A stretch of DNA of 64,000 bases, taken from Celeribacter sp. HF31 (GTDB lineage: Bacteria; Pseudomonadota; Alphaproteobacteria; Rhodobacterales; Rhodobacteraceae). Location: positions 248,001 through 312,000 of the forward strand of contig NZ_JAATOT010000001.1 in NCBI RefSeq assembly GCF_011806455.1, given 5' to 3'. The first letter of the stretch is position 1. Each line of letters starts with the position of its first letter. This document shows positions 1-64,000 of the stretch, in pieces. Under the pieces are notes generated by a model, which did not search any database, was not told the DNA's origin, and was given only the letters and a program-made list of their open reading frames with translations. The position numbers were made by a program, and so were the translations under genes.

Positions 1-952
1 TTTGGCTTTGAACGATTTTCGGATCGACGAACATGCTGTGGTGCTTGCCGACGATTTCCTCCACCGTATAGCCAAGGGCATCGCAGAAATTCTGATTGGC
101 GCGCAGGATCGTGCCATCCGGTTTGAATTCGATGACCGCCTGAACCTTTTGAATGGCCTCGATCTGGCCGCAGGCGTCGGCCTCCATGTTCTTCGCCTTG
201 GTGATGTCGAAGGCGTATTTGACCACTTTGAAGGGCCGACCCTCAGGATCGATCAGGGTTTCATAGGTGGCTTCGAGCCAAATCAGGTCCCCATTCTTCG
301 CGCGACGTTTGACCTGACCCTTCTCGGACGATCCTTTGCCCAAGCGGTCCCAGAGGTCGCGATACGCCTGCGAGTCCGCTTCGCCATCGGGCATGAAGAT
401 ACGGTGATGGCTGCCCTTGATCTCATCGAGCGTATAGCCCGTCGTCTGGAGGAACAGATCGTTGGCATGCAGGATATTGCCCTTCAGATCGAATTCGATG
501 AAGGCCATGGAGCGGCGGATGGCGTCCTCTTTCGAGCGGTTGTCGCGCCGCTTCAGATGCATCGTCGAAATTTCGCGCCCAATGATATAGATCGAGTCGA
601 CTTTGCCATCCATGCCGCGATGCGCGCTATAGGTGGCGCTGAACCAGATCTCTTCGCCCGCCTTGTTCAGGCGGGGCACGATCACTTTTTGGGTTTCGCC
701 GGCGCGGATACGGTCCCAGAGGGCTTTCGCCTCTTCCTTGTCCTTGGTGCGGACGAAGAAGGTGTAATTTTTGCCAATCGCCTCTTCACGGGTGAAACCG
801 GTCGTTTCAAGAAAGATGTCATTCACATGGCGAATGACCCCATCCGGATCACAGGAGACGATGACATGCGTGTCGTCGAGGACATGTTCCAGAGCGGTGG
901 TGGGAATGCTGTAAAGCTCCGCGCCGCGTTTCGCTTTCGACTTAAAGAACAT
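1..952 (-). CDS. PAS-repeat chemoreceptor (MCP-like), 3' end missing
   Basis: Partial gene: it starts at 952 and runs off the window edge, so only about 317 N-terminal residues are visible. They form three consecutive PAS units (about residues 20-140, 145-265 and 270 onward), each with the DGxIxxxN...F...GY signature and a PAC-like segment (ending near DITKAK in unit 2). There is no signal peptide or membrane segment, so it should be cytosolic. PAS chains of this type usually precede an MCP signalling domain in alphaproteobacteria, but that part lies outside the window, so a histidine kinase or diguanylate cyclase output cannot be excluded. A GAGG-like site lies about 10 nt upstream of the start. 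Confidence 0.75.
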   Translation of the reverse strand, partial: MFFKSKAKRGAELYSIPTTALEHVLDDTHVIVSCDPDGVIRHVNDIFLETTGFTREEAIGKNYTFFVRTKDKEEAKALWDRIRAGETQKVIVPRLNKAGEEIWFSATYSAHRGMDGKVDSIYIIGREISTMHLKRRDNRSKEDAIRRSMAFIEFDLKGNILHANDLFLQTTGYTLDEIKGSHHRIFMPDGEADSQAYRDLWDRLGKGSSEKGQVKRRAKNGDLIWLEATYETLIDPEGRPFKVVKYAFDITKAKNMEADACGQIEAIQKVQAVIEFKPDGTILRANQNFCDALGYTVEEIVGKHHSMFVDPKIVQSQ

Positions 953-1060
953 CCGGCTGTGACCTCGTCTAATGAACCTGATTTGACCAGAAATGCTGGC
1001 GAATTGCGGATCATCTTACGGGGCGCCTATTACCGATTGGTTTAAGAGGTCTTCCAAAAA

Positions 1061-1086
1061 ATAAGGGCGCCCGAAGACGCCCTTAT
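1061..1086 (-). terminator. Rho-independent terminator of icd
   Basis: Perfect 9-bp stem (ATAAGGGCG 1061-1069 with CGCCCTTAT 1078-1086). Read on the minus strand it is followed by a run of T, as expected just downstream of the icd stop codon at 1110. Confidence 0.8.
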
Positions 1087-1109
1087 GGTTTTGCTTTTAC
1101 AGTGTTTAT

Positions 1110-3299
<2,190 letters not shown>

Positions 3300-3614
3300 G
3301 AGGTCCTCCTCTTTACGATTCTGCGACAGGGGATTTCCCCTGTTTTAGGCTTGCCAAAGCGGGTAGCGGAGTAGGGGGCGCAAGTCAATGTGTGCAACTG
3401 TATACTGCGACCGTCCGGGGCGATGTTTGCGCCAGTCAGATGCCACGCTGTGCGAGGTTTTGCAGAGACCCCGGGACAGAGATGTGCGCAAAGCAGAGGG
3501 TGTTGAACTTTGCTGCTTAAATAGTGTGCGATTGCGCAGCAATTCACCGCTTGTCGTGGGGGAGATTTGCGAATCCGATTGTGAAGCGAATTCGGCACGC
3601 CTTAAATTCATTCC
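3300..3614. promoter_or_regulatory. Divergent intergenic region between icd and the Anbu cluster
   Basis: 315 bp without a credible gene. It must hold the promoters of icd (minus) and of the ATP-grasp gene (plus). It is AT-richer towards 3500-3610. I could not pick out confident -35/-10 pairs or an operator by eye. Confidence 0.4.
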
Positions 3615-5039
3615 ATGAGCGAGAAAAACATCTTTGATGAAATGTGGGGGACCGACGAGGTTCTGCGTGGCCCTTACAGCGAATTTCAGAGCTGGTTTCA
3701 GGACGAAGATCTGAAACGGCTGCGTGCAAAACAACGCGAGGCGGAAGAGGTGTTTCGCCTGGCGGGCATCACCTTCAACGTCTACGGTCGCGCCGAGGCC
3801 GAAGAGCGGCTGATCCCCTTTGACATCATCCCGCGCATCATCGCGGGGCGCGAATGGCAGAGGCTCTGCAAGGGCATCGAGCAACGCGTGCGGGCGATCA
3901 ATGCCTTCCTGCATGACATTTACAACCGTCAGGAAATCATCAAGGCGGGCCGTGTGCCGCAAGAGATGATCGCCAAGAACGAGGCCTTCCTGCCGCAGAT
4001 GATCGGCATGACGCCGCCGGGCGGGGTTTATACCCATATCGTCGGCATCGACCTTGTCCGCACCGGGCCGGATCAGTTCTACGTGCTCGAAGACAACGCG
4101 CGCACGCCCTCTGGCGTCTCCTATATGCTGGAGAACCGCGAGACGATGCTTCAGATGTTCCCGGAGCTGTTCTCGCGCAACCGGGTTCAGCCCGTGCAGA
4201 ATTACCCTGTGAATTTGCGCCGCTCTCTCGCCGCCTGCGCGCCGCCTGCCTGTGACGGGCCGCCGACGGTCGCCGTGCTGACTCCGGGGATTTACAACTC
4301 CGCCTATTACGAACACGCCTTTCTCGCCGATCAGATGGGTGTGGAGCTGGTCGAGGGGCATGATCTGCGCGTGGTCAACGGTCGCGTCGCGATGCGCACC
4401 ACCCATGGCTACAAACCGATCGACGTGCTTTACCGCCGCATCGACGATGACTTCCTCGATCCTCTGAACTTCAACCCGGAAAGTGCGCTGGGCGTGCCGG
4501 GCATCATGGATGTCTACCGCGCCGGTGGGATCACCATCGCCAACGCGCCCGGCACCGGCATCGCGGACGATAAGGCAATCTATAGCTATATGCCCGACAT
4601 CGTTGAGTTCTACACCGGCGAAAAGGCGATTCTTGAGAACGTGCCGACCTGGCGCTGTTCGGAACCCGACAGCCTTGCCTATGTGCTCGACAACCTCTCC
4701 GAACTGGTGGTCAAGGAGGTGCATGGCTCCGGCGGCTATGGCATGTTGATCGGGCCGACCTCGTCCAAGAAAGAGATCGAAGAGTTCCGCAAGAAACTCA
4801 CCGCGCGGCCCGGCAATTACATCGCCCAGCCGACGTTGGCGCTTTCCACCGTGCCGATCTTTACCAAGTCCGGGCTGGCGCCGCGCCATGTGGACCTGCG
4901 GCCCTTTGTGCTCTGCTCGCCCGAGGGGATCGACATCACGCCCGGCGGCTTGACCCGTGTCGCCTTGGAAAAAGGCTCGCTCGTGGTGAACTCGTCACAG
5001 GGTGGCGGGACCAAGGACACTTGGGTTCTGGAAGACTGA
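3615..5039 (+). CDS. Circularly permuted ATP-grasp protein (DUF404/DUF407 type), Anbu cluster
   Basis: 474 residues with no signal peptide, the usual size for the circularly permuted ATP-grasp family that pairs with alpha-E proteins. Family-typical stretches are GVSYMLENRETM in the first half, GSGGYGML (nucleotide-binding loop) at about 370, and HVDLRPFV near 425. ATP-grasp enzymes join a carboxylate to an amine using ATP, and comparative genomics assigns this group to peptide ligation; the substrate is unknown. It is the first of four same-strand genes, 13 bp before the alpha-E gene, and the last two of the four are a transglutaminase and an Anbu peptidase. A long open frame on the opposite strand across this gene is a shadow. 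Confidence 0.92.
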   Translation: MSEKNIFDEMWGTDEVLRGPYSEFQSWFQDEDLKRLRAKQREAEEVFRLAGITFNVYGRAEAEERLIPFDIIPRIIAGREWQRLCKGIEQRVRAINAFLHDIYNRQEIIKAGRVPQEMIAKNEAFLPQMIGMTPPGGVYTHIVGIDLVRTGPDQFYVLEDNARTPSGVSYMLENRETMLQMFPELFSRNRVQPVQNYPVNLRRSLAACAPPACDGPPTVAVLTPGIYNSAYYEHAFLADQMGVELVEGHDLRVVNGRVAMRTTHGYKPIDVLYRRIDDDFLDPLNFNPESALGVPGIMDVYRAGGITIANAPGTGIADDKAIYSYMPDIVEFYTGEKAILENVPTWRCSEPDSLAYVLDNLSELVVKEVHGSGGYGMLIGPTSSKKEIEEFRKKLTARPGNYIAQPTLALSTVPIFTKSGLAPRHVDLRPFVLCSPEGIDITPGGLTRVALEKGSLVVNSSQGGGTKDTWVLED

Positions 5040-5052
5040 GGGGAGGACAGAG

Positions 5053-5994
5053 ATGCTTGGGAAAACGGCAAATGGCCTCTACTGGATGTCACGCTATCTG
5101 GAGCGCGCGGAGAACACCTCGCGGCTTGTGGAAACCGGCCAGCGGATCGGTCTGACGCGATTGGGTCAAGACGATGACGAATGGGCCTCTGTGATGCGCT
5201 CGGCGTCGGTTCTGGCGGGCTATGAAGAGCACCACGACGAGGTGACGAAAGACGCGGCGATCAACTGGATGCTGCGGGAAAAGGCCAATCCGGCCTCGGT
5301 GCTTTCGACCATTTCGGAGGCGCGGCAAAACGCCCGCATGGTGCGCACGGCGCTGACCCATGAGGTTTGGGAGGCGATCAACGGCTGTTACATGGCGGTG
5401 AAGGACGCTCTGGCACGCAAGGTGTCGGAACGTGATCTTCCTGCCGTTCTGGGCCTCATTCGGCAACGCACCGCCTTGGTGCGCGGTGCCACCCACGGGA
5501 CGATGCTCAGAAATGACATCTACGATTTCACCCGTTTGGGCACCTTCCTTGAACGCGCCGATGCGACCGCGCGGATACTGGATGTGAAATACTACGTGCT
5601 TTTGCCCTCGGCCTTTGCGGTGGGCTCGTCGATCGACAATGTGCATTGGGAAACCATCCTGCGCTCGGTCTCGGCGCGGGGCGGATTTCGCATGGCTTAT
5701 GGCTCTCAGGTCAACGCCCGCGACATCGCACAATTCCTGATCCTCGACAAACGCATGCCGCGCTCTCTGAACTTTTGTGCGACGAAGATCCACAACAACC
5801 TGAGCTATCTCGGCGCTGACTACGACACGCCTCCGCAATCTTCTCTGATGGCAAAGGCACTGGTGGATCGTTTCATGAACCACGACATTGAGGCGGTTTT
5901 CGACTATGGTCTTCATGAATATATCCAGACGGTCCTGAGCATGCTGAGTAAGCTCGGCCAGCAGATCGAGAAAGACTATCGGTTCTATGAGTAA
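5053..5994 (+). CDS. Alpha-E domain protein (DUF403), Anbu cluster
   Basis: 313-residue all-helical protein beginning GKTANGLYWMSRYLERAENT, the diagnostic N-terminus of alpha-E proteins. The ATG at 5053 follows a GGGGAGGAC ribosome-binding site; an in-frame extension further upstream overlaps the preceding gene and is unlikely. Alpha-E proteins occur almost always beside circularly permuted ATP-grasp genes or fused to them, and are thought to work with them in peptide synthesis; no activity is firmly assigned. It lies 13 bp after the ATP-grasp gene and 6 bp before the transglutaminase gene, so co-translation is likely. Confidence 0.92.
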   Translation: MLGKTANGLYWMSRYLERAENTSRLVETGQRIGLTRLGQDDDEWASVMRSASVLAGYEEHHDEVTKDAAINWMLREKANPASVLSTISEARQNARMVRTALTHEVWEAINGCYMAVKDALARKVSERDLPAVLGLIRQRTALVRGATHGTMLRNDIYDFTRLGTFLERADATARILDVKYYVLLPSAFAVGSSIDNVHWETILRSVSARGGFRMAYGSQVNARDIAQFLILDKRMPRSLNFCATKIHNNLSYLGADYDTPPQSSLMAKALVDRFMNHDIEAVFDYGLHEYIQTVLSMLSKLGQQIEKDYRFYE

Positions 5995-6000
5995 ATCCAG

Positions 6001-6810
6001 ATGCGCCTGACCATTCGCCACACGACCCGCTATTCGTTTGAGAGTCCCGTCACCTACGGGCTTCAACAGCTGCGCAAGACGCCGAAAACCGGCCATGGCC
6101 AAGAGGTGCTCACCTGGTCGACGACGGTGAGCGGCGGGCAAAAGGAGCTGTCCTATCACGACCATATGAACAATCTGGTTGAGCTGATTTCCTTTGAAAA
6201 AGATGCGCAGGAGTTGGTGATCTCCTGCGAGGGCGAGGTCGAGGTCGCGGACAATCATGGCGTGGTCGGCCAGCATCGCGGGCCTTCACCTCTTTGGCTG
6301 TTCGACAGCGTGACGCCTCTGACCAAACCCGGCGCAGGCGTGCGGGCCCTCGTCAAACAGGTCGAAGGCGAAACGGATCTCGAACGCCTCCACGCGCTGT
6401 CCAAATTGGTGGGCGAAGCGGTGACATACGAGGTCGGCAGTTCGCACGCCGACGGCAGTGCCGAAGAGGCGCTGAGTGAGGGCAAAGGCGTCTGCCAAGA
6501 CCACGCCCATGTTTTCATCTCCGCCGCCCGCGAGATGGGATTTCCGGCACGCTATGTTTCCGGCTACCTGATGATGAACGACCGCACCGAACAAGATGCC
6601 ACCCACGCTTGGGCCGAAGCCCATGTGCGCGGCCTCGGATGGGTCGGATTCGACGTCTCAAACGAGATTTGCCCCGACCAACGCTACGTTCGTGTCGCAA
6701 CAGGTCTGGACTACCGCGATGCCGCCCCTGTAACTGGCACGAGATACGGCGGCGAGGGCGAATCCCTCTCTGTCGAGATCGAAGTCATACAGCAACAAGA
6801 GCAACAATAA
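6001..6810 (+). CDS. Transglutaminase-like cysteine peptidase, Anbu cluster
   Basis: 269 residues: an N-terminal beta-rich domain (about 1-90) beginning MRLTIRHTTRYSFESPV, then a transglutaminase-like papain fold. The triad is visible: Cys165 in GKGVCQDHAH, His202 in DATHAWAEA and Asp218 in GFDVSNE. No signal peptide, so probably cytosolic. In this family such enzymes cleave or transfer amide bonds; here the partner set (ATP-grasp, alpha-E, Anbu) suggests action on the peptide tag or product made by the ligase pair, which is inference. The gene starts 6 bp after the alpha-E stop and ends 9 bp before the Anbu gene. Confidence 0.93.
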   Translation: MRLTIRHTTRYSFESPVTYGLQQLRKTPKTGHGQEVLTWSTTVSGGQKELSYHDHMNNLVELISFEKDAQELVISCEGEVEVADNHGVVGQHRGPSPLWLFDSVTPLTKPGAGVRALVKQVEGETDLERLHALSKLVGEAVTYEVGSSHADGSAEEALSEGKGVCQDHAHVFISAAREMGFPARYVSGYLMMNDRTEQDATHAWAEAHVRGLGWVGFDVSNEICPDQRYVRVATGLDYRDAAPVTGTRYGGEGESLSVEIEVIQQQEQQ

Positions 6811-6819
6811 GGACGGCAG

Positions 6820-7551
6820 ATGACCTATTGCGTGGGGATGATGCTCGATCAGGGCCTCGTCATGATGTCCGACACAAGGACCAATGCCGGTGTCGACAAT
6901 ATCTCGACGTTCAAGAAGATGTTCTCCTGGGAGACCCCCGGCGAGCGTATTCTGACCGTCATGACCGCGGGCAATCTCGCCACCACGCAGGCGCTCGTGT
7001 CGCTGTTGGATGAGCGCACCAAAGCGCCCGAGGACCGCGAACCCTCGATCCTCTCCGCGCCGTCGATGTTTCAGGTCGCCCGCCTTGTGGCCCGCACCCT
7101 CAAAGATGTGATCGCCGACAATGCCGACGAGGGCCAGCGCGCCGACAGCGCGTTTAACGCCACCGTGCTTTTGGGAGGTCAGATCAAGGGCTCCGAGCCA
7201 CGCCTGTTCCTGATCTACCCTGAGGGTAATTTCATCGAGGCGGGCGCTGAAACGCCGTTTTTCCAGATCGGCGAGACCAAATACGGCAAGCCCATTCTGG
7301 TGCGTGCTTACGATCCGCAGATGTCCTTTGAAGAGGCCGTCAAACTGATGCTTGTCTCCTTTGACAGCACGGTCAAAGCCAACCTCTCCGTGGGCTTGCC
7401 CTTCGATCTTCAGGTCATCGAAAAAGACAGCTATCAGGTCGCCTTTCAGCGCCGCATTACGGCGGACGACCCGTATTATCATGAGATTTCAACGGGATGG
7501 GGTGAGGCTTTGAAGGCGACGTTGGACGGGCTACCCGGGTTTAAATTTTAA
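6820..7551 (+). CDS. Anbu, proteasome-like Ntn hydrolase
   Basis: 243 residues of the Anbu (ancestral beta subunit, also called bacterial proteasome homologue) family. The protein begins MTYCVGM, so removal of Met exposes the catalytic Thr with no propeptide, as in other Anbu proteins. The DTRTNAGVD segment at about residue 18 and the later SVGLPFDL and ITADDPYY segments are typical. Anbu forms open ring or helical assemblies in studied species and has no settled substrate. It closes the four-gene cluster; its stop overlaps the stop of the convergent tsaD in a shared TTAA. The alternative call HslV is excluded by length, N-terminus and the absence of hslU. Confidence 0.92.
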   Translation: MTYCVGMMLDQGLVMMSDTRTNAGVDNISTFKKMFSWETPGERILTVMTAGNLATTQALVSLLDERTKAPEDREPSILSAPSMFQVARLVARTLKDVIADNADEGQRADSAFNATVLLGGQIKGSEPRLFLIYPEGNFIEAGAETPFFQIGETKYGKPILVRAYDPQMSFEEAVKLMLVSFDSTVKANLSVGLPFDLQVIEKDSYQVAFQRRITADDPYYHEISTGWGEALKATLDGLPGFKF

Positions 7552-8540
7552 GGCGTCTCTAAGCTCAGGTTCGGCTTCGGCATCAATTCCGGCTGCAATC
7601 CGCGCTCGACATAATCCCAAGTCGCCATGGCGATCATCGCCGCATTGTCGGTGGCCCATTTCATCGGCGGCAGGCACAGTTCGACGCCATGTTTCTCCGC
7701 GACTTTGCCCATCGCCTCGCGCAACTGAGGAGAGGCGGCGACGCCCCCGACAATGACCAGAGACTTCGGTTTGCACTCCGCCAGCGCCCGGTCCGCCTTG
7801 GCCGTCAAAACATCCATGCAGGCCGCCACGAAGGAGGCCGACATATCCTCGACCGAGACCTCCGGGTGCTTTTCGATATGCCGCGCGACAGAGGATTTCA
7901 GCCCGGAAAACGAGAACTCATAAGCGTCATTCTTCATCGGACGCGGCAGGCGCAACACGGGGGCTCCCGCCTTTGCCGCCTTATCAATCGCCGGACCGCC
8001 AGGCATGCCAAGCCCCAGCATCCGCGCGACCTTGTCATAGCTTTCGCCCACCGAGTCGTCCCGCGTCGTGCCGAGCAGGCGATAGGACCAGGCGTCTTTC
8101 AGCTCGGCAATCAACGTATGCCCGCCGGAGACCAGCATGATCACGGCGGGAAACTCGGTCTTGCCGCGCTCAAGCGCCACCGACCGGATATGCCCGCGCA
8201 AATGGTTCGCACCGTAAGCCGGCACACCCCAGCCCATCGACAGCGCCTCCGCCGTCGACAGCCCGACCAAAAGCGAGCCGATCAGGCCGGGGCCACGGGT
8301 CACGCCGATGGCGGTCAGATCCCTCGGAGTCACCGAAGCCTCGTCCATAACCGATTGAATCGTTGGAAGAATGGCTTCGAGATGCGCGCGTGAGGCCAGC
8401 TCCGGGTAGACGCCGCCAAAGGCCTCGTGAATTTCGAATTGCGACACGGTCTGGATCGCGGCGACATGGCCCGTGCGGTCCACCAAAGCGACAGAGGTGT
8501 CGTCGCAAGAGGTCTCGATGCCAAGGATCAAATCGCTCAT
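7548..8540 (-). CDS. tsaD: tRNA N6-threonylcarbamoyltransferase TsaD (Kae1/Gcp)
   Basis: 330 residues; transfers threonylcarbamoyl from its AMP derivative to A37 of ANN-decoding tRNAs. The start is the ATG inside the ATGA overlap with tsaC; an upstream extension exists but would run into tsaC. Family marks are the N-terminal ILGIETSCDDTS, the metal-binding NHLRGH (His113, His117), and the ASDH-fold elements VSGGHT and FSGLKS. It is the last gene of tsaE-tsaB-tsaC-tsaD, and its stop overlaps the stop of the Anbu gene on the other strand. Essential in most bacteria. Confidence 0.97.
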   Translation of the reverse strand: MSDLILGIETSCDDTSVALVDRTGHVAAIQTVSQFEIHEAFGGVYPELASRAHLEAILPTIQSVMDEASVTPRDLTAIGVTRGPGLIGSLLVGLSTAEALSMGWGVPAYGANHLRGHIRSVALERGKTEFPAVIMLVSGGHTLIAELKDAWSYRLLGTTRDDSVGESYDKVARMLGLGMPGGPAIDKAAKAGAPVLRLPRPMKNDAYEFSFSGLKSSVARHIEKHPEVSVEDMSASFVAACMDVLTAKADRALAECKPKSLVIVGGVAASPQLREAMGKVAEKHGVELCLPPMKWATDNAAMIAMATWDYVERGLQPELMPKPNLSLETP

Positions 8541-9130
8541 GCCAGCACCTCGTGAATTTTTGCCTCTGACACCACCCCATGGCGCAGGATGACAACCGGA
8601 TCGCGGGTGCAATCGACGATGGTCGAGGGGGCAGGGGCCGCGCCTTTGCCCGGCACAATGAGATCGGGCGCGCCGAAGAGTTGCTCTGCGGCCTCTTCTG
8701 TTGTCGCGGGCGGCTCGGCGCCGGAGCGGTTGGCCGAGGTGACCATCAAAGGACCTGATTTTTCAAGCGCTTCGAGCAATAGAACATTGTTCGGAATACG
8801 AACTGCGATCTCTGTGCGCCCGATCAGCCAGGCGGGCACCAGCATCGGATCGAGCGCCAGAACCAGCGTCAGCGCGCCGGGCACGTAAGCGCTTGCGAGG
8901 AGTTTCAGAGCGCTCTCAGAGAGCACCGCGCCCAGCCCCGCGATCTGGTCTGCGCCTGCCACCATGATTGGCAGGTTCTTGTCGCGGGGACGTTGTTTAA
9001 GTGTGTAAATCTTCTCAATCGCCTGCGCGTGTGCGGGCGAGGCGGCGAGGCCCAGAACCGTATCCGTGGGCAAAAGTACCACGCCACCGGACCCGAGAAC
9101 CTCGGCGATCTGATCCGAGGAGGGCGTCAT
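8537..9130 (-). CDS. tsaC: L-threonylcarbamoyladenylate synthase, TsaC/YrdC type
   Basis: 197 residues covering one YrdC domain; makes threonylcarbamoyl-AMP from Thr, bicarbonate and ATP, the first t6A step. Motifs: VVLLPTDTVLGL at about 17, KQRPRDKNLPIM, and MVTSANRSGAEPP. It lacks the extra C-terminal Sua5 domain. The start overlaps the tsaB stop by 4 bp (ATGA) and the stop overlaps the tsaD start by 4 bp, so translation is probably coupled through the operon. Whether a second, Sua5-type enzyme exists elsewhere in the genome cannot be seen here. Confidence 0.93.
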   Translation of the reverse strand: MTPSSDQIAEVLGSGGVVLLPTDTVLGLAASPAHAQAIEKIYTLKQRPRDKNLPIMVAGADQIAGLGAVLSESALKLLASAYVPGALTLVLALDPMLVPAWLIGRTEIAVRIPNNVLLLEALEKSGPLMVTSANRSGAEPPATTEEAAEQLFGAPDLIVPGKGAAPAPSTIVDCTRDPVVILRHGVVSEAKIHEVLA

Positions 9131-9729
9131 TCGAGCACCTCGACAATGGGATAAGCGCGGGCCTCGGGGCCGGGTGTTCCGGCGTCCAAGGCCCGTTCGA
9201 GCATCGTGTTCATGGCCGCCATATTGGTGATAGGCGCGTCATGCCCCTCAACCTCGATATTCCCGGCGAGATCGTAATCGTCCAAGTCTGAAAGCTGATT
9301 TATGGCAGATTTCTCAAGACAATGTTCGTAATGTGCAAGTTTTCCATCCCGGAAAATCCCGAAATGCACATGCGGACGCGCCGCGCGGCGCAGGATTGCG
9401 ACCGGTTTTCCGGTACTCACCTCTGCGCCCAAAAGCTCGAACGCCGCGAGGGACAGAACCGGAATGCCCCGCGCAAATCCAAGCGCATTGGCGAAAGCCG
9501 CCGCCGTGCGCGTGACGCCCAAGCCACCGGGGCCGATGTCACAGGCGATGAGGCTCAGGTCTGACAAAGCGCCGCCACAGGCCGCGAGCCCGGTTTCCAA
9601 CAGCATACGATAGTCGCGCGATCCGCTCAGCGTCTCATCTTGCGATGAGTCGAAGACAATCTCACCGCCGCGTCCCAAAGCCAGCGCTGGCACGCCGTTC
9701 GAGGCCTGAATGAGCAAGGTGATCGTCAT
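9127..9729 (-). CDS. tsaB: tRNA t6A biosynthesis scaffold protein TsaB
   Basis: 200 residues, an inactive ASDH-fold paralogue of TsaD that binds TsaD and TsaE. Motifs: N-terminal LLIQASNGVPALAL, the central IACDIGPGGLGVTRTA stretch (equivalent to GPGSFTGLR in other TsaB proteins) and GIPVLSLAAFELL. The ATG at 9729 sits in the 4-bp overlap with tsaE; a longer frame upstream lies inside tsaE and is rejected. No rimI gene follows, in contrast to the common tsaB-rimI pairing; tsaC is there instead. Confidence 0.92.
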   Translation of the reverse strand: MTITLLIQASNGVPALALGRGGEIVFDSSQDETLSGSRDYRMLLETGLAACGGALSDLSLIACDIGPGGLGVTRTAAAFANALGFARGIPVLSLAAFELLGAEVSTGKPVAILRRAARPHVHFGIFRDGKLAHYEHCLEKSAINQLSDLDDYDLAGNIEVEGHDAPITNMAAMNTMLERALDAGTPGPEARAYPIVEVLE

Positions 9730-10187
9730 GTGAGTGCCTCCAAAACTGGCGACCAGCGCGGCGCCTCTGCGGTGAATGTCACCTGCCGCTCCATCTCGCT
9801 GTCCCCAAAGCCGATGCGGATCGACAGCGGCGCATCGAAATAGTCGGCAATCCGCTCGCCCCATTCGATCACGGAAACCCCGGTGTCGAAATACTCTTCC
9901 AAACCAAGGTGATAGAACTCATGCGCGCCTTTCAAACGATAGGCGTCGACATGAAGAACCGGCCCTTTGGGGGTCTCATAGATATTGGCAATCGTGTAGG
10001 TCGGGCTGGTCACCGCCTCGTCAGACCCCAGAGCGCGGACCAAGGCACGGGTGAAAAACGTCTTGCCCGCCGCCAAGGCGCCATCCAAAAGCACGACATC
10101 GCCCGGACGCAAGAGAGCCGCCAGCGCTGAGGCGATCTGCGCCGTGTCCTCTTCGGAGGCAACATGTTTGACGAGTGTCTGCGCCAC
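9726..10187 (-). CDS. tsaE: tRNA t6A biosynthesis ATPase TsaE
   Basis: 153 residues, P-loop ATPase that regenerates the TsaB-TsaD complex. Walker A is GALAAGKTFFTRAL at about residues 36-49 (Lys42, Thr43); downstream are TSPTYTI and the VIEWGERI motif typical of the family. I chose the GTG at 10187 because AAAGGG lies about 8 nt upstream; a longer frame upstream has no ribosome-binding site. First gene of the tsaEBCD run, 84 bp after dtd on the same strand. Confidence 0.93.
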   Translation of the reverse strand: MAQTLVKHVASEEDTAQIASALAALLRPGDVVLLDGALAAGKTFFTRALVRALGSDEAVTSPTYTIANIYETPKGPVLHVDAYRLKGAHEFYHLGLEEYFDTGVSVIEWGERIADYFDAPLSIRIGFGDSEMERQVTFTAEAPRWSPVLEALT

Positions 10188-10271
10188 GGATGAACCCTTT
10201 CTTTGCAGGCGATTTAGGACAAAGCGCGGCAAAGGTCCATGGGGGAGGCGGCAAGAGACGGGCAGGGGCGA

Positions 10272-10712
10272 TCAGGCGTCTGTGTCGAGCCAGATTGTGA
10301 TCGGCCCATCATTGATCAGCGAGACTTTCATATCCGCGCCAAAGATGCCTTTTTCACACGGCACGCCCTCAGCCACCAGACGCTCGGTGAAATAGTCGTA
10401 AAGCGCCTTGCCCTCGTCCGGGGCGGCGGCGGTGGAAAAGCCGGGGCGGTTGCCCTTGGTCTCGGCGGCGAGCGTGAACTGGCTGACGACCAGAGCGGTG
10501 CCGCCGATATCGCGCACGGAGAGGTTCATCTTGCCCGCATCATCCTGAAAAATCCGCAGCTTGGCGATTTTCGCGGCCAATTTATCCGCCTGCGCCTCGG
10601 TGTCGCCGCGCATGGCGCAGACCAGCACCAAAAGGCCCGGGCCGCTTTGGCCCACAGTCGCGCCGTCGACGCGCACGGCGGCTTCTGAAATGCGTTGGAT
10701 GAGGGCTCTCAC
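10272..10712 (-). CDS. dtd: D-aminoacyl-tRNA deacylase
   Basis: 146 residues; hydrolyses D-amino acids (and Gly from tRNA-Ala) off mischarged tRNA. Both family signatures are present: SQFTLA at about 78-83 and NDGPIT near the C-terminus (about 135), which form the cross-subunit Gly-cisPro active site. Start codon GTG at 10712. It lies between the PfkB kinase and the t6A operon on the same strand, giving a translation-fidelity neighbourhood. A 13-bp duplication sits just upstream, at the end of the kinase gene. Confidence 0.95.
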
Positions 10713-10726
10713 GATAGGGTCTCCAA

Positions 10727-10752
10727 TTCATGTTGCCAGTTCATGTTGCCAG
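10727..10752. repeat. 13-bp tandem duplication at the kinase/dtd junction
   Basis: TTCATGTTGCCAG occurs twice without a gap (10727-10739, 10740-10752). It spans the stop codon of the kinase gene; deleting one copy in silico restores a longer kinase C-terminus ending in a GTGA overlap with dtd. Confidence 0.9.
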
Positions 10753-11654
10753 GGCGGATTTGCACCCGCGCGGGACACGGTGACCGCCGCCGCCTGCGCC
10801 CCCAAAGTGAGGGCGGCGCGCAGCGTCTCGTCATCCAGCGCAGCAATCGCGTCTTTGGTCAATTTTCCCGCCCGTTGCAACCCCGCCAAAAGCCCCGCGT
10901 TGAACGTGTCGCCGGCGCCGACCGTATCGACCACCTCGACGCGGGTGCTTGCCACATGGGTGGTGCCGCGCGCCGTGATGCCTTTGACGCCATCCGCGCC
11001 CATGGTGAGGCAGACAAGTTTCACCCCCATGCCCAAAAGCGTGGCGATATGGGCGTCAATGTCGCCCTCTCCCATCAGCCAAATGAGGTCTTCGTCGGAG
11101 AGTTTGACGATGTCGGCATGCGCCAGCATATGGTCCAATCGTGCACGATAACGGGCCTCATCGCGGATAAATCCGGGCCGAATGTTCGGATCCATCATGG
11201 TGACGCGCGTTGCGGCGGCCTGGACAAACAGGGCTTCATAGGCCGCGCCACAGGGTTCAACAGGCAAAGAAATACCGCCGCAGAACAGCGCCTCCACAGT
11301 GTCTGGCAGCGCGGGCAGGTCCGCCTCCGTCAACATCCGCCCGGCGGTGTTCTCATCGTAGAAAGCATAGGTTGCATGGCCATCAACCAGCTTAACGAAG
11401 GCAACGGTACAGGGTCTGTCGGCGGTGACAGCCAGGGAGGTGTTCACATGGCTCTCGGCGAGTTTGGCCTTCAAAAGATCGCCAAAGAAATCCTGAGAGA
11501 ACCCGGAGAAAAACCCCACATCCGCGCCAAGCCGCCCCAAAGCGACAGCGGTGTTGAACACGGCCCCGCCCGCGTGGGGCGCATAGGCGTCTTCGCCCAG
11601 CGTCGAAGTGCGAGGCAACATGTCGATCAGGGCTTCACCGGCGCAAAGGATCAT
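10728..11654 (-). CDS. PfkB-family sugar kinase (fructokinase-like)
   Basis: 308 residues of the ribokinase/PfkB fold, beginning MILCAGEALIDML as fructokinases often do. The first PfkB signature is GGAVFNTAVALGRLGADVGF (about 30-50) and the second is VDTVGAGDTFNAGLLAGL with the catalytic Asp in GAGD (about 240-250). The ATG at 11654 is preceded by GGAGG at ideal spacing; another ATG four codons upstream lacks one. It phosphorylates a sugar or nucleoside; fructose is the best guess, not proven. Its C-terminus was altered by the 13-bp duplication noted separately. Confidence 0.9.
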   Translation of the reverse strand: MILCAGEALIDMLPRTSTLGEDAYAPHAGGAVFNTAVALGRLGADVGFFSGFSQDFFGDLLKAKLAESHVNTSLAVTADRPCTVAFVKLVDGHATYAFYDENTAGRMLTEADLPALPDTVEALFCGGISLPVEPCGAAYEALFVQAAATRVTMMDPNIRPGFIRDEARYRARLDHMLAHADIVKLSDEDLIWLMGEGDIDAHIATLLGMGVKLVCLTMGADGVKGITARGTTHVASTRVEVVDTVGAGDTFNAGLLAGLQRAGKLTKDAIAALDDETLRAALTLGAQAAAVTVSRAGANPPWQHELAT

Positions 11655-11736
11655 CTCTTCCTCCATGATTGATCTGTGATAGCGCTAGCACGCAACGCCT
11701 GCCCGAGTAAATGCGCAGCGGAAGACACCGCCAGAC

Positions 11737-12843
11737 TTATTGGTTCATTGCGATGATATAGCCGAAGACCGCAGCGACAATCGCCCCCGCAAGGACCGCA
11801 AAGGCAATTTTCCACGCGGAATAGGGACGTTCGCCCTGCACCCGCCCGGTGCGACCGTTGACGACGAAGCGATAGGTCTTGCCGCGATATTTATAGGCCG
11901 CCATCCAGATCGGCAGGAGAATGTGTTTGAAGGTCACCGCAGAGACCGCGGTGTCCATGTCATGCACGCGCTGACGATCGCCGCCGATGTCGAATTTCAC
12001 ATCGCGCAAGATCACCCGATCCATGTAATCGCGCGCGTTCTTGTAGCCCGAGTCCAAGGGCACGGAATAGGCGGTGGCACGAAACCCGGCGAGATAATCG
12101 GGGATATAGGGTTCAAGTTCGGAGAGATCCCAAGGTTCAAGGCCGTCGGAAAACTGACGCGGCAGGGCGTCGGAGGCCCGCACCAGGACATCGTCGAAAA
12201 ACCGCGAGACACGTCCGGCGGAGGCCCGCCAACGGGTGTGGCGCTTGCGCACGGTCTGGCGTTTGCCGTTTCGGGTGACGGTATGCGATGTGTAATAATC
12301 GTCACCGCGTTCGCCACGATACTGCGTCGCGGTCTGCGCATCAAATGTCCAATAGGGCAGGTAGACGCCCGACATTTTCCGCCCTTTGCGGGCGTAGGAT
12401 TTCAACCCATTGGGCGCAAACCACAGGCTTCCGAGCCAATCGCTCATGGCATCATGCGCGGCCTCTTCGGTCAACGCAAAGGGCAAAAGACCGTGGGGCT
12501 TGATATGACGATGCGCGCCCGTGTCGGTGACGACGGGGGTCGCACAAAACGGGCATTCGGTCGCATGCAGGTCTTCGTCGAATTCCACCTCCGCGCCGCA
12601 ATTTGGACAAGTCGCGACGCGCGTTTCTTCCATCTCTTGCTGAGGGATTTGTGACGTGAGGGCGGATTCGAAATCCACCTCACGCGGTGCGCGCGCGTTG
12701 CTTGTGTCCAGCGCTTCTGTGGCCCCGCAATGATCACAAGACAGCACTCCCTTCGCCGGATCGAACCGCATATCGGCGCCACAGGTGGTGCAGGGAAACC
12801 GGTGTTCGGTCATGTCAGATGAGGCGGATGTGTCCAAATTCAT
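11737..12843 (-). CDS. Zinc-ribbon membrane protein (often misnamed primosomal protein N')
   Basis: 368 residues with two rubredoxin-like knuckle pairs at the N-terminus: CTTCG...CDHCG (about residues 18-39) and CPNCG...CPFC (about 79-99). A long middle domain follows, with YLPYWTFDAQT and a YRGERGDDYYTSHTVTRNG segment, and one membrane helix at the extreme C-terminus (about 345-365, WKIAFAVLAGAIVAAVFG). Databases commonly label such proteins as PriA-related, but no helicase motifs are present. It is divergent from the CZB gene and next to the XpaC-TelA operon, so a role in the same envelope or stress function is possible. A tail-anchored zinc protein is what the sequence supports. Confidence 0.75.
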   Translation of the reverse strand: MNLDTSASSDMTEHRFPCTTCGADMRFDPAKGVLSCDHCGATEALDTSNARAPREVDFESALTSQIPQQEMEETRVATCPNCGAEVEFDEDLHATECPFCATPVVTDTGAHRHIKPHGLLPFALTEEAAHDAMSDWLGSLWFAPNGLKSYARKGRKMSGVYLPYWTFDAQTATQYRGERGDDYYTSHTVTRNGKRQTVRKRHTRWRASAGRVSRFFDDVLVRASDALPRQFSDGLEPWDLSELEPYIPDYLAGFRATAYSVPLDSGYKNARDYMDRVILRDVKFDIGGDRQRVHDMDTAVSAVTFKHILLPIWMAAYKYRGKTYRFVVNGRTGRVQGERPYSAWKIAFAVLAGAIVAAVFGYIIAMNQ

Positions 12844-12917
12844 GTGCGTTTATCCCATGTTAAGGGAAAGATGTGAAAGCTAGGCAGAACATGGCTCGAT
12901 TTAGGAAGGTTGACAAC

Positions 12918-13307
12918 ATGACCACTCAGGAAACCAAAGGCGAGACGCAGATCAGGGATGCCATCTGTGCGCATACCGCGTGGCGCCGCAAATTGTCGGA
13001 CTGCATCGACAAGGGACAATTGGAGAAAACGTCTGACGAGATTTCCTGCAACGACAAATGTGAGTTTGGCAAATGGTTGGGCACTTTGCGCGCGCAGGCG
13101 GGGCATCCGGTCATGGAGAAATACGAGATGATCGCGGGTCTGCATACGCGGTTTCATCGAGAGGCCGGTAAAATCGCGGTCGAGGTGGAACAGGGCGACA
13201 AAATGGCGGCACGTACGCTTTATGAGAATCCGAGTTTCAAGCGCCTGACCAACTCCTTGATCCTGAATCTGAACGACTGGCGCGAGGACTTCAAACATCT
13301 GACTTAG
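12918..13307 (+). CDS. CZB (chemoreceptor zinc-binding) domain protein
   Basis: 129-residue stand-alone CZB domain. The expected zinc ligands are visible: His19 (CAHTAW), Cys48 in the CEFGKWL motif, and His76 and His80 (HTRFH). CZB domains sense zinc or hypochlorite at the C-terminus of chemoreceptors or diguanylate cyclases; here it is free, so it may act in trans. The ATG at 12918 has AGGAAGG about 8 nt upstream; a frame opening earlier lacks one. It is divergent from the zinc-ribbon gene, 74 bp away. Confidence 0.88.
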   Translation: MTTQETKGETQIRDAICAHTAWRRKLSDCIDKGQLEKTSDEISCNDKCEFGKWLGTLRAQAGHPVMEKYEMIAGLHTRFHREAGKIAVEVEQGDKMAARTLYENPSFKRLTNSLILNLNDWREDFKHLT

Positions 13308-13333
13308 AGGTGCGGTACGCGGGACAGTACGCA

Positions 13334-13747
13334 TCATCTTTCCTTTTGCTCGACGCTGATGATCTGCGCGATCTGGCTCCGTTCCGGTGTTGTGAACCGC
13401 AATATCTGGCAAAACAGAAAGAGCCCATGTCCGTCACGGGTCAAACGCCCCGTGATCGTGGCGGCTTTGCCCTCTACAGTGATCTGCGTGACCGACAGGC
13501 TGGCGGGCGGCTTAAGCTGGCGGAGAGCGTCGAGGATATGCGCGCGCCCGACGACACTTGGGTGGTTCGAGCGCTCCCAACTGGCCATGTCGGAGAGGGC
13601 TTCAGAAGGCAGCGGTCCCAAGCCACTCATCGCAAGAGCGAGTTCCGCAACTGCGCGCTCTGCGGGGCCGGGATCGCAGGGATAGCTGACCCGGGGAGAC
13701 TGGACCCGAGGCGCCGCAGCACTGTCTTTTAAGCGCGATTGGCACAT
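13334..13747 (-). CDS. Small NTF2/SnoaL-like hypothetical protein
   Basis: 137 residues, no clear signal peptide. The C-terminal half (VVGRAHILDALRQL ... VEGKAATITGRLTRDGHGLFLFCQILRF ... IAQIISVEQ) looks like the beta-sheet half of an NTF2/SnoaL fold, judged by pattern only. The start is ATG 13747 with GAGGGA upstream. It is the last gene of the run from the miniprotein through XpaC and TelA, 74 bp after the SPFH-GYF gene. Function unknown. Confidence 0.6.
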   Translation of the reverse strand: MCQSRLKDSAAAPRVQSPRVSYPCDPGPAERAVAELALAMSGLGPLPSEALSDMASWERSNHPSVVGRAHILDALRQLKPPASLSVTQITVEGKAATITGRLTRDGHGLFLFCQILRFTTPERSQIAQIISVEQKER

Positions 13748-13821
13748 TGCGCGCTCCCTCTTCGCAAATTTTGCCCCGCGCAAGGCTGCGCAGGGCGCTC
13801 AGATCGGTGGCTTGGCCAGAT

Positions 13822-14928
13822 TTAGGCGCCCGGCGGTGGCGGCGGCGGCGCGATGGTGAACAATTGCGCCAGCTCCGTGACATCTTCCGCCTTGAGCCAG
13901 CCGTCTTGGCCCGGCGTCCAGACAAAAGTTTCTCGTTTGAGCGCGCCTTTCGCGGCCATCTGGCCCATTTCGGCTTTCGAATACGGCCCTTTGGTCTCGC
14001 CACTTTCCGCGATGTGCCAGACATGTTCGACGGGGGGAGGCGGCGGTGTTTGTGCCGCCGGGGCCGCGGCGGCGGGACGCGCGCCCCAAGGGCCCTGATG
14101 CGCCATGCCCATGCCAAGCCCGGCCCCCATGCCCGCGCCCATCGAGGCGGCCATGGCGGAGTTTTCCGCGCCCATGGCTTCGGCGGCGTTGAACTTCATG
14201 TAATTGTCGAGATTGCCGACGATGCCCATTGAGGTGCGCTTGTCCATCGCGGCCTCAACCGCTTCGGGCAAGCTGATGTTTTCAATGTAGAATTCCGGGA
14301 TGGTCAGGCCGTATTCCGCCACCACCTTGGAAATCTCCGTGGCCACGAGCTTGCCCAGATCGGCGGTGTTCGCCGCCATGTCCAGAACCGGAATGCCGGA
14401 GCCCGCGACGACGCGCGAAAACGCCTGCACAATGATGTTGCGGATCTGGTAGGAGATCTCGTCCATGGTGAACTCGCCATCCGTGCCGACGATCTCGGTC
14501 AGGAACAGCGACGGGTCAGAGACCTTCACCGTATAGGTGCCATAGGCACGCAGGCGCACCGGGCCGAATTCCGGATCACGGCACATGATCGGATTTTTGG
14601 TGCCCCATTTCAGGTCGGAGAACCGCGTGGTGTTGACGAAATAGACCTCGGATTTGAACGGCGATTTAAACCCGTGATCCCAATGCTGCAACGTCGTCAG
14701 GATCGGCATGTTGTTGGTCTCGAGCATGTAGAGGCCCGGCGTGAACACATCCGCCAGCTGGCCTTCATGCACGAACACCGCCGCCTGACCTTCGCGCACC
14801 GTCAGCTTGGCGCCGTATTTGATCTCATGGCCTTCGCGTTCGAACCGCCACACCATCGTGTCGCGTGTGTCGTCTGTCCAATGGATGACGTCGATGAATT
14901 CGCCGGAAAGAAAATCGAAAATACCCAT
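13822..14928 (-). CDS. SPFH-domain protein with C-terminal GYF_2-like domain (YdjI type)
   Basis: 368 residues. The first 260 form an SPFH/band-7-like domain of the type called virion core protein in some databases (start MGIFDFLSGEFIDVIHW). It is followed by a Gly/Met/Ala-rich linker (about 255-285), a Pro stretch, and a C-terminal GYF_2-like module (about 300-355) with WHIAESGETKGPYSKAEM and FVWTPGQDGWLKAEDV, then a Pro-rich tail. No transmembrane helix. SPFH proteins of this kind recruit partners to membranes, and GYF_2 domains bind peptides. It follows the DUF2927 lipoprotein gene by 15 bp in the TelA operon, so a membrane-stress scaffold is a reasonable inference. Confidence 0.85.
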   Translation of the reverse strand: MGIFDFLSGEFIDVIHWTDDTRDTMVWRFEREGHEIKYGAKLTVREGQAAVFVHEGQLADVFTPGLYMLETNNMPILTTLQHWDHGFKSPFKSEVYFVNTTRFSDLKWGTKNPIMCRDPEFGPVRLRAYGTYTVKVSDPSLFLTEIVGTDGEFTMDEISYQIRNIIVQAFSRVVAGSGIPVLDMAANTADLGKLVATEISKVVAEYGLTIPEFYIENISLPEAVEAAMDKRTSMGIVGNLDNYMKFNAAEAMGAENSAMAASMGAGMGAGLGMGMAHQGPWGARPAAAAPAAQTPPPPPVEHVWHIAESGETKGPYSKAEMGQMAAKGALKRETFVWTPGQDGWLKAEDVTELAQLFTIAPPPPPPGA

Positions 14929-14943
14929 GGGGCCTCCTGTTGG

Positions 14944-15888
14944 TCAAATGTCCTCGCCCATCAGCTCATATGCGATCTGGGTCGCAATCGGGCGGGCGGT
15001 GTCCGGGCGCATGCCGGGGGCGAGGCGTCGGTCGTAGAGAATGCGCAAAAGCAGCTCGTCGTGCCGCGTCAAAAGCGCGAATTCTTCGTCGTCGTTAAAG
15101 ATCGAGGGCCGCGCATAGGGGCTATCGTTCGCAAGGCCGAGCCCTTGTGTGATTTCCTCGTGGAAACAGGATTTGCGCAATAAATCAGGATGTTCCGCGC
15201 GAATGATCGCCACGGCAGAGCGATAGGCGCCATCGTTCGCCGGATCAGAAGCGACCACCAGACAATAGGACGAACGCGGCATGTTCACGACCGAGCGGAT
15301 GGCGTCCTGACCGATGCCCGGGATCATTTCCGCCAAGCGCGGCCCGATGGCGCGGCGCTCGTTTTCATTGAGCACGAGCACATGGAAATTGGGCTGAGAC
15401 GAGCGGGTGATCGCATGGCCCGAGGCGCGCGCCAGCCGCGCAATCAGGCTGTTGACGGTGGCTTCGTCCTTGGCGCGTATTTCTGGCGGAACAGTGGCGC
15501 CGAACTCAAGACCCACCCGCACCGGCACCTGCCAGCGATGCAGGTTCGAGGGCGTCTTTTGCGCCACGAATTGCCCGTTCACCGAGGTGTATTCGTCATT
15601 CAAAGCAATGGCTTCGAAATTTGCGGCCAGTTGCCGGGCGTTGAACGGTGTGTCCGGCCCGCCGCCATCGCTACGGAGCAATTCATGGCTCAAAAGATCA
15701 TTCTGCACCCGCGCGTAATAGCTTTCGAGCGCAAAGCTCTCGCTACTGCGCGCTGGCGGGGCCTGAACGATTGGCCGCACCGCCGCCGCCGGGCGGGGCA
15801 GCGGTTTGATGTCGGGTGCTTGAACGCAGGCGGCGAGCACGACCAAAGGCGCGAAGAGGGCCAGCCCACTCACGCCTTTGCCGATCAT
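14944..15888 (-). CDS. DUF2927 lipoprotein
   Basis: About 314 residues with a lipoprotein signal (GLALFAPLVVLAAC, lipidated Cys at about 21). The DUF2927 core includes the metallopeptidase-like HEEITQGLGLANDSP stretch, in which HE plus the following residues resemble a zincin helix although HExxH is incomplete. I prefer the ATG at 15888 with a purine-rich GGTGGGA upstream; a second ATG directly abuts the telA stop at 15909 and would add seven residues. Exported to the periplasm or outer membrane. Fourth gene of the operon. Confidence 0.8.
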   Translation of the reverse strand: MIGKGVSGLALFAPLVVLAACVQAPDIKPLPRPAAAVRPIVQAPPARSSESFALESYYARVQNDLLSHELLRSDGGGPDTPFNARQLAANFEAIALNDEYTSVNGQFVAQKTPSNLHRWQVPVRVGLEFGATVPPEIRAKDEATVNSLIARLARASGHAITRSSQPNFHVLVLNENERRAIGPRLAEMIPGIGQDAIRSVVNMPRSSYCLVVASDPANDGAYRSAVAIIRAEHPDLLRKSCFHEEITQGLGLANDSPYARPSIFNDDEEFALLTRHDELLLRILYDRRLAPGMRPDTARPIATQIAYELMGEDI

Positions 15889-15909
15889 ATGTCCCACCCG
15901 CGCGCGCAT

Positions 15910-17088
15910 TTATGCCGGCACAGAGGGGCCAGAGGCGTTGCCGGTCGCCTTGGCGGCGGCCAGCGTGTCGCGCAGTTTCGTTTCCATTGCCTTGAGCTCG
16001 ACCTCGGCCTCGGCGCGCTTGCGTTTGCCCTCGTCGGCGATCTGCAGGCTCTCTTCGATGGTGGCGACGAGTTCCTCGTTGGCGGTTTTCACGGCCTCGA
16101 TGTCGAACACACCGCGCTCCATTTCCTCGCGCACGACCTTATTGGCCTCGCGCAGGTTCTTGGCGTTGGCGGTCAGCAATTCGTTGGTGAGATCGGTCGC
16201 CTCACGCACGGATTTCGCCGCCTCCGACGAGCGCTGAATGGTCACGGCCTGCGCCAGTTGGGTTTCCCAAAGCGGCACGGTGTTGACCAGCGTCGAGTTG
16301 ATTTTCGTCACCAGCGACTTGTCGTTTTCCTGCACCAGACGGATCGAGGGCAGGGATTGCATCGTCACCTGACGGGTCAGTTTCAGATCGTGCACCCGAC
16401 GCTCAAGGTCATCACGCGCCGCCCGCAGATCGCGCAGCTCCTGCGCCTTGATCACCTGATCTTCCTCAGGGGCGGCATCGACGGCGGCGGCCAGTGCAGG
16501 AATGTCGGTCTCGTCCAGCTCCTTGAGCTTCAATTCCCCCGCCGCGATATAGATCGCCAACTGGTCGTAGAAGGTCAGGGTTTTGTCATAGAGCATGTCC
16601 AAGGACTTGATGTCCTTGAGCAATTTGTGCTCATGGGTCAGCAGGTTGTCGGTGATCTTGTCGATCTGGCTTTGCACATCTTCGAAACGGGCGACGAATT
16701 TCGCCATCGGGGCGGCACGCCCTAGAAGTTTCTCCCACCAGCTCCGCTCACGGCGCACATCGAGTTCAGACACCGAGAACCCGCGAATGGTCGTCACGAT
16801 GGAACGCAGGCTGTCACCTGCCGGTCCCACGTCCTTGTTCTTGACGTCCTGCAACATCGCTTGCGAAATCACCTGCAACTCGGCCTGCGCGGCAGAGCCG
16901 AAGCGCACGATGGAATTCGTGTCATGCATGTCGATCTCGGATTTCGCCTTTGCGACCTCGGCAGCCACAGGGGCCTCAATGGTCGTCGGGTCGATCAGCT
17001 CGCCCTTCGGTTCGGGGAGGATGACGGCGGTCACCTCTTCGACGTCTTTCAAAGCGGCTTCGGCCTGCTGGCGGATGGTTTCGGACAT
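15910..17088 (-). CDS. telA: Toxic anion resistance protein, TelA family
   Basis: 392 residues, almost entirely helical, matching TelA/YceH-type proteins linked to tellurite and other anion or envelope stress. Typical segments are FGSAAQAELQVISQAML at about 60, FSVSELDVRRERSWWEKLLGR at about 105, and LPSIRLVQENDKSLVTKI at about 250. No membrane helix. It follows xpaC by 22 bp and abuts the DUF2927 gene, so it belongs to one transcript. TelA and XpaC are co-transcribed in many bacteria; the biochemical role is unknown. Confidence 0.92.
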   Translation of the reverse strand: MSETIRQQAEAALKDVEEVTAVILPEPKGELIDPTTIEAPVAAEVAKAKSEIDMHDTNSIVRFGSAAQAELQVISQAMLQDVKNKDVGPAGDSLRSIVTTIRGFSVSELDVRRERSWWEKLLGRAAPMAKFVARFEDVQSQIDKITDNLLTHEHKLLKDIKSLDMLYDKTLTFYDQLAIYIAAGELKLKELDETDIPALAAAVDAAPEEDQVIKAQELRDLRAARDDLERRVHDLKLTRQVTMQSLPSIRLVQENDKSLVTKINSTLVNTVPLWETQLAQAVTIQRSSEAAKSVREATDLTNELLTANAKNLREANKVVREEMERGVFDIEAVKTANEELVATIEESLQIADEGKRKRAEAEVELKAMETKLRDTLAAAKATGNASGPSVPA

Positions 17089-17110
17089 GTTCGGTTCCCC
17101 TCATTCAAAC

Positions 17111-18031
17111 TCATGACGTGATATTTTGTGTGACGCCTTCGCGCGCCAACCGGTCGCGCAGCACCTCGATCTCGATGTCGAGGTCCGTCTTATCGTCCAA
17201 AAGCAACGCTTTATGACGGGCGTCGAAATTCGCTTCCAAATCGTCCAAAAGCGCGAACCAATCGCTTCGCGCCTCGACATTGCGGCTCTTGCTCCACAGA
17301 TCGGCATATTTCGCCGTCGCATCGCGTGCGCCCAGGAGATAGACGCCAAGATATTTCCGCGCCGCCGTCAGATCGCGTGGATCGTCCTCGACCGTGCGGA
17401 ACATGGCCCGCGCCGTGGTGATGAACTTTTCCAGCCGATCCTGCGCCTGCCGGTCGCCGGTGCGCTCAAGTGCTGCGCGCATGGATGCGAGATGCGCCTC
17501 GGCCTCATCCACGGCCTTGGCGACGCGGTCCTGCTGGAACAGGTCGATCTCGTCGAAGCCCTTGTTTTTCAAAGGATCCAAGCCAAAGGCGAGACTATGC
17601 AAAATGACGCCCAGCACGGCGAAAATCACCGTCTCCAGCGGGCCCCAGCCGAACCAGCCGACAAGACCTAACCCGAGGCCGGTCAACACGGAGCCGAAAA
17701 TTTTGCGAGGAATGGCCGGGCGGCGGGACACTTTGCGCGCCTCGTAAGCCTCTTCGGCCTTTAGCCCCTCGCGGGTCAAAAACGCGGCGCCGACGAGACA
17801 GCCAAGCGCCGCCAGATAGCCGGCCATGGTGACGGGTTCCGCCGTAAACGCCTTCCACGCCAAGGGGATCGCCGCAAAGAACAACAGGTTCGAGCGGGCA
17901 CCGACGCGGGTCGGTTTCTTGCCGTCAAACGGACGTGCGGCAGGCGCCGCCGTTTCGCGGTCCCCGTCTGTGAGGGGCCTGTCGGACAGATTGCCTTTCG
18001 GGGAGTGGGTGGACCCGTAGCGTTTCGCCAT
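17111..18031 (-). CDS. XpaC-like membrane protein (5-bromo-4-chloroindolyl phosphate hydrolysis family)
   Basis: 306 residues. A basic, Pro-rich N-terminus (about 1-45) precedes four or so hydrophobic segments (about 46-70, 72-88, 115-150) and a helical cytoplasmic C-terminal half starting at KNKGFDEIDLFQQDRV. This is the XpaC arrangement; the name comes from an old indicator phenotype, and no phosphatase motif is visible. The ATG at 18031 shares its A with the stop of the 28-aa miniprotein (TGATG), so translation is probably coupled. Followed by telA. Confidence 0.85.
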   Translation of the reverse strand: MAKRYGSTHSPKGNLSDRPLTDGDRETAAPAARPFDGKKPTRVGARSNLLFFAAIPLAWKAFTAEPVTMAGYLAALGCLVGAAFLTREGLKAEEAYEARKVSRRPAIPRKIFGSVLTGLGLGLVGWFGWGPLETVIFAVLGVILHSLAFGLDPLKNKGFDEIDLFQQDRVAKAVDEAEAHLASMRAALERTGDRQAQDRLEKFITTARAMFRTVEDDPRDLTAARKYLGVYLLGARDATAKYADLWSKSRNVEARSDWFALLDDLEANFDARHKALLLDDKTDLDIEIEVLRDRLAREGVTQNITS

Positions 18032-18117
18032 CACAGGCCCTGCGCCTTGATCGTCACGTAAAACGTCAGCGCAACCAACAGATAATAGGCGAGTTTTGAA
18101 AACACGCTGTCGCTCAT
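18031..18117 (-). CDS. 28-aa single-span membrane miniprotein, leader gene of the XpaC-TelA operon
   Basis: Short gene of 29 codons: ATG at 18117, TGA at 18031-18033, preceded by AAAGGG about 4 nt upstream. The peptide starts MSDSVFSKLAYYLL, continues as one hydrophobic helix to about residue 23, and ends in KAQGL. The stop codon overlaps the xpaC start as TGATG. The clean ribosome-binding site, in-frame length, amphiphilic design and coupling argue for a real gene rather than chance. It may be a small partner or regulator of XpaC; that is inference. Confidence 0.65.
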   Translation of the reverse strand: MSDSVFSKLAYYLLVALTFYVTIKAQGL

Positions 18118-18222
18118 GGGCACCCTTTCCAAAGCGGTTCTTATCACAAGATATAGAAAGGAATCGCACCCGGTGAAAGGGTGAAGGGGAGCGCTGGCCG
18201 TGCTTTCCCCCTCAGTTTCGAT

Positions 18223-19605
18223 TTAGCGCCCAGATTTCGGCGGTTTGCCGCCTCTGCCGCCACCCGGTTTGCCTGAATTGCCGCCCGCGCCACCACCGTG
18301 GGATTTGAATCCGGCCGAGCGCGGTTTGCCGTCACGCCCGCCACCGTGGGATTTGAAACCGTGGGATTTGAAGCTGCCCGGCTTGCTGCCGCGCTCTTCG
18401 CCTCGATCGTCACGCGTGCCGCCCGGTTTGCCGCCAAACGGCTTGCCACCCGGTTTCCCGTCACGCGGCTTGCCCTTGAAGCCTTCGCCACGCGGTTTGA
18501 AATCGCCATCGCGTGCCCCGTCTCGCCCACCGTCACGCTCCCGATTGCCGCCGGGACCGCGTTTGCCCTGAAAACCTTCGCCACGGGGTTTGAAGCCACC
18601 GGGTTTCGCATCCCCGTCTTCGCGGCGTTTGAAACCTTGGCTACGCGGCTTGAATCCTTCGTCGCTGTCACGCCTGTCTTTGTTCGGCCCTTTGAACGGG
18701 GGTTTGCCGCCCGGTTTGCCAAAAGGCTTGCCGCCCGGTTTTCCACCCGGTTTGCCACCGCGCGCATCATCGCGCCCACGCACCTCTTTGCGCGGACCGC
18801 CTGGCTTGCCGCCGCGCTCAACAGTGCGCTTCGCCTTGCCGCCTTCGCCGATCTCAAGATCCATGCCAAGCTGATCGCGCAGCACCCGGCCGCGCACTTC
18901 CTCGACCTGACCCGGCTGCAAGGTGCCCAAACGGAAGGGCCCATATGACAGGCGGATCAGACGGTTCACGGTGAGGCCGATGTGCTCCATCGCGCGGCGA
19001 ATCTCGCGGTTCTTGCCCTCGCGCAGACCGACGGTGAGCCAGGCATTGGCGCCTTGCTGACGGTCAAAGGCCACTTCCATCGGTTGGAAGTTTTCGCCAT
19101 CAATGGTGACGCCCTTGCGCAGCGGTTCCAACATGGCCTCGGTCGCGGTGCCTTTGACCCGCACGCGGTATTTACGCAGCCAGCCGGTGTCGGGCAATTC
19201 GAGTTTGCGCTTCAGCTCGCCATCATTGGTCAAAAGCAAAAGCCCCTCGGAGTTCAAATCGAGGCGTCCGACGGACATCACTCGCGGCAGTTCTTTCGGC
19301 AGCTGATCGAACACAGTGTCGCGGCCCTTTTCATCTTTGGACGAGGTCACCAGACCCAGAGGCTTGTGATAGAGCCAAAGCCGCGGCGGCTCCGGTTCGC
19401 CGACCTCTTTGCCATCGACGAAAATCTTGTCCTTCGGCAGGACATTGAGGGCAGGCGAGGCAACAACGCGTCCGTTCACCGTGACGCGGCCCTCTTCGAT
19501 CAAAGCCTCGGCTTCGCGGCGCGAGGAAATGCCGGCGCGCGACAGCACCTTGGCGATGCGGTCGCCGGGCGGGGTCTTTTTCGGAGTGTTGGGCGTGTCA
19601 GTCAT
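18223..19605 (-). CDS. RluB-type 23S rRNA pseudouridine synthase with long basic disordered tail
   Basis: 460 residues: S4 RNA-binding domain (about 14-70, RIAKVLSRAGISSRREAEAL) and a catalytic domain of the RsuA/RluB/E/F family with GRLDLNSEGLLLLTND (catalytic Asp116), ending near residue 245 (GPFRLGTLQPGQVEEV). The remaining roughly 215 residues are Gly/Lys/Arg/Pro-rich, with repeated GGKPGGKP, FKPRGEGF and FKSHG units, and must be disordered and strongly basic. It likely modifies U2605 of 23S rRNA (RluB role, inference). The tail creates DNA-level repetition across 18240-18830. Such tails occur in alphaproteobacterial homologues, but this one nearly doubles the protein. Confidence 0.9.
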   Translation of the reverse strand: MTDTPNTPKKTPPGDRIAKVLSRAGISSRREAEALIEEGRVTVNGRVVASPALNVLPKDKIFVDGKEVGEPEPPRLWLYHKPLGLVTSSKDEKGRDTVFDQLPKELPRVMSVGRLDLNSEGLLLLTNDGELKRKLELPDTGWLRKYRVRVKGTATEAMLEPLRKGVTIDGENFQPMEVAFDRQQGANAWLTVGLREGKNREIRRAMEHIGLTVNRLIRLSYGPFRLGTLQPGQVEEVRGRVLRDQLGMDLEIGEGGKAKRTVERGGKPGGPRKEVRGRDDARGGKPGGKPGGKPFGKPGGKPPFKGPNKDRRDSDEGFKPRSQGFKRREDGDAKPGGFKPRGEGFQGKRGPGGNRERDGGRDGARDGDFKPRGEGFKGKPRDGKPGGKPFGGKPGGTRDDRGEERGSKPGSFKSHGFKSHGGGRDGKPRSAGFKSHGGGAGGNSGKPGGGRGGKPPKSGR

Positions 19606-19663
19606 GAGAATGGCCTTTCGTTGGCGCGCTCATACTCCGCGCGGGGGGCTATGGAAAGAGAAA

Positions 19664-19690
19664 AGGCGGCCCGCAGTGCTGGGGGCCGCC
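19664..19690 (-). terminator. Terminator downstream of ompW
   Basis: GGCGGCCC (19665-19672) pairs with GGGCCGCC (19683-19690). On the minus strand the stem is followed by CTTTTCTCTTT. It sits 27 bp after the ompW stop. Confidence 0.7.
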
Positions 19691-19716
19691 GATCCTGGTC
19701 ATGCTGTGTGAGAGAT

Positions 19717-20337
19717 TTAGAAGCTCATGACGTAGGAGACGCCAAAGACCCAGGGATCAATCTCGGCTTCGCCGATTTTAGCGCCGTCGAGTTTTACATC
19801 GCTGTCGATGTCGATCCAGCGCACATCGGTCCGCAAAGCGCCGCGTTCGCTGATCTGGTAATCGAAACCGGCGTGCAGCGCGACACCCCAAGAGTCGGAG
19901 AGATCGAGATCGCTGCCCGCGATGGCGCCCTTGGCGGTTTCATCGAAGAAGGCGGTGTAGTTCACACCGACGCCGAGGAAGGGGGTAAAAGTCGATCCGG
20001 TGTCAAAGTGATATTGCAGCGAGACCACCGGCGGCAGGTGCTGGGTCGAGCCGATCTCACCCATGCCAGACGCGCTGATGTCATGTTTGAACGGCCAGGC
20101 GCCCAAGACTTCGATGCCGAGATTGTCCTTGATGAAATACTCAAAGGTGATGGTCGGGCGCAGGTTGTCGCCGACATCCAGATCCGCGGGGACGGCAATG
20201 CTGCCATTGTCGGATTTCGGCATCACGTTGCCGAGGCCGAGACCGAGGGTCATCGTGCCAGCGTCTTGCGCGAAGGCAAATGTCGGCAGGGCGAGGGTGA
20301 GGGCCACGGTGGCGGCCATTACGGAAGTCTTGTTCAT
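19717..20337 (-). CDS. ompW: OmpW-family outer-membrane beta-barrel protein
   Basis: 206 residues with a signal peptide (MNKTSVMAATVALTLALPTFAFA, cleavage before QDAG) and an eight-strand barrel pattern. OmpW marks are the GDNLRPTITFEYFIKDNLGIEVLG stretch, HLPPVVSLQYHF, FTPFLGVGVNYT and a C-terminal aromatic residue (VSYVMSF). It is a small hydrophobic channel of the outer membrane. I chose ATG 20337 because the signal peptide begins there; an upstream extension is not credible. A perfect FNR-type box lies about 75 bp upstream of the start, pointing to oxygen-dependent control. A hairpin terminator follows. Confidence 0.93.
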   Translation of the reverse strand: MNKTSVMAATVALTLALPTFAFAQDAGTMTLGLGLGNVMPKSDNGSIAVPADLDVGDNLRPTITFEYFIKDNLGIEVLGAWPFKHDISASGMGEIGSTQHLPPVVSLQYHFDTGSTFTPFLGVGVNYTAFFDETAKGAIAGSDLDLSDSWGVALHAGFDYQISERGALRTDVRWIDIDSDVKLDGAKIGEAEIDPWVFGVSYVMSF

Positions 20338-20412
20338 CTTGTATGTCCCAAACTGTCTTGAGCGCGGCGTTGCGCGCCTTTGCACAGATGTCAGGGGCCG
20401 TGTTGTAAAACT

Positions 20413-20426
20413 TTGATGTGCATCAA
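20413..20426 (-). promoter_or_regulatory. FNR/FnrL-type operator upstream of ompW
   Basis: TTGATGTGCATCAA, a perfect match to the FNR consensus TTGAT-N4-ATCAA, lies in the ompW-tadA intergenic region. It is 75 bp upstream of the ompW start codon and 92 bp upstream of tadA. The position suits activation of ompW. FNR control of ompW is known in enterobacteria; FnrL is the Rhodobacteraceae counterpart. Confidence 0.7.
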
Positions 20427-20518
20427 TTTCGGTCCCGCTGCGGCAATTTGTCATGTCCGCGGTCGTCGTGGGTGTGCGGCGGGCTTGCGCTCGACAGATT
20501 TGCGCGGCAGGAAAGGGC

Positions 20519-20968
20519 ATGTCGTTTCGCTCTTATATGGATGAGGCCTTGAAAGAGGCCCGGCTGGCCGAGGCCCGTGGCGAGGTGCCCGTGGGCGCCG
20601 TTGTCGTGTCGCCCGAGGGCGAGATCGTGGCGCGCGGTGGCAATCGCACGCGGGAAGATAGTGATCCGACGGCGCATGCGGAGATTGTTGCGATCCGGGC
20701 AGCCTGTGCCACTTTAGGGCAGGAGCGGCTGCCGGGGTTTGATCTATATGTGACGCTAGAGCCCTGTCCGATGTGTGCGGCGGCGATTTCCAACGCGCGC
20801 ATTCGCAGGCTCTATTATGGGGCCTCCGATCCGAAATCCGGCGGCGTGGCCCATGGCGCGAAAATCTATAGCCATGCGCAGTGCCATCACGCACCGGAGA
20901 TCTATGACGGGATCGCGGGGGCGGAGGCCGAGGCGCTCCTGAAGGCGTTCTTTGCCGCGAAACGTTAA
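20519..20968 (+). CDS. tadA: tRNA-specific adenosine deaminase
   Basis: 149 residues; deaminates A34 of tRNA-Arg(ACG) to inosine. The zinc site is clear: HAEIVAIR (His plus catalytic Glu, about residue 53) and PCPMCAAAI (about 84). The ATG at 20519 has AGGAAAG upstream. The stop overlaps the stop of the convergent small membrane protein gene in a shared TTAA. Confidence 0.96.
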   Translation: MSFRSYMDEALKEARLAEARGEVPVGAVVVSPEGEIVARGGNRTREDSDPTAHAEIVAIRAACATLGQERLPGFDLYVTLEPCPMCAAAISNARIRRLYYGASDPKSGGVAHGAKIYSHAQCHHAPEIYDGIAGAEAEALLKAFFAAKR

Positions 20969-21213
20969 GCTCCGATCACCATGTAGCGGCCGATGCCGTA
21001 GACGTAGAAGCCCGCGAAGAGGATGTTGATCCATTTGAGCTGGCGTTCGCTGTGCAGCCATCCCATCGCCATCCAGATCAGGCAAAAGGGTAGGGATAAA
21101 AAAAGATTCAGCGGATACCAATTCTGCACGATCGCCACGGTGGAGGTGAGGCCGAGGACAAGGGCGGTGTTTTTCAAAAGCCGCTCGTGGCGCGACAGGA
21201 AGATTTCGAACAT
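20965..21213 (-). CDS. Small two- to three-span membrane protein, function unknown
   Basis: 82 residues beginning MFEIFLSRHERLLKN, with hydrophobic stretches at about 16-32, 36-52 and 62-78. I recognise no family. The start at 21213 is chosen over an in-frame ATG nine codons upstream because the hydrophilic N-terminus fits a cytosolic end; the ribosome-binding site is weak for both. Convergent with tadA, sharing 4 bp. Confidence 0.6.
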   Translation of the reverse strand: MFEIFLSRHERLLKNTALVLGLTSTVAIVQNWYPLNLFLSLPFCLIWMAMGWLHSERQLKWINILFAGFYVYGIGRYMVIGA

Positions 21214-21320
21214 ATGCGGACCTGAGACAAAGCACAGCAAGACAACGCGCGAGAATGCGGTTGGGCCTGCGGAGGTTTCACGGATGTGGGAGGCGGTTCG
21301 CCTGAACGCGTCTTAGCGCA

Positions 21321-21367
21321 AATGCGGGCCTGTCACAATGCGGTCTGTCACAATGCGGGCCTGTCAA
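21321..21367. repeat. Triple tandem repeat of about 15-16 bp
   Basis: Three adjacent near-copies of AATGCGGGCCTGTCAC (21321-21336, 21337-21351 with small differences, 21352-21367), in the noncoding stretch before the EF-hand gene. There are no spacers, so it is not CRISPR. Confidence 0.8.
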
Positions 21368-21485
21368 ACAAGGCGAGGGACGCGGCCAAAGCCTCCCCAA
21401 AAAACTTCAAAAAATTCTAAAGCCCGCGTAGGGGCCCCTCTGGGCGCCCGTATTATGAGTATCGACGCCGCAAAGGAGTAACCAA

Positions 21486-21893
21486 ATGCGCACCCGATAC
21501 CGGGCCCTGATGGGGGCAACATTTTGCACATTGGGGCTGGCCGCGTCCGCCATGGCTGCGACGAATGTCTTGGCCTATGACACCAACGGCGACAGTGTTT
21601 TGACCCGTGCCGAGTTCCAGGGGCTGCAAATCGACAGCTTCAAGGCGCTCGATGCCAATGGCGACGGTTCCGTCACCATGGCTGAGTTGCAAAGCCTCGC
21701 CGCAGCCAAGGACATCAACGTCTCCGGCAAACGCGTCATGGTGCGTGACACCAATGGCGACGGGTCGGTGACGCAGACGGAATACCTTGCCGTCGCCCCC
21801 GGGTTCCAAAAGGCGGACGTCAACAACGATGGCGTTCTGGCCGGCAAGGAACTCACCCGCGTGGCGAACTTTCTCGCCCAGGCTGGATACTAA
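21486..21893 (+). CDS. Secreted EF-hand calcium-binding protein
   Basis: 135 residues with a signal peptide (about 1-24, ending ASAMA) and four EF-hand loops: DTNGDSVLTRAE, DANGDGSVTMAE, DTNGDGSVTQTE and DVNNDGVLAGKE. All four keep the DxNxDG/S-type Ca ligands with Glu at position 12. AAAGGAG precedes the start. It ends at a hairpin terminator and is followed by a small exported protein and an ECF sigma operon. A periplasmic calcium sensor or buffer is likely. Confidence 0.9.
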   Translation: MRTRYRALMGATFCTLGLAASAMAATNVLAYDTNGDSVLTRAEFQGLQIDSFKALDANGDGSVTMAELQSLAAAKDINVSGKRVMVRDTNGDGSVTQTEYLAVAPGFQKADVNNDGVLAGKELTRVANFLAQAGY

Positions 21894-21924
21894 CCGAGGT
21901 TTACTGATCACCTCACCCTTCCCG

Positions 21925-21957
21925 CAAGATCACACCTGAAAGCCGGATCTTGTTTTT
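21925..21957 (+). terminator. Terminator after the EF-hand gene
   Basis: CAAGATC (21925-21931) pairs with GATCTTG (21946-21952), followed by five T. Confidence 0.75.
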
Positions 21958-22021
21958 CACCTACCCCGCGACAGCGGATCGAAAGACATGGCCAAATGGC
22001 CGAAACAAAAGGATGTTAACG

Positions 22022-22336
22022 ATGAAATCCGTGAACAAGCCCCTCTACGCCCTCTCCCTGATCGTGCCGCTCATGGCCGCCATGCCGGGCTTTGCCCGCG
22101 GCCTGACTGTGACCACCAACAACGGCGGCGAGATTTCGAAAGAACACACCTGTGTGCAGGGCAATCATATTGTGAGCTGTGAATCGGTGACCACCGGCAC
22201 GACGGCGGCGGGCGAAAGCGTCTCGCGCGGTGTGGTGCGCACAACCGACGGCAATGGCACCGATGTCACCGCGACTGTGACAGGCCCCGGCGGCAGCTCC
22301 GGCTCCCGCGAACGTGGTCTGAACGTATCCCGCTAA
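22022..22336 (+). CDS. Small exported protein, unknown family
   Basis: 104 residues. Signal peptide about 1-25 (LYALSLIVPLMAAMPGFA), mature part polar, rich in Thr, Gly and Val (TTNNGGEISKEHTC, VTGPGGSSGSRERG), with two Cys that could form a disulphide. The ATG at 22022 follows AAGGATGTTAACG. Between the EF-hand gene and an ECF sigma gene; the hairpin after its stop has a poly-C loop. I do not recognise the family. Confidence 0.7.
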   Translation: MKSVNKPLYALSLIVPLMAAMPGFARGLTVTTNNGGEISKEHTCVQGNHIVSCESVTTGTTAAGESVSRGVVRTTDGNGTDVTATVTGPGGSSGSRERGLNVSR

Positions 22337-22346
22337 CGCGGGGTCT

Positions 22347-22386
22347 GGCCCGGGTCACCATCCCCCCCCCCCCCGTGACCCGGGCC
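22347..22386 (+). terminator. Hairpin with a 13-C loop tract, probable terminator
   Basis: Perfect 12-bp inverted repeat GGCCCGGGTCAC (22347-22358) and GTGACCCGGGCC (22375-22386). The loop is CAT plus 13 consecutive C (22362-22374). An AACATTTT tail follows. It sits between the exported-protein gene and the sigma factor gene. Confidence 0.7.
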
Positions 22387-22465
22387 AACATTTTAACGCG
22401 TCGCTTCTGTGTTTCATGGTAAATCTGTTGACATCTTCTCGCCCCTCTCGACCGGAGCCGCAGCG

Positions 22466-23032
22466 ATGACCGCGCATAAGCCTCCCACGCAGGCAGATGC
22501 AAAAGCCGTGATGGCGGCGCTGGCCCGGGGCGAGCGCGCGGCCTTGGCGCGGTTGATTGCGATGTACGGCCCGGGCATCCGGCGCTATGCCGCGCAGTCG
22601 CTGACCGTGGCCTCGGAGGCCGAAGATGTCGCACAGGAGGTGTTCTTGCGGGCCTGGCGCCATGCGGAACGCTACGATCCGTCGAAAGGCGCCGTGTCCT
22701 CATGGCTCTACAGGATCGCGGTCAATCTGTGCATTGATCACAACAGGCGGGGGGGCTTTCGGCGGTTTGTCGGGATCGACAGCATGCCGGAGCCGGAAGA
22801 CGATACGCCGGGGGCGGAGGCGGACTATGGCGCGCGCCAGAGATTGGCGCAGACCCAGGCCGTGATCCGCACATTGCCGACCCGGCAGAAACAGGCGATC
22901 CTGCTCAAGGCCGCAGGGGAGCTTTCGGGGGCGGAGATCGCGATGACGCTCGGCACGAGCGAGGGGGCGGTGGAACAATTGCTGGTGCGCGCTCGAGCGA
23001 CGCTCAGGGCCCGGCTGGAACTGGAGGAGTGA
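22466..23032 (+). CDS. ECF-type RNA polymerase sigma factor
   Basis: 188 residues: region 2 (about 25-95) with ASEAEDVAQEVFLRAWR and SSWLYRIAVNLCIDHNRR, and region 4 (about 130-185) with LPTRQKQAILLKAAGELSGAEIA and SEGAVEQLLVRARATLR. ATG 22466 has GGAG about 8 nt upstream. It is followed after 6 bp by a membrane protein and then by a CnrX-like periplasmic sensor, whose start overlaps the membrane protein's stop. This resembles the CnrH-CnrY-CnrX arrangement, in which the sigma factor is held by a membrane anti-sigma and released by a periplasmic metal sensor. Confidence 0.9.
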   Translation: MTAHKPPTQADAKAVMAALARGERAALARLIAMYGPGIRRYAAQSLTVASEAEDVAQEVFLRAWRHAERYDPSKGAVSSWLYRIAVNLCIDHNRRGGFRRFVGIDSMPEPEDDTPGAEADYGARQRLAQTQAVIRTLPTRQKQAILLKAAGELSGAEIAMTLGTSEGAVEQLLVRARATLRARLELEE

Positions 23033-23038
23033 TTCAAG

Positions 23039-23374
23039 ATGTCGGATCATGACAACACGACGACGGCGACACATGCGAAGACAGATGCGGAATTCGACCG
23101 CGCGCTCTCCGCAGTTTTCGCCCACCCCGAGGATGAGGATGTCGCGGAACTGTCCCGCGCCGTGCTGAGCCAGACCGTGACCGTCAACCGAACGCGCTCG
23201 GACGGCCACGTCGCCGAAGTTCTGTCTGAACCCTTGCCCTGGGCGTTGGGCTTTGGCGGGCTGATGGCGATTGGCGTGGCGCTGGGCTATGTCCTGTCGT
23301 CAACTGCTTTGGGCGACGGGTTTCTGACCTGGTTTGCCTTTGGCGATCTCTTGTCCGTGATGGGGGGCTTCTGA
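23039..23374 (+). CDS. Membrane protein, candidate anti-sigma factor
   Basis: 111 residues: acidic cytosolic N-terminus (about 1-65), then one or two membrane helices (about 68-90 and 93-110). No zinc anti-sigma motif (HxxxCxxC) is seen. Position directly after an ECF sigma gene and before a CnrX-like sensor suggests the role of CnrY, a short membrane anti-sigma without a zinc motif. Its stop overlaps the next start as TGATG. Function inferred from context only. Confidence 0.65.
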   Translation: MSDHDNTTTATHAKTDAEFDRALSAVFAHPEDEDVAELSRAVLSQTVTVNRTRSDGHVAEVLSEPLPWALGFGGLMAIGVALGYVLSSTALGDGFLTWFAFGDLLSVMGGF

Positions 23375-23784
23375 TGTCTGCTGCACACCGCCCCCATCGC
23401 ATCTCCAAGGGGCGCATCGCCTTGATCGGCGTTCTGGCTGTCTCGCTTTTGGGCAATGCCGTGGCCTTGGGCGCCGTCTGGCGGTTTCAACAGGTGCGCG
23501 TTACCTTGATGGGCGACGAGGCCGGACCGCCCCCCGCTTTCCCCGCCGATATTCGCCGAGAGCTTCGGGCGCATTTGCAGGACAACCAAGACAGCCTCTC
23601 GCCGAAAGTGCGCGCCGTCATTGATGCGCGTCGCGACGTGGTCGACACCGGCACCGCCACGCCGTTTGACAAAGCCGCGACGGAGGCCGCGATGGAGGAG
23701 TTCCGACGCGCTCTGGACGAGGCCGTGCGCGAGGCGCAGGGGCTTGTGCTCGAAGTTTTGGAGGCGCGCGCGTCGGAACAGTAG
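23374..23784 (+). CDS. Periplasmic heavy-metal-sensor-like protein (CnrX/ZraP superfamily)
   Basis: 136 residues: N-terminal signal anchor (about 13-36, GRIALIGVLAVSLLGNAVALG), then a helical hairpin domain (PADIRRELRAHLQDNQDSLSPKVRAVIDARRD..., split here by a T/P-rich turn) as in CnrX, ZraP and Spy. No obvious His/Met metal cluster is present, so the sensed signal may be misfolding or a small molecule rather than nickel. Translationally coupled to the preceding membrane protein. Third gene of the putative sigma regulatory module. Confidence 0.7.
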   Translation: MSAAHRPHRISKGRIALIGVLAVSLLGNAVALGAVWRFQQVRVTLMGDEAGPPPAFPADIRRELRAHLQDNQDSLSPKVRAVIDARRDVVDTGTATPFDKAATEAAMEEFRRALDEAVREAQGLVLEVLEARASEQ

Positions 23785-23787
23785 AGC

Positions 23788-24492
23788 TTAAATCTCAATC
23801 GGTTTCAGCACCTCGGGCACCTTCACCACGCCGTCTTTCAGCGCATAGACAAGCTCATCGCAGCTCTGCGCCAAAAGCGGGAAGGTGCCCCAGTGGCAGG
23901 GGATCACCGTTTTGAAATCAAAGAACTTTTGACACACGTAAGCGGCGCGTTTCATGTCCATCGTGTAATGCCCGCCTGCGCACAGCAGCCCGATGTCGGG
24001 TTGGTGCAGGTCGGCGAACCATTCCATATCGGCCATGATGTCGGTGTCGCCGGAGACATAGATCGTGTGGCCCTCGCCAGAGATCATGAAGCCCGCCGGA
24101 TCGCCCGCATATTGCGGCGCACCGTCTTTAAAGTCGATCGACGACGAATGCACGGCATTGACCATGGTCACAGTGACGGCCTCGTCGCCCTCTCCAAGCG
24201 TGATCGTGCCGCCCTTGCCAAAGCCCGTGACCTGCGCGCCCTCTTTGCCGAGGATGATCGACAGCTCGTGGATGCAATAGATCATCGCATCAGTGCTTTG
24301 CGCAACGGGCAGGGTGGTCGAGGCATGATCGCCATGACCATGGGTGAGGAAAATTGCGGTCGCGCCTGTCGTTGCCTCTGCCTCGCGGCCCTCGGGAAAC
24401 GCCGGGTTGCCCGCCAGCCACGGGTCGATGAGCAACACCTGATCTGCAATTTCGATGCGAAAACCGGAGTGGCCCAGCCATGTGATTTTCAT
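23788..24492 (-). CDS. UPF0173-type metal-dependent hydrolase (metallo-beta-lactamase fold)
   Basis: 234 residues, start MKITWLGHSGFRIE, with the HxHxDH motif as FLTHGHGDHAS (about 58-68) and later metal ligands in YVSGDTDIM and CHWGTFP. Substrate unknown for the family; several members are annotated as L-ascorbate-lactonase-like. The ATG at 24492 is favoured over a longer frame because GGGAG lies upstream and homologues begin with MKI. Its upstream region carries copy 1 of the double-hairpin repeat. Confidence 0.88.
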   Translation of the reverse strand: MKITWLGHSGFRIEIADQVLLIDPWLAGNPAFPEGREAEATTGATAIFLTHGHGDHASTTLPVAQSTDAMIYCIHELSIILGKEGAQVTGFGKGGTITLGEGDEAVTVTMVNAVHSSSIDFKDGAPQYAGDPAGFMISGEGHTIYVSGDTDIMADMEWFADLHQPDIGLLCAGGHYTMDMKRAAYVCQKFFDFKTVIPCHWGTFPLLAQSCDELVYALKDGVVKVPEVLKPIEI

Positions 24493-24543
24493 TTGTACAA
24501 ACTCCCTGGTTTGGAAAACGACTCTCAACGCTATGTTATAGCC

Positions 24544-24660
24544 TAAAGCGTTTTTCGTTTAATCTGAATCAGATTGAGCGAAAAACGTTGTGACACTGAA
24601 TTGATCTTGCTGCGTTTTTCAAAAATTGAGTGCCTCAAGTTTTTTTGAAAAACGATTTAA
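24544..24660. repeat. Double-hairpin dispersed repeat, copy 1
   Basis: About 117 bp. It holds two palindromes: CGTTTTTCG ... CGAAAAACG around AATCTGAATCAGATT, and GCGTTTTTC ... GAAAAACG. The outer ends TAAAGCGTTTTTC and GAAAAACGATTTA are inverted repeats (12 of 13). About 91% identical to the copy at 41393-41508. It lies between two divergent genes. Confidence 0.9.
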
Positions 24661-24686
24661 GATCAATATACTAGGATGACAGGGCG

Positions 24687-25349
24687 ATGGGACCAGAGGT
24701 TTGGACTGCGCAAATTGATGCCTATTGCGAACGCACGGATTTCACGTTTTGGTCGGAACCGGTCAATGCGCTGACAAATGCGGCGTTTTTGATCGCCGCT
24801 TTGGTGATCTGGCCGCGGGCGAGGGCCTATCCCATGGCGCGGGCTTTGGCCGGTGTGCTTTTCGTGATCGGCCTCGGCTCCTTCGCCTTTCACACCAGGG
24901 CGACACGTTGGGGCGCGATGGCGGACACTTTGCCGATCCTTCTGTTCATCCTGCTCTATGTTTTCGCGGCGACACGGGATTTCTTTGGCCTTGAGACATG
25001 GAAATCCGTCCTCGTGACGCTGCTCTTCTTTCCCTACGCCGCCGCCACCGTACCGCTGTTCTCGAACCTCGGTCTCGGCAGTTCGGCGGCCTATGCGCCC
25101 GTGCCGATGCTCATTTTCATCTACGCGATCCTCCTGCGACATCGCGCGCCCCGCACCGCGCGCGGTCTTGCCATCGGCGCGCTGATCCTTTGTCTCTCCA
25201 TTGCCATGCGCTGGCTCGATGAGCCGATCTGCGCAGGTCTTCCCTTGGGCACGCATTTCCTTTGGCACATCCTCAATGCCCTCATGTTGGGCTGGATGAT
25301 CCATGTTTATCTCACGCATATGCTTGAAGGCCGCGCGCAGGGGCGCTAA
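24687..25349 (+). CDS. Ceramidase-like membrane hydrolase (CREST superfamily)
   Basis: 220 residues with about seven membrane helices. Family motifs: DAYCERTDF near residue 11, GLGSFAFH at about 62-69 and GTHFLWHILNA near 197-207, which supply the His/Asp zinc ligands of alkaline ceramidases and their bacterial relatives. Substrate unknown; ceramide-like or other lipid amides are possible. Stands alone between the repeat and gatC. Confidence 0.85.
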   Translation: MGPEVWTAQIDAYCERTDFTFWSEPVNALTNAAFLIAALVIWPRARAYPMARALAGVLFVIGLGSFAFHTRATRWGAMADTLPILLFILLYVFAATRDFFGLETWKSVLVTLLFFPYAAATVPLFSNLGLGSSAAYAPVPMLIFIYAILLRHRAPRTARGLAIGALILCLSIAMRWLDEPICAGLPLGTHFLWHILNALMLGWMIHVYLTHMLEGRAQGR

Positions 25350-25384
25350 AGCCTCATGTGACCAAGATTACGGAGCATTGCCCC

Positions 25385-25672
25385 ATGTCCATCGACATTG
25401 ATACCGCCCGCCGGGTGGCCAAGCTCGCCCGCATCCGCGTCGAGGAAGACGCGCTTCCGGCGCTGGCCTCGGAATTCAACGCTGTGCTCGGCTTTATCGA
25501 GCAACTCTCCGAAGTGGATGTCGAAGGGGTCGAGCCGATGACCTCGGTGACCCCGCAGCGTCTCAAACGCCGCAAGGACGGTGTCACAGATGGCAACATG
25601 CAGGAGAAAATCCTGAAAAACGCGCCCGACGCGCGCGAGGGCTTCTTTGCCGTGCCGAAGGTGGTTGAATAA
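25385..25672 (+). CDS. gatC: Asp/Glu-tRNA amidotransferase subunit C
   Basis: 95 residues, [17 protein letters not shown] start, the usual GatC length and pattern ([36 protein letters not shown]). It stabilises GatA-GatB, which amidates Glu-tRNA-Gln or Asp-tRNA-Asn. The ATG at 25385 is chosen because it starts the conserved region. The stop overlaps the gatA start (TAATG). gatB is not in the window. Confidence 0.95.
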
Positions 25673-27159
25673 TGTCTGATCTCAATAAACTCACGCTCTC
25701 AGCCGCCCGTGACGGTTTGCGCGCGAAAGACTTCACCTCTTCTGACCTGACCGAGGCCTGTCTCACCGAGATCGAAGGCGCCGGTGCGCTCAATGCCTTT
25801 GTGCACAACACGCCGGAGATCGCCCGCGAACAGGCCAAAGCCGCCGACGCGCGTTTGGCCGAGGGCGATGCGCCCGCGATGTGCGGTCTGCCCATCGGGA
25901 TCAAGGATCTCTTTGCGACCAAAGGCGTGCCGACCCAGGCGGCCTCTGCCATTCTCGAAGGCTTCAGGCCCGAATACGAGTCGACCATCACATCTAAGCT
26001 GTTTGATGCAGGCGCGGTCATGTTGGGCAAGCTCAACATGGACGAATTCGCGATGGGCTCCTCCAACGAGACCTCGACCTATGGCAATGCGGTCAGCCCG
26101 TGGCGCCGTGGCAATGAAGACACCCCGTTGACGCCGGGCGGCTCCTCGGGTGGCTCCGCCTCTGCCGTCTCCGCCGATCTCTGTCTCGCTGCGACCGGCA
26201 CCGACACCGGCGGCTCGATCCGCCAGCCTGCGGCGTTTACCGGCATCGTGGGCATCAAACCGACCTACGGGCGTTGCTCGCGCTGGGGCGTGGTGGCCTT
26301 TGCTTCCTCTCTGGACCAAGCCGGCCCGATGACCAAATCCGTGCGCGATGCGGCGATCATGTTGGAGGCCATGTGTGGCCATGACATGAAGGACAGCACC
26401 TCCGCCGATCTGCCGGTGCCGAATTTCGAGGCGCTCTTGACCGGCGATATTCGCGGCAAGAAAATCGGTATCCCGAAAGAATACCGCCTCGACGGCACGC
26501 CGGATGAGATCGTCAAGCTCTGGGACGATGGTGCCGCGATGCTCAAAGACGCAGGTGCCGAGATCGTCGACATCTCGCTGCCGCACACCAAATACGCGCT
26601 GCCGACCTATTACGTCATCGCACCCGCCGAAGCCTCGTCGAACCTCGCGCGCTACGACGGCGTGCGCTACGGCCACCGTGCGACGCTGGCTGCGGGAGAG
26701 GGCATCAACGACATGTACGAAAAAACCCGCGCCGAAGGCTTCGGGCATGAGGTGCAACGCCGCGTGATGGTCGGCACCTATGTGTTGTCGGCGGGCTATT
26801 ACGACGCCTATTACAACAAGGCGCGCAAGGTCCGCACGCTGATCAAAAAGGACTTCGAAGACGCCTTTGCTGCTGGTGTCGACGCGATCCTCACGCCCGC
26901 GACGCCGTCCCCGGCCTTTGGTCTGGGCGAGGTCTCCGACTCGGATCCGATCCAGATGTATCTGAACGACGTCTTCACCGTGACCGTGAACCTCGCGGGT
27001 CTGCCGGGCATTTCCGTGCCGACGGGGGTGTCGGCCACCGGCCTGCCGCTCGGGCTTCAGCTCATCGGCAAGCCGTGGGAAGAGGGCGATCTGCTGAATA
27101 TCGCGCATTCGCTCGAAGGCGCTGCAGGCTTTGTTTCCAAGCCTGAAAAATGGTGGTAA
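25672..27159 (+). CDS. gatA: Asp/Glu-tRNA amidotransferase subunit A
   Basis: 495 residues, amidase-signature glutaminase subunit. The Ser-cisSer-Lys triad is visible: Lys in [13 protein letters not shown] (about 79), and the [16 protein letters not shown] loop with the nucleophile in [10 protein letters not shown]. It delivers ammonia from glutamine to GatB. Coupled to gatC by a one-base overlap. Long antisense frames across this gene are shadows. Confidence 0.97.
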
Positions 27160-27198
27160 GAGGCGCGTAAATTCGCCTCTTTTGGAGCTTTTGCCCCC

Positions 27199-27864
27199 AT
27201 GCGCCTGACTGTTGCTCTGATCTCTTTGGCCGCGCTCGCTGCCTGTGAAACCCCTGTGCCCGACAGTGGCTCGGGGGTGGGTTTCGGCTCTTATGCCGAG
27301 TATCAGGCGGAGCGTGAGGCGCAGCTGATTGCGGGCGGTGAAGGCAGCGGGGCCGCCACGGCGGGCCTCGACACCCAGGCGATTTCCGCCGAGGCTACGG
27401 CGGCCATCGACGCCGCAGAGGCCGAAAGCGCCGCGCCGACGGGTCCGGCGCCCTCCGCCGTCACCAATGCGGTCGGCATCTCGTCCGAGAATGATTTCTC
27501 CGCCGTGTCCTCCGAGCGTTCGATCGAAGAGGACGCCGCCCTCGTCGCCGCCAACAAAGAAGCCTATGTGACGATCCAGCCGACGGCCCTGCCGTCGCGC
27601 CCGAACTCGGATGCGGGCACCATCGTGGAATTCGCGCTCTCGACCACCAACACCGTTGGTCAGGCGCTCTATTCCCGCCTGATCCCCGGCGCCGAATCGC
27701 GGGCGGCACGCAATTGTGCGAAATACCCGTCCCCCGATCTGGCACAGGAATATTTCCTGAAACATGGTGGGCCTGAGAAGAACCCGCAGGGCCTCGATCC
27801 CGATGGCGACGGTTTCGCCTGTAGCTGGGACCCGGCGCCCTTCCGTCTGGCCGCCAAGCGCTAA
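27199..27864 (+). CDS. Lipoprotein with C-terminal excalibur-like domain
   Basis: 221 residues. Lipoprotein signal MRLTVALISLAALAAC, an Ala/Glu/Ser-rich low-complexity middle (about 40-110), then a C-terminal domain (about 165-215) with CAKYPSPDLAQEYFLKHGG and DPDGDGFACSWDPAPFR. The DxDGDGxxC pattern is that of excalibur calcium-binding domains. Exported and membrane-anchored. It precedes a wall amidase by one base, which suggests an envelope role. Confidence 0.82.
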   Translation: MRLTVALISLAALAACETPVPDSGSGVGFGSYAEYQAEREAQLIAGGEGSGAATAGLDTQAISAEATAAIDAAEAESAAPTGPAPSAVTNAVGISSENDFSAVSSERSIEEDAALVAANKEAYVTIQPTALPSRPNSDAGTIVEFALSTTNTVGQALYSRLIPGAESRAARNCAKYPSPDLAQEYFLKHGGPEKNPQGLDPDGDGFACSWDPAPFRLAAKR

Positions 27865-27865
27865 G

Positions 27866-28564
27866 ATGCCCTCTGAGCTTGTGATTCAAGAGCACCCGTC
27901 GCCGAATTTCGGCGAACGGCGCGACGGCGCGCGGCCTGATCTGGTGGTGATCCACTACACGGCCATGGCAACGGCCGAAGCGGCTTTGGAGCGGCTGTGT
28001 TCCTCCGAGCATGAGGTCTCTGCGCATTACCTGATTTGCGAGCAAGGGCAGGTGTTCCGCCTCGTCGACGACGAGATGCGCGCTTGGCACGCCGGTGCGG
28101 GGCAATGGGGCGAGGTGACGGATGTGAATTCGCGCTCCATCGGGATTGAACTGGCGAACACGGGCGCAACACCCTTCGCCGCCGCGCAAATGGATGCTTT
28201 GGAGGCGCTTCTGACGGATATTTTGGCCCGCCATGCGATCCCGCCGGAGCGTGTCATCGGGCATTCCGACATGGCGCCCCTGCGCAAGATCGACCCGGGT
28301 CCCCGGTTCGACTGGAAAAGACTGGCTTTGCAGGATTTGTCCGTGTTTTCGACAAATCTGGAGGGTATTGAGCCCAACGAAGTTCGATTTGTACAAGATT
28401 TGCAGGCCTTCGGATATCCGGAAACACCGCTTGAGGCGCTCTTGCCAGCGTTCCGAAGCCGCTTTCGCCCGCTTCATCACGGACCGCTCGATGGTCGCGA
28501 TATGGCGCTGGCGCACGATCTTGCCACGCGCTTTCCCGTTGACCGCGACGACCTGACCGCCTAA
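27866..28564 (+). CDS. N-acetylmuramoyl-L-alanine amidase, AmiD/Amidase_2 type
   Basis: 232 residues. Zinc ligands and catalytic residues of Amidase_2: His30 in DLVVIHYTAM, AHYLICEQG, and IGHSDMAPLRKIDPG. A C-terminal peptidoglycan-binding-like stretch follows (about 180-232, VRFVQDLQAFGYPETPLEA). No signal peptide or Cys is seen, so it probably acts on cytosolic anhydro-muropeptides as AmpD does, or is exported otherwise. ATG 27866 lies one base after the lipoprotein stop; a longer frame upstream overlaps that gene and is rejected. rnpB follows. Confidence 0.9.
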   Translation: MPSELVIQEHPSPNFGERRDGARPDLVVIHYTAMATAEAALERLCSSEHEVSAHYLICEQGQVFRLVDDEMRAWHAGAGQWGEVTDVNSRSIGIELANTGATPFAAAQMDALEALLTDILARHAIPPERVIGHSDMAPLRKIDPGPRFDWKRLALQDLSVFSTNLEGIEPNEVRFVQDLQAFGYPETPLEALLPAFRSRFRPLHHGPLDGRDMALAHDLATRFPVDRDDLTA

Positions 28565-28574
28565 GTCGCACACC

Positions 28575-28990
28575 GACGCGGATGGCCGGATAACCGCCGC
28601 TTCTCTCAAGGTTCGCGCTTTGGGAGGAGGGGAGGAAAGTCCGGACTCCCTTGAGCAACGGTGCCGGGTAACGCCCGGCGGGGGCAACCCCAGGGACAGC
28701 GCCACAGAGAAGAGACGGCCTTCTATACGGAGGTCATGGTGAAACGGTGGGGTAAGAGCCCACCGCGCGAGCGGCAACGTGAGCGGCACGGCAAGCCCCA
28801 CCGGGAGCAATGCCAAATAGGGGTTCTACGCGGGGTCTGTTGTGCGCAAGCATACCGCCCGCAAGGTCGCTCAAGCCTGAGAACCCGGGTTGGCAGCTTG
28901 AGCCGTCTGGTAACAGCCGGCCTAGAGGAATGGTTATCCACGGCGGGTTTCCCGCTGAGACAGAATCCGGCTTACAGGCTGTCCGCGTCG
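28575..28990 (+). ncRNA. rnpB: RNase P RNA
   Basis: Bacterial A-type RNase P RNA, catalytic subunit for tRNA 5' maturation. Conserved cores are present: GAGGAAAGTCCGG near 28629-28641, the distal GAGGAATGGTTATCC near 28925-28939, and CAGAATCCGGCTTACAGG near 28962-28979. The P1 helix is formed by GACGCGGA (from 28575) and TCCGCGTC (to 28989), which set the ends. It follows the amidase gene by about 10 bp. Confidence 0.95.
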
Positions 28991-29006
28991 TATTTCAGGG
29001 GCTTTT

Positions 29007-29021
29007 GAGGGCTCTGCCCTC
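29007..29021 (+). terminator. Possible terminator hairpin after rnpB
   Basis: GAGGGC (29007-29012) pairs with GCCCTC (29016-29021) around TCT. The T tract is weak (TTGG), so this is tentative. Confidence 0.4.
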
Positions 29022-29149
29022 TTGGTCGCTCCGCGCCCAATTCTTCCAGGATATTTAGAGACAAAAGAAGGCGGATTTTGCCCGGTTGGCAGATCGTTTT
29101 TTTCGACGCAGTATAGGGGCGAGTGATTTTTCAAAGAGGGAGCCCCCCA

Positions 29150-29860
29150 ATGAGTTTTGTGAAAACCCTGACCACGCTCGCGATCGGCTTTGCCGCCGCC
29201 AAAGGCGTTGAGAAGATGAAGAAAATGGGGGGGATGGACGGGGTGCGCGAAGCGATGCGCCAATCCGGCGCCCCCGGCAGCATGGCCGATCAGATGGGCC
29301 AGATGGCGGAGAAATTCGGTTTTCCCGGTGGGTCAGAAGCCGTGCGCGACATGATGGGCAAGTTCGGCAATCAGGCCGCCGATATGTCCGAGGCGACCGA
29401 AGCGGGGCTTGGCTCGCTGTTCTCCGCGATGTCGGGTGCTGCGGCGACAGGTGCCACGTCGATGTCCGATATGTTTGCCTCTGTGACCGCCGGGACGCCC
29501 GTGGGTGCGGCGGCGGAAGAGAATGCCAAGCTGATGATCCGCTCGATGATCATGGCCGCGAAGGCCGATGGCGAGATCGACGCAGAAGAGCGCACGAAAA
29601 TCCTCGATCAACTGAATGATGCCTCCGAGGAAGAGATCGCCTTTGTGCAGGCGGAGCTGGACGCGCCGGTCGATCCGATGGCTCTGGCCAAGGACGCGGG
29701 GACGTCCGCAGGGGCGCAGGTCTATGCGGCGGCCTTGATGGCGATTTCGGTGGATACCGAGGCGGAGAAGACGTTTCTGAACGGGCTGGCGCAATCTTTG
29801 ATGCTGGACCCGGCGAAGCAGGCAGAGATCCATCAGTCGATGGGCAAGCCGGTTATTTGA
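29150..29860 (+). CDS. TerB/DUF533-like protein
   Basis: 236 residues. A Gly/Ala/Met-rich N-terminal half (KGVEKMKKMGGMDGV; MSGAAATGATSM) is followed by a TerB-like helical domain (about 125-225) with MIRSMIMAAKADGEIDAEE and ILDQLNDASEEE, the acidic motif of the family. This matches YebE-type inner-membrane TerB proteins. ATG 29150 has GAGGGAG upstream. Probable stress-associated protein of unknown mechanism. Confidence 0.82.
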   Translation: MSFVKTLTTLAIGFAAAKGVEKMKKMGGMDGVREAMRQSGAPGSMADQMGQMAEKFGFPGGSEAVRDMMGKFGNQAADMSEATEAGLGSLFSAMSGAAATGATSMSDMFASVTAGTPVGAAAEENAKLMIRSMIMAAKADGEIDAEERTKILDQLNDASEEEIAFVQAELDAPVDPMALAKDAGTSAGAQVYAAALMAISVDTEAEKTFLNGLAQSLMLDPAKQAEIHQSMGKPVI

Positions 29861-29958
29861 TGTCTTCACGCGAGATTGCTTTGCAATCCGCTCCAGACGG
29901 GGCGGCCTGACCGGCCGGGCGACAGTCGGCGCCTTCCCGTACAGACCTTTCAAGTGGA

Positions 29959-29984
29959 AGGGCGGCCTTGGAGCCGCCCTTTTG
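29959..29984 (+). terminator. Terminator after the TerB-like gene
   Basis: AGGGCGGC (29959-29966) pairs with GCCGCCCT (29973-29980), then TTTT. It also lies just past the end of the convergent ribN-like gene. Confidence 0.75.
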
Positions 29985-29986
29985 AT

Positions 29987-30874
29987 TTACGCCGGTTGCG
30001 CCGCGCGGCTTTCCTGACGCAGCAGGTAAAACGATGCGGCGAGGATCATCAGCGACCCGATCCACATCGACCCGGGCGGCACAAAGCCAAAGGCCAAGAC
30101 GCCAAAGCCCACGTTGAGCGGCAGTTTCAGGTGATCGAAGGGCTGCAAATAGGCGGCATCGGCGACGGCATAGGCCTTGGCGATGGCATACTGCGCCAGA
30201 GCGGTCAGAAGACCTGCCGCGACGAGAATGAGCGCGGTGAGACCACCGCCCAAGGCGATGCCGTCCCCTAGGGCCAGGCCGAAGTTCACCGGGCTCAACA
30301 TCAAAAGCAGGTAGACGGTGAGGCTTTCGGGCGTCTCTGATCGTGTCAGGCGTTTGGTCAGCAAAGAGGTCAGCGCCCAGAAGGCGGCGGCGCCCACGGG
30401 GTAGAGCACGAAGAGCGAAAAGCTTTCCGACCAGGGCGCGAGGATGATCATGCCGCCCGCGAAGCCGACGGTGACGGCGATCCAGCGCTCGGGCGTGGCG
30501 GCCTCATCCAGGAACAAATTGGCGCCCAGCGTCACGAAGAAGGGGGAGAGCATGATGAGGGCGATTGCCTGCCAGATCGGCACATGGGCGAGGCCTGCGA
30601 TCCAGAGCTGGACCCCGATGACGGCGGCGGCGACGCGCAGGAGATGAAGCATCAGATTGTGGGTCTTCATCGCGCGCAAGCCCTCGCGGACCACCCACGG
30701 CAGCGAGAACAGCAAGGCGATGAAATATTGCCAAAACGCCATGCGGGCAGAGGGCACATGCAGCATCATCGTGGCATATTGGGTCAAAAGGTTGATGACG
30801 GCAAAAAGCACACCGGCTGCGATCATCATAAGGGCACCGGCGCGGGCCGGGCCAAGGTCGGTCAAACGAGTCAT
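29987..30874 (-). CDS. ribN: DMT-superfamily transporter, RibN-type riboflavin transporter
   Basis: 295 residues with ten predicted membrane helices and two EamA repeats (LLTQYATMMLHVPSARMAFWQ; FFVTLGANLFLDEAATPERW). The family alone is unspecific, but the gene lies directly downstream of a clear FMN riboswitch on the same strand. DMT proteins behind FMN riboswitches (RibN, ImpX) import riboflavin, so that is the likely substrate. Start ATG 30874 with AAAGGA upstream; an extended frame reaching into the riboswitch is rejected. Confidence 0.85.
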   Translation of the reverse strand: MTRLTDLGPARAGALMMIAAGVLFAVINLLTQYATMMLHVPSARMAFWQYFIALLFSLPWVVREGLRAMKTHNLMLHLLRVAAAVIGVQLWIAGLAHVPIWQAIALIMLSPFFVTLGANLFLDEAATPERWIAVTVGFAGGMIILAPWSESFSLFVLYPVGAAAFWALTSLLTKRLTRSETPESLTVYLLLMLSPVNFGLALGDGIALGGGLTALILVAAGLLTALAQYAIAKAYAVADAAYLQPFDHLKLPLNVGFGVLAFGFVPPGSMWIGSLMILAASFYLLRQESRAAQPA

Positions 30875-30949
30875 GTGTCGTCCTTTCTCCACACATAACT
30901 CAAGGCATGAGGGCAGGGCGCACGGTTCCTGAACGGTGGCGCAGCCCTG

Positions 30950-31106
30950 TCTACTCTCTTTCATCCGGACTATGACCGTCGGCTCCGGGATCGCACCGGA
31001 TCTGCTGTCCCAGCGTGTCTGTGAAGACGCGCGTGGCGCTCGCGGGCTGATAGGAGGCTCCTGAAAGCCCCTAAACACCGCCGGTGGGGAATTTCGCCCC
31101 GCCCTG
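30950..31106 (-). promoter_or_regulatory. FMN riboswitch (RFN element)
   Basis: On the minus strand the RFN landmarks appear in order: GGGCGGGGCGAAATTCCCCA, CCGGCGGT, AGGGGCTTTCAGGAGCC, TCAGCCCGCGAGCG, GCAGATCCGGTG, GGAGCCGACGGTCATAGTCC and GGATGAAAGAGAGTA. FMN binding should repress expression. Downstream CAGGGCTGCGC and GTGCGCCCTG (about 30915-30948) can pair and may form the expression platform; no T tract is seen, so translational control is likelier than termination. Confidence 0.95.
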
Positions 31107-31275
31107 AGAGGTTACGCGGCCTGAATTGGCCGCCCGACCTATTTAAGCGGCGGAGGAACGCGGTGCAATCGCTTTTGATGTGTCGAGGGTGAGAGCGTCA
31201 GTATGCTTGATCCTGTCGGGGAAAGGGGGCAGGCTTGGGTCGATAAGCAATATGAAATTTGAAGAGGCGTGAGGT

Positions 31276-32334
31276 TTGGTCAGAGATTTTCAACGGGGTT
31301 CTAAATGCAGGGTTGCTCAGGGCTTTCCATGTTGGCCCGCCCGTTTGAGAGCATCACTTTTCACGATGCTTTGGGCGGTCATGTATGTTCTTGCCTGTGC
31401 GCAGGCCTCCACGGCACAAGACATCGACGGAACCGACGATCCGCGTTTCGTACAGGCCAAACAAGACTGGCTTGCCGGAGAGGATATGCCAGCGCTCGAA
31501 GAGCTTGCTGCATTGGCCCATGAGGGACATGCACCGGCTAAAATCCTGCTGTCCCGTATCGCAGCCACACCGCATGTGATTGATCCTGTGACGCAGACCT
31601 TGGACCGAAAGGCCAAGATTGCGCTGTTGCGTGAACCCGTGGGATTGTCCGGGCGCGACTGGCTTGTCTCTGCGGCGGAGGACAACGATCTGGCCCATGC
31701 GCTCTGGGCCGTCGCAGCCCCCGGTAAGATTGCGCCGGACGCGGAGGTGGCCCGGACATTGATCGCCTTCGGTGAGATCAAGCCCGCCCTGATCTATGCC
31801 CTGGCGCTTTGGAAGGCCGGGAAAGGCGAAGAGGCGGCGCAGATTCTTCATGAACATGAGGCGCGTTTCGGGGCTGCGGGACAGGATTTCCTCGGGTTTC
31901 TTTTGATGGATCTGGCGATAGGCGGCACTGTTGGCCCGCTCCCGGACGGGATGAATACCCCCGCCAAGCTCGAAGCTTACCTGCATGCGCTGCGCTCCGA
32001 TGAGAATCGCTTTGCCTATTCTGGAACGCTGGACACGTCCCCCTTGCTGCATCCGAGCCGGGAAGGAGATCGTGAGAGGCTGGCGCAGCTCGTGCATGCG
32101 GTCCCTGCGGTGCGGCCTCTGGTTTTGTTCTGCGAGGCACGATGTGGGGAGCGGCAACAAGAGATGTGCCTTGCGGAAGGCGCATGGTCTTTGGCCAAGG
32201 CTGCGAACCATCCCTATCCTTTCGCCAGCCCTGCCCAGTCGCTTATCGAGGATGCGACCTATTGGGCCTCGCCGCGGTTTTTCTCGGATGTTGAGCACCT
32301 GTTGGCGCGTGGCGACTGGCTCGGCTGTCGCTGA
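31276..32334 (+). CDS. Exported hypothetical protein, TPR/SEL1-like helical
   Basis: Up to 352 residues. The frame opens with a TTG at 31276; an ATG at 31366 would start a cleaner signal peptide (MLWAVMYVLACAQASTAQ). The true start is uncertain. The mature part is helical with alpha-solenoid-like stretches (ALEELAALAHEGHAPAKILL; ALIYALALWKAGKGEEAAQI) as in SEL1/TPR proteins. Four Cys in the C-terminal third could form disulphides. I recognise no family. Its own promoter is likely because the riboswitch unit upstream reads the other way. Confidence 0.7.
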   Translation: MVRDFQRGSKCRVAQGFPCWPARLRASLFTMLWAVMYVLACAQASTAQDIDGTDDPRFVQAKQDWLAGEDMPALEELAALAHEGHAPAKILLSRIAATPHVIDPVTQTLDRKAKIALLREPVGLSGRDWLVSAAEDNDLAHALWAVAAPGKIAPDAEVARTLIAFGEIKPALIYALALWKAGKGEEAAQILHEHEARFGAAGQDFLGFLLMDLAIGGTVGPLPDGMNTPAKLEAYLHALRSDENRFAYSGTLDTSPLLHPSREGDRERLAQLVHAVPAVRPLVLFCEARCGERQQEMCLAEGAWSLAKAANHPYPFASPAQSLIEDATYWASPRFFSDVEHLLARGDWLGCR

Positions 32335-32508
32335 AGTTGGACGGCGCCTGCCGCCTGTGGTCACAGGGATGCGAAACCGGCGGATTTTTAGTGATACCCC
32401 ATTGACTCGGGGGCCGAAGTCCTTAAAAGGCAGGCTTCAAGGATTCCACGGGCTGGCGCTCGAACACAACTGTGCCCCCGTTGCACGCGATAATTGGAGT
32501 AATGAAAA

Positions 32509-32676
32509 ATGGCGAAGCCGACGACGATCAAAATCCGTCTCAACTCGACCGCGGACACGGGCCACTTTTACGTGACCAAAAAGAACGCCCGCACCATGAC
32601 CGAAAAGATGGTCGTAAAAAAATACGACCCGGTTGCGCGTAAGCACGTCGAGTACAAAGAAGGCAAAATCAAGTAA
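32509..32676 (+). CDS. rpmG: 50S ribosomal protein L33
   Basis: 55 residues: start [18 protein letters not shown], then [12 protein letters not shown] and the basic C-terminus [18 protein letters not shown]. Usual L33 length. It is the form without the CxxC zinc pairs. GGAG lies 10 nt upstream of the ATG. A strong terminator follows, so it is monocistronic. Confidence 0.97.
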
Positions 32677-32704
32677 GCCCTTCCGACATACCAAGATGCA
32701 AAAG

Positions 32705-32736
32705 CCGCGCAGCCCGAGAGGGAAGCGCGGTTTTTC
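32705..32736 (+). terminator. Terminator of rpmG
   Basis: CCGCGC (32705-32710) pairs with GCGCGG (32725-32730), followed by TTTTTCTTT. Confidence 0.85.
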
Positions 32737-32798
32737 TTTGCCAGCTTCTCTCGCCAGCGGACCAGAATTCCAACCCGTCCAGCATGAAGGAGAGAAAA

Positions 32799-33416
32799 AT
32801 GTTCGGATGTTTCGAAGATGACTTTAGAGAGCCGGAGCGGCCTGACAGCTCCTGCTCGTTGCCCAGTAGCCTGAGCGAGGCTCTGGCGGTGCGCGCGCAG
32901 GAGATTCGCAAGAGCGTGCCGTTCACCGTTCGCGTCGCCATGCCGGCCGATACCGCGGAGATCGACACGCTCTTTCGTGCCTCCTACGGTCAGCTCCTGA
33001 AACAGCATTACCCGGCCGCCATTCTCGATGCCGCTTTACCAGCCTTGTTGCAGACGGCGCCCAGGCTCCTGAATTCCGGCACGTTCTTTGTCGCAGAGAC
33101 CGGCGGGGGTGAGATCATCGCCGCAGGCGGTTGGACGCAGGCCACACCCTTTGGTGGGGTCGGACCGCGCGAGATCGGCCACATGCGCCGGGTCGCCGTG
33201 CACCCGGATCACATCCGGCGTGGTGTGGGCTCGGTTCTGCTTGGGCATATCCTCGAGAATGCTGAGCGGACAGGGGTGGAGCGGATGTGTGCGCTCTCGA
33301 CACTGACGGCGCGGGCGTTTTACGAGGCGCATGACTTTGAGGTCTCGGGGGACGTGGATCTGGCGCTGAAACCCGGTGTTTACCTGCCCGCGATCCAGAT
33401 GGCTCGGGATCTCTGA
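32799..33416 (+). CDS. GNAT-family N-acetyltransferase
   Basis: 205 residues; the GNAT core spans about 45-195. Motif A with the acetyl-CoA loop is MRRVAVHPDHIRRGVGSVLL (R/Q-x-x-G-x-G as RRGVG), preceded by a beta-4 region GEIIAAGGWTQA and followed by FYEAHDFEVSG. Substrate unknown. I chose ATG 32799, which has AAGGAGAG at good spacing; the ATG five codons upstream overlaps that site. Confidence 0.85.
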   Translation: MFGCFEDDFREPERPDSSCSLPSSLSEALAVRAQEIRKSVPFTVRVAMPADTAEIDTLFRASYGQLLKQHYPAAILDAALPALLQTAPRLLNSGTFFVAETGGGEIIAAGGWTQATPFGGVGPREIGHMRRVAVHPDHIRRGVGSVLLGHILENAERTGVERMCALSTLTARAFYEAHDFEVSGDVDLALKPGVYLPAIQMARDL

Positions 33417-33447
33417 GGCGATCTGTAAGACATCTTTTTAGCAACAA

Positions 33448-33475
33448 AAAAGGCCGCTCCGAAGAGCGGCCTTTT
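33448..33475. terminator. Bidirectional terminator
   Basis: Perfect 12-bp stem AAAAGGCCGCTC with GAGCGGCCTTTT around a CGAA loop. It serves the GNAT gene (plus) and the Bax-inhibitor gene (minus). Confidence 0.9.
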
Positions 33476-33495
33476 CGTTTCGTGTGATCCGATGA

Positions 33496-34266
33496 TCAGT
33501 CCCGGTTGCCAAGGAATTGCAGCAGGAACATGAACAGGTTGATGAAATCGAGATAGAGGTTCAGCGCCCCCATGATCGCGGATTTCGCCAGCCATTCCCC
33601 GTCCATCGCATGGGCGTGGGAGATGTAGTCGGTTTTGATCTTTTGCGTGTCGTAGGCGGTGAGGCCTGCAAAGATCAGCACACCGATCGCGGAGATCGCG
33701 AACTCAAGGCCAGAGGACTTGAGGAAGATGTTGACGATCGAGGCGAGAACCAGACCGATCACACCCATGATCAGGAAAGACCCCCAACCGGAGATGTCTT
33801 TTTTGGTGGTGTAGCCCCAAAGCGACAGGCCCGCGAAGGCCGCGGAGGTCACGAGGAAGGTCTGCGCGATGGAGGCGCCAGTGAACACGAGGAAGATCGA
33901 GCTCAAGGACAGGCCCATCAGAGCGGCGTAGGCGTAAAAGTAGGTCTGGGTCGCGGCCGCCGAGAGGCGGGACACGATGGCGCCAAAGCCAAAGACCATG
34001 GCGAGCGGCGCAAACATGATCACCCATTTGAGCGGCGAGACGTAAAGCGCATAGCCGAGGCTCGTGAGGTATTCATTGGCACCGATCTGATATTCGGTCG
34101 GGGTGGCGCTGACGGCCAGGTTGGACAGCGCCCAAGCGGCCAAAGCGGTCACCAGAAGACCCACGGACATCGTGCCGTAGACCTTGTTCATATGGGCGCG
34201 AAGGCCGGCGTCGATCTCAGCCGAGCGTGCGCCGACACCAGCGTTGATCGTTCTGTAGTCAGCCAT
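33496..34266 (-). CDS. Bax inhibitor-1/YccA family membrane protein
   Basis: 256 residues with seven hydrophobic helices after a 25-residue cytosolic N-terminus. Family features include HMNKVYGTMSVGLLVTALAAW, GASIAQTFLVTSAAFAGLSLWGYTTKKD (split here) and the C-terminal VLIFAGLTAYDTQKIK with the Asp pair region implicated in calcium leak. Inner membrane; related YccA inhibits FtsH. Monocistronic, followed by a bidirectional terminator. Confidence 0.94.
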   Translation of the reverse strand: MADYRTINAGVGARSAEIDAGLRAHMNKVYGTMSVGLLVTALAAWALSNLAVSATPTEYQIGANEYLTSLGYALYVSPLKWVIMFAPLAMVFGFGAIVSRLSAAATQTYFYAYAALMGLSLSSIFLVFTGASIAQTFLVTSAAFAGLSLWGYTTKKDISGWGSFLIMGVIGLVLASIVNIFLKSSGLEFAISAIGVLIFAGLTAYDTQKIKTDYISHAHAMDGEWLAKSAIMGALNLYLDFINLFMFLLQFLGNRD

Positions 34267-34421
34267 TTTCTATCTGTCTCCTGTGCGTAAAAATCACTGT
34301 TCTCCACCGGTTGCGGAGATATCTCTTCCGATATTGGCAGTCCTGTCCCGGATTTCAAGCCATGGATGCGCGGAAAACATATTGTTTTCGACAGATATAT
34401 GAGGGGGTTTTAGGGGATGAG

Positions 34422-34443
34422 GCGGTCAAAAAAAAATGACCGC
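34422..34443. other. Hairpin with oligo-A loop
   Basis: GCGGTCA (34422-34428) and TGACCGC (34437-34443) flank eight A. A related GCGGTC occurs again near 34475. It lies in the 280-bp gap between the Bax-inhibitor and DUF1127 genes, both on the minus strand, and could be a weak terminator for the plus strand or a chance palindrome. Confidence 0.4.
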
Positions 34444-34547
34444 GACACCCTATCGTATCGCTACAGGGCATCGCGGTCGGGGGACCTCGTAAGATCTGCT
34501 CTGCGGCGATCCGACCGGGTCAGACTGTCGCAGGCTTTCTATGTGGT

Positions 34548-34781
34548 TCAGCGCATCCAGTTGCGCGGGGCATCCCATACCGGGCGCTGGGATTCCTTGA
34601 GCGCCTCTTCGCGGGTCAGGCCGATGTCCTTGAGGATCGCGTCGTCCAGGCTGGCCAGGGTGCGGCGCTGTTTCGAGAGGGCAAGGGCGCTGCGCAGGCG
34701 TCCGAAGGCAGAACGAGAGGGGCGGTCACAGGCGGTGCCGCGCGCGCCTGCGGAAGTCGGTGCAAAAATCGACGAAGACAT
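34548..34781 (-). CDS. DUF1127 (YjiS-like) protein
   Basis: 77 residues. The DUF1127 core is LSKQRRTLASLDDAILKDIG followed by LTREEALKESQRPVWDAP. Such small proteins bind RNA or tune phosphate and stress metabolism in alphaproteobacteria. ATG 34781 has AAAGGA upstream; a much longer frame through it is not credible. Divergent from a LysR regulator 123 bp away that may control it. Confidence 0.85.
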   Translation of the reverse strand: MSSSIFAPTSAGARGTACDRPSRSAFGRLRSALALSKQRRTLASLDDAILKDIGLTREEALKESQRPVWDAPRNWMR

Positions 34782-34904
34782 CGGCGTTCCTTTCTGTTTC
34801 GTTGTGGGTGCCGTTTGTGTAATCATTTTTCTTGATGTCTTATCGCTCATCGTCGAGGATAAGTGAAATGAATGATTGTTTGAAATTGCATCAAGGATGT
34901 TGAT

Positions 34905-35783
34905 GTGGCTAGAAACCTCGATCTGACCGCCCTGCGCTCTTTCGTCACCGTGGCCGACACCGGCGGGGTGACCCGTGCGGCGGGCGCGCTCAACTTGACG
35001 CAATCCGCCGTCTCGATGCAGCTTAAACGCCTCGAAGAGAGTCTGGACGCCAAGCTTTTGGACCGCAGTGCGCGCAAAATCGCGCTGACGGCGGCGGGGG
35101 AACAGCTTTTGTCCTACGCGCGGCGGATGCTGGAGCTGAATGACGAGGTCTATAGCCGTCTGACCGCGACGGAATATGAGGGCGAGATCGTGCTGGGCGT
35201 GCCGCATGACATCGTCTACCCGTCGATCCCTTTGGTTTTGCAGCATTTTCACGCGGATTTCCCACGCATGCGGGTGAATCTCCTGTCGTCCTTCACCATG
35301 CAGCTCAAGGAAAAATTCGCCCGTGGTGAGTGTGACATGATCCTGACCACCGAGGACGATCTGGATGTCGGTGGCGAGACTTTGGTGGAACTGCCGCTGG
35401 TGTGGATCGGAGCGCCCAATGGCGTGGCATGGCGTCAGCGCCCGCTGCGTCTGGCCTTTGAGCATCGCTGCATCTTTCGCAAAAGCGTTCAGGAGGCGTT
35501 GGACAAGGCAGGCATCCCTTGGGAAGTCTCGATCGAAAGCGACCAGTCGCGCACCATCGAGGCCTCTGTGTCCGCCGATCTGGCGGTGCATGTGATGCTC
35601 GAAGACACCGCGCCGCCCTATTCCCAGCCGATCCAACACGGCGGGGCCCTGCCAGAACTCGCCTCGAAAAAGATCAACCTCTATTGCTCGGACATGATGG
35701 CGGGTGAGGCGGCGGAGCGTCTGCGTGAGTTGCTACGCCAATCCTATCGCAACCACCGGGGGTCGAGATTGGCGGCGCAGTAG
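34905..35783 (+). CDS. LysR-family transcriptional regulator
   Basis: 292 residues starting at GTG with AAGGA upstream. The HTH occupies about 5-62 (LRSFVTVADTGGVTRAAGALNLTQSAVSMQLKRLEE, cut here into its recognisable halves GVTRAAGALNLTQSAVSM and QLKRLEE). An effector domain follows (about 90-285). Ligand unknown. Divergent from the DUF1127 gene, its likeliest local target. The next gene, DUF6985, looks acquired. Confidence 0.92.
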   Translation: MARNLDLTALRSFVTVADTGGVTRAAGALNLTQSAVSMQLKRLEESLDAKLLDRSARKIALTAAGEQLLSYARRMLELNDEVYSRLTATEYEGEIVLGVPHDIVYPSIPLVLQHFHADFPRMRVNLLSSFTMQLKEKFARGECDMILTTEDDLDVGGETLVELPLVWIGAPNGVAWRQRPLRLAFEHRCIFRKSVQEALDKAGIPWEVSIESDQSRTIEASVSADLAVHVMLEDTAPPYSQPIQHGGALPELASKKINLYCSDMMAGEAAERLRELLRQSYRNHRGSRLAAQ

Positions 35784-35907
35784 GGGCGATGGAAGAGGTG
35801 CAGAGAAGGTCTGGTATGAGCCCAAATCTACAAATGCTGCGTGTTGCGCGAATGTCTGCTTCCATTTAATTTGCATAGCAAAACCGGATGGATCAGGCGG
35901 ACGTTAC

Positions 35908-36411
35908 ATGAAATTCACATTTAACGAGTTTTGGTGGAAAGCAGATGTCCAATTTCCCGCGTGGTCAGACTTCACCGGAGGCGGAACGACCGAACTAACA
36001 TTTGCACCCGAGGGCCGAGATGAAGCTTCTATGAGTGCAGAAGAAGTAGCTCTCACAATCTGGGTTCAAGACAACCATGAAAAGCAAAAGCCTGAACTTC
36101 TGAACGCAGTCCTCGAAGCTTATCCTGACTTTCGGCGTCAGTATTTCGAAGACTATGATATCAAGGAGAACGAGGAAGAATTACCGGCGATCACTTCGGT
36201 AGAGGGTCTAACGAAGGTGATCGCGCTCGAAGAAATCAATGTGCACCAGATTTCGAAAGATGGAGTTCCCTACGTCGGGTACCAGTTCTCATGCAGTTGG
36301 GACGAAGAACATGGTCTCGGAGTCTTGATGCACGACAAACGGGTTATTGAGGTTGGTGGCGCTGACAAAGCGTTCTTACTCTGGATCGCGGAGCGTGATC
36401 GCGACAGTTGA
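35908..36411 (+). CDS. DUF6985-like protein, probably acquired
   Basis: 167 residues starting MKFTFNEFWWKADVQFPAW, with an acidic overall character and a C-terminal GLGVLMHDKRVIEVGG stretch typical of the DUF6985 group, which often occurs beside polymorphic toxin immunity genes. The DNA is visibly AT-richer and uses codons such as ATA, AGA and CTA more than its neighbours, and it sits alone between two core genes. Function unknown; a stand-alone immunity-like gene is possible. Confidence 0.65.
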   Translation: MKFTFNEFWWKADVQFPAWSDFTGGGTTELTFAPEGRDEASMSAEEVALTIWVQDNHEKQKPELLNAVLEAYPDFRRQYFEDYDIKENEEELPAITSVEGLTKVIALEEINVHQISKDGVPYVGYQFSCSWDEEHGLGVLMHDKRVIEVGGADKAFLLWIAERDRDS

Positions 36412-36549
36412 TGCCCGAATTCTAATAGAACTAAATATGTTGGCCATCCGATAGCTGTCCTTCGAACTCTGGCATTGGACGGCCGCTTTGTCCCGCAAAG
36501 CAGTCCTTCGCATCTCTGGCGCTGATCTTTGACCGCACCGCTTTGGCGC

Positions 36550-37557
36550 TCAGGGCTCCAAAACCACTTTCCCCGTCGCCTGACGCGACCGCAAAAGCTC
36601 CAGCCCCTCTTCGAACCGCTCCAGCGGCAGGCGATGTGAGATATGCGGTTTGATCCGACCCTCGGCGGCCCAGTCGAACAACTGCTGGAGGGACGCGCGC
36701 AGGGGGGCGGGGTTGAAGCCCAGGTAGCTGCCCCAATAAAACCCGATGGCGGTGATGTTTTTCACCAGCATGTGGTTGGGCTTCATCTTTGGCAGATCAC
36801 CGCCCGCAAAGCCGATCAACAGGATGCGCCCGGCGGGGTTGGTGGCGCGAAAACAGGCCTCGTACAAAGGCTCGCCCACCGCCTCATAGACGACATCTGC
36901 GCCGCCCAGGGCCTTGATCTGTTCGCGAATGTCGGGTGCACTGGCGTCGATAAGGTGATCCGCGCCCGCCGCTTTGGCGATGGCGAGCTTTTCCTCTCCG
37001 CGCGCAATCGCGATGACCTCGGCGCCCATCAGCTTGCCGATTTCCACCGCCGTGAGGCCGACGCCGCCCGCGGCTCCGGTCACGACCAGACGTTCGCCGG
37101 GGTGCAGCCGAGCCTTATAATCGAGCGCCATATGCGAGGTGCCGTAGGCGATCTGAAGGGCTGCGGCCTCGGCATAACCCAAACCTTCCGGGATCGGGAT
37201 GCAGCGGTCGGCGGGAAAATTGCCCGCATCGGCCAGGCCGCCCTGACCGGCATAAACCGCCACAGATTGCCCGAGGCTGAGCCCCGTGACATCTGCGCCC
37301 AAAGCGGTGATCTCGCCCGCCAGTTCCAACCCCAATGTAAAGGGCGGTTCCGGCGTGTCCTGATATTTGCCGACGCACATCAATGTGTCGGCAAAATTGA
37401 GCGCGCTGGCGCGGATCGCCACGCGGACCTCATGTGGCGCAGGCGCCGGCAGGGTGATCTCTTCGAGCGCTGGCGCGTGGTCAAACGCCGCGACCCGGCA
37501 GGCGCGGATGGGGATCTCGGGTGACGTCGTTGCGTCAGCTCTGGATGTTTTGCTCAT
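36550..37557 (-). CDS. NADPH:quinone oxidoreductase-like protein (zeta-crystallin branch of MDR)
   Basis: 335 residues. The GroES-like N-terminal domain contains ALNFADTLMCVGKYQ and LGLELAGEI; the Rossmann domain has VVTGAAGGVGLTAVEIGKLM (about 150-170). No zinc-ligand Cys set, as in quinone reductases. C-terminal HRLPLERFEEGLELL is typical. Probably reduces quinones or enones with NADPH. I used ATG 37557; in-frame starts upstream exist but the conserved region begins after it. Regulatory palindromes lie about 150 bp upstream. Confidence 0.88.
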   Translation of the reverse strand: MSKTSRADATTSPEIPIRACRVAAFDHAPALEEITLPAPAPHEVRVAIRASALNFADTLMCVGKYQDTPEPPFTLGLELAGEITALGADVTGLSLGQSVAVYAGQGGLADAGNFPADRCIPIPEGLGYAEAAALQIAYGTSHMALDYKARLHPGERLVVTGAAGGVGLTAVEIGKLMGAEVIAIARGEEKLAIAKAAGADHLIDASAPDIREQIKALGGADVVYEAVGEPLYEACFRATNPAGRILLIGFAGGDLPKMKPNHMLVKNITAIGFYWGSYLGFNPAPLRASLQQLFDWAAEGRIKPHISHRLPLERFEEGLELLRSRQATGKVVLEP

Positions 37558-37954
37558 GGTAAGGTTTTGGCGCCTTGCGGGCGAGCTGTCCATGTGAAAT
37601 CCCGTGGAGAGGCGTATTGGGCCATGAAATTGATGATTTAAGGCGAGTCGTTTCGAGGCCAAAGGGGGGCGAAAACTGTCTTTTAAGGTGTGTGGTGTGC
37701 TGTATACAATTTGCAAAATGCAACAAATGATCAAAAAACACGCGTGGGTTTAGCGCCCATATTGATGTGAAACAGGTGTCTACACCTCATTGATGCGAAT
37801 TAAGCCTCTGTTTCCCGGATGAAATACAAGATCTTACGGACATTTTATCAAATCCTATCGAAAAAGACAGGTTGAGAGATAAAGCAGAGAAAGAGAAATG
37901 TGCTATACACGCATAGGTTATTGCGCGCAGCACGATTACGAAGGAGCGGTCAGA
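37558..37954. promoter_or_regulatory. Intergenic region with operator-like palindromes
   Basis: 397 bp between the quinone reductase (minus) and the XRE gene (plus). It contains two neighbouring palindromes: TGTATACA (37701-37708) and TTGCA-AAA-TGCAA (37711-37723). The former resembles GntR-family half sites. No gene is credible here. Both divergent promoters must lie in it. Confidence 0.4.
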
Positions 37955-38338
37955 ATGAAACACCCCGTGGACGTCCACGTTGGCAAGCGGATCCGCCATC
38001 GCCGTTGGATGGTTGGCATGACACAACAGCAGCTTGCTGAGAAGGTCGGGATCAAATTCCAACAGATCCAGAAATACGAAACGGGGATGAACCGGGTGTC
38101 TGCGTCTCGCCTCTGGGACATTGCCGAAGCGCTGTCGGTCCCGGTCGCGTTCTTTTTCGAAGGTATGGATGCGCCGATGCCGTCTCAAGTCGCGGCACAG
38201 GCGACCGAGGCCAGCGTGCCCGCCGATATTCTCGCCGATAAGGAAGCCCTCGAATTGGTGCGCTCCTACTACGCGATCCCTGAAAACCAGCGCCGCCGTC
38301 TGTTCGAGCTGGCGCGTGTTCTGTCCGACGTGGCCTGA
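37955..38338 (+). CDS. XRE-family transcriptional regulator
   Basis: 127 residues beginning MKHPVDVHVGKRIRHRRW, HTH_3 domain at about 10-65 (MTQQQLAEKVGIKFQQIQKY), then a short C-terminal region. This compact form is very common in Rhodobacteraceae. GAAGGAG precedes ATG 37955. A hairpin terminator follows. Target unknown; autoregulation from the palindromes upstream is possible. Confidence 0.92.
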   Translation: MKHPVDVHVGKRIRHRRWMVGMTQQQLAEKVGIKFQQIQKYETGMNRVSASRLWDIAEALSVPVAFFFEGMDAPMPSQVAAQATEASVPADILADKEALELVRSYYAIPENQRRRLFELARVLSDVA

Positions 38339-38382
38339 GACGTTCCGACAGAATACGTGGTCCAGGTTGCGCCTGACGCTAT

Positions 38383-38412
38383 ACGACCCCCGCGTTTTGA
38401 CGCCGGGGTCGT
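38383..38412 (+). terminator. Terminator of the XRE gene
   Basis: ACGACCCC (38383-38390) pairs with GGGGTCGT (38405-38412), with an inner GCG/CGC pairing; TTCTTT follows. Confidence 0.8.
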
Positions 38413-38541
38413 TTCTTTGTGAGCGCGTGCTTTTTGAGCACTGCCGATCCTGCTTGACGATGTGGCAGGCGCAGGCGGCCCCGTCCTTGACCCGCACCTC
38501 CGGACAGGCTACCCGCGAAGGCAAAGCCTAAAGGAGTTCCC

Positions 38542-39351
38542 ATGTCCACGACCGGCCTTTCCGCGCAAGACCACGCCTCGATCATCGCCACCGCCGAGGC
38601 CGCCGCAGAGGCCGCGCGCGAGATCACGCTGCGCTATTTTCGCGGCACGGCGCTCGACACGACGTCCAAACTCGACGCCGGTTTCGATCCGGTGACCGTC
38701 GCGGATCGCGGGTCCGAACAGGCGATGCGGGCGGTGATCGAAAAGATGCGGCCCGAGGATGCCATTCTGGGCGAAGAATTCCCGATCAAACCCGGCACCT
38801 CCGGTCTCACCTGGGTGCTCGATCCCATTGACGGCACGCGCGGGTTCATCTCCGGCACGCCGACCTGGGGCGTGTTGATCGCGGTGCGGGACGCTGACAA
38901 TGTGCTCTACGGCGTGATCGACCAGCCCTACATTGGCGAACGCTTCGTGGGCGGGCTGGGCACGGCCTCTCTCACCGGCCCGCATGGCACCCGCGATCTG
39001 GGCGTGCGCTCTGGCGTCTCTCTGGAAGATTCAGTGATCTTTTCGACCTTCCCCGAAGTGGGCAGCGAGACCGAAGGCCGAGCCTTCCAAGACCTCGCCG
39101 CGCGCTGCAAACTCACCCGCTACGGCATGGATTGCTACGCCTATGCGCTTTTGGCCGCCGGTCAGATCGATCTCGTGGTCGAGGCCGGATTGCAAAGCTA
39201 CGACATCCTTGCCCCCATCGCGGTGATCGAAGCCGCGGGCGGCATCGTCACTGATTGGCAGGGCGGGCCGGTTTTGGACGGCGGGCGCGTGGTGGCTGCG
39301 GCCAGCAAAGAGTTGCATCAGGCGGCATTGGCGGTACTCTCAGGGTATTAA
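38542..39351 (+). CDS. hisN: Inositol-monophosphatase-family protein, HisN-type histidinol-phosphatase
   Basis: 269 residues. Metal-binding motifs of the IMPase fold: GEEF at about 77, DPIDGTRGFISG at about 94-105, and the C-terminal LAPIAVIEAAGGIVTDWQG. The RGF after DPIDGT is the usual mark of the HisN subgroup, which removes phosphate from histidinol phosphate. Inositol or PAP phosphatase remains possible. AAAGGAG precedes the ATG. Stands alone. Confidence 0.85.
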   Translation: MSTTGLSAQDHASIIATAEAAAEAAREITLRYFRGTALDTTSKLDAGFDPVTVADRGSEQAMRAVIEKMRPEDAILGEEFPIKPGTSGLTWVLDPIDGTRGFISGTPTWGVLIAVRDADNVLYGVIDQPYIGERFVGGLGTASLTGPHGTRDLGVRSGVSLEDSVIFSTFPEVGSETEGRAFQDLAARCKLTRYGMDCYAYALLAAGQIDLVVEAGLQSYDILAPIAVIEAAGGIVTDWQGGPVLDGGRVVAAASKELHQAALAVLSGY

Positions 39352-39393
39352 GCCTGTGTAGGTCCGTCGAGAAAGCTTCAGGGGGGTAAGCCC

Positions 39394-40752
39394 ATGCACC
39401 GTTGTTTCCTGATCCGCAATGCCGATGTCATCCTGACGATGGATGACACGACGAAAAAGGGGGAGTGGCAGGAGATCAAAGGCGGTGACATTCTGGTCCG
39501 CGATGGCGTGATCGAAGCGGTCGGCAAGGGGCTTTACGACGACGACGCACAGATCATCGACGCCGAGGGCTGTCTTGTCACGCCGGGCCTCGTCAACACC
39601 CATCACCACCTCTATCAAACGCTGACCCGTGCCGTGCCCGAGGCGCAGGATGCGCTCTTGTTCGGCTGGCTGAAAACGCTCTATCCGATCTGGTCGAAAT
39701 TCGGCCCCGAGCATATGCGGGTCTCCGCGATGGTCGGGCTGGCGGAGCTGGCGCTCTCGGGCTGCTCGACCACCTCGGACCACCTCTATCTCTACCCCAA
39801 TGGCGCGCGGCTCGATGACACGATCGAGGCGGCGCAGGCCATTGGGATGCGGCTTCATGCGACGCGCGGCTCCATGTCCATCGGCGAAAGCGCGGGCGGG
39901 CTGCCGCCCGACAGTCTGGTCGAGCGCGAAGCGGATATTTTGAACGATTGCGTCCGGGTGATCGACGCATTTCATGACCCGAACCCCGGCGCGATGATCC
40001 GCGTGGGCGTGGCGCCGTGCTCGCCCTTTTCGGTCTCGCGCGAGTTGATGCGCGACAGCGCGATCCTCGCCCGCGACAAGGGTGTCATGATGCACACCCA
40101 TTTGGCCGAGAATGACGAGGACATCGCCTATTCCCTGGAGAAATTTGGTATGCGGCCCGGGCAATATGCCGAGGAGCTGGGCTGGACCGGCCCCGATGTC
40201 TGGCATGCCCATTGCGTCAAACTCGATGTTTCGGAAGTGGAGCTGTTCGCCCAGACCGGAACGGGTGTGGCGCATTGCCCCTGTTCAAACTGTCGTCTCG
40301 GCTCCGGCGTGGCGCCGGTGCGCGGCATGCGGGATGCGGGCGTGAAACTGGGGCTTGGCGTCGATGGCTCGGCCTCGAACGACAGCGGCAACCTGATCCT
40401 CGAGGCCCGTACCGCGATGCTGTTGCAACGCGTGACGTTCGGGGCCGACAAGATGAGCCCGCGCGAGATGCTCTGGATCGCCACACGCGGCGGGGCGGAG
40501 GTGCTTGGCCGCCATGACATCGGCATTCTGGCGCCCGGCAAGCGCGCGGACATCGCCGTGTGGGACATGGCCGATGTCGAAGCCGCCGGAAGCTGGGACC
40601 CGGCCGCTTTGCTTTTGGCTGGGCCGATGATGGTCAAAGACCTGTTTGTCGAGGGCCGCCATTTGGTCGCCGACAGCTGGGTGACGACGATTGATGTGCC
40701 CTCGGTGGTGCGCCATCAAACGCGTCTGGCGCAGGGGCTTATGGACGGCTGA
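39394..40752 (+). CDS. 8-oxoguanine deaminase
   Basis: 452 residues, amidohydrolase superfamily. Metal and catalytic motifs: GLVNTHHHLYQTLTRAVPEA (about 65), MMHTHLAENDED, WHAHCVKLD, and GVDGSASNDSGNL. The NTHHHLYQTLTRA and SGCSTTSDHLYL stretches match characterised bacterial 8-oxoguanine deaminases (oxidised purine to urate), better than atrazine or guanine deaminases. Cytosolic. A second purine deaminase (guaD) lies 2.5 kb away on the opposite strand, so this is a small purine-salvage neighbourhood. Confidence 0.88.
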   Translation: MHRCFLIRNADVILTMDDTTKKGEWQEIKGGDILVRDGVIEAVGKGLYDDDAQIIDAEGCLVTPGLVNTHHHLYQTLTRAVPEAQDALLFGWLKTLYPIWSKFGPEHMRVSAMVGLAELALSGCSTTSDHLYLYPNGARLDDTIEAAQAIGMRLHATRGSMSIGESAGGLPPDSLVEREADILNDCVRVIDAFHDPNPGAMIRVGVAPCSPFSVSRELMRDSAILARDKGVMMHTHLAENDEDIAYSLEKFGMRPGQYAEELGWTGPDVWHAHCVKLDVSEVELFAQTGTGVAHCPCSNCRLGSGVAPVRGMRDAGVKLGLGVDGSASNDSGNLILEARTAMLLQRVTFGADKMSPREMLWIATRGGAEVLGRHDIGILAPGKRADIAVWDMADVEAAGSWDPAALLLAGPMMVKDLFVEGRHLVADSWVTTIDVPSVVRHQTRLAQGLMDG

Positions 40753-40795
40753 GCGCGTTCTAAATTGAAAAAACTGCAATCGAGTGGGGGAAACC

Positions 40796-41293
40796 ATGAA
40801 AACGACACTTTGGGCTATGCTGCCGCTGATCTTGCTGGCGGCCTGTGGCCCGGAAACCGGCGCAGGTTTTGGCGAGCTGACACCCGTCACCACGGCGGCC
40901 ACCGCGGCGCCCTCCGCGATGGAGGAAGAGGCGCAGATCCTCTCGATGATCAACGCAGAACGCGCGAAAAAGGGGCTGGTGGCGCTGAGCTATAATGCGC
41001 AACTGGCAAAGGCGGCGGAGCGTCATGCCAAGGATATGGCGGCAAAGAACTACTTTTCGCACACCAGCAAAAATGGCGCCAAGGTCGGGGATCGGGTCCG
41101 CGCGGCAGGCTATTGCTACGGTTACCTGTCGGAAAACCTCTCCGGCGGCTACCCGACCGCGCAGCAGGTGGTGCAGGGCTGGATGAAATCTGATGGCCAC
41201 CGCAAAAACATCCTGTCCTCGCAGGTCAATGAGATCGGCATCGGCACCGCTGCGGGCGGCCTGCGCGTGGCGGTCTTTGCGCGCGGCTGCTGA
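40796..41293 (+). CDS. CAP/SCP-domain lipoprotein
   Basis: 165 residues. Lipoprotein signal MKTTLWAMLPLILLAAC, then a CAP domain (about 45-165) with ILSMINAERAKKGL, NYFSHTSKNG, ENLSGGYPTAQQVVQGW and SDGHRKNILS. This is the YkwD-type prokaryotic CAP fold; function unknown, possibly peptidoglycan or lipid related. ATG 40796 has GGGGGA upstream. A paralogue follows after 223 bp that contain copy 2 of the double-hairpin repeat. Confidence 0.9.
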   Translation: MKTTLWAMLPLILLAACGPETGAGFGELTPVTTAATAAPSAMEEEAQILSMINAERAKKGLVALSYNAQLAKAAERHAKDMAAKNYFSHTSKNGAKVGDRVRAAGYCYGYLSENLSGGYPTAQQVVQGWMKSDGHRKNILSSQVNEIGIGTAAGGLRVAVFARGC

Positions 41294-41392
41294 GGATCGT
41301 TAAAATTCGCCGGGAGTGACATCGGTCCGGGCGGGATTTGCCGTGATCTCGCCCGAAAATCGTCCATTTGCGCGTGTACAAAGAGGCAACGA

Positions 41393-41508
41393 TAAAGCGT
41401 TTTTCGTTTAATCTGAATCAGATTGAGCGAGAAACGTTGCCACACTGAATTGATACTGCTGCGTTTCTCAAAAATTGAGTGCCTCAAGTTTTTCGAGAAA
41501 CGCTTTAG
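41393..41508. repeat. Double-hairpin dispersed repeat, copy 2
   Basis: About 116 bp, roughly 91% identical to 24544-24660. Perfect 10-bp ends TAAAGCGTTT (41393-41402) and AAACGCTTTA (41498-41507). Compared with copy 1, the second palindrome has changed on both arms: GCGTTTCTC with GAGAAACGC. Its right end abuts the ribosome-binding site of the next gene. Confidence 0.9.
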
Positions 41509-41516
41509 GAGGCCTT

Positions 41517-42017
41517 ATGACAATTTTGCGCGCACTTATGATGATGACACTGACGGTTGGGATCGGCTCAGGTGCGGCCCAGGCCGCCGATGTGCGCCCC
41601 CTGCCGAAAGCAACGATTTCGGTGGCGGTGAGCAATCCGCAGACGACGACACAGGATTTGCTGACCGCGATGAATGCCGAGCGGCGCGCGAAAGGCCTGC
41701 GCAAGTTGCGGCTCGATCCGGCGCTGTCCAAAGCGGCGCAGGCCCATGTCAACGACATGATGCGCCGCCAGTATTTCGCGCATATCTCGCCCGAAGGCGC
41801 CCGCCCGATCCACCGCGCTGCGAAACAGGGCTACAAGGGCTGCCTCGTGGCGGAAAACCTGTCTTACAGTTGGAAATCCATCGAGCTAGCCATGGCGGGC
41901 TGGATGAGGTCCGACGGCCACCGCGCCAATCTGTTGAACCGTCAGATGAGAGACGTGGGCATCGGCATCGGGCCGAACAATCTGTTTGTGGCGGTCTTTG
42001 CCAAGCCCTGTCGGTGA
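41517..42017 (+). CDS. CAP/SCP-domain secreted protein
   Basis: 166 residues. Signal peptide about 1-22 (ending GAAQA), CAP domain with LLTAMNAERRAKGLRKL, QYFAHISPEG, LVAENLSYSW and MRSDGHRANLLN. Paralogue of the upstream CAP lipoprotein but lacking the lipidation Cys, so one copy is anchored and one free. The AGGAGG ribosome-binding site (41507-41512) starts within the last bases of the repeat, so the repeat's hairpins form its 5' leader. Confidence 0.9.
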   Translation: MTILRALMMMTLTVGIGSGAAQAADVRPLPKATISVAVSNPQTTTQDLLTAMNAERRAKGLRKLRLDPALSKAAQAHVNDMMRRQYFAHISPEGARPIHRAAKQGYKGCLVAENLSYSWKSIELAMAGWMRSDGHRANLLNRQMRDVGIGIGPNNLFVAVFAKPCR

Positions 42018-42262
42018 TGTGACAAGGGGGACTGTGGAACGTTGATCCACTTGGCCTCGCTGGGGCGGGTCTTCTGAAACTTGCAAAGGGGCGACGTCGC
42101 GCAATATTGTCCCAAGCCGGACTTTCGAGGTAAGGCCCGCGAGGGTCTGGTTTGCGGCACAAAGCACCATTTCGCTGCAGCTGCGCCAACGGCTGCTTAC
42201 GGCAGACTTCAACAAACGGTCGTCTTTTTAGAAAAGCTAGTCGGGCCCGTCAGAAGTGAGCG

Positions 42263-42907
42263 TCACGTACTCCGCTGGAGATCATCAAGCTTATCTTGAA
42301 CTTCAGATAGTTTATCGGAAAGAGCTTGGTGTGCATTAGCGAGCTGGGTTTCAATGCCTTTGGCCTCACGGGCACATGTCGCAACAGCCTCCGCAACTTG
42401 ATCGCGATAGCGCTTGCTTCCTCCTGCAAACAAACCAAACTGCATGGCCTTGAGGCGCGCCTCAATAGCACCGAGGAACTGCGCACGTTCGCGCACCTTC
42501 CCCTTGAGGTCGCTTAGTTTTTGCTCTTCTGTAAGAACGCGCTTCTCAAAGGTTTGCACTTTGGATTGGGTAAGCCCCCGCCCACCGTTCAAGGTGCCGA
42601 TTGCACGATCAATTCGTGCTCCAATCGCATTGGCTTTCTCGGCTTCCTTTGACACGGCTTCGATAGCTTTCATGGCTGCACTGCGCAGGTGTTCGATTTC
42701 ATCAGCGGGACGGGACCTTTGGCTTTCATCCCAGCCAGATGTTGATGACCAAGATAAGCCTGTGCCAGGCACGGAAAGTGTGGATCGAACCCCGCGTTTG
42801 CTGACGTTTACTGTTGCGCCACGTCCTCCAATGCTAGTCGAGACACCAGATTTTGATAGGTTGAGACGCACGCCGGGCATGATTTTGACGGATTTTCGAA
42901 AGCGCAT
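42263..42907 (-). CDS. DUF4236 domain protein, probably acquired
   Basis: 214 residues. The N-terminus MRFRKSVKIMPGVRLNLSKS with GVSTSIGGRGATVNVSKRG is the DUF4236 signature (about 1-55). The rest is a long coiled-coil-like helix rich in Ala, Glu and Lys (about 65-214). No signal peptide. The DNA is clearly AT-richer than its surroundings and is flanked by noncoding debris on both sides, within an island between a CAP gene and guaD. DUF4236 genes are frequent in mobile or defence-rich regions; role unknown. Confidence 0.75.
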   Translation of the reverse strand: MRFRKSVKIMPGVRLNLSKSGVSTSIGGRGATVNVSKRGVRSTLSVPGTGLSWSSTSGWDESQRSRPADEIEHLRSAAMKAIEAVSKEAEKANAIGARIDRAIGTLNGGRGLTQSKVQTFEKRVLTEEQKLSDLKGKVRERAQFLGAIEARLKAMQFGLFAGGSKRYRDQVAEAVATCAREAKGIETQLANAHQALSDKLSEVQDKLDDLQRST

Positions 42908-43287
42908 AATTTTATCCCTAAAAGTTCAACTTTAGGTCTGCATTTATAGCCTGGTCAAGCCGACTATCGGGTGAGAAGAGGTTTGGCTTTCAAGAACCGC
43001 TCATTTGCGGCACGTCGCCAAACGCGGCAGTTTGACGTTTTCATAAGCCTCTTCCCGAACCCAAGTGGTTGGAAGTTTTTGCCTCCACCGTAATAGCAGA
43101 CATTTGCCGCAGTGCAGAAATACGGTAATGATGGGCTCGAACCAGACTTTCGCCGCACTTTGCATGAAGGCCCGGTTTCCAATTTTCGGTTATCTTATGA
43201 CGTGAAGGCTAAATCCCTCTCATCCTGCGACTGGGGCACGACCCTGACGATCAGGCTGTTTTCAACTGACGTTCTACATGGGTCCAG
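42908..43287. other. Noncoding right flank of the DUF4236 island
   Basis: 380 bp with no credible gene. It holds degenerate sequence such as GCAGACATTTGCCGCA near 43097 and CAGACTTTCGCCGCAC near 43144, the latter resembling CGGACTTTCG near 42118 on the other side of the DUF4236 gene. This looks like decayed intergenic material, not a functional site. Confidence 0.5.
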
Positions 43288-44583
43288 TCAAACCGCCGCC
43301 CGTTCTCCCATCACATAGCTCGCAATCACCGCGCGGTCATCGCCCATCATGATGGTCGGGAAAATCTCTTCCCAGATCGTGCTGGCGGTGATGGCGCGCT
43401 GGGCGATGGCGGGAGTGGAGGCCAGGTCGATCACCGCGAAATCTGCTTCCATCCCAGGGGCGATGGACCCGATTTTATCTTCCATCCGAAGGGCCTCCGC
43501 CGAGCCTTGCGTGGCGAGCCACAAAAGCTGTGCCGGGTGGAGCGCCGTGTGGCGGAGCTGGCCGATTTCATAAGCGGCCGCCATGGTGCGCAGCATCGAA
43601 AACGACGATCCGCCGCCGGTGTCGGTCGCGAGCCCCACGCGCAGCCCGTCGGCCTTGCGCGCGCCCGTGTCGAAAAGACCGGAGCCGATGAAAGTGTTCG
43701 ACGTCGGGCAGTGAATGAGCGAACAATCCATCGCCCGAAGATGCGCGATCTCGCGCGGCTCGAGGTGGATGGAATGGCCGAACAGCGCGCCCTCACGTAC
43801 CAGCCCGAATTGCTCATAGGTGTCGAGATAATCCCGCGCCTCGGGGTAGAGGCCTTTGACCCAGTCGATCTCGTCGGTCTGCTCGGAAAGATGCGTTTGC
43901 ATCAGGCATGTCGGGTGTTCGTCCCAAAGCCGCCCCAAGGCATCGAGTTGCTCCGGCGTCGAGGTCGGCGAGAAGCGCGGCGTGATCGCATAGGTGGCGC
44001 GGCCCTTGCCATGCCACCGCGCGATCAGGGCCTTGCTGTCGTCATAGGCGGATTGCGGCGTGTCGCGCAGGAACTCGGGCGTGGTTTCCCAACGGTCCAT
44101 ACAGGTCTTACCCGCAACGATCCGCATGTTGCGCCGCGCGGCGGCCTCGAACAGCGCATCGACCGAGCCGGGATGCACGGTGCAGAACGACGTCACCGTC
44201 GTGGTGCCATTCGCCAGCAGGAGATCGAGATAGCGCCCGGCGATGTCATCGGCATAGCCGCGATCCGAAAACTTGGCCTCCTCGGGGAAGGTGTAGGTGT
44301 TGAGCCAATCGATCAGCCGCTTGCCCCAACTCGCGATCATCGCGGTCTGCGGGTAATGCGCGTGCGCGTCGATGAAGCCGGGCACGATGAGCGCGGGTCC
44401 ATGGTCGAAGAAATCAGCCTCCGGGTGTTTCGCGCGCATGTGATCGCGCCCACCCAGAGAGATCACCTTGCCGTCCCGCACCAGAATCGCGGCGTCGCTT
44501 AGCACCTGAACGGCCTCTTCGGCGGGGATGTCGAAAGGATCACCGTGATAGGTGACGACCTGTCCTGCAATCAGCTTGTCCAT
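43288..44583 (-). CDS. guaD: Guanine deaminase
   Basis: 431 residues, amidohydrolase. Motifs: PGFIDAHAHYPQTAMIASW (about 63-82; the PGFxDxHxHxPQ signature), TFPEEAKFSD, LMQTHLSEQTDEI, GHSIHLEPREI, and ATDTGGGSSFSML. Converts guanine to xanthine. I chose ATG 44583 with AAAAGGA upstream; the longer frame has no site. Opposite in strand to the 8-oxoguanine deaminase and separated from it by CAP genes and the DUF4236 island. Confidence 0.95.
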   Translation of the reverse strand: MDKLIAGQVVTYHGDPFDIPAEEAVQVLSDAAILVRDGKVISLGGRDHMRAKHPEADFFDHGPALIVPGFIDAHAHYPQTAMIASWGKRLIDWLNTYTFPEEAKFSDRGYADDIAGRYLDLLLANGTTTVTSFCTVHPGSVDALFEAAARRNMRIVAGKTCMDRWETTPEFLRDTPQSAYDDSKALIARWHGKGRATYAITPRFSPTSTPEQLDALGRLWDEHPTCLMQTHLSEQTDEIDWVKGLYPEARDYLDTYEQFGLVREGALFGHSIHLEPREIAHLRAMDCSLIHCPTSNTFIGSGLFDTGARKADGLRVGLATDTGGGSSFSMLRTMAAAYEIGQLRHTALHPAQLLWLATQGSAEALRMEDKIGSIAPGMEADFAVIDLASTPAIAQRAITASTIWEEIFPTIMMGDDRAVIASYVMGERAAV

Positions 44584-44720
44584 CGGGATCCTTTTTGGCA
44601 AACGCGCTCTTAAGTCTATGGGCAGATTAGGCATAGGATCGGGGAAGGTAAATCAATCTTGCCCCTGTTTCTCGCGGGAAACCTGTCTTATGGTCGCCAC
44701 GAAACACGATTGGGCAAGCG

Positions 44721-46109
44721 ATGGTCGAAGAAGAAACGCAGATCGAGGATGAGGCCGAACACGAAGATGGCTACGCGTTGAGTCCGAAAGTGCTCAGCGC
44801 CATTCTCTATGCGGTCGACACCGGCGATCGGGGCAAGCTCATCGAGCTGATGGAGCCGCTGCACGCGGCCGACATCGCCGACTTGCTCGAACAGGTGAAT
44901 GCCTTTGACAGGCGTCGGCTGATTCTGCTCTATGGCGCGGAATTCGATGGCGAAATCCTCTCCGAACTCGATGAGGGCATCCGTGACGAGGTGATCCACG
45001 TCCTGCGTCCTGACGTTCTGGCCGATGCGGTCCGGGACATGGAATCGGACGATGTGGTCGATCTGGTCGAGGATCTGGACGAAGAGGCGCAGGAGGCGAT
45101 CCTTGCGACGCTTGAAGACGCGGATCGTGTCGCGGTTCAGCAGTCGCTGTCCTACCCGGAATATTCCGCCGGTCGTCTGATGCAGCGCGAAGTCGTGATG
45201 GCGCCGGAGCATTGGAGCGTCGGTCAGGCCATAGATTTCATGCGCAAATCCGAAAGCCTGCCGGAAGACTTCTACCACGTCGTGCTGATCGACCCGAAAA
45301 TGCATGCGGTGGGGCACGTCACGCTGGGCAAAATCCTGGGCGCGCCGCGGGCGCAGCCTTTGACGGACCTGTTGGAGCCGGGCTTTCGCACTTTCCGCGT
45401 CGACGAAAGCGAAACCGACGTCGCCTATGCCTTTAACCAGTATCACATGATCGCCGCCCCGGTGGTGGATGCGGACGAACGTGTCGTCGGCGTCATCACC
45501 ATCGACGACGCGATGAACGTGTTGGACGAGGAGCACGAAGAAGACATCATGCGCCTCGCCGGTGTGGGCGAGGGGTCATTGGCCGACCGTGTGATGGACA
45601 CGGTGAAACAGCGCATCCCCTGGCTCGCGGTGAACCTCGTGACCGCGATCCTCGCCTCCTTGGTGATCGCGCAATTCGAGGACACGATTGCGCAATTCGT
45701 GGCGCTGGCCGTGTTGATGCCGATCGTGGCCTCCATGGGGGGCAATGCGGGCACACAGGCGCTGACGGTCGCCGTGCGCGCCATCGCCACGCGCGACTTG
45801 ACCGGCGCCAACGTCTGGCGGGTCATTCGACGCGAGGTGCTTGTGGGGCTTGCCAATGGGATCGTCTTTGCCGTGATCATGGGGGTGGTCGGCATTCTCT
45901 GGTTCGGCTCGCCCGGGCTGGGCGCGGTGATCGGCGCGGCCATGGTGATCAACCTTGTGATCGCGGGGCTTGCGGGCATCGGCATCCCGGTCGTTTTGGA
46001 ACGTCTGGGCGTCGACCCGGCGCTGGCCTCAGGGGCCTTTGTGACCACGGTGACGGATGTCGTTGGCTTCTTTGCCTTCTTGGGACTTGCGGGGATGGTG
46101 CTTCTGTGA
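44721..46109 (+). CDS. mgtE: Magnesium transporter MgtE
   Basis: 462 residues: acidic N-terminal superhelical domain (about 20-140), two CBS domains (about 145-270, with YSAGRLMQREVVMAP and MIAAPVVDADERVVGVITIDDAM), a plug helix, and five membrane helices from about 300 with NAGTQALTVAVRA, the pore-lining signature. Inner-membrane channel gated by cytosolic Mg. The stop overlaps the next start (GTGA), a coupling with folate metabolism that is probably historical. Confidence 0.97.
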   Translation: MVEEETQIEDEAEHEDGYALSPKVLSAILYAVDTGDRGKLIELMEPLHAADIADLLEQVNAFDRRRLILLYGAEFDGEILSELDEGIRDEVIHVLRPDVLADAVRDMESDDVVDLVEDLDEEAQEAILATLEDADRVAVQQSLSYPEYSAGRLMQREVVMAPEHWSVGQAIDFMRKSESLPEDFYHVVLIDPKMHAVGHVTLGKILGAPRAQPLTDLLEPGFRTFRVDESETDVAYAFNQYHMIAAPVVDADERVVGVITIDDAMNVLDEEHEEDIMRLAGVGEGSLADRVMDTVKQRIPWLAVNLVTAILASLVIAQFEDTIAQFVALAVLMPIVASMGGNAGTQALTVAVRAIATRDLTGANVWRVIRREVLVGLANGIVFAVIMGVVGILWFGSPGLGAVIGAAMVINLVIAGLAGIGIPVVLERLGVDPALASGAFVTTVTDVVGFFAFLGLAGMVLL

Positions 46110-46696
46110 CGGGTGTGAACGGCACAACCACGGCGCTCAAGACGGCGCTGAGGACCCGCGCCAAAGCGGCACGCGATGCGGCTCATGCGCAAAGCGAAGC
46201 CTTGGGCGGGGCGGCGGCACGGCAAGCGACCCAGCTTTTATTGGGATTTCTGACGCCCCATGCGGGCAAGCTGACGGCGGGCTACATGCCCTTGGGCAGC
46301 GAAGTGAACCCGCTGGCGGCCATGGCGCGGCTGCACACCCGTGGCCCCGTTGCGGTGCCGGTGGTGGAGGCCAAGGCGCAGCCTTTGCGCTTTGATCTCT
46401 GGACGCCGGACACGGAGATGGTGCCGGGCGCCTTTGGGGCGCTGATCCCGGCCTCGTCCGACCCAGTGGTGCCCGAGGTGGTGATCGTTCCGCTTTTGGC
46501 CTTCAACCGGGACGGGCATCGTCTCGGCTATGGCGGCGGATTTTATGACCGCACACTCGCCAAGCTGCGCGCCAGTGGCCCGGTCTTTGCCGTGGGCCTC
46601 GCCTATGCGGGCCAAGAGGCGCATGACGTGCCGGTGGAACCGACCGACGCGCCGCTGGATGCGATTGTGACCGAGAGAGAAGTGCTCACCTTTTAA
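46106..46696 (+). CDS. 5-formyltetrahydrofolate cyclo-ligase
   Basis: 196 residues, converts 5-formyl-THF to 5,10-methenyl-THF with ATP. Signatures: ALRTRAKAARDA near the N-terminus, YMPLGSEVNPLAAM, and LLAFNRDGHRLGYGGGFYDRTLAKL (split as NRDGHRLGYGGGFYDRTL). GTG start at 46106 overlaps the mgtE stop by 4 bp. YmdB-type phosphoesterase follows, the usual neighbour. Confidence 0.95.
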   Translation: MTGVNGTTTALKTALRTRAKAARDAAHAQSEALGGAAARQATQLLLGFLTPHAGKLTAGYMPLGSEVNPLAAMARLHTRGPVAVPVVEAKAQPLRFDLWTPDTEMVPGAFGALIPASSDPVVPEVVIVPLLAFNRDGHRLGYGGGFYDRTLAKLRASGPVFAVGLAYAGQEAHDVPVEPTDAPLDAIVTEREVLTF

Positions 46697-46729
46697 GGGG
46701 GCAAAGAGACCAAGAAAGGCTATGGCCCC

Positions 46730-47542
46730 ATGAAAATTCTGTTCCTCGGAGATATTGTCGGCAGCGCGGGCCGCAAGGCGGTGATCGAACGCGTGCCGGC
46801 GCTTCGCAAGGAGTGGGGGCTCGATTTCGTCGTGGTCAATGGCGAGAATTGCACCAATGGCATGGGCCTGTCGGGCGATCATGCCAAGCTGCTTTTGGAG
46901 GCAGAGGTCGATTGTCTGACGCTGGGCGATCACGCGTTTGACCAGAAAGACATGATGCAGTTTTGCGAACGCGAGACCCGCATCGTCCGCCCGATCAACT
47001 TTGCCAAGGCCGCGCCGGGCCGCGGTGTCCGCATTTTCGAGGACGCGCGTGGACGGCGCATTCTCGTGGCGCAGGTTCTGGGGCAGGTCTTTATGAAACG
47101 CGCCTTTGACGATCCGTTTTCCGCGCTCGATCAGGTCTTCATGAGCCACAAACTCGGCGGCGCCATTCAGGCCGCGCTCATTGACGTGCATTGCGAGGCG
47201 ACGTCGGAGAAAATGGCCATGGGGCATTTCTGCGATGGCAAGGCCTCGGTTGTTGTTGGCACCCACACCCATGTCTGCACGGGTGACGCGCAAATCCTGC
47301 CCGGAGGCACGGCTTACCTCACCGACGCGGGCATGTGCGGCGATTACAATTCGGTCATCGGCATGGACAAGGCGGAACCCCTGCGCCGCTTTGTGACCGG
47401 CATGGCCAAAGGCCGCTATGAGCCGGCGAAAGGCGAGGCGACGCTGTCGGGGGTCTATGTCGAGACGGATGACCGCACGGGGCTTGCCACGCGGGTGAAG
47501 CAGATTCGGGTCGGCGGCCGCCTAGAGCAAAGCGCGCCGTAA
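46730..47542 (+). CDS. YmdB-family metallophosphoesterase (TIGR00282)
   Basis: 270 residues: start MKILFLGDIVGSAGRKAV, NGENCTNGMGLS at about 38-49, GDHAFD (the usual GNHTWD position) and VVGTHTHVCTGDAQILPGGT. Di-iron phosphoesterase; the Bacillus homologue hydrolyses cyclic nucleotides and affects biofilm behaviour. The His-Asp change of the GNH motif (GDH here) is typical for the alphaproteobacterial branch as far as I can tell. Follows the cyclo-ligase by 33 bp. Confidence 0.93.
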   Translation: MKILFLGDIVGSAGRKAVIERVPALRKEWGLDFVVVNGENCTNGMGLSGDHAKLLLEAEVDCLTLGDHAFDQKDMMQFCERETRIVRPINFAKAAPGRGVRIFEDARGRRILVAQVLGQVFMKRAFDDPFSALDQVFMSHKLGGAIQAALIDVHCEATSEKMAMGHFCDGKASVVVGTHTHVCTGDAQILPGGTAYLTDAGMCGDYNSVIGMDKAEPLRRFVTGMAKGRYEPAKGEATLSGVYVETDDRTGLATRVKQIRVGGRLEQSAP

Positions 47543-47700
47543 CCGCCAGGCCCTCGATACCGGCCCGATACGCGCGAATTTTATTCCGGTTTTGATCAAT
47601 TGGCCGAAATATCCTTTTGATCTCAGGGCATTTTGTCGCTTGTGATAACGGGCTCCCGCAAGGCATATTGGTGCCAACCCGAACAACCACGTGAGGCGCA

Positions 47701-49482
47701 ATGGAGCTTTTTCAGTTCAGTCCAATGACAGAGGCGGTGATCGCCCTCGTGGTCGTGGGCTTTATGTTCGTGCTCTTCATGCGAGAGGTCTTCCCGACCG
47801 AGGTGATCGCCATCACAGGCGCCGCGCTGATGATGGTTCTGGGCATCCTGCCCTATGACGCCGCCCTTTCCGTTCTGTCGAACCCAGCACCGTGGACCAT
47901 TGCCGCGATGTTCATCGTCATGGGCGCGATGGTGCGCACCGGCGGATTGGAATGGTTCACGCGTCAGGCCGGGAATTATGCCGAGACACACCCGTCTGTC
48001 GCCATCGGCATGCTGCTTTCGGTCGTGGTGGTGCTTTCGGCTTTCGTGGCCAACACGCCCGTCGTGGTTGTCATGATCCCCGTGTTCATTCAGCTTTCGG
48101 GCAAACTGGGCGTTTCGCCCTCCAAGCTCTTGATCCCTTTGAGTTATTCCGCCATCATGGGTGGCACGATCACGCTTTTGGGCACCTCCACCAACCTGCT
48201 GGTCGACGGTGTCGCGCGGGCGCAGGGGCTTGAGCCCTTCACGATTTTCGAGGTCTCCATCCTAGGCCTCGTGGTGACTGCCTGGGGCATGATCTATCTG
48301 TTGGTCTTTGGTCGCCATCTCTTGCCCGAGCGCGACAGCCTGGCCGCGATGCTGTCCTCTGGCCGTTCGAAAATGAAGTTTTTCACCGAAGCCGTGATCC
48401 CGCCGGACAGCAACCTGATCGGGCGCGAAGTCACCGGCGTGCAGCTTTTCAAACGCGAAGGCGTGCGGCTCATTGACGTCATTCGCGGCGACAAATCCTA
48501 TCGCCATGAGTTGGAGGGGTTCACCCTTGAGGTCGGCGACCGCGTGGTTCTGCGCTCTAAAATCACCGAACTTCTCAGCCTTCAGCGTGACAAATCCCTC
48601 AAGCGCGTCGATCAGGTCTCTGCGGTGGAAACCACCACGATGGAGGTGCTGATCACGCCGGGCTGCAAGATGGTTGGACGCGCTCTGTCGTCGATGCGGC
48701 TGCGTCGTCGCTACGGCGTTTACGTTCTGGCCGTGCACCGCCGCAACCAGAACCTTGGTCAACAAATTCAAGACCTTGTGGTCCGTGTTGGCGATACGCT
48801 TTTGCTCGAAGGCACGCCCGCGGACATCCAGCGCCTCGCCTCCGACATGGACATGGGCGATGTGTCGAAACCGACCGAACGCGCCTATCACCGCAGCCAC
48901 GCGCCGATTGCGCTCGTTGCGATGTTCTCCATCGTCGTGCTCGCCGCTCTGGGCGTGGCGCCGATCCTGATGCTCTCGGTGATTGCCGTGGCGGTGGTGT
49001 TGACCACCCGCTGCATCGACGCGGACGAGGCGTTTTCCTTTGTCGAGGGGCGCTTGCTGGCGTTGATCTTTGCCATGCTGGCGGTGGGGGCCGCCCTCGA
49101 TGCCTCGGGAGCTGTCGAGCTGATCGTGGACGCCGTTGCGCCGCTTTTGAGCGGCTTGCCGGTGTTCTTCGTCGTCTGGGCGATCTTTTTGATGACCTCG
49201 ATCCTCACCGAGCTTGTGTCGAACAACGCGGTCGCCGTCGTCGTGACGCCGATTGCCATTGGACTGGCCAACACCATGGGGCTCGACCCGCGCGGGCTTG
49301 TGGTGGCGGTGATGATCGCGGCGTCCGCCTCTTTCGCGACGCCCATCGGCTATCAGACCAACACCATGGTCTACGGTCCCGGCGGCTATAAATTCACCGA
49401 TTACATGAAGGTCGGCATCCCGCTGAACCTCTCGATCGGGATTTTGTCGGCGGCGGTGATCCCGCTTTTGTGGCCCATGTGA
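47701..49482 (+). CDS. SLC13/DASS-family permease with two RCK_C domains
   Basis: 593 residues with about twelve membrane helices. Two TrkA_C/RCK_C domains sit in the middle cytosolic loop (about 215-300 and 310-395: SNLIGREVTGVQLFKREGV, GCKMVGRALSSMRLR). Transport signatures are FVANTPVVVVMIPVF and LLGTSTNLLVDGVA in the first half and ELVSNNAVAVVVTPIAIGLA in the second. This layout fits anion permeases for sulphate or dicarboxylates. Substrate not set by sequence; sulphate is common for RCK-containing members. Alone. Confidence 0.92.
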   Translation: MELFQFSPMTEAVIALVVVGFMFVLFMREVFPTEVIAITGAALMMVLGILPYDAALSVLSNPAPWTIAAMFIVMGAMVRTGGLEWFTRQAGNYAETHPSVAIGMLLSVVVVLSAFVANTPVVVVMIPVFIQLSGKLGVSPSKLLIPLSYSAIMGGTITLLGTSTNLLVDGVARAQGLEPFTIFEVSILGLVVTAWGMIYLLVFGRHLLPERDSLAAMLSSGRSKMKFFTEAVIPPDSNLIGREVTGVQLFKREGVRLIDVIRGDKSYRHELEGFTLEVGDRVVLRSKITELLSLQRDKSLKRVDQVSAVETTTMEVLITPGCKMVGRALSSMRLRRRYGVYVLAVHRRNQNLGQQIQDLVVRVGDTLLLEGTPADIQRLASDMDMGDVSKPTERAYHRSHAPIALVAMFSIVVLAALGVAPILMLSVIAVAVVLTTRCIDADEAFSFVEGRLLALIFAMLAVGAALDASGAVELIVDAVAPLLSGLPVFFVVWAIFLMTSILTELVSNNAVAVVVTPIAIGLANTMGLDPRGLVVAVMIAASASFATPIGYQTNTMVYGPGGYKFTDYMKVGIPLNLSIGILSAAVIPLLWPM

Positions 49483-49607
49483 GGATTTTGAGTATTTTTC
49501 CCACGGAAAAGACCGCCTGAAAGCCATAGGGCGGCCTTGCAGGTCATAGGGGCGCTGCTTTATAGAGGCGCGTAATCTGACTTTATCGACATTTCCGGAG
49601 GCGCCAC

Positions 49608-50348
49608 ATGGCCGGCCATTCTAAATGGGCAAACATCCAGCACCGCAAAGGGCGTCAGGACGCCGTGCGCTCGAAGCTGTTTTCGAAACTCGCCAAAGAG
49701 ATCACCGTGGCGGCGAAAATGGGCGACCCGGATCCTGAGAAGAACCCGCGTCTGCGTTTGGCGGTGAAGACCGCGAAAACCCAATCCGTGCCGAAGGATG
49801 TGATCGACCGCGCGATCAAAAAGGCACTGGGGGGCGATGGCGAGAACTATGATGAGATCCGTTACGAAGGTTACGGTCCGGAAGGCATCGCGTTCATCGT
49901 CGAGACCATGACCGACAATGTGAACCGCACCGCGTCGAACGTGCGCTCGATCTTCACCAAGGCGGGCGGCAATCTGGGCACCTCCGGCTCTGTGGCCTTC
50001 ATGTTCGACCGTGTGGGCGAAATCACCTATGACGCCGAAGTGGGCGATGCGGACACCGTGATGATGGCCGCCATCGAAGCCGGCGCCGAGGATGTCGAAA
50101 GCGACGAAGAAGGGCATTGGATCTACACTGCCGATGGCGATCTGGCGGCTGTCTCCGACGCGCTGGAAGCCGAGCTGGGCGAGTCCAAGGAATCCAAGCT
50201 GATCTGGAAGCCGCAGAACCGCACTGAGGTGAACCTCGAGACTGCGCAAAAGCTGATGCGTCTGGTCGAAGCACTTGAAGATGACGATGACGTGCAATCG
50301 GTGACGGCGAATTTCGACGTGCCGGAAGACGTCGCGGCACAGCTCTGA
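49608..50348 (+). CDS. yebC: YebC/TACO1-family protein
   Basis: 246 residues starting [18 protein letters not shown], the invariant YebC N-terminus, with [29 protein letters not shown] and the acidic C-terminal domain. Long annotated as a transcription regulator (PmpR); recent work links the family to translation of proline-rich stretches. GGAGG precedes the ATG. Ends at a terminator that lies within the 3' end of the convergent argP-like gene. Confidence 0.96.
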
Positions 50349-50354
50349 GCCAAG

Positions 50355-51275
50355 TCATATGAATTGAGAAAGCCCCGTCTTTTCAGGCGGGGTTTTTTGC
50401 ACCAGATGGGTTTTCGCGGCGCGTTTCACGGCGTCTGTGAGGTCGGTGAGCCTCGGCGCACTCAGCCGCGAGATATGCCAGTAAAGCGGGATGTCCCAAG
50501 GCTCAGGCGAGAGGGCGATGAGGCGGCCGCTGTCCAGGTGTGGTTGTAAGAGCGCTAAAGGGTTCAACCCCCAACCCAGCCCCGCCAGAGCCGCATCGAC
50601 AAAGCCATGGGTCGAGGGGATGCGGTGGGCGGGCAGGGAGACACGCCGCCCGGCCTGATGTGCGGCCCAAGTGTCTTGTAGCCGGTCTTTTTCATCATAG
50701 ATCAACGAGGGGGCGCGGGCGAAGGCTTCTGGCGTCAGCCCCTCGGGGAAATGCTGCGCCACGAACTCAGGCGTTGCCACCGGCAGATAACGCAGCGCGC
50801 CCAGAGGCATGAGATCACAGCCCGAGACCGGCGTGTCGCGGGACGAGACGGCGGCCATCACTTCGCCGCGTTTGAGCCAGTCGGCGGAGTGGTCCTGATC
50901 GTCGATCTGGAGCTGAAACAACATGCCGGAGACGGGCGCCATCGCGCTACAGAACCAGGTGGCGAGGCTGTCGGCATTGACCGCAATGGGAACGGAAACT
51001 GCGGCATTTTCTGTCTTTCCAAGATCGCGGATCAACTGGCGCTCCAAAAGCCCGACCTCTTCCATATGCCGCGCAAGACGCCGGCCCGTCTCAGTGCCCA
51101 CGCAGGGCGTGCCACGGATCACCAAAACGCTGCCCAACCGCTCCTCAAACGCCTTGATGCGTTGCGAAATGGCCGAGGGCGTGACAGAGAGCCGTTCTGC
51201 CGCCCCTTCGAAAGAGCCGTTCTGCAAAACGGCAGCCAATGCGGTGAGCGCGGGGTAATCGGAAGAATTAAGCAT
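50355..51275 (-). CDS. LysR-family regulator, ArgP/LysG type
   Basis: 306 residues. HTH at about 1-65 (DYPALTALAAVLQNGSFEGA, AERLSVTPSAISQRIKAFEE), with a typical ArgP effector domain ending in the local motif GLGWGLNPLALLQPHL. Divergent from an ArgO/LysE exporter, the classical target, with an inverted repeat between them. ATG 51275 chosen because the conserved region begins at once; an ATG at 51290 would overlap the inverted repeat. The last residues are encoded through the terminator hairpin of yebC. Confidence 0.92.
   Translation of the reverse strand: MLNSSDYPALTALAAVLQNGSFEGAAERLSVTPSAISQRIKAFEERLGSVLVIRGTPCVGTETGRRLARHMEEVGLLERQLIRDLGKTENAAVSVPIAVNADSLATWFCSAMAPVSGMLFQLQIDDQDHSADWLKRGEVMAAVSSRDTPVSGCDLMPLGALRYLPVATPEFVAQHFPEGLTPEAFARAPSLIYDEKDRLQDTWAAHQAGRRVSLPAHRIPSTHGFVDAALAGLGWGLNPLALLQPHLDSGRLIALSPEPWDIPLYWHISRLSAPRLTDLTDAVKRAAKTHLVQKTPPEKTGLSQFI
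50370..50398 (+). terminator. Terminator of yebC
   Basis: AGCCCCG pairs with CGGGGTT around TCTTTTCAGG, followed by TTTTTT. It overlaps the C-terminal codons of the convergent regulator gene. Confidence 0.85.
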
Positions 51276-51282
51276 AACTAAT

Positions 51283-51310
51283 TTAGACATAAGAAGTTTA
51301 ATTTGTCTAA
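51283..51310. promoter_or_regulatory. Inverted repeat, candidate ArgP operator
   Basis: TTAGACA (51283-51289) and TGTCTAA (51304-51310) with a 14-nt AT-rich spacer, in the 76-bp divergent region between the regulator and the exporter genes. LysR regulators typically bind such interrupted dyads upstream of the divergent target. Confidence 0.55.
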
Positions 51311-51351
51311 TTCATTCAAGCCCCGTAACTCCGCCTGACAAAGGAGTTTTC

Positions 51352-51969
51352 ATGACACAAGACATGCTGCACGCCGCCCTCACCGGGCTTCTTACTGGGC
51401 TGAGCCTCATCGTCGCCATTGGCGCGCAGAATGCTTTCGTCTTGCGCCAAGGCCTTAAACGCGCGCATGTGCTGCCGGTCGTGCTGATCTGCGCGCTCTC
51501 GGACGCGGTGCTGATCACGCTGGGCGTCTTCGCCTCGGCGCAAATATCCAAAGCCTTTCCGCCTTTATTGCCGATCCTGCGCTGGGGGGGCGCGGCGTTT
51601 CTGATCTATTATGGGGCCAAGGCGGCCCTTTCTGCCTGGCACGGTGGCGCGCATCTTGAGGCCGCTGAGGGAGAGGGGCACAGTCGCACGGCCGCCATGC
51701 TCACCGCGCTGGCGCTCACATGGCTCAACCCGCATGTCTACCTCGACACAGTGGTGCTTTTGGGAGCGATCTCCGCCCGGTTTGGCGAAGCACGGGCAGG
51801 CTTTGCGATGGGGGCGGCCAGCGCCTCTTTGCTGTTCTTCTTCGCTCTGGGATTCGGTGCGCGGTTCCTCGCTCCGATCTTTGCCCGTGACCTGTCCTGG
51901 CGTGTGCTCGACGGGGGCATCGCGCTTGTCATGTGGTCCATCGCGATCAGCCTGATCGCGGGCGCCTAG
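51352..51969 (+). CDS. argO: LysE/ArgO-family amino-acid exporter
   Basis: 205 residues with six membrane helices. LysE signature at the N-terminus: GLSLIVAIGAQNAFVLRQGL, then LTWLNPHVYLDTVVLLG in the second half (cut: TWLNPHVYLDT). Exports arginine or lysine. AAAGGAG precedes the ATG. Divergent from its probable regulator; its stop overlaps the stop of the convergent oxidase gene in CTAG. Confidence 0.94.
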   Translation: MTQDMLHAALTGLLTGLSLIVAIGAQNAFVLRQGLKRAHVLPVVLICALSDAVLITLGVFASAQISKAFPPLLPILRWGGAAFLIYYGAKAALSAWHGGAHLEAAEGEGHSRTAAMLTALALTWLNPHVYLDTVVLLGAISARFGEARAGFAMGAASASLLFFFALGFGARFLAPIFARDLSWRVLDGGIALVMWSIAISLIAGA

Positions 51970-53276
51970 AGCCGCGAAAACCGATAGGGCGCGGGATCGA
52001 CACAGGTCTCGGCGCCGGTCGCCAGTTCCGCCACCAACTGCCCCGCGGCGGGTCCCGTGCCAAAGCCATGGCCGGACATGCCCGTCGCAATCGTCAGTCC
52101 CGGAACAGCATCAATTCGGTCGATCACCGGGTTCGAATCCGGCGTGATGTCCATGGTTCCGGCCCAGGCCTCTGCGATTTCGGCCTCTTTGAACACCGGC
52201 CAGGCTTTGCGCAGATTGTCGAGCGCCTGAGCGTTGATCTTGTCGTTTGCCGCCGGGTCCATCACGCGGGCGCGCTCGAAAGGCGAAACCCGGTCGCGCG
52301 ACCATTTGCGCGCCAGTTTCAGATCCTCGATCAGCGGTCCGGGAAAGACCGGGCGGATCATGTTGTAGGTATGTTTGAGTGTCGGCAAGTATTTCATGCC
52401 GATCAGCGCGTGATCCAACACGAAAGGCGACCCGAGGGCGGCGCGATGAGTGATCACATAGCCGCCGCTTTCATGTTTGCGAAAGGAAAAATCCGGGCCG
52501 CCCACGGCAATGTCGCTCGGGCCCTCAAGAGGCGTGGTGCGAAACGCGTAGCAAATCAGCGGCAGGACGGGCAGGGCCACGCCCATATTGCCCAAGAACC
52601 GCCGCGACCAAAGCCCGCCTGCAAGGATGACCTGATCACAGGCGATCTCGCCGCGCTCAGTCACCACGCCGCTGACCTGTCCGGCCTTGGTCTCGATGGT
52701 GCGCACGGCGCAGCGCTCAAGGATGATCGCGCCTTTTTCCTGCGCCGCCTTGGCAAGGGCGGAGCTGGCCCGCGTCGGTTCGGCATAGCCGTCCGAGGGG
52801 GTGTAAACCCCGCCTTTCCACGCGGTCCGGCCGCCGGGTACAAGCGCGTCAATCTCGGCTGCGCTCAAAAGCCGACTGCCGAGATCGAGCCCCTGCACAG
52901 AGTCATGCCAGCCGCGATACATCTCCATCTCGCTGTCGGAGCCCGCCACGAACATGATGCCGTTTTGGCGATAGCCGACCTGTTCCCCGGTGCGCTGCGG
53001 CATCTCGGCCCAGAGCCGCTCGGCCTGTTGCGCCAGCGGAATATCTGCCGCCAACCGGTTGGTTTTGCGCACCCAGCCGAGATTGCGCGAGGATTGCTCC
53101 GCCGCGATCCGCCCCTTTTCCAACACGACCACGGGAATGCCGCGTTCCGCCAGCGTGAGCGCCGCCGAGAGCCCCACGATGCCGCCGCCGATGATGGCAA
53201 CCGTGGTGCGTTCGGGCAGGGTGTCGGAGGTGGCGACGGGCGTGATGGCAGGGGCAGAGATCTTGAGGTCGGACAT
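51966..53276 (-). CDS. FAD-dependent amino-acid/amine oxidoreductase (DAO family)
   Basis: 436 residues. After a 25-residue leader-like N-terminus, the dinucleotide fold starts with VAIIGGGIVGLSAALTLAER (GxGxxG). The middle has SRNLGWVRKTNR, and the C-terminus has MDITPDSNPVIDRID and GMSGHGFGTGPAAGQLVAEL, typical of DadA/glycine-oxidase relatives. Oxidises an amino acid or secondary amine to an imine. It is downstream of ridA and an ornithine-cyclodeaminase-like gene, all on one strand, so the reactive imine would be handled by RidA. Confidence 0.9.
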   Translation of the reverse strand: MSDLKISAPAITPVATSDTLPERTTVAIIGGGIVGLSAALTLAERGIPVVVLEKGRIAAEQSSRNLGWVRKTNRLAADIPLAQQAERLWAEMPQRTGEQVGYRQNGIMFVAGSDSEMEMYRGWHDSVQGLDLGSRLLSAAEIDALVPGGRTAWKGGVYTPSDGYAEPTRASSALAKAAQEKGAIILERCAVRTIETKAGQVSGVVTERGEIACDQVILAGGLWSRRFLGNMGVALPVLPLICYAFRTTPLEGPSDIAVGGPDFSFRKHESGGYVITHRAALGSPFVLDHALIGMKYLPTLKHTYNMIRPVFPGPLIEDLKLARKWSRDRVSPFERARVMDPAANDKINAQALDNLRKAWPVFKEAEIAEAWAGTMDITPDSNPVIDRIDAVPGLTIATGMSGHGFGTGPAAGQLVAELATGAETCVDPAPYRFSRL

Positions 53277-53293
53277 GGCGCAATCCTTTGAAG

Positions 53294-53716
53294 TTAAAGC
53301 GAGAGTGTGATCCGGTCTTGCACGGTATCTGCCGCGCCCTTGTAGGCGGTGACCTCGATCTCGACCTTATAGTGTGCCGAGCCCAGAGGCGGGTTCGTCA
53401 CGGTGGTGGTCGGGTCGATGCCGCGGAATTTTTCGCCGAAAATGCCCATCACTGCCGGGGTATCCGCTGGATTTTGGATAAAGACGCGGGTGGAGACGAC
53501 ATCTTCAAGCCCGGAGTCCACCGCGTTCAGCGCACGGGTGATATTGGCAAAGACTTGTTCGGTCTGCTCGGCCAGGTCTTCGGGGATCTCTTTGGTCTCC
53601 GGGTTCCGCCCTGCCGTGTTGGACACGAAAATCCAGTTGTCGACCATGACGATCCGCGAATAGCTGCTCAGCTCTTCGAGCTTTGCGCCGGTTTTGACTT
53701 TGGTGATTTTGGTCAT
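53294..53716 (-). CDS. RidA-family enamine/imine deaminase
   Basis: 140 residues of the RidA/YjgF/UK114 fold, with VMVDNWIFVSNTAGRNPETKE, EQTEQVFANITRALNAVDSG (split as EQVFANITRALNAV) and the C-terminal VEIEVTAYKG. The canonical catalytic Arg near the C-terminus (RxxVE) is not obvious here, so it may belong to a RidA subfamily with a different role. TAGGAAC precedes ATG 53716. It sits between the oxidase gene (17 bp) and the cyclodeaminase-like gene. Confidence 0.88.
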   Translation of the reverse strand: MTKITKVKTGAKLEELSSYSRIVMVDNWIFVSNTAGRNPETKEIPEDLAEQTEQVFANITRALNAVDSGLEDVVSTRVFIQNPADTPAVMGIFGEKFRGIDPTTTVTNPPLGSAHYKVEIEVTAYKGAADTVQDRITLSL

Positions 53717-53771
53717 GTTTGTTCCTAAAAAGGCGCAGGGGGCGAAGGGAAGCACCCCCTGCGCAGAGGGA

Positions 53772-54911
53772 TCAACGCAGGACGGGTTTGTCCCACAAAT
53801 TGAGTTTCGTGCCGATGCCTTTTGCGATCGCGTTGCGGTAGATCACCGTGCCCCAGGCGACGTCCTCGACCGGCATGCCGCCGACCGAGAGGATGATGAT
53901 CTCGTCTTCGTTTTGGCGCCCCGGCGTGGCGCCCGCACAGATCGCACCGAGGTCTTCCAACTCCGCGCGGTCCATCTTGCCCTCTTCGATCATGTCGAGG
54001 AATTTCACGCCGATGACGGGCACATGGACATGGGCTGGTTTCGGCAATTCGTCGAACCAGGCTTCATAGAGGCCGATGTTGTCGCAGACTTTGCGCACGT
54101 CTTTGGATTTCATGCCCTCGTCGATGTCGCAGGAGGCGGGCATCGACAGGAAGGCGCCGGGTTTGAGCCATTCGCGTTTGACCATCGGGTATTTCGACAC
54201 ATCGCCGGTTTCGCCCGAGGCGCAATAGGTCACGATGTCGGACCCGCGCACGAGGGTTTCCAGATCCTCGACGATCTCGATGGTGGTAACCTGCGGATAG
54301 GTCTCTTTCACCCACTCGACAAAGCGATCGATCGAGCCCTGGCTGCGCCCCAAAAGCTTCACCGTGTCGATCTCGGGGCAGGTCGCCATGAAGGCCGCCA
54401 GCGAGGTCTTGCCCATCACCCCCGGCCCTTGCACGGCGAGCACCTTGCTGTCCTGGCGCGCCAGATGACGGGCGCCGACGCCCGGCACCGCGCCGGTGCG
54501 ATAGGCCGACAACAGATTCGCCGACATATAGGCCAGAGGCGCGGAGGTGTCGGCGTCGTTGAGCGTGAACATCAGGATCGAACGCGGCAGGCCCTTGTCG
54601 CGGTTGGCGATATTGGAGCCATACCATTTTACGCCTGCCGTGCCGTATTGGCCGCCCAAATAGGCCGGCATCGCCATGAAGCGGCGGTCAGCGGTGGGTT
54701 TCGGCATGGTCTCGAACGGGCTGTTTTCGGGAAACATGATCATCGCGCCGTGGCTGTCATTGTTGGCCCCCGCCATCCGGTAATCGCCGGAATGCAGCAG
54801 TTTGAACATGTCTTCCATCGTGTCGACGCAACCCGCCATATCGGTCACGCCGGCTTTGATCATGTCCTGTTCGTTCAGGTAAATGAAATCGATTTTCGGC
54901 AACTCGGTCAT
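53772..54911 (-). CDS. Ornithine-cyclodeaminase-family protein (tyramine oxidase subunit B type)
   Basis: 379 residues. NAD-binding fold of the OCD/mu-crystallin family: N-terminal FIYLNEQDMIKAGVTDMAGC, TGAVPGVGARHLARQDSKVL followed by AVQGPGVMGKTSLAAFM (GxGxxG-like), and TYCASGETGDVSKYPM. The fuller name is the usual database label for this subgroup; the reaction is not established. ATG 54911 is used because AAGGA lies 5 nt upstream; the adjacent ATG one codon earlier is too close to that site. Confidence 0.85.
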   Translation of the reverse strand: MTELPKIDFIYLNEQDMIKAGVTDMAGCVDTMEDMFKLLHSGDYRMAGANNDSHGAMIMFPENSPFETMPKPTADRRFMAMPAYLGGQYGTAGVKWYGSNIANRDKGLPRSILMFTLNDADTSAPLAYMSANLLSAYRTGAVPGVGARHLARQDSKVLAVQGPGVMGKTSLAAFMATCPEIDTVKLLGRSQGSIDRFVEWVKETYPQVTTIEIVEDLETLVRGSDIVTYCASGETGDVSKYPMVKREWLKPGAFLSMPASCDIDEGMKSKDVRKVCDNIGLYEAWFDELPKPAHVHVPVIGVKFLDMIEEGKMDRAELEDLGAICAGATPGRQNEDEIIILSVGGMPVEDVAWGTVIYRNAIAKGIGTKLNLWDKPVLR

Positions 54912-55072
54912 CATCCGTCCTTTTCGCAATGCGCCTCTTTCCTTCAGTAACGGGGGAAAGCGCCCGAAAGCCCATTGCGGGACGTGCCATTTTTCCGATA
55001 TTTTACGCCATGTCGGCGCCGTCTTTTCCGGATTTGCGCGCAAATTTCGTGCAGGGACGCGCTTAACCTCTG

Positions 55073-56104
55073 TTAAAACCGATAGCCCTTGCCCGAGCGC
55101 ACTTCGCGTGGCGTAAGCTTCGACCAGCGTTTGTGTGCCCGCCAAAAGGCCGTGCCGTCGGCATATCCGAGCGCGGCGGCGACCTCTCCCACGGGGATGT
55201 CGCCATCCGACAAAAGCGTCGTCGCCCGGTCGCGGCGGATGTCGTCCAAAAGATCGCGCAGGCTGGTGCCTTCGTCAGAGAGTTTGCGCTGCAGGTTGCG
55301 CGGCGACAGGCCCAGCGTTTCGGCCACGCGTTCAACGGAAATCGGTCGCAACCCCAGCGACGAGGTCACCACCGTGCGCACCGCATCGGTCAGAGTGCTG
55401 TTATGCGGGGTCGCCTCGATCAGATCTTCGATGTGGCGCTCCAGCATGCTGACAAGTGCTGCATCTTCGACGCGGTAGAGCTCCATCAAAGGCGCGCGAT
55501 CCATCACCAGCCGGTTCGTCGCCTGGCCATAAAGGATCGGACAGCGAAAGAATTGCCGCAGGAAACTGTCGTCGTCCGGCGGGGCGTGTTCGAAATGCAC
55601 CTGTTGCGGCGACCAGCGGCGCAGGAAATTGTCGCGGATGACTTGCACCGTGCCGACCAGTGAAAACTCCGCATCCTGCCGTCGGGGCCAGATGCGCGCG
55701 TCTTCGATTTGATAGGACATAAGCATCTCGTCGCCATTGGGCAAAAAGCTCATCTCCGTGCCGCTCTGAAGCGCTGCGGCAGATTTTGCAATCCGATCAA
55801 TCCCGATATGGATCGAACGTGACAGCGACAAAAGAATGCCCATGGGCCCCAGATCGCCCGCCCGGATTTCCGTGCCGATATGCGCGCCGATGTGCTGATC
55901 TCCCGAGAGTTCCGAGGCGCTTTCAAGGAAGCTGTTGAATTCGTTCATCGACAGATGCGCATAGGGATCTTTCAACATATCAAGGCTGATGCCATGTTTT
56001 GACAAAAGCGATTGAGTCGCCACCCCGCGCGCATTGAGCCGGTCGAGGACGTAGGTCAAAAGCGTGCTGCGGATCGCCGCATAGCCATGCGTTTCGCGTG
56101 CCAT
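55073..56104 (-). CDS. AraC-family transcriptional regulator (OruR/ArgR-like)
   Basis: 343 residues. N-terminal Arabinose_bd-type domain (about 20-210) and a C-terminal double HTH (about 240-340) with VERVAETLGLSPRNLQRKLSDEGTS (cut: LGLSPRNLQRKLS) and VGEVAAALGYADGTAFWRAHKRW. The architecture matches regulators of ornithine, mimosine or amine catabolism. It is upstream of the cyclodeaminase-like gene on the same strand and divergent from tctC, so it probably controls both units. Confidence 0.9.
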   Translation of the reverse strand: MARETHGYAAIRSTLLTYVLDRLNARGVATQSLLSKHGISLDMLKDPYAHLSMNEFNSFLESASELSGDQHIGAHIGTEIRAGDLGPMGILLSLSRSIHIGIDRIAKSAAALQSGTEMSFLPNGDEMLMSYQIEDARIWPRRQDAEFSLVGTVQVIRDNFLRRWSPQQVHFEHAPPDDDSFLRQFFRCPILYGQATNRLVMDRAPLMELYRVEDAALVSMLERHIEDLIEATPHNSTLTDAVRTVVTSSLGLRPISVERVAETLGLSPRNLQRKLSDEGTSLRDLLDDIRRDRATTLLSDGDIPVGEVAAALGYADGTAFWRAHKRWSKLTPREVRSGKGYRF

Positions 56105-56213
56105 GTGATTACTTTTCCGCCCGTTTCCAAAGTGAATATGCGCAAAATATCGGAATTATGTCACAAAATGCAATGGAGAATTGGCCCCTGCTTGTCATTC
56201 TACTGTCATCTGG

Positions 56214-56239
56214 CCCACTCCGAGACCCCACTCCGAGAC
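56214..56239. repeat. 13-bp tandem duplication upstream of tctC
   Basis: CCCACTCCGAGAC occurs twice in direct succession (56214-56226, 56227-56239) in the divergent regulatory region between the AraC regulator and tctC. Confidence 0.9.
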
Positions 56240-56309
56240 AACGGGCCGGCCAGGATTTTACACCGCTTTCAAATCGGCGCGCGTGCCGATGTTTGGACAG
56301 GAGACCGCC

Positions 56310-57245
56310 ATGACCTCGCTTTTGAAATACGGCACGATCGCTGCGCTGGCCGCACTGCCATTGGCCGCAGCCGCCGAATACCCCGAGAAACCCGTCGAAT
56401 TCGTGGTGCCCTTCCCGCCGGGCGATCTCGAGGACATCCTGACGCGGATGATTGCCGATGAGTTTCAGGCCACTTATGATGTGCCCGCCGCCGTGGTGAA
56501 CAAACCCGGTGGCGGCGGCGGTCCGTTCCCCGGCGCGGTCGAGGTGGCTTTGGCCCCTGCGGATGGCTACACGGTCGGCTCCTTTGTGATCGACGTGCCA
56601 CTGGTGGGACCGCATCTCGGCATTCCGCCGCTCGAAGGCAACCCGTTCGAGCCGGTCGGCATTTTCGTGACCTATCCCTTCGTGATCGCCGCGAAAGCCG
56701 ATGCGCCCTATAAAACGCTCGACGAATTGGCCGCCTATGCCAAGGATCACGACGTCACTTTGGGGCATTTCGGCGATGTGACCACGCCGGCACGGCACAC
56801 ATTTGCCATCGCGAAATCTATGGGTTTCGAGTTCTCTTCCAACGCGGCTTTCGATGCGCTTGATTGCAACACTCTGGCCTCGGGTGACGCGGATGTGATC
56901 AACACAACGCTGCAACTGGTGATGCCCTGCATCGACGATCTGACCTTCCTCGCCTCCGTCACCGAAGACCGTATTTCGATCCTGCCGGACACGCCGACGG
57001 TGGGCGAAGTGCTGCCCGATCTCGATCTTTCGACCTGGAACGGGCTGTTCCTGAAAGAGGGCACACCGGAGGAGGTGCGCGAAAAAATCTCTGTGGTGGC
57101 CGAGAAGGTCATGATGTCCGACGCGGCCAAGGATCTGGCCGCCCAGACCGGCGCGCTGATCTATTGGAAAGACGCCGCCACCTCTGAGGCTCAGATGGGG
57201 GTGGATGTTGAAACCATGGCGCGGATCAGTGCGGCGATTGACTAA
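56310..57245 (+). CDS. tctC: TTT-system periplasmic substrate-binding protein (TctC family)
   Basis: 311 residues. Signal peptide to about residue 22 (LLKYGTIAALAALPLAAAA), then the Bug/TctC fold: YPEKPVEFVVPFPPGDLEDI, VNKPGGGGGPFPG and PADGYTVGSF. The usual PPGGxxDxxAR loop reads PPGDLEDILTR here, a variation in the ligand-contact region. Binds a carboxylate in the periplasm and delivers it to TctAB. GGAG lies upstream of ATG 56310. tctB and tctA follow on the same strand. Confidence 0.92.
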   Translation: MTSLLKYGTIAALAALPLAAAAEYPEKPVEFVVPFPPGDLEDILTRMIADEFQATYDVPAAVVNKPGGGGGPFPGAVEVALAPADGYTVGSFVIDVPLVGPHLGIPPLEGNPFEPVGIFVTYPFVIAAKADAPYKTLDELAAYAKDHDVTLGHFGDVTTPARHTFAIAKSMGFEFSSNAAFDALDCNTLASGDADVINTTLQLVMPCIDDLTFLASVTEDRISILPDTPTVGEVLPDLDLSTWNGLFLKEGTPEEVREKISVVAEKVMMSDAAKDLAAQTGALIYWKDAATSEAQMGVDVETMARISAAID

Positions 57246-57307
57246 ATCCAAATGAGAAACCAAGGGGCTGGACCTTGGGTCCGCCCCGGATGCAAAGGGC
57301 TGAGGAT

Positions 57308-57847
57308 ATGGCGGGAATGACAGCTTTGGCGGGGATGTTGCGACGGGAGAGACGCCCCGGAGATCTGGTTTTCGCCACCGCCTTCATGGCGTTCTCGCTC
57401 GCCACTTTGGTGCTTTTGCCGGTCCAGACGACCTGGGTCGCAAACACCGTGCTCTTTGCACAACCCGCCTTTTGGCCCGCCGTCGGAGTTGTCATGATGG
57501 TGGGCTTCGGTGCGGTGCATCTGATGAGCTCTCTCGTCTCCGCCCGTCAAGAGGGACGTGGCGCTGAGGTGGTCTACTGGCTGCGTTCGCTCGAATTCGT
57601 TGCCTGGTTTCTCTGTTATGTCTGGCTGGTGCCGGTGATCGGCTATCTGCCCGCCACCATGCTTTTTGCCGTGCTGCTGACGAGGCGTCTGGGTTATCGC
57701 TCCGCCAAAAGCGTCTTTTGGGCGGCGGCCTTCGGCTTTGCAGTGGTTGCGGTGTTCAAGGCCGGGCTTCAGGTCAAGGTGCCCGCAGGTGCGCTTTACG
57801 CCTATCTGCCCGAGAGCATCCGCACCTTCATGATGGTTAATTTCTAA
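57308..57847 (+). CDS. tctB: TTT-system small membrane subunit (TctB family)
   Basis: 179 residues with four membrane helices (about 20-42, 48-75, 90-112, 125-150): LVFATAFMAFSLATLVLLPV, PAFWPAVGVVMMVGFGAVHL and the C-terminal LYAYLPESIRTFMMVNF. TctB is poorly conserved in sequence, but position between tctC and tctA and topology settle it. GAGG precedes ATG 57308; an upstream in-frame start is less likely. Confidence 0.85.
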   Translation: MAGMTALAGMLRRERRPGDLVFATAFMAFSLATLVLLPVQTTWVANTVLFAQPAFWPAVGVVMMVGFGAVHLMSSLVSARQEGRGAEVVYWLRSLEFVAWFLCYVWLVPVIGYLPATMLFAVLLTRRLGYRSAKSVFWAAAFGFAVVAVFKAGLQVKVPAGALYAYLPESIRTFMMVNF

Positions 57848-57859
57848 AGGGTTCGCAGA

Positions 57860-59332
57860 ATGGAGACGCTTCTTTCCGGCCTCGATATGTTGATGAGCCT
57901 CGATGTGCTTGTGGCGCTTTTGATCGGATCGATCGGCGGCGTGATCATCGGTGCCATTCCGGGCGTCGGCCCTGCCGTGGCGATCGCCATCTTGTTGCCT
58001 GCGACCTTCGCCTTGCCGCCCTTGGTGGGGCTGGTGATGCTTTTGGGGATTTACGGCTCGTCGATGTTCGGCGGCTCGCTTCCGGCGGTTCTGATCAACA
58101 CGCCCGGCACGGCGGTCAACGCGTTGACCACCTACGACGGCTACCCGATGACCCAACGCGGAGAAGCGGCCAAGGCGCTTGGGTTGGCCTATGGTGCGTC
58201 GTTTTTCAGCGGCATCCTGTCGATCCTCGCCCTCATCGTGCTGTCGCCCGTGCTGGCCAAAATCGCGCCGATGTTCGGGGCGCGGGAGATTTTTCTCGCG
58301 GCCCTTCTGGGCATCGTTCTGGTCATCGTGGCGCACCGTGGACAGGTCGCGGCGGCCGGGATGATGGCGGGATTTGGCATCCTTTTGCAATCCATCGGCA
58401 TGGAGCCGGTGAAATACACCATGCGCTTCACCTTCGGGCAGGGCTGGCTGACCTCCGGGCTCGATCTGATCGTCGTGGTGCTCGGGCTTTTCGCGATCTC
58501 TCAGGCTCTGGCGCTTTTGGTCGACTCGGAAAGCGCGCCGGACGCCGCGCCGATCAAAGGCCATGTCGGGCAGGAAATGCTGGGTGTGCTCCGGCATAAA
58601 AAGATCGCGGCGCGCGGGTCGTTCTTTGGCGTCTTGATGGGGATGATCCCCGGCGTCGGCGAATTCACCGCGCAGTTCATGAGCTATACTTTTGCGCAAA
58701 AATCTTCGCGCCATCCGGAGCTGTTCGGCAAGGGATCGGAGGAGGGGCTGGTCGCCTCCGAAAGCGCCAACAACGCCGTGCCCGCCGCCGCGATGATCCC
58801 GCTTTTGGCGCTTGGCATTCCGGGCGAGGCGCTGACCGCGATGATGCTCTCGGTGTTCTACGTCCATAACGTGGTGCCGGGGCCCGCGCTGTTTCAGGAC
58901 CGGATGGATTTCATCTACGCGCTCTACATCGCGCTTTTGGCCCTCAACGTCATCGTCATCCTGTTCATGCTGGTGTCGTCCAACTGGCTGATCCGCCTGA
59001 TCCGAATCCCGACGCGGTTTCTGGGCATGATGGTGCTGATCCTCAGCTTTGTCGGCGTCTACAGCCTGCGCAATTCGGTGGTGGATTGCGCCATCGCCTC
59101 CGGGTTCGGGGTGCTGGGGCTGGTGCTCAAACGGCTGAACCTGCCCTCCGTGCCGATCATCTTGGGCATGGTTCTGGGCGGCATCATGGAGGTCAAACTG
59201 CGCGCCGCCATGGCCCGCGTCGACAGCCCGCTCGATTTCGTCAACCGCCCGATTGCGGCCATGCTGGCATTGGCGATCCTCGGGGTTCTGGTCTCGCATA
59301 TCCTGTCGGAACTGCGCGCAAAGCGGGCCTGA
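57860..59332 (+). CDS. tctA: TTT-system large membrane subunit (TctA family)
   Basis: 490 residues, about twelve membrane helices. TctA signatures: IGAIPGVGPAVAIAILLPAT, GIYGSSMFGGSLPAVLINTPGTAV (split: GSLPAVLINTPGTA) and the second-half repeat GMIPGVGEFTAQFMSY, ESANNAVPAAAMIPLLALGIPGE (split: ESANNAVPAAAMIPLL). Carboxylate:cation symporter body. Starts 12 bp after tctB. A 685-codon frame on the opposite strand is an artefact of high GC. Confidence 0.96.
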   Translation: METLLSGLDMLMSLDVLVALLIGSIGGVIIGAIPGVGPAVAIAILLPATFALPPLVGLVMLLGIYGSSMFGGSLPAVLINTPGTAVNALTTYDGYPMTQRGEAAKALGLAYGASFFSGILSILALIVLSPVLAKIAPMFGAREIFLAALLGIVLVIVAHRGQVAAAGMMAGFGILLQSIGMEPVKYTMRFTFGQGWLTSGLDLIVVVLGLFAISQALALLVDSESAPDAAPIKGHVGQEMLGVLRHKKIAARGSFFGVLMGMIPGVGEFTAQFMSYTFAQKSSRHPELFGKGSEEGLVASESANNAVPAAAMIPLLALGIPGEALTAMMLSVFYVHNVVPGPALFQDRMDFIYALYIALLALNVIVILFMLVSSNWLIRLIRIPTRFLGMMVLILSFVGVYSLRNSVVDCAIASGFGVLGLVLKRLNLPSVPIILGMVLGGIMEVKLRAAMARVDSPLDFVNRPIAAMLALAILGVLVSHILSELRAKRA

Positions 59333-59358
59333 GGCGTCAGGTGCGTGTCAGATGAGTT

Positions 59359-60252
59359 TCAGGCGCGAGCCTTTTTGCGGGCCTCGCGCCAAGTGATGAA
59401 GGACACCGCGCCGATGATCATTGCACCGCCCAAAAGCACATAGGGATCAACACTTTCGTCAAACAGAAGATAGCCAAAGCTCACCGACCAGATCAGTTGG
59501 ATGAACACCACGGGTTGCAGCACCGATTGCGGCGCACAGGCAAAGGCGCGGGTCATGGCGTAATGACCCATCGTGGCGAACGCGGCGGTGAGGAAGAGCA
59601 AAATCAGCTCATGCAGCGTCGGCGTCTCCCAATGTAAAAGCGCGAAGGGCGCGATCACGATGGGCACCGTCACCGACATCAGAAAGACGACGACGGAGGC
59701 GGGGAGCTCTTTGACCAGCCGATTGGCGATCAGGTAGGAGCCGGCAAAGGCCATGGCCGAAAGCATCATCGACAGATGGCCGGGGTCAATCTCGCGAAAG
59801 CCGGGGCGCAGGATCACAAGGCCGCCGAGAAAGGCCACGACGAGCGCGGAAATCCGGGGCAGGGCGATCTTTTCGCCGAACATCACCACCGCGCCGATGG
59901 TGATATAGATCGGGTTCATGAAGTTGAGCGAGGTGACTTCGCCCATCGGGATGCGCGTCATGGCGTAAAACCAGCAGCTCATCGCCAGCGCATGAAACAG
60001 CGCCCGGCCAAAGGTCAGTTTCCAAACACGTGGCGTGAAACGCACCTGACGCACGGCGCCGAGGGCGGGGATGAGGAAAACCAGCCCCAGAAGAAAGCGC
60101 AAAAACGCGCTTTCGAGCACCGGAAGCCCATTGCCGACATATTTCACAAGAACATTCACCATGACGAAGCAAAGCGTCATGAAAAGCATCCAGAGAATGC
60201 CTTTCATCGTGTTGGGCATCTTCGAGGATGTATCGGAAGTGGCCTGTGTCAT
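59359..60252 (-). CDS. DMT-superfamily transporter (EamA)
   Basis: 297 residues with ten membrane helices in two EamA repeats. First: GILWMLFMTLCFVMVNVLVK and SAFLRFLLGLVFLIPAL; second: SYLIANRLVKELPASVVVFLM and FAYLLFDESVDPYVLLGGAMII (here GYLLFDESVDPYVLLGG). Ends in a basic tail. Substrate unknown. I used ATG 60252; other in-frame Met codons downstream are possible. Convergent with tctA. Confidence 0.88.
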   Translation of the reverse strand: MTQATSDTSSKMPNTMKGILWMLFMTLCFVMVNVLVKYVGNGLPVLESAFLRFLLGLVFLIPALGAVRQVRFTPRVWKLTFGRALFHALAMSCWFYAMTRIPMGEVTSLNFMNPIYITIGAVVMFGEKIALPRISALVVAFLGGLVILRPGFREIDPGHLSMMLSAMAFAGSYLIANRLVKELPASVVVFLMSVTVPIVIAPFALLHWETPTLHELILLFLTAAFATMGHYAMTRAFACAPQSVLQPVVFIQLIWSVSFGYLLFDESVDPYVLLGGAMIIGAVSFITWREARKKARA

Positions 60253-60445
60253 GGGCGGAGACTGGCGGCTACGGCAGCGAATGGCAATCCATGCTATGCG
60301 CACGCCGCGGCCCGCAAATCCGCACGTCGGTCCTCAGGCGGCGCTTTTGTCGAGAAAGCCGCTTTTCTTGATCCGCGTCAAAGCGCTGCGGCGGTCTGAC
60401 CGTCCAGACTGGCCTCAACGAAGGACACGAAAGAGGAGACGCGCA

Positions 60446-60688
60446 ATGTCCAACACCCCGCACCAACTGGCCGCCGATTTCCCGGACCTCGCTGACAAGA
60501 TCAGCGAATTGAAGGCCGCTGATCCGCATTTCGCGCATATGATGCAGGAATATGACGCGCTGAACGATCAGGTGCATCTGGCCGAGACCGATGTGCAGCC
60601 GATGGAGGATCTGGCGCTGACCGAATTGCGCAAGAAACGCATGCATCTCAAGGATGAGATTTACAAGGCGCTGACCGCCATGGCCTGA
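60446..60688 (+). CDS. DUF465 (YdcH-like) small protein
   Basis: 80 residues starting MSNTPHQLAADFPDLADKI, helical hairpin with HLAETDVQPMEDLALTELRK (cut from a longer stretch) and KKRMHLKDEIYKAL, the DUF465 signature. AGAGGAGA precedes the ATG. A terminator hairpin follows. Function unknown. Confidence 0.88.
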   Translation: MSNTPHQLAADFPDLADKISELKAADPHFAHMMQEYDALNDQVHLAETDVQPMEDLALTELRKKRMHLKDEIYKALTAMA

Positions 60689-60725
60689 GGCCGGATCAGG
60701 TCGCTTGAGACCGTTTGATATGCTT

Positions 60726-60758
60726 GAGGGCGCGTTAACCGAAAGGGGACGCGCCCTC
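60726..60758 (+). terminator. Terminator of the DUF465 gene
   Basis: Perfect 10-bp stem GAGGGCGCGT (60726-60735) and ACGCGCCCTC (60749-60758), then TTGCG. Confidence 0.8.
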
Positions 60759-60778
60759 TTGCGTTATGAGAACAAATC

Positions 60779-61579
60779 ATGCACAAGTCGTGTGTGAGGT
60801 TGGGTAAACTACCATATGTTGCGGCTTTTTGGGCCGCGCTGGGTCTCGGGGTGACCCTTTTTCCTTTCGAGACGGCCGAGGCCGTGAGCGAAAGGGAGGC
60901 GCACGAAGTGCAGGCTGTCGAGACTGCAAAACTTGCCTCAAACGCTCACGAAAACATCTCTCTCAAAGGCGCCATTCTGTCCGGACGTGACGGGGCGTTG
61001 CGTGTCGTGGACGGCGACACCTTGGCGATCGGCGCGGTCAAAATCCGTCTCCACGGCATCGACGCGCCCGAGATGTCGCAAAGCTGTAGCGATATGCGCG
61101 GCGAGGCCTGGGCCTGTGGCACCTGGTCGAAAGCGGTGCTGGAGCGGCTGGCCGTTGGTACCATTGCTTGCGTGGAAAAGGACCGTGATCGCTATGGTCG
61201 CTCGGTGGCCGTGTGTTACGGCGCAGAGGGCGATCTGAATGCCGAAATGGTCCGCGCGGGTGCCGCCTATGCCTATGCCAAATACAGTCGCGATTACGTT
61301 GCGGACGAAGGGGCGGCACGCGCTGGCGGGCATGGCCTCTGGCGCGCCGGAAGTCAGCCGCCCTCCGCGTATCGCGCCGAAACGCGCACCGCACGCGCGC
61401 CGCAAACACCGCCGTCGGACTGCGCGATCAAGGGCAATATTTCCGGCTCCGGCAAGCTCTACCACATGCCCGGCGGGCGCTGGTATGAGGGCACGCGGAT
61501 CAACGCGGCCTCCGGCGAACGCTGGTTCTGTTCCGAGGACGAGGCCCGCGCCGCCGGTTGGCGCAAGGCAAAAGGGTAA
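60779..61579 (+). CDS. Exported thermonuclease-family protein with C-terminal extension
   Basis: 266 residues. Signal-anchor-like N-terminus (about 10-35), then an SNase domain (about 75-190): RVVDGDTLAIGAVKIRLHGI, DAPEMSQSC, CVEKDRDRYGRSVAVCY (catalytic Arg/Asp region). C-terminal extension (about 215-266) with IKGNISGSGKLYHMPGGRWY and the RWFCSEDEARAAGWRKAKG end, a module often attached to bacterial SNases. Degrades DNA or RNA outside the cytosol, probably calcium dependent. Confidence 0.9.
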   Translation: MHKSCVRLGKLPYVAAFWAALGLGVTLFPFETAEAVSEREAHEVQAVETAKLASNAHENISLKGAILSGRDGALRVVDGDTLAIGAVKIRLHGIDAPEMSQSCSDMRGEAWACGTWSKAVLERLAVGTIACVEKDRDRYGRSVAVCYGAEGDLNAEMVRAGAAYAYAKYSRDYVADEGAARAGGHGLWRAGSQPPSAYRAETRTARAPQTPPSDCAIKGNISGSGKLYHMPGGRWYEGTRINAASGERWFCSEDEARAAGWRKAKG

Positions 61580-61645
61580 GAGACGGGATATTGCATCTCC
61601 CCCTCTTGCCAGCTCGTTTGTTTTCCCCTAAATGAGCCGGACCCC

Positions 61646-61721
<76 letters not shown>

Positions 61722-61782
61722 TTTCCCTTATCCTGCGAAATCTGCGGCATGCGCTTGCAATGCAAGGTGTGCGCCTGTCTTA

Positions 61783-62100
61783 ATGACCGTGAATGGCCTG
61801 TGGTCTCTCAGTCTGCGGAAGGTGGATGTGCGGATCGTCGAAGAAATACGGATCAGGAACCAGGCCAGCAAGGGCGGCGTGGTGAGGGCCGCACTGATTT
61901 GTGCAGGCATCGAGATCTTTCTTCTCTATTTGGCGGTCTACGAGCCCCAGTGGTGGAGGGAGGATCGCCGTTATCTTCCTTATCTTGCACATGTCTTGGC
62001 TGGCCTCATGCCATTTGTCTGTGTTTGGGGCGTCTGGACCGCTCCAACAACGCGGGAAGCGTTCGAAAAAAGGCTTGAGAAAAGACGGCGCAGAAAGTGA
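61783..62100 (+). CDS. Small membrane protein between tRNA genes, unknown
   Basis: 105 residues with two membrane helices (about 35-53, AALICAGIEIFLLYLAVYE; 65-85, YLAHVLAGLMPFVCVWGVW) and a very basic C-terminus (EKRLEKRRRRK). No ribosome-binding site stands out and the true start may be further in. I recognise no family. It lies between tRNA-Val and tRNA-Asp. Could be spurious. Confidence 0.45.
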   Translation: MTVNGLWSLSLRKVDVRIVEEIRIRNQASKGGVVRAALICAGIEIFLLYLAVYEPQWWREDRRYLPYLAHVLAGLMPFVCVWGVWTAPTTREAFEKRLEKRRRRK

Positions 62101-62211
62101 AAACACGCTTCTGGCAAGAGTGGGCTTGCCGGGCGGGGGTGGACTTTAGGGGCGCAGTTTTGCCGGTTCAAAGTTTTTTCTCGCCCCCGACACTTTTTCG
62201 CGATTCCCCGC

Positions 62212-62239
62212 TTGACGAGGGCGCGCCCCGGCCATAGAA
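62212..62239 (+). promoter_or_regulatory. Candidate promoter for tRNA-Asp
   Basis: TTGACG (62212-62217), 16-nt spacer, ATAGAA (62234-62239), about 40 bp upstream of the first tRNA-Asp gene. Confidence 0.45.
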
Positions 62240-62279
62240 CGCCCCTCACGTTCAGGACACGGTCCTGATCGGGCAGCGG

Positions 62280-62356
62280 GCGGTTGTAGCTCAGTTGGTT
62301 AGAGTGCCGGCCTGTCACGCCGGAGGTCGCGGGTTCGAGCCCCGTCAACCGCGCCA
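62280..62356 (+). tRNA. tRNA-Asp (anticodon GTC), copy 1
   Basis: 77 nt with CCA. Acceptor GCGGTTG/CAACCGC; anticodon arm CCGGC-CTGTCAC-GCCGG gives GTC. T-arm GGTTCGAGCC. Confidence 0.97.
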
Positions 62357-62418
62357 TCGCTGCCGATCTATAGCCCCTCGGGGCACGCCTGAAAGGGCAC
62401 TGTCTGAAAAGGCATCGC

Positions 62419-62495
62419 GCGGTTGTAGCTCAGCTGGTTAGAGTGCCGGCCTGTCACGCCGGAGGTCGCGGGTTCGAGCCCCGTCAACCGCGCCA
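62419..62495 (+). tRNA. tRNA-Asp (anticodon GTC), copy 2
   Basis: 77 nt with CCA. Identical to copy 1 except one D-loop base (CAGCTGG here, CAGTTGG there). Separated from copy 1 by 62 bp, so a tandem duplication. Confidence 0.97.
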
Positions 62496-62634
62496 CTTTT
62501 CCACAAAATATCAGTCTTGCGCGTCAAAGATCACCGTCAAAGATCACCATTGCCTCACCGGAATGTTGTCTTTGCCGTCTTGTGCCTTTGCCCCAAAGCG
62601 ACACTATGGTCTGAACGGACATGCGGGGGAGATC

Positions 62635-63483
62635 ATGGGGACATCATATCACAGCAGTCAGCGACTGCGCCTGCTCGGCCTTTTGACGCTGACCCTCATG
62701 GCCTTCGCGGCCAATTCGCTTTTGACCCGCGCGGCGCTCACCGATCCGGCCAATGGCGCACTGTCTTTTGCAGGTGTGCGGCTCGCCTCCGGGGCTCTGG
62801 TGCTTTTGCTGATCGGCGCGCTGCGGGGGAACGCGCTCTTGCCAAAGCGTCAAGACATCCCTGCCATCGCAGCGCTCTTTGTCTACGCCGCCGCCTTTTC
62901 GCTCTCTTACCGCGCCATGTCCGCCGCCAGCGGCGCGCTGATCCTTTTCGCCGTGGTGCAGGTCACCATGCTGGCCGTCGCCCGTGCGCGCGGGCTGCGG
63001 ATCGGGGCCTTGGGCGGGGCGGGGGTCATCCTGGCCATGGCGGGCTTGGTCTGGCTGCTGCTCCCCGGTCTGCAAGCGCCGCCCTTGGAGGCCGCTTTGC
63101 TCATGGCGCTTTCCGGTGTGGCCTGGGGCGTCTACAGTCTGCTGGGCCAAGGTGCCGGAGAGCCCACCGGGCGCACCATCCGCAACTTCATCGGTACCCT
63201 GCCGCTCGTGCTCCTCATCTTCCTCCTCAGCCCACCACAGCTCACCGGCTTCGGCTGGCTCATGGCCCTGCTGTCGGGCGGCGGCGCCTCCGCGCTCGGC
63301 TACATGCTCTGGTACCGCGTCCTGCCGAGGATCAGCGCCCCTCTGGCCGCCAGCGCACAGCTCTCCGTGCCGCTGATCACCGCCTTGGGCGGGGTGCTCT
63401 TCCTCGGTGAGGCGCTGGGGCTACGGTTCGTCCTGGCCTCCGTGCTGATCCTCGGGGGCATTTACCTGACCAGTAAACGCTGA
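62635..63483 (+). CDS. DMT-superfamily transporter (EamA)
   Basis: 282 residues, ten membrane helices. First repeat: LLTLTLMAFAANSLLTRAAL and SFAGVRLASGALVLLLI; second: LMALSGVAWGVYSLLGQGAG and PLITALGGVLFLGEALGLRF. ATG 62635 has GGGGGA upstream; the frame stays open back through the tRNA-Asp gene, which cannot be coding. Substrate unknown. Convergent with the ScfR-like regulator, 2 bp apart. Confidence 0.9.
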   Translation: MGTSYHSSQRLRLLGLLTLTLMAFAANSLLTRAALTDPANGALSFAGVRLASGALVLLLIGALRGNALLPKRQDIPAIAALFVYAAAFSLSYRAMSAASGALILFAVVQVTMLAVARARGLRIGALGGAGVILAMAGLVWLLLPGLQAPPLEAALLMALSGVAWGVYSLLGQGAGEPTGRTIRNFIGTLPLVLLIFLLSPPQLTGFGWLMALLSGGGASALGYMLWYRVLPRISAPLAASAQLSVPLITALGGVLFLGEALGLRFVLASVLILGGIYLTSKR

Positions 63484-63485
63484 AC

Positions 63486-64000
63486 CTAGTCGATCCGATA
63501 GGGCAGCGTGCCGCGGTCGTTCGGGTCGATGCTCAACCGCCGCTCCAAAGGCGGGATCGAGCGTTGGTGACAATCCCGGCGCTCGCAAATCCGACAGGAA
63601 ATCCCGATGGGCTCAAAGGCCGCCGGTTTCGACACGTCGAGATCGTCGGCATAGACCAGCTCGGAGGCATGGGTGACCTCGCAGCCCAGCCCGATCGCGT
63701 ATCGCCGCACCGGCGCATGAAAGGCGCCGCCGGGCTTCGAGACATCGCGTGCAATCGACAGATAGCGCACCCCGTCCGGCGTTTCCGCCAGTTGGCGCAG
63801 GAAATGTCCCGGCCGTTCAAAGGCTTGGTGCACATTCCATAGCGGGCAGGCACCGCCATAGCGGGCAAATTGCAGCCGTGTGGCGGAATGGCGTTTGGTG
63901 ATCGTCCCGGCCTGATCGACGCGGACGAAATAAAACGGAATCCCCTTGGCGCCGGGGCGTTGCAGGGTCGATAGCCGGTGTGCAACCTGCTCGACAGAGG
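63486..64000 (-). CDS. ScfR-type short-chain fatty-acyl transcriptional regulator, C-terminal part
   Basis: Gene cut by the window edge; 171 C-terminal residues remain. They match the DUF2083 domain of HTH_3-plus-IrrE-like regulators of the ScfR/RamB/MccR group: GIPFYFVRVDQAGTITKRHS, GGACPLWNVHQAFERPGHF, and the terminal Cys cluster ISCRICERRDCHQRS. Such proteins sense short-chain acyl-CoA and control propionyl or glyoxylate metabolism. The N-terminal HTH would lie beyond the window. Confidence 0.88.
   Translation of the reverse strand, partial: SVEQVAHRLSTLQRPGAKGIPFYFVRVDQAGTITKRHSATRLQFARYGGACPLWNVHQAFERPGHFLRQLAETPDGVRYLSIARDVSKPGGAFHAPVRRYAIGLGCEVTHASELVYADDLDVSKPAAFEPIGISCRICERRDCHQRSIPPLERRLSIDPNDRGTLPYRID

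Follow-up and report, generated by a model that had tools for sequence, protein, structure and literature searches.

The window analyzed here is a stretch of 64,000 nucleotides from Celeribacter sp. HF31. Four tightly spaced genes were located on its plus strand at 3615-7551, separated by gaps of 13, 6 and 9 bp. The genes, their upstream region and the residues considered below are as follows.

3300-3614, plus strand: divergent intergenic region, the presumed promoter region, between the start of a minus-strand ORF (1110-3299) and the ATG at 3615
3615-5039, plus strand: circularly permuted ATP-grasp ligase, 474 aa (PF14403, CP_ATPgrasp_2, 5.1e-167; PF04174, 4e-147; PDB 3n6x, 6.9e-197)
4089-4103, plus strand: codons of the E-x-N-x-R motif (E159-D160-N161-A162-R163), kept in 125/125 alignment rows (124 distinct)
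4572-4574, plus strand: codon of Lys320, candidate ATP lysine, conserved in 125/125 rows
4713-4742, plus strand: codons of Lys367-Gly376 including the glycine-rich loop GSGGYG (371-376); Lys in 124/125 rows with one gap, GGYG pattern in 122/125
5053-5994, plus strand: alpha-E protein, 313 aa (PF04168, Alpha-E, 1.4e-83; AlphaFold2 model)
5080-5496, plus strand: first alpha-E repeat, residues 10-148, ER motif E17-R18 at 5101-5106
5530-5970, plus strand: second alpha-E repeat, residues 160-306, ER motif E167-R168 at 5551-5556
6001-6810, plus strand: transglutaminase-like protein, 269 aa (PF08379 and PF01841; Transglut_core 4.1e-24, Bact_transglu_N 1.2e-19)
6493-6495, 6604-6606 and 6652-6654, plus strand: codons of the triad Cys165, His202 and Asp218, invariant in 112/112 rows
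6820-7551, plus strand: Anbu, 243 aa (Pfam Proteasome 1.5e-9; 5loy 1.4e-88, 5nyj 8.8e-75)
6823-6825, 6871-6873 and 6916-6918, plus strand: codons of Anbu Thr2 (mature Thr1), Asp18 and Lys33; Asp and Lys in 141/141 rows

The strand, spacing and gene identities proposed in the initial annotation agreed with the coordinates and Pfam matches. For alpha-E, the ORF list gives a GTG start at 5002 that overlaps the ATP-grasp gene; the ATG at 5053 was preferred because, from that start, the first residue already falls within the Pfam match. The cluster is an ordinary, textbook Anbu operon of the Anbu-1 type, in a marine bacterium. The Anbu operons of Yersinia bercovieri and other bacteria, as described in the available parts of PMC6376114 and PMC5666114, have the same four genes in the same order and share Thr1, Asp17 and Lys32 with the present cluster, which is known from sequence only and differs in having no sigma-54-like site upstream. 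A search of the four proteins against the PADLOC anti-phage defence models at E up to 0.001 returned no family for any of them.

The first protein scored 556 bits against a Pfam cut-off of 32, with its motifs intact, placing it among the circularly permuted ATP-grasp proteins. By analogy, the E-x-N-x-R motif is presumably the metal site, and we take Lys320 to be the candidate ATP lysine. A full-length relative is Mfla_0391 (PDB 3n6x; residues 5-474), a putative glutathionylspermidine synthase whose function is an annotation. A fold search with the model of a fused paralogue (see below) also returned 3n6x, together with eukaryotic-type glutathione synthetases, glutathionylspermidine synthetase and YgiC. 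Synthetases of the glutathione and glutathionylspermidine type couple a small peptide, through its carboxylate, to an amine. Phosphate release by the Y. bercovieri ATP-grasp protein has been published (PMC6376114, available in part).

Alpha-E membership was clear (281.5 bits against a Pfam cut-off of 20.8), with ER at residues 17-18 and 167-168. Profile alignment of the first repeat with the second gave a probability of 99.4 and an E-value of 2.3e-21, and on this comparison the protein is an internal duplication with one ER motif per half; the window's two halves taken alone gave 3.1e-5 by blastp and no match at E 10 by phmmer. The AlphaFold2 model was helical (pLDDT 93.5, pTM 0.92). Foldseek, which cannot prove novelty, found no relative of this fold at 0.001, the best E-values being 0.94 in the PDB and 0.40 in a viral library. 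A diiron enzyme and UbiA were rejected as fold relatives, with TM scores of only about 0.2.

The catalytic residues of the last two proteins were found as the initial annotation had given them. The transglutaminase alignment, restricted to copies above 100 bits and 200 residues, held 111 distinct proteins in its 112 rows, the window being counted twice. Anbu begins with MTYCVG. Across 141 rows (140 distinct), the residue directly behind the initiator Met is Thr 139 times and Ser twice; with Asp17 and Lys32 in mature numbering, the protein has the residues of an Anbu. Anbu structures were its nearest solved relatives. The Pfam Proteasome family is common to Anbu, HslV and the archaeal 20S beta subunit, yet the HslV equivalog model (NCBIfam) gave no match at E up to 1, and the archaeal 20S beta model scored 38.3 bits against a cut-off of 224. 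HslV itself is matched by another gene of this genome, at 3.1e-80. The identification of the last gene as Anbu, rather than HslV or a 20S subunit, is thus upheld. The published S1 pocket of Anbu-1 comprises T20, F30, T48, L52 and S55 (PMC5666114, available in part). T21, F31, T49 and L53 of the window protein correspond to the first four, and position 56 is Thr where Ser55 was published, as in 119/141 rows, so that four of the five pocket residues match. For other species, the accessible portions of PMC6376114 and PMC5666114 describe an open dodecameric or lock-washer ring, no cleavage of the tested peptides by the tested Anbu proteins, and no complex found between the proteins of the operon.

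Linkage and co-occurrence of the four genes were compared among relatives. All four stood in the same order at 77 of the 80 closest Anbu loci among the matches listed, and their linkage is far beyond chance. Neither outcome that the initial annotation had named as refuting it, another Ntn family for the last gene or linkage that relatives do not share, was observed. Wider sampling within one phylum (299 genomes) showed alpha-E and ATP-grasp in an identical set of 156 genomes. A fused type of the protein can pass the cut-off of 1e-40 used for ATP-grasp; the best E-value was at most 3e-185 in 155 of the 156, the exception being G149 (8e-84). Anbu genomes fell within this set in 100 of 101 cases, G094 being the one with Anbu and no core, and DUF2126 genomes in 84 of 84, Anbu and DUF2126 being nested independently. 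Shared ancestry of the genomes inflates the co-occurrence test, so its Fisher values are not independent probabilities. Another 56 genomes had the core without Anbu, and Anbu is therefore dispensable for whatever the core does. Linkage was counted at 60 loci (59 genomes). They were picked so as to thin out genera, out of 102 Anbu matches found in 101 genomes; 7 lay in the close group and several were cut by contig ends. All four genes were on one strand at 32 of these loci, and at 12 no core gene lay within about 7 kb of Anbu. The class with DUF2126 only includes one locus (L208) with ATP-grasp at the edge and alpha-E just outside, and another locus (L198) was classed as having both systems solely on a match to the large-type transglutaminase. 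In two genomes Anbu had moved beside a DUF2126 cluster, with the other three genes together elsewhere (in G300 the transglutaminase gene is cut by a contig end). The description of a complete four-gene cluster stands insofar as all four genes are present in the usual order, but it overstated their unity: only ATP-grasp and alpha-E look obligate, and Anbu can be elsewhere.

The same genome carries a DUF2126 cluster (L088), which encodes a transglutaminase, an ATP-grasp/alpha-E fusion and a transglutaminase-DUF2126 protein. It resembles the window cluster in its homologous ATP-grasp (profile alignment 2e-112), its alpha-E and its two transglutaminase-like proteins, and differs in the fusion of ATP-grasp to alpha-E and in the presence of a putative amidoligase. 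No Anbu was found within 18 kb around it. With the fused protein as query and ORFs of at least 600 aa, 39 fused ORFs were found, one being this genome's own and two being one gene fetched twice; the resulting 38 distinct genes give no frequency. The alignment of 37 rows left out the duplicate (L251) and L254. With the same patterns applied to both sets, the E-x-N-x-R motif and the glycine loop were seen in 0/37 fused rows, and given this loss DUF2126 is presumably the ligase of the sister cluster. Against reading the fused ATP-grasp as a dead enzyme, D160 is kept in 33/37 rows, Lys467 in 27/37, R163 in 4/37 and Lys at 367 in 4/37, and GG.G occurs somewhere in 6/37. The model of the fused protein (pTM 0.87 over 807 residues) suggests that the two domains have a definite packing in the fusion.

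The upstream region of the window cluster contained no sigma-54-like site, the best candidate having 4 mismatches, and 3300-3614 contained no sigma-70-like site. Of 36 more distant clusters, 11 had sigma-54-like sites with no more than 1 mismatch (background 0.18/36), as did 1 of 82 in the close group; the distant sites lay at -50 to -315 from starts taken from alignments. The heptamer ATTGCGC occurred at 11 of 82 close clusters, always between -92 and -56 (-84 in the window), against a background mean of 4.25 and a highest value of 10 in 200 draws. Because near relatives are among these loci, this possible close-group element is a lead only. AAAAAACA was present in 8 of 82 upstream regions, mostly at -136 to -85. 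In a Burkholderia cenocepacia ntrC mutant, the members of a cluster of DUF404/407, DUF403, a transglutaminase and a large transglutaminase changed by -8.2, -9.4, -9.4 and -6.0, with no Anbu named in the available part of the source (PMC5491218). Co-variation with urea-metabolism domains has been reported in marine metagenomes (PMC3597751). An apparent "DUF403" in PMC3710099 was discarded as a prefix match to DUF4037.

We give a probability of about one half to the reading that ATP-grasp and alpha-E form a two-protein peptide-ligase core, on whose product the transglutaminase and Anbu act, probably in nitrogen economy. At the expense of ATP, the ATP-grasp protein would activate a small peptide or an amino acid at a carboxylate and, while docked on alpha-E, join it to an amine; alpha-E would hold or position the acceptor. 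The transglutaminase-like protein, with its Cys-His-Asp triad, and Anbu, with its N-terminal Thr, may afterwards cleave or trim the product or recycle it. Anbu would be an optional module, almost confined to core genomes. The fold relatives of the fused ATP-grasp, the natural fusion of the pair and the two genomes in which Anbu has left the other three genes favour this reading. The changes in the ntrC mutant and the sigma-54-like sites of distant clusters speak for the nitrogen setting, and the lack of such a site upstream of the window cluster and their scarcity in the close group speak against it. Also against the reading are the published absence of peptide cleavage and of a complex, the genome G094, and the 56 core genomes that lack Anbu. 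The initial grouping, in which the first two genes ligate and the last two would cleave or transfer, fits the invariant E-x-N-x-R motif, the pairing in all 156 positive genomes and the intact hydrolase residues of the last two proteins. A bolder extension is less likely: alpha-E, duplicated, with no known fold relatives and with two repeat-related Glu-Arg sites, might be the heart of the system and hold the acceptor for two different ligases. In one line the activated acyl group would come from ATP-grasp; in the second it would come from the DUF2126 amidoligase, with a dead ATP-grasp left as scaffold. Anbu and the transglutaminases would be modules that can replace one another in processing a shared product, made in nitrogen shortage.

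That the four genes are chance neighbours, as the 12 loci with no core gene near Anbu might be taken to suggest, is refuted by the linkage at the closest loci, the shared strand at 32/60 and the nested occurrence, and can practically be dismissed. A more serious, though doubtful, alternative is that Anbu serves protein turnover in general, as a self-compartmentalising protease that its neighbours only regulate or feed. Its candidate catalytic residues are conserved in 139 to 141 of 141 rows, and PMC5666114, in the parts available, reports an open-ring assembly, labelling of Pa-Anbu Thr1 by epoxomicin and MG132, and upregulation of Anbu in nitrogen-limited Pseudomonas putida; there Fuchs et al. 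argue that degradation of proteins is the better match for the ring shape and the binding of inhibitors. However, a free-standing protease would be expected in many genomes that lack the ligase core, and the core was present in 100/101 Anbu genomes; HslV is already encoded in the genome. Standard substrates were not cleaved (PMC6376114 and PMC5666114, in part), and no AAA+ partner associated with Anbu had been found in published work, according to the same portions of PMC5666114. The near restriction of Anbu to core genomes speaks for a specialised task on what the core makes and not for general proteolysis.

The core might instead attach a peptide tag to proteins, with Anbu removing the tag or degrading the tagged protein, as proposed by Iyer 2009 and others (cited in PMC6376114, available in part). 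Ligase and hydrolase residues do stand intact side by side, but the cluster has no fifth gene inside it, and the missing AAA+ partner (PMC5666114, in part) counts here too; we consider tagging unlikely. We regard it as quite unlikely that the transglutaminase-like protein and Anbu are amidases releasing ammonia from amide compounds in nitrogen shortage, with ATP-grasp preparing or storing the compound. NtrC control of the related cluster (PMC5491218, in part), the urea-metabolism co-variation (PMC3597751) and the sigma-54-like sites of distant clusters would fit this function, whereas the window cluster lacks a promoter site of this kind and, among Ntn hydrolases, Anbu is closest to peptidases.

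What Anbu, a proteasome relative, does is disputed: one view has it degrade proteins, the other places it in a pathway that makes peptides. In this sample Anbu was almost never found without the pair and the pair was often found without Anbu, a nesting that favours the peptide-making view. Concrete structural targets are offered by the sister cluster, whose ATP-grasp has lost its motifs, and by alpha-E, a duplicated protein for which no fold relative was found; the nested occurrence points to which two proteins to purify together.

The operon studied here lies in the window as follows.

3615-7551, plus strand: four-gene operon, with intergenic gaps of 13, 6 and 9 bp

The initial annotation had described four same-strand genes with these gaps, for a circularly permuted ATP-grasp, an alpha-E protein, a transglutaminase and, last, Anbu, and the ORF coordinates bear the layout out. 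The closest solved relatives of the last protein were 5loy (a designed Anbu protein, 1.4e-88) and then 5nyj (Anbu, 8.8e-75). The HslV profile gave no match to this protein, and the same genome encodes HslV separately. The identity of the cluster as an Anbu operon is nearly certain. The existence of this operon is already known; the cluster was correctly observed, and its interest lies in what the comparison adds. Among the matches listed, the nearest locus was that of Celeribacter persicus (L001), with 88% identity in Anbu. A convergent ORF (7548-8612) shares four bases with the Anbu 3′ end. By eye, the ORF list shows look-alikes of tsaD, a tsaC-like gene, tsaB and tsaE in a row on the minus strand (7548-10232), convergent with Anbu, which may be tRNA t6A-modification genes.

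Conservation of candidate catalytic residues was counted in aligned rows that scored above 100 bits and were longer than 200 residues; the window contributes two rows. The transglutaminase triad C165, H202 and D218, which had been read as intact, is present and was kept in 112/112 rows. The Thr that had been noted after the initiator Met of Anbu is likewise present: of 141 rows, 139 have Thr at this position (Thr2) and the other 2 have Ser. Asp18 and Lys33 were invariant (141/141). For the window-type ATP-grasp, E-x-N-x-R and Lys320 were each kept in 125/125 rows and Lys367 in 124, the remaining row having a gap; the putative roles of these motifs are those of their counterparts in the ATP-grasp superfamily. 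Compared with the Anbu-1 pocket residues given in excerpts of the published account (T20, F30, T48, L52 and S55; PMC5666114), the window Anbu is identical at the first four but has Thr in place of S55, like 119/141 rows.

Linkage of the four genes proved to be conserved in relatives, as had been expected: 77 of the 80 closest Anbu loci among the matches listed carry all four in order on one strand. L043 is cut by a contig end and starts inside alpha-E, and L039 and L074 deviate in arrangement. In the genomes of the latter two (G300 and G299, respectively), the sole Anbu is convergent with a DUF2126 cluster, a different transglutaminase-core protein stands immediately before it on the same strand (L074 7071-7859; L039 6282-7064), and ATP-grasp, alpha-E and transglutaminase are grouped elsewhere, the transglutaminase of G300 being truncated by a contig end. 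Both genomes have two alpha-E copies; the canonical genomes of L013 and L036 have one each. Among 60 Anbu loci sampled across the phylum, 32 had the four genes on one strand, 9 had genes of both systems, 5 had ATP-grasp and alpha-E without the window-type transglutaminase, 2 had DUF2126 with alpha-E absent from the stretch, and 12 lacked any core gene in the roughly 7 kb next to Anbu. These 12 belong to 11 genomes, all of which carry the core elsewhere. In six loci (L189, L197, L203, L204, L205 and L209) both systems form one super-cluster, with Anbu between a large transglutaminase-DUF2126 protein and a fused ATP-grasp/alpha-E; separate ATP-grasp and alpha-E genes also lie in the stretch in five, and alpha-E only in L203.

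Co-occurrence was compared in a phylum-wide sample of 299 genomes, in which alpha-E and ATP-grasp occurred in an identical set of 156. Inside this set fell 100 of the 101 genomes with Anbu and all 84 with DUF2126; of the core genomes, 51 had both, 49 had Anbu but not DUF2126, 33 had the reverse and 23 had neither, so that Anbu and DUF2126 were unrelated within the core set (p 0.40). Because the first two sets are identical and the other two, with one exception, nested in them and mutually unrelated, ATP-grasp and alpha-E look like a core, and Anbu and DUF2126 like two accessory modules added to it independently. The parts of the operon literature covered do not describe such nesting, and Iyer 2009 may already contain it. 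The sole exception, G094 (L221, Anbu near 6053-6775, minus strand), showed no alpha-E or ATP-grasp in the genome search or in the 14 kb around its Anbu, and is a test case for an independent Anbu. In G016, the Anbu-like sequence at L210 (6341-6934) is divergent: its match, at 113.6 bits (1.9e-32), was far weaker than the other 101, which reached at least 220 bits.

We put at about one half the probability that ATP-grasp with alpha-E is a core peptide ligase, which would make an amide product that transglutaminase and Anbu would process. Against this stand the 56 core genomes without Anbu and published work which, in the parts seen, found no activity or complex (PMC6376114, PMC5666114). That Anbu is instead a free-standing degradative protease is disfavoured by its nested occurrence inside the core set.

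The same genome (G000) carries a sister cluster elsewhere.

L088 (G000:C7:124000-142000), 5489-12281, minus strand: DUF2126 cluster

It encodes a transglutaminase, a fusion of ATP-grasp and alpha-E (807 aa) and a transglutaminase-DUF2126 protein of 1147 aa. The ATP-grasp half of the fusion aligns end to end with the window ATP-grasp (2e-112). However, in 37 fused-type rows, the fusion of this genome included, E159, N161 and Lys320 were never kept, Lys occurred at 367 in four, E-x-N-x-R was found in 0/37 (125/125 in the window type) and GGYG in 0/37 (122/125). D160, common to the window type, was kept in 33/37 rows, and R91, D101, E233, D250, D282, N310, R429 and D468, common to both types, in 37/37; their retention suggests a preserved shape or partner surface. 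DUF2126 is a putative amidoligase in Pfam. From these alignments, we infer that the fused ATP-grasp may be dead, with a scaffold role, and that DUF2126 may be the ligase of this cluster. The fusion model (pLDDT 88.5, pTM 0.87) matched 3n6x first among solved structures (TM 0.88 by target), followed by glutathione synthetases, glutathionylspermidine synthetase and YgiC; loose placement of the two domains would be hard to square with this pTM.

Alpha-E itself had no PDB sequence relatives at E up to 1. Its AlphaFold2 model (47 sequences) is confident (pLDDT 93.5, pTM 0.92) and helical: residues 2-150 form seven helices and residues 155-308 form eight, the last two adjoining. Foldseek found no fold relatives at 0.001 in the PDB or viral library. 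The two halves align as profiles over 139 columns (probability 99.4, E 2.3e-21; reversed control 0.5, maximum of 20 column shuffles 0.9), and therefore the known ER motif is present twice (E17-R18, E167-R168). Among the papers listed for the operon and for alpha-E, including under its COG and older names, no title or abstract opening dealt with this duplication, which does not prove it unpublished.

Partial published accounts connect these genes with nitrogen. In a Burkholderia cenocepacia ntrC mutant, the genes of one cluster, annotated as DUF404/407 (the ATP-grasp family), DUF403 (the alpha-E family), transglutaminase and a large transglutaminase, change by -8.2, -9.4, -9.4 and -6.0, Anbu not being named in the part seen (PMC5491218). 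The two DUF families accompany urea-metabolism domains in marine metagenomes (PMC3597751), and the proteobacterial sigma-54 regulon as given in a survey of 2025 includes the Anbu COG (PMC12316311). Of 82 close clusters, 11 (window 3524-3537 and ten others) have the heptamer ATTGCGC 56-92 bases upstream of the ATP-grasp gene start, possibly as a shared promoter element. Sigma-54-like sites with at most one mismatch were found in 11 of 36 more distant clusters, 4 of them exact (background 0.18/36; maximum of 3 in 50 draws), but in only one of the 82 close clusters, not that of the window. The scan agrees with the published regulon for the distant clusters and disagrees for the close ones; therefore, nitrogen control is unproven for the window operon and plausible for the Anbu operon family.
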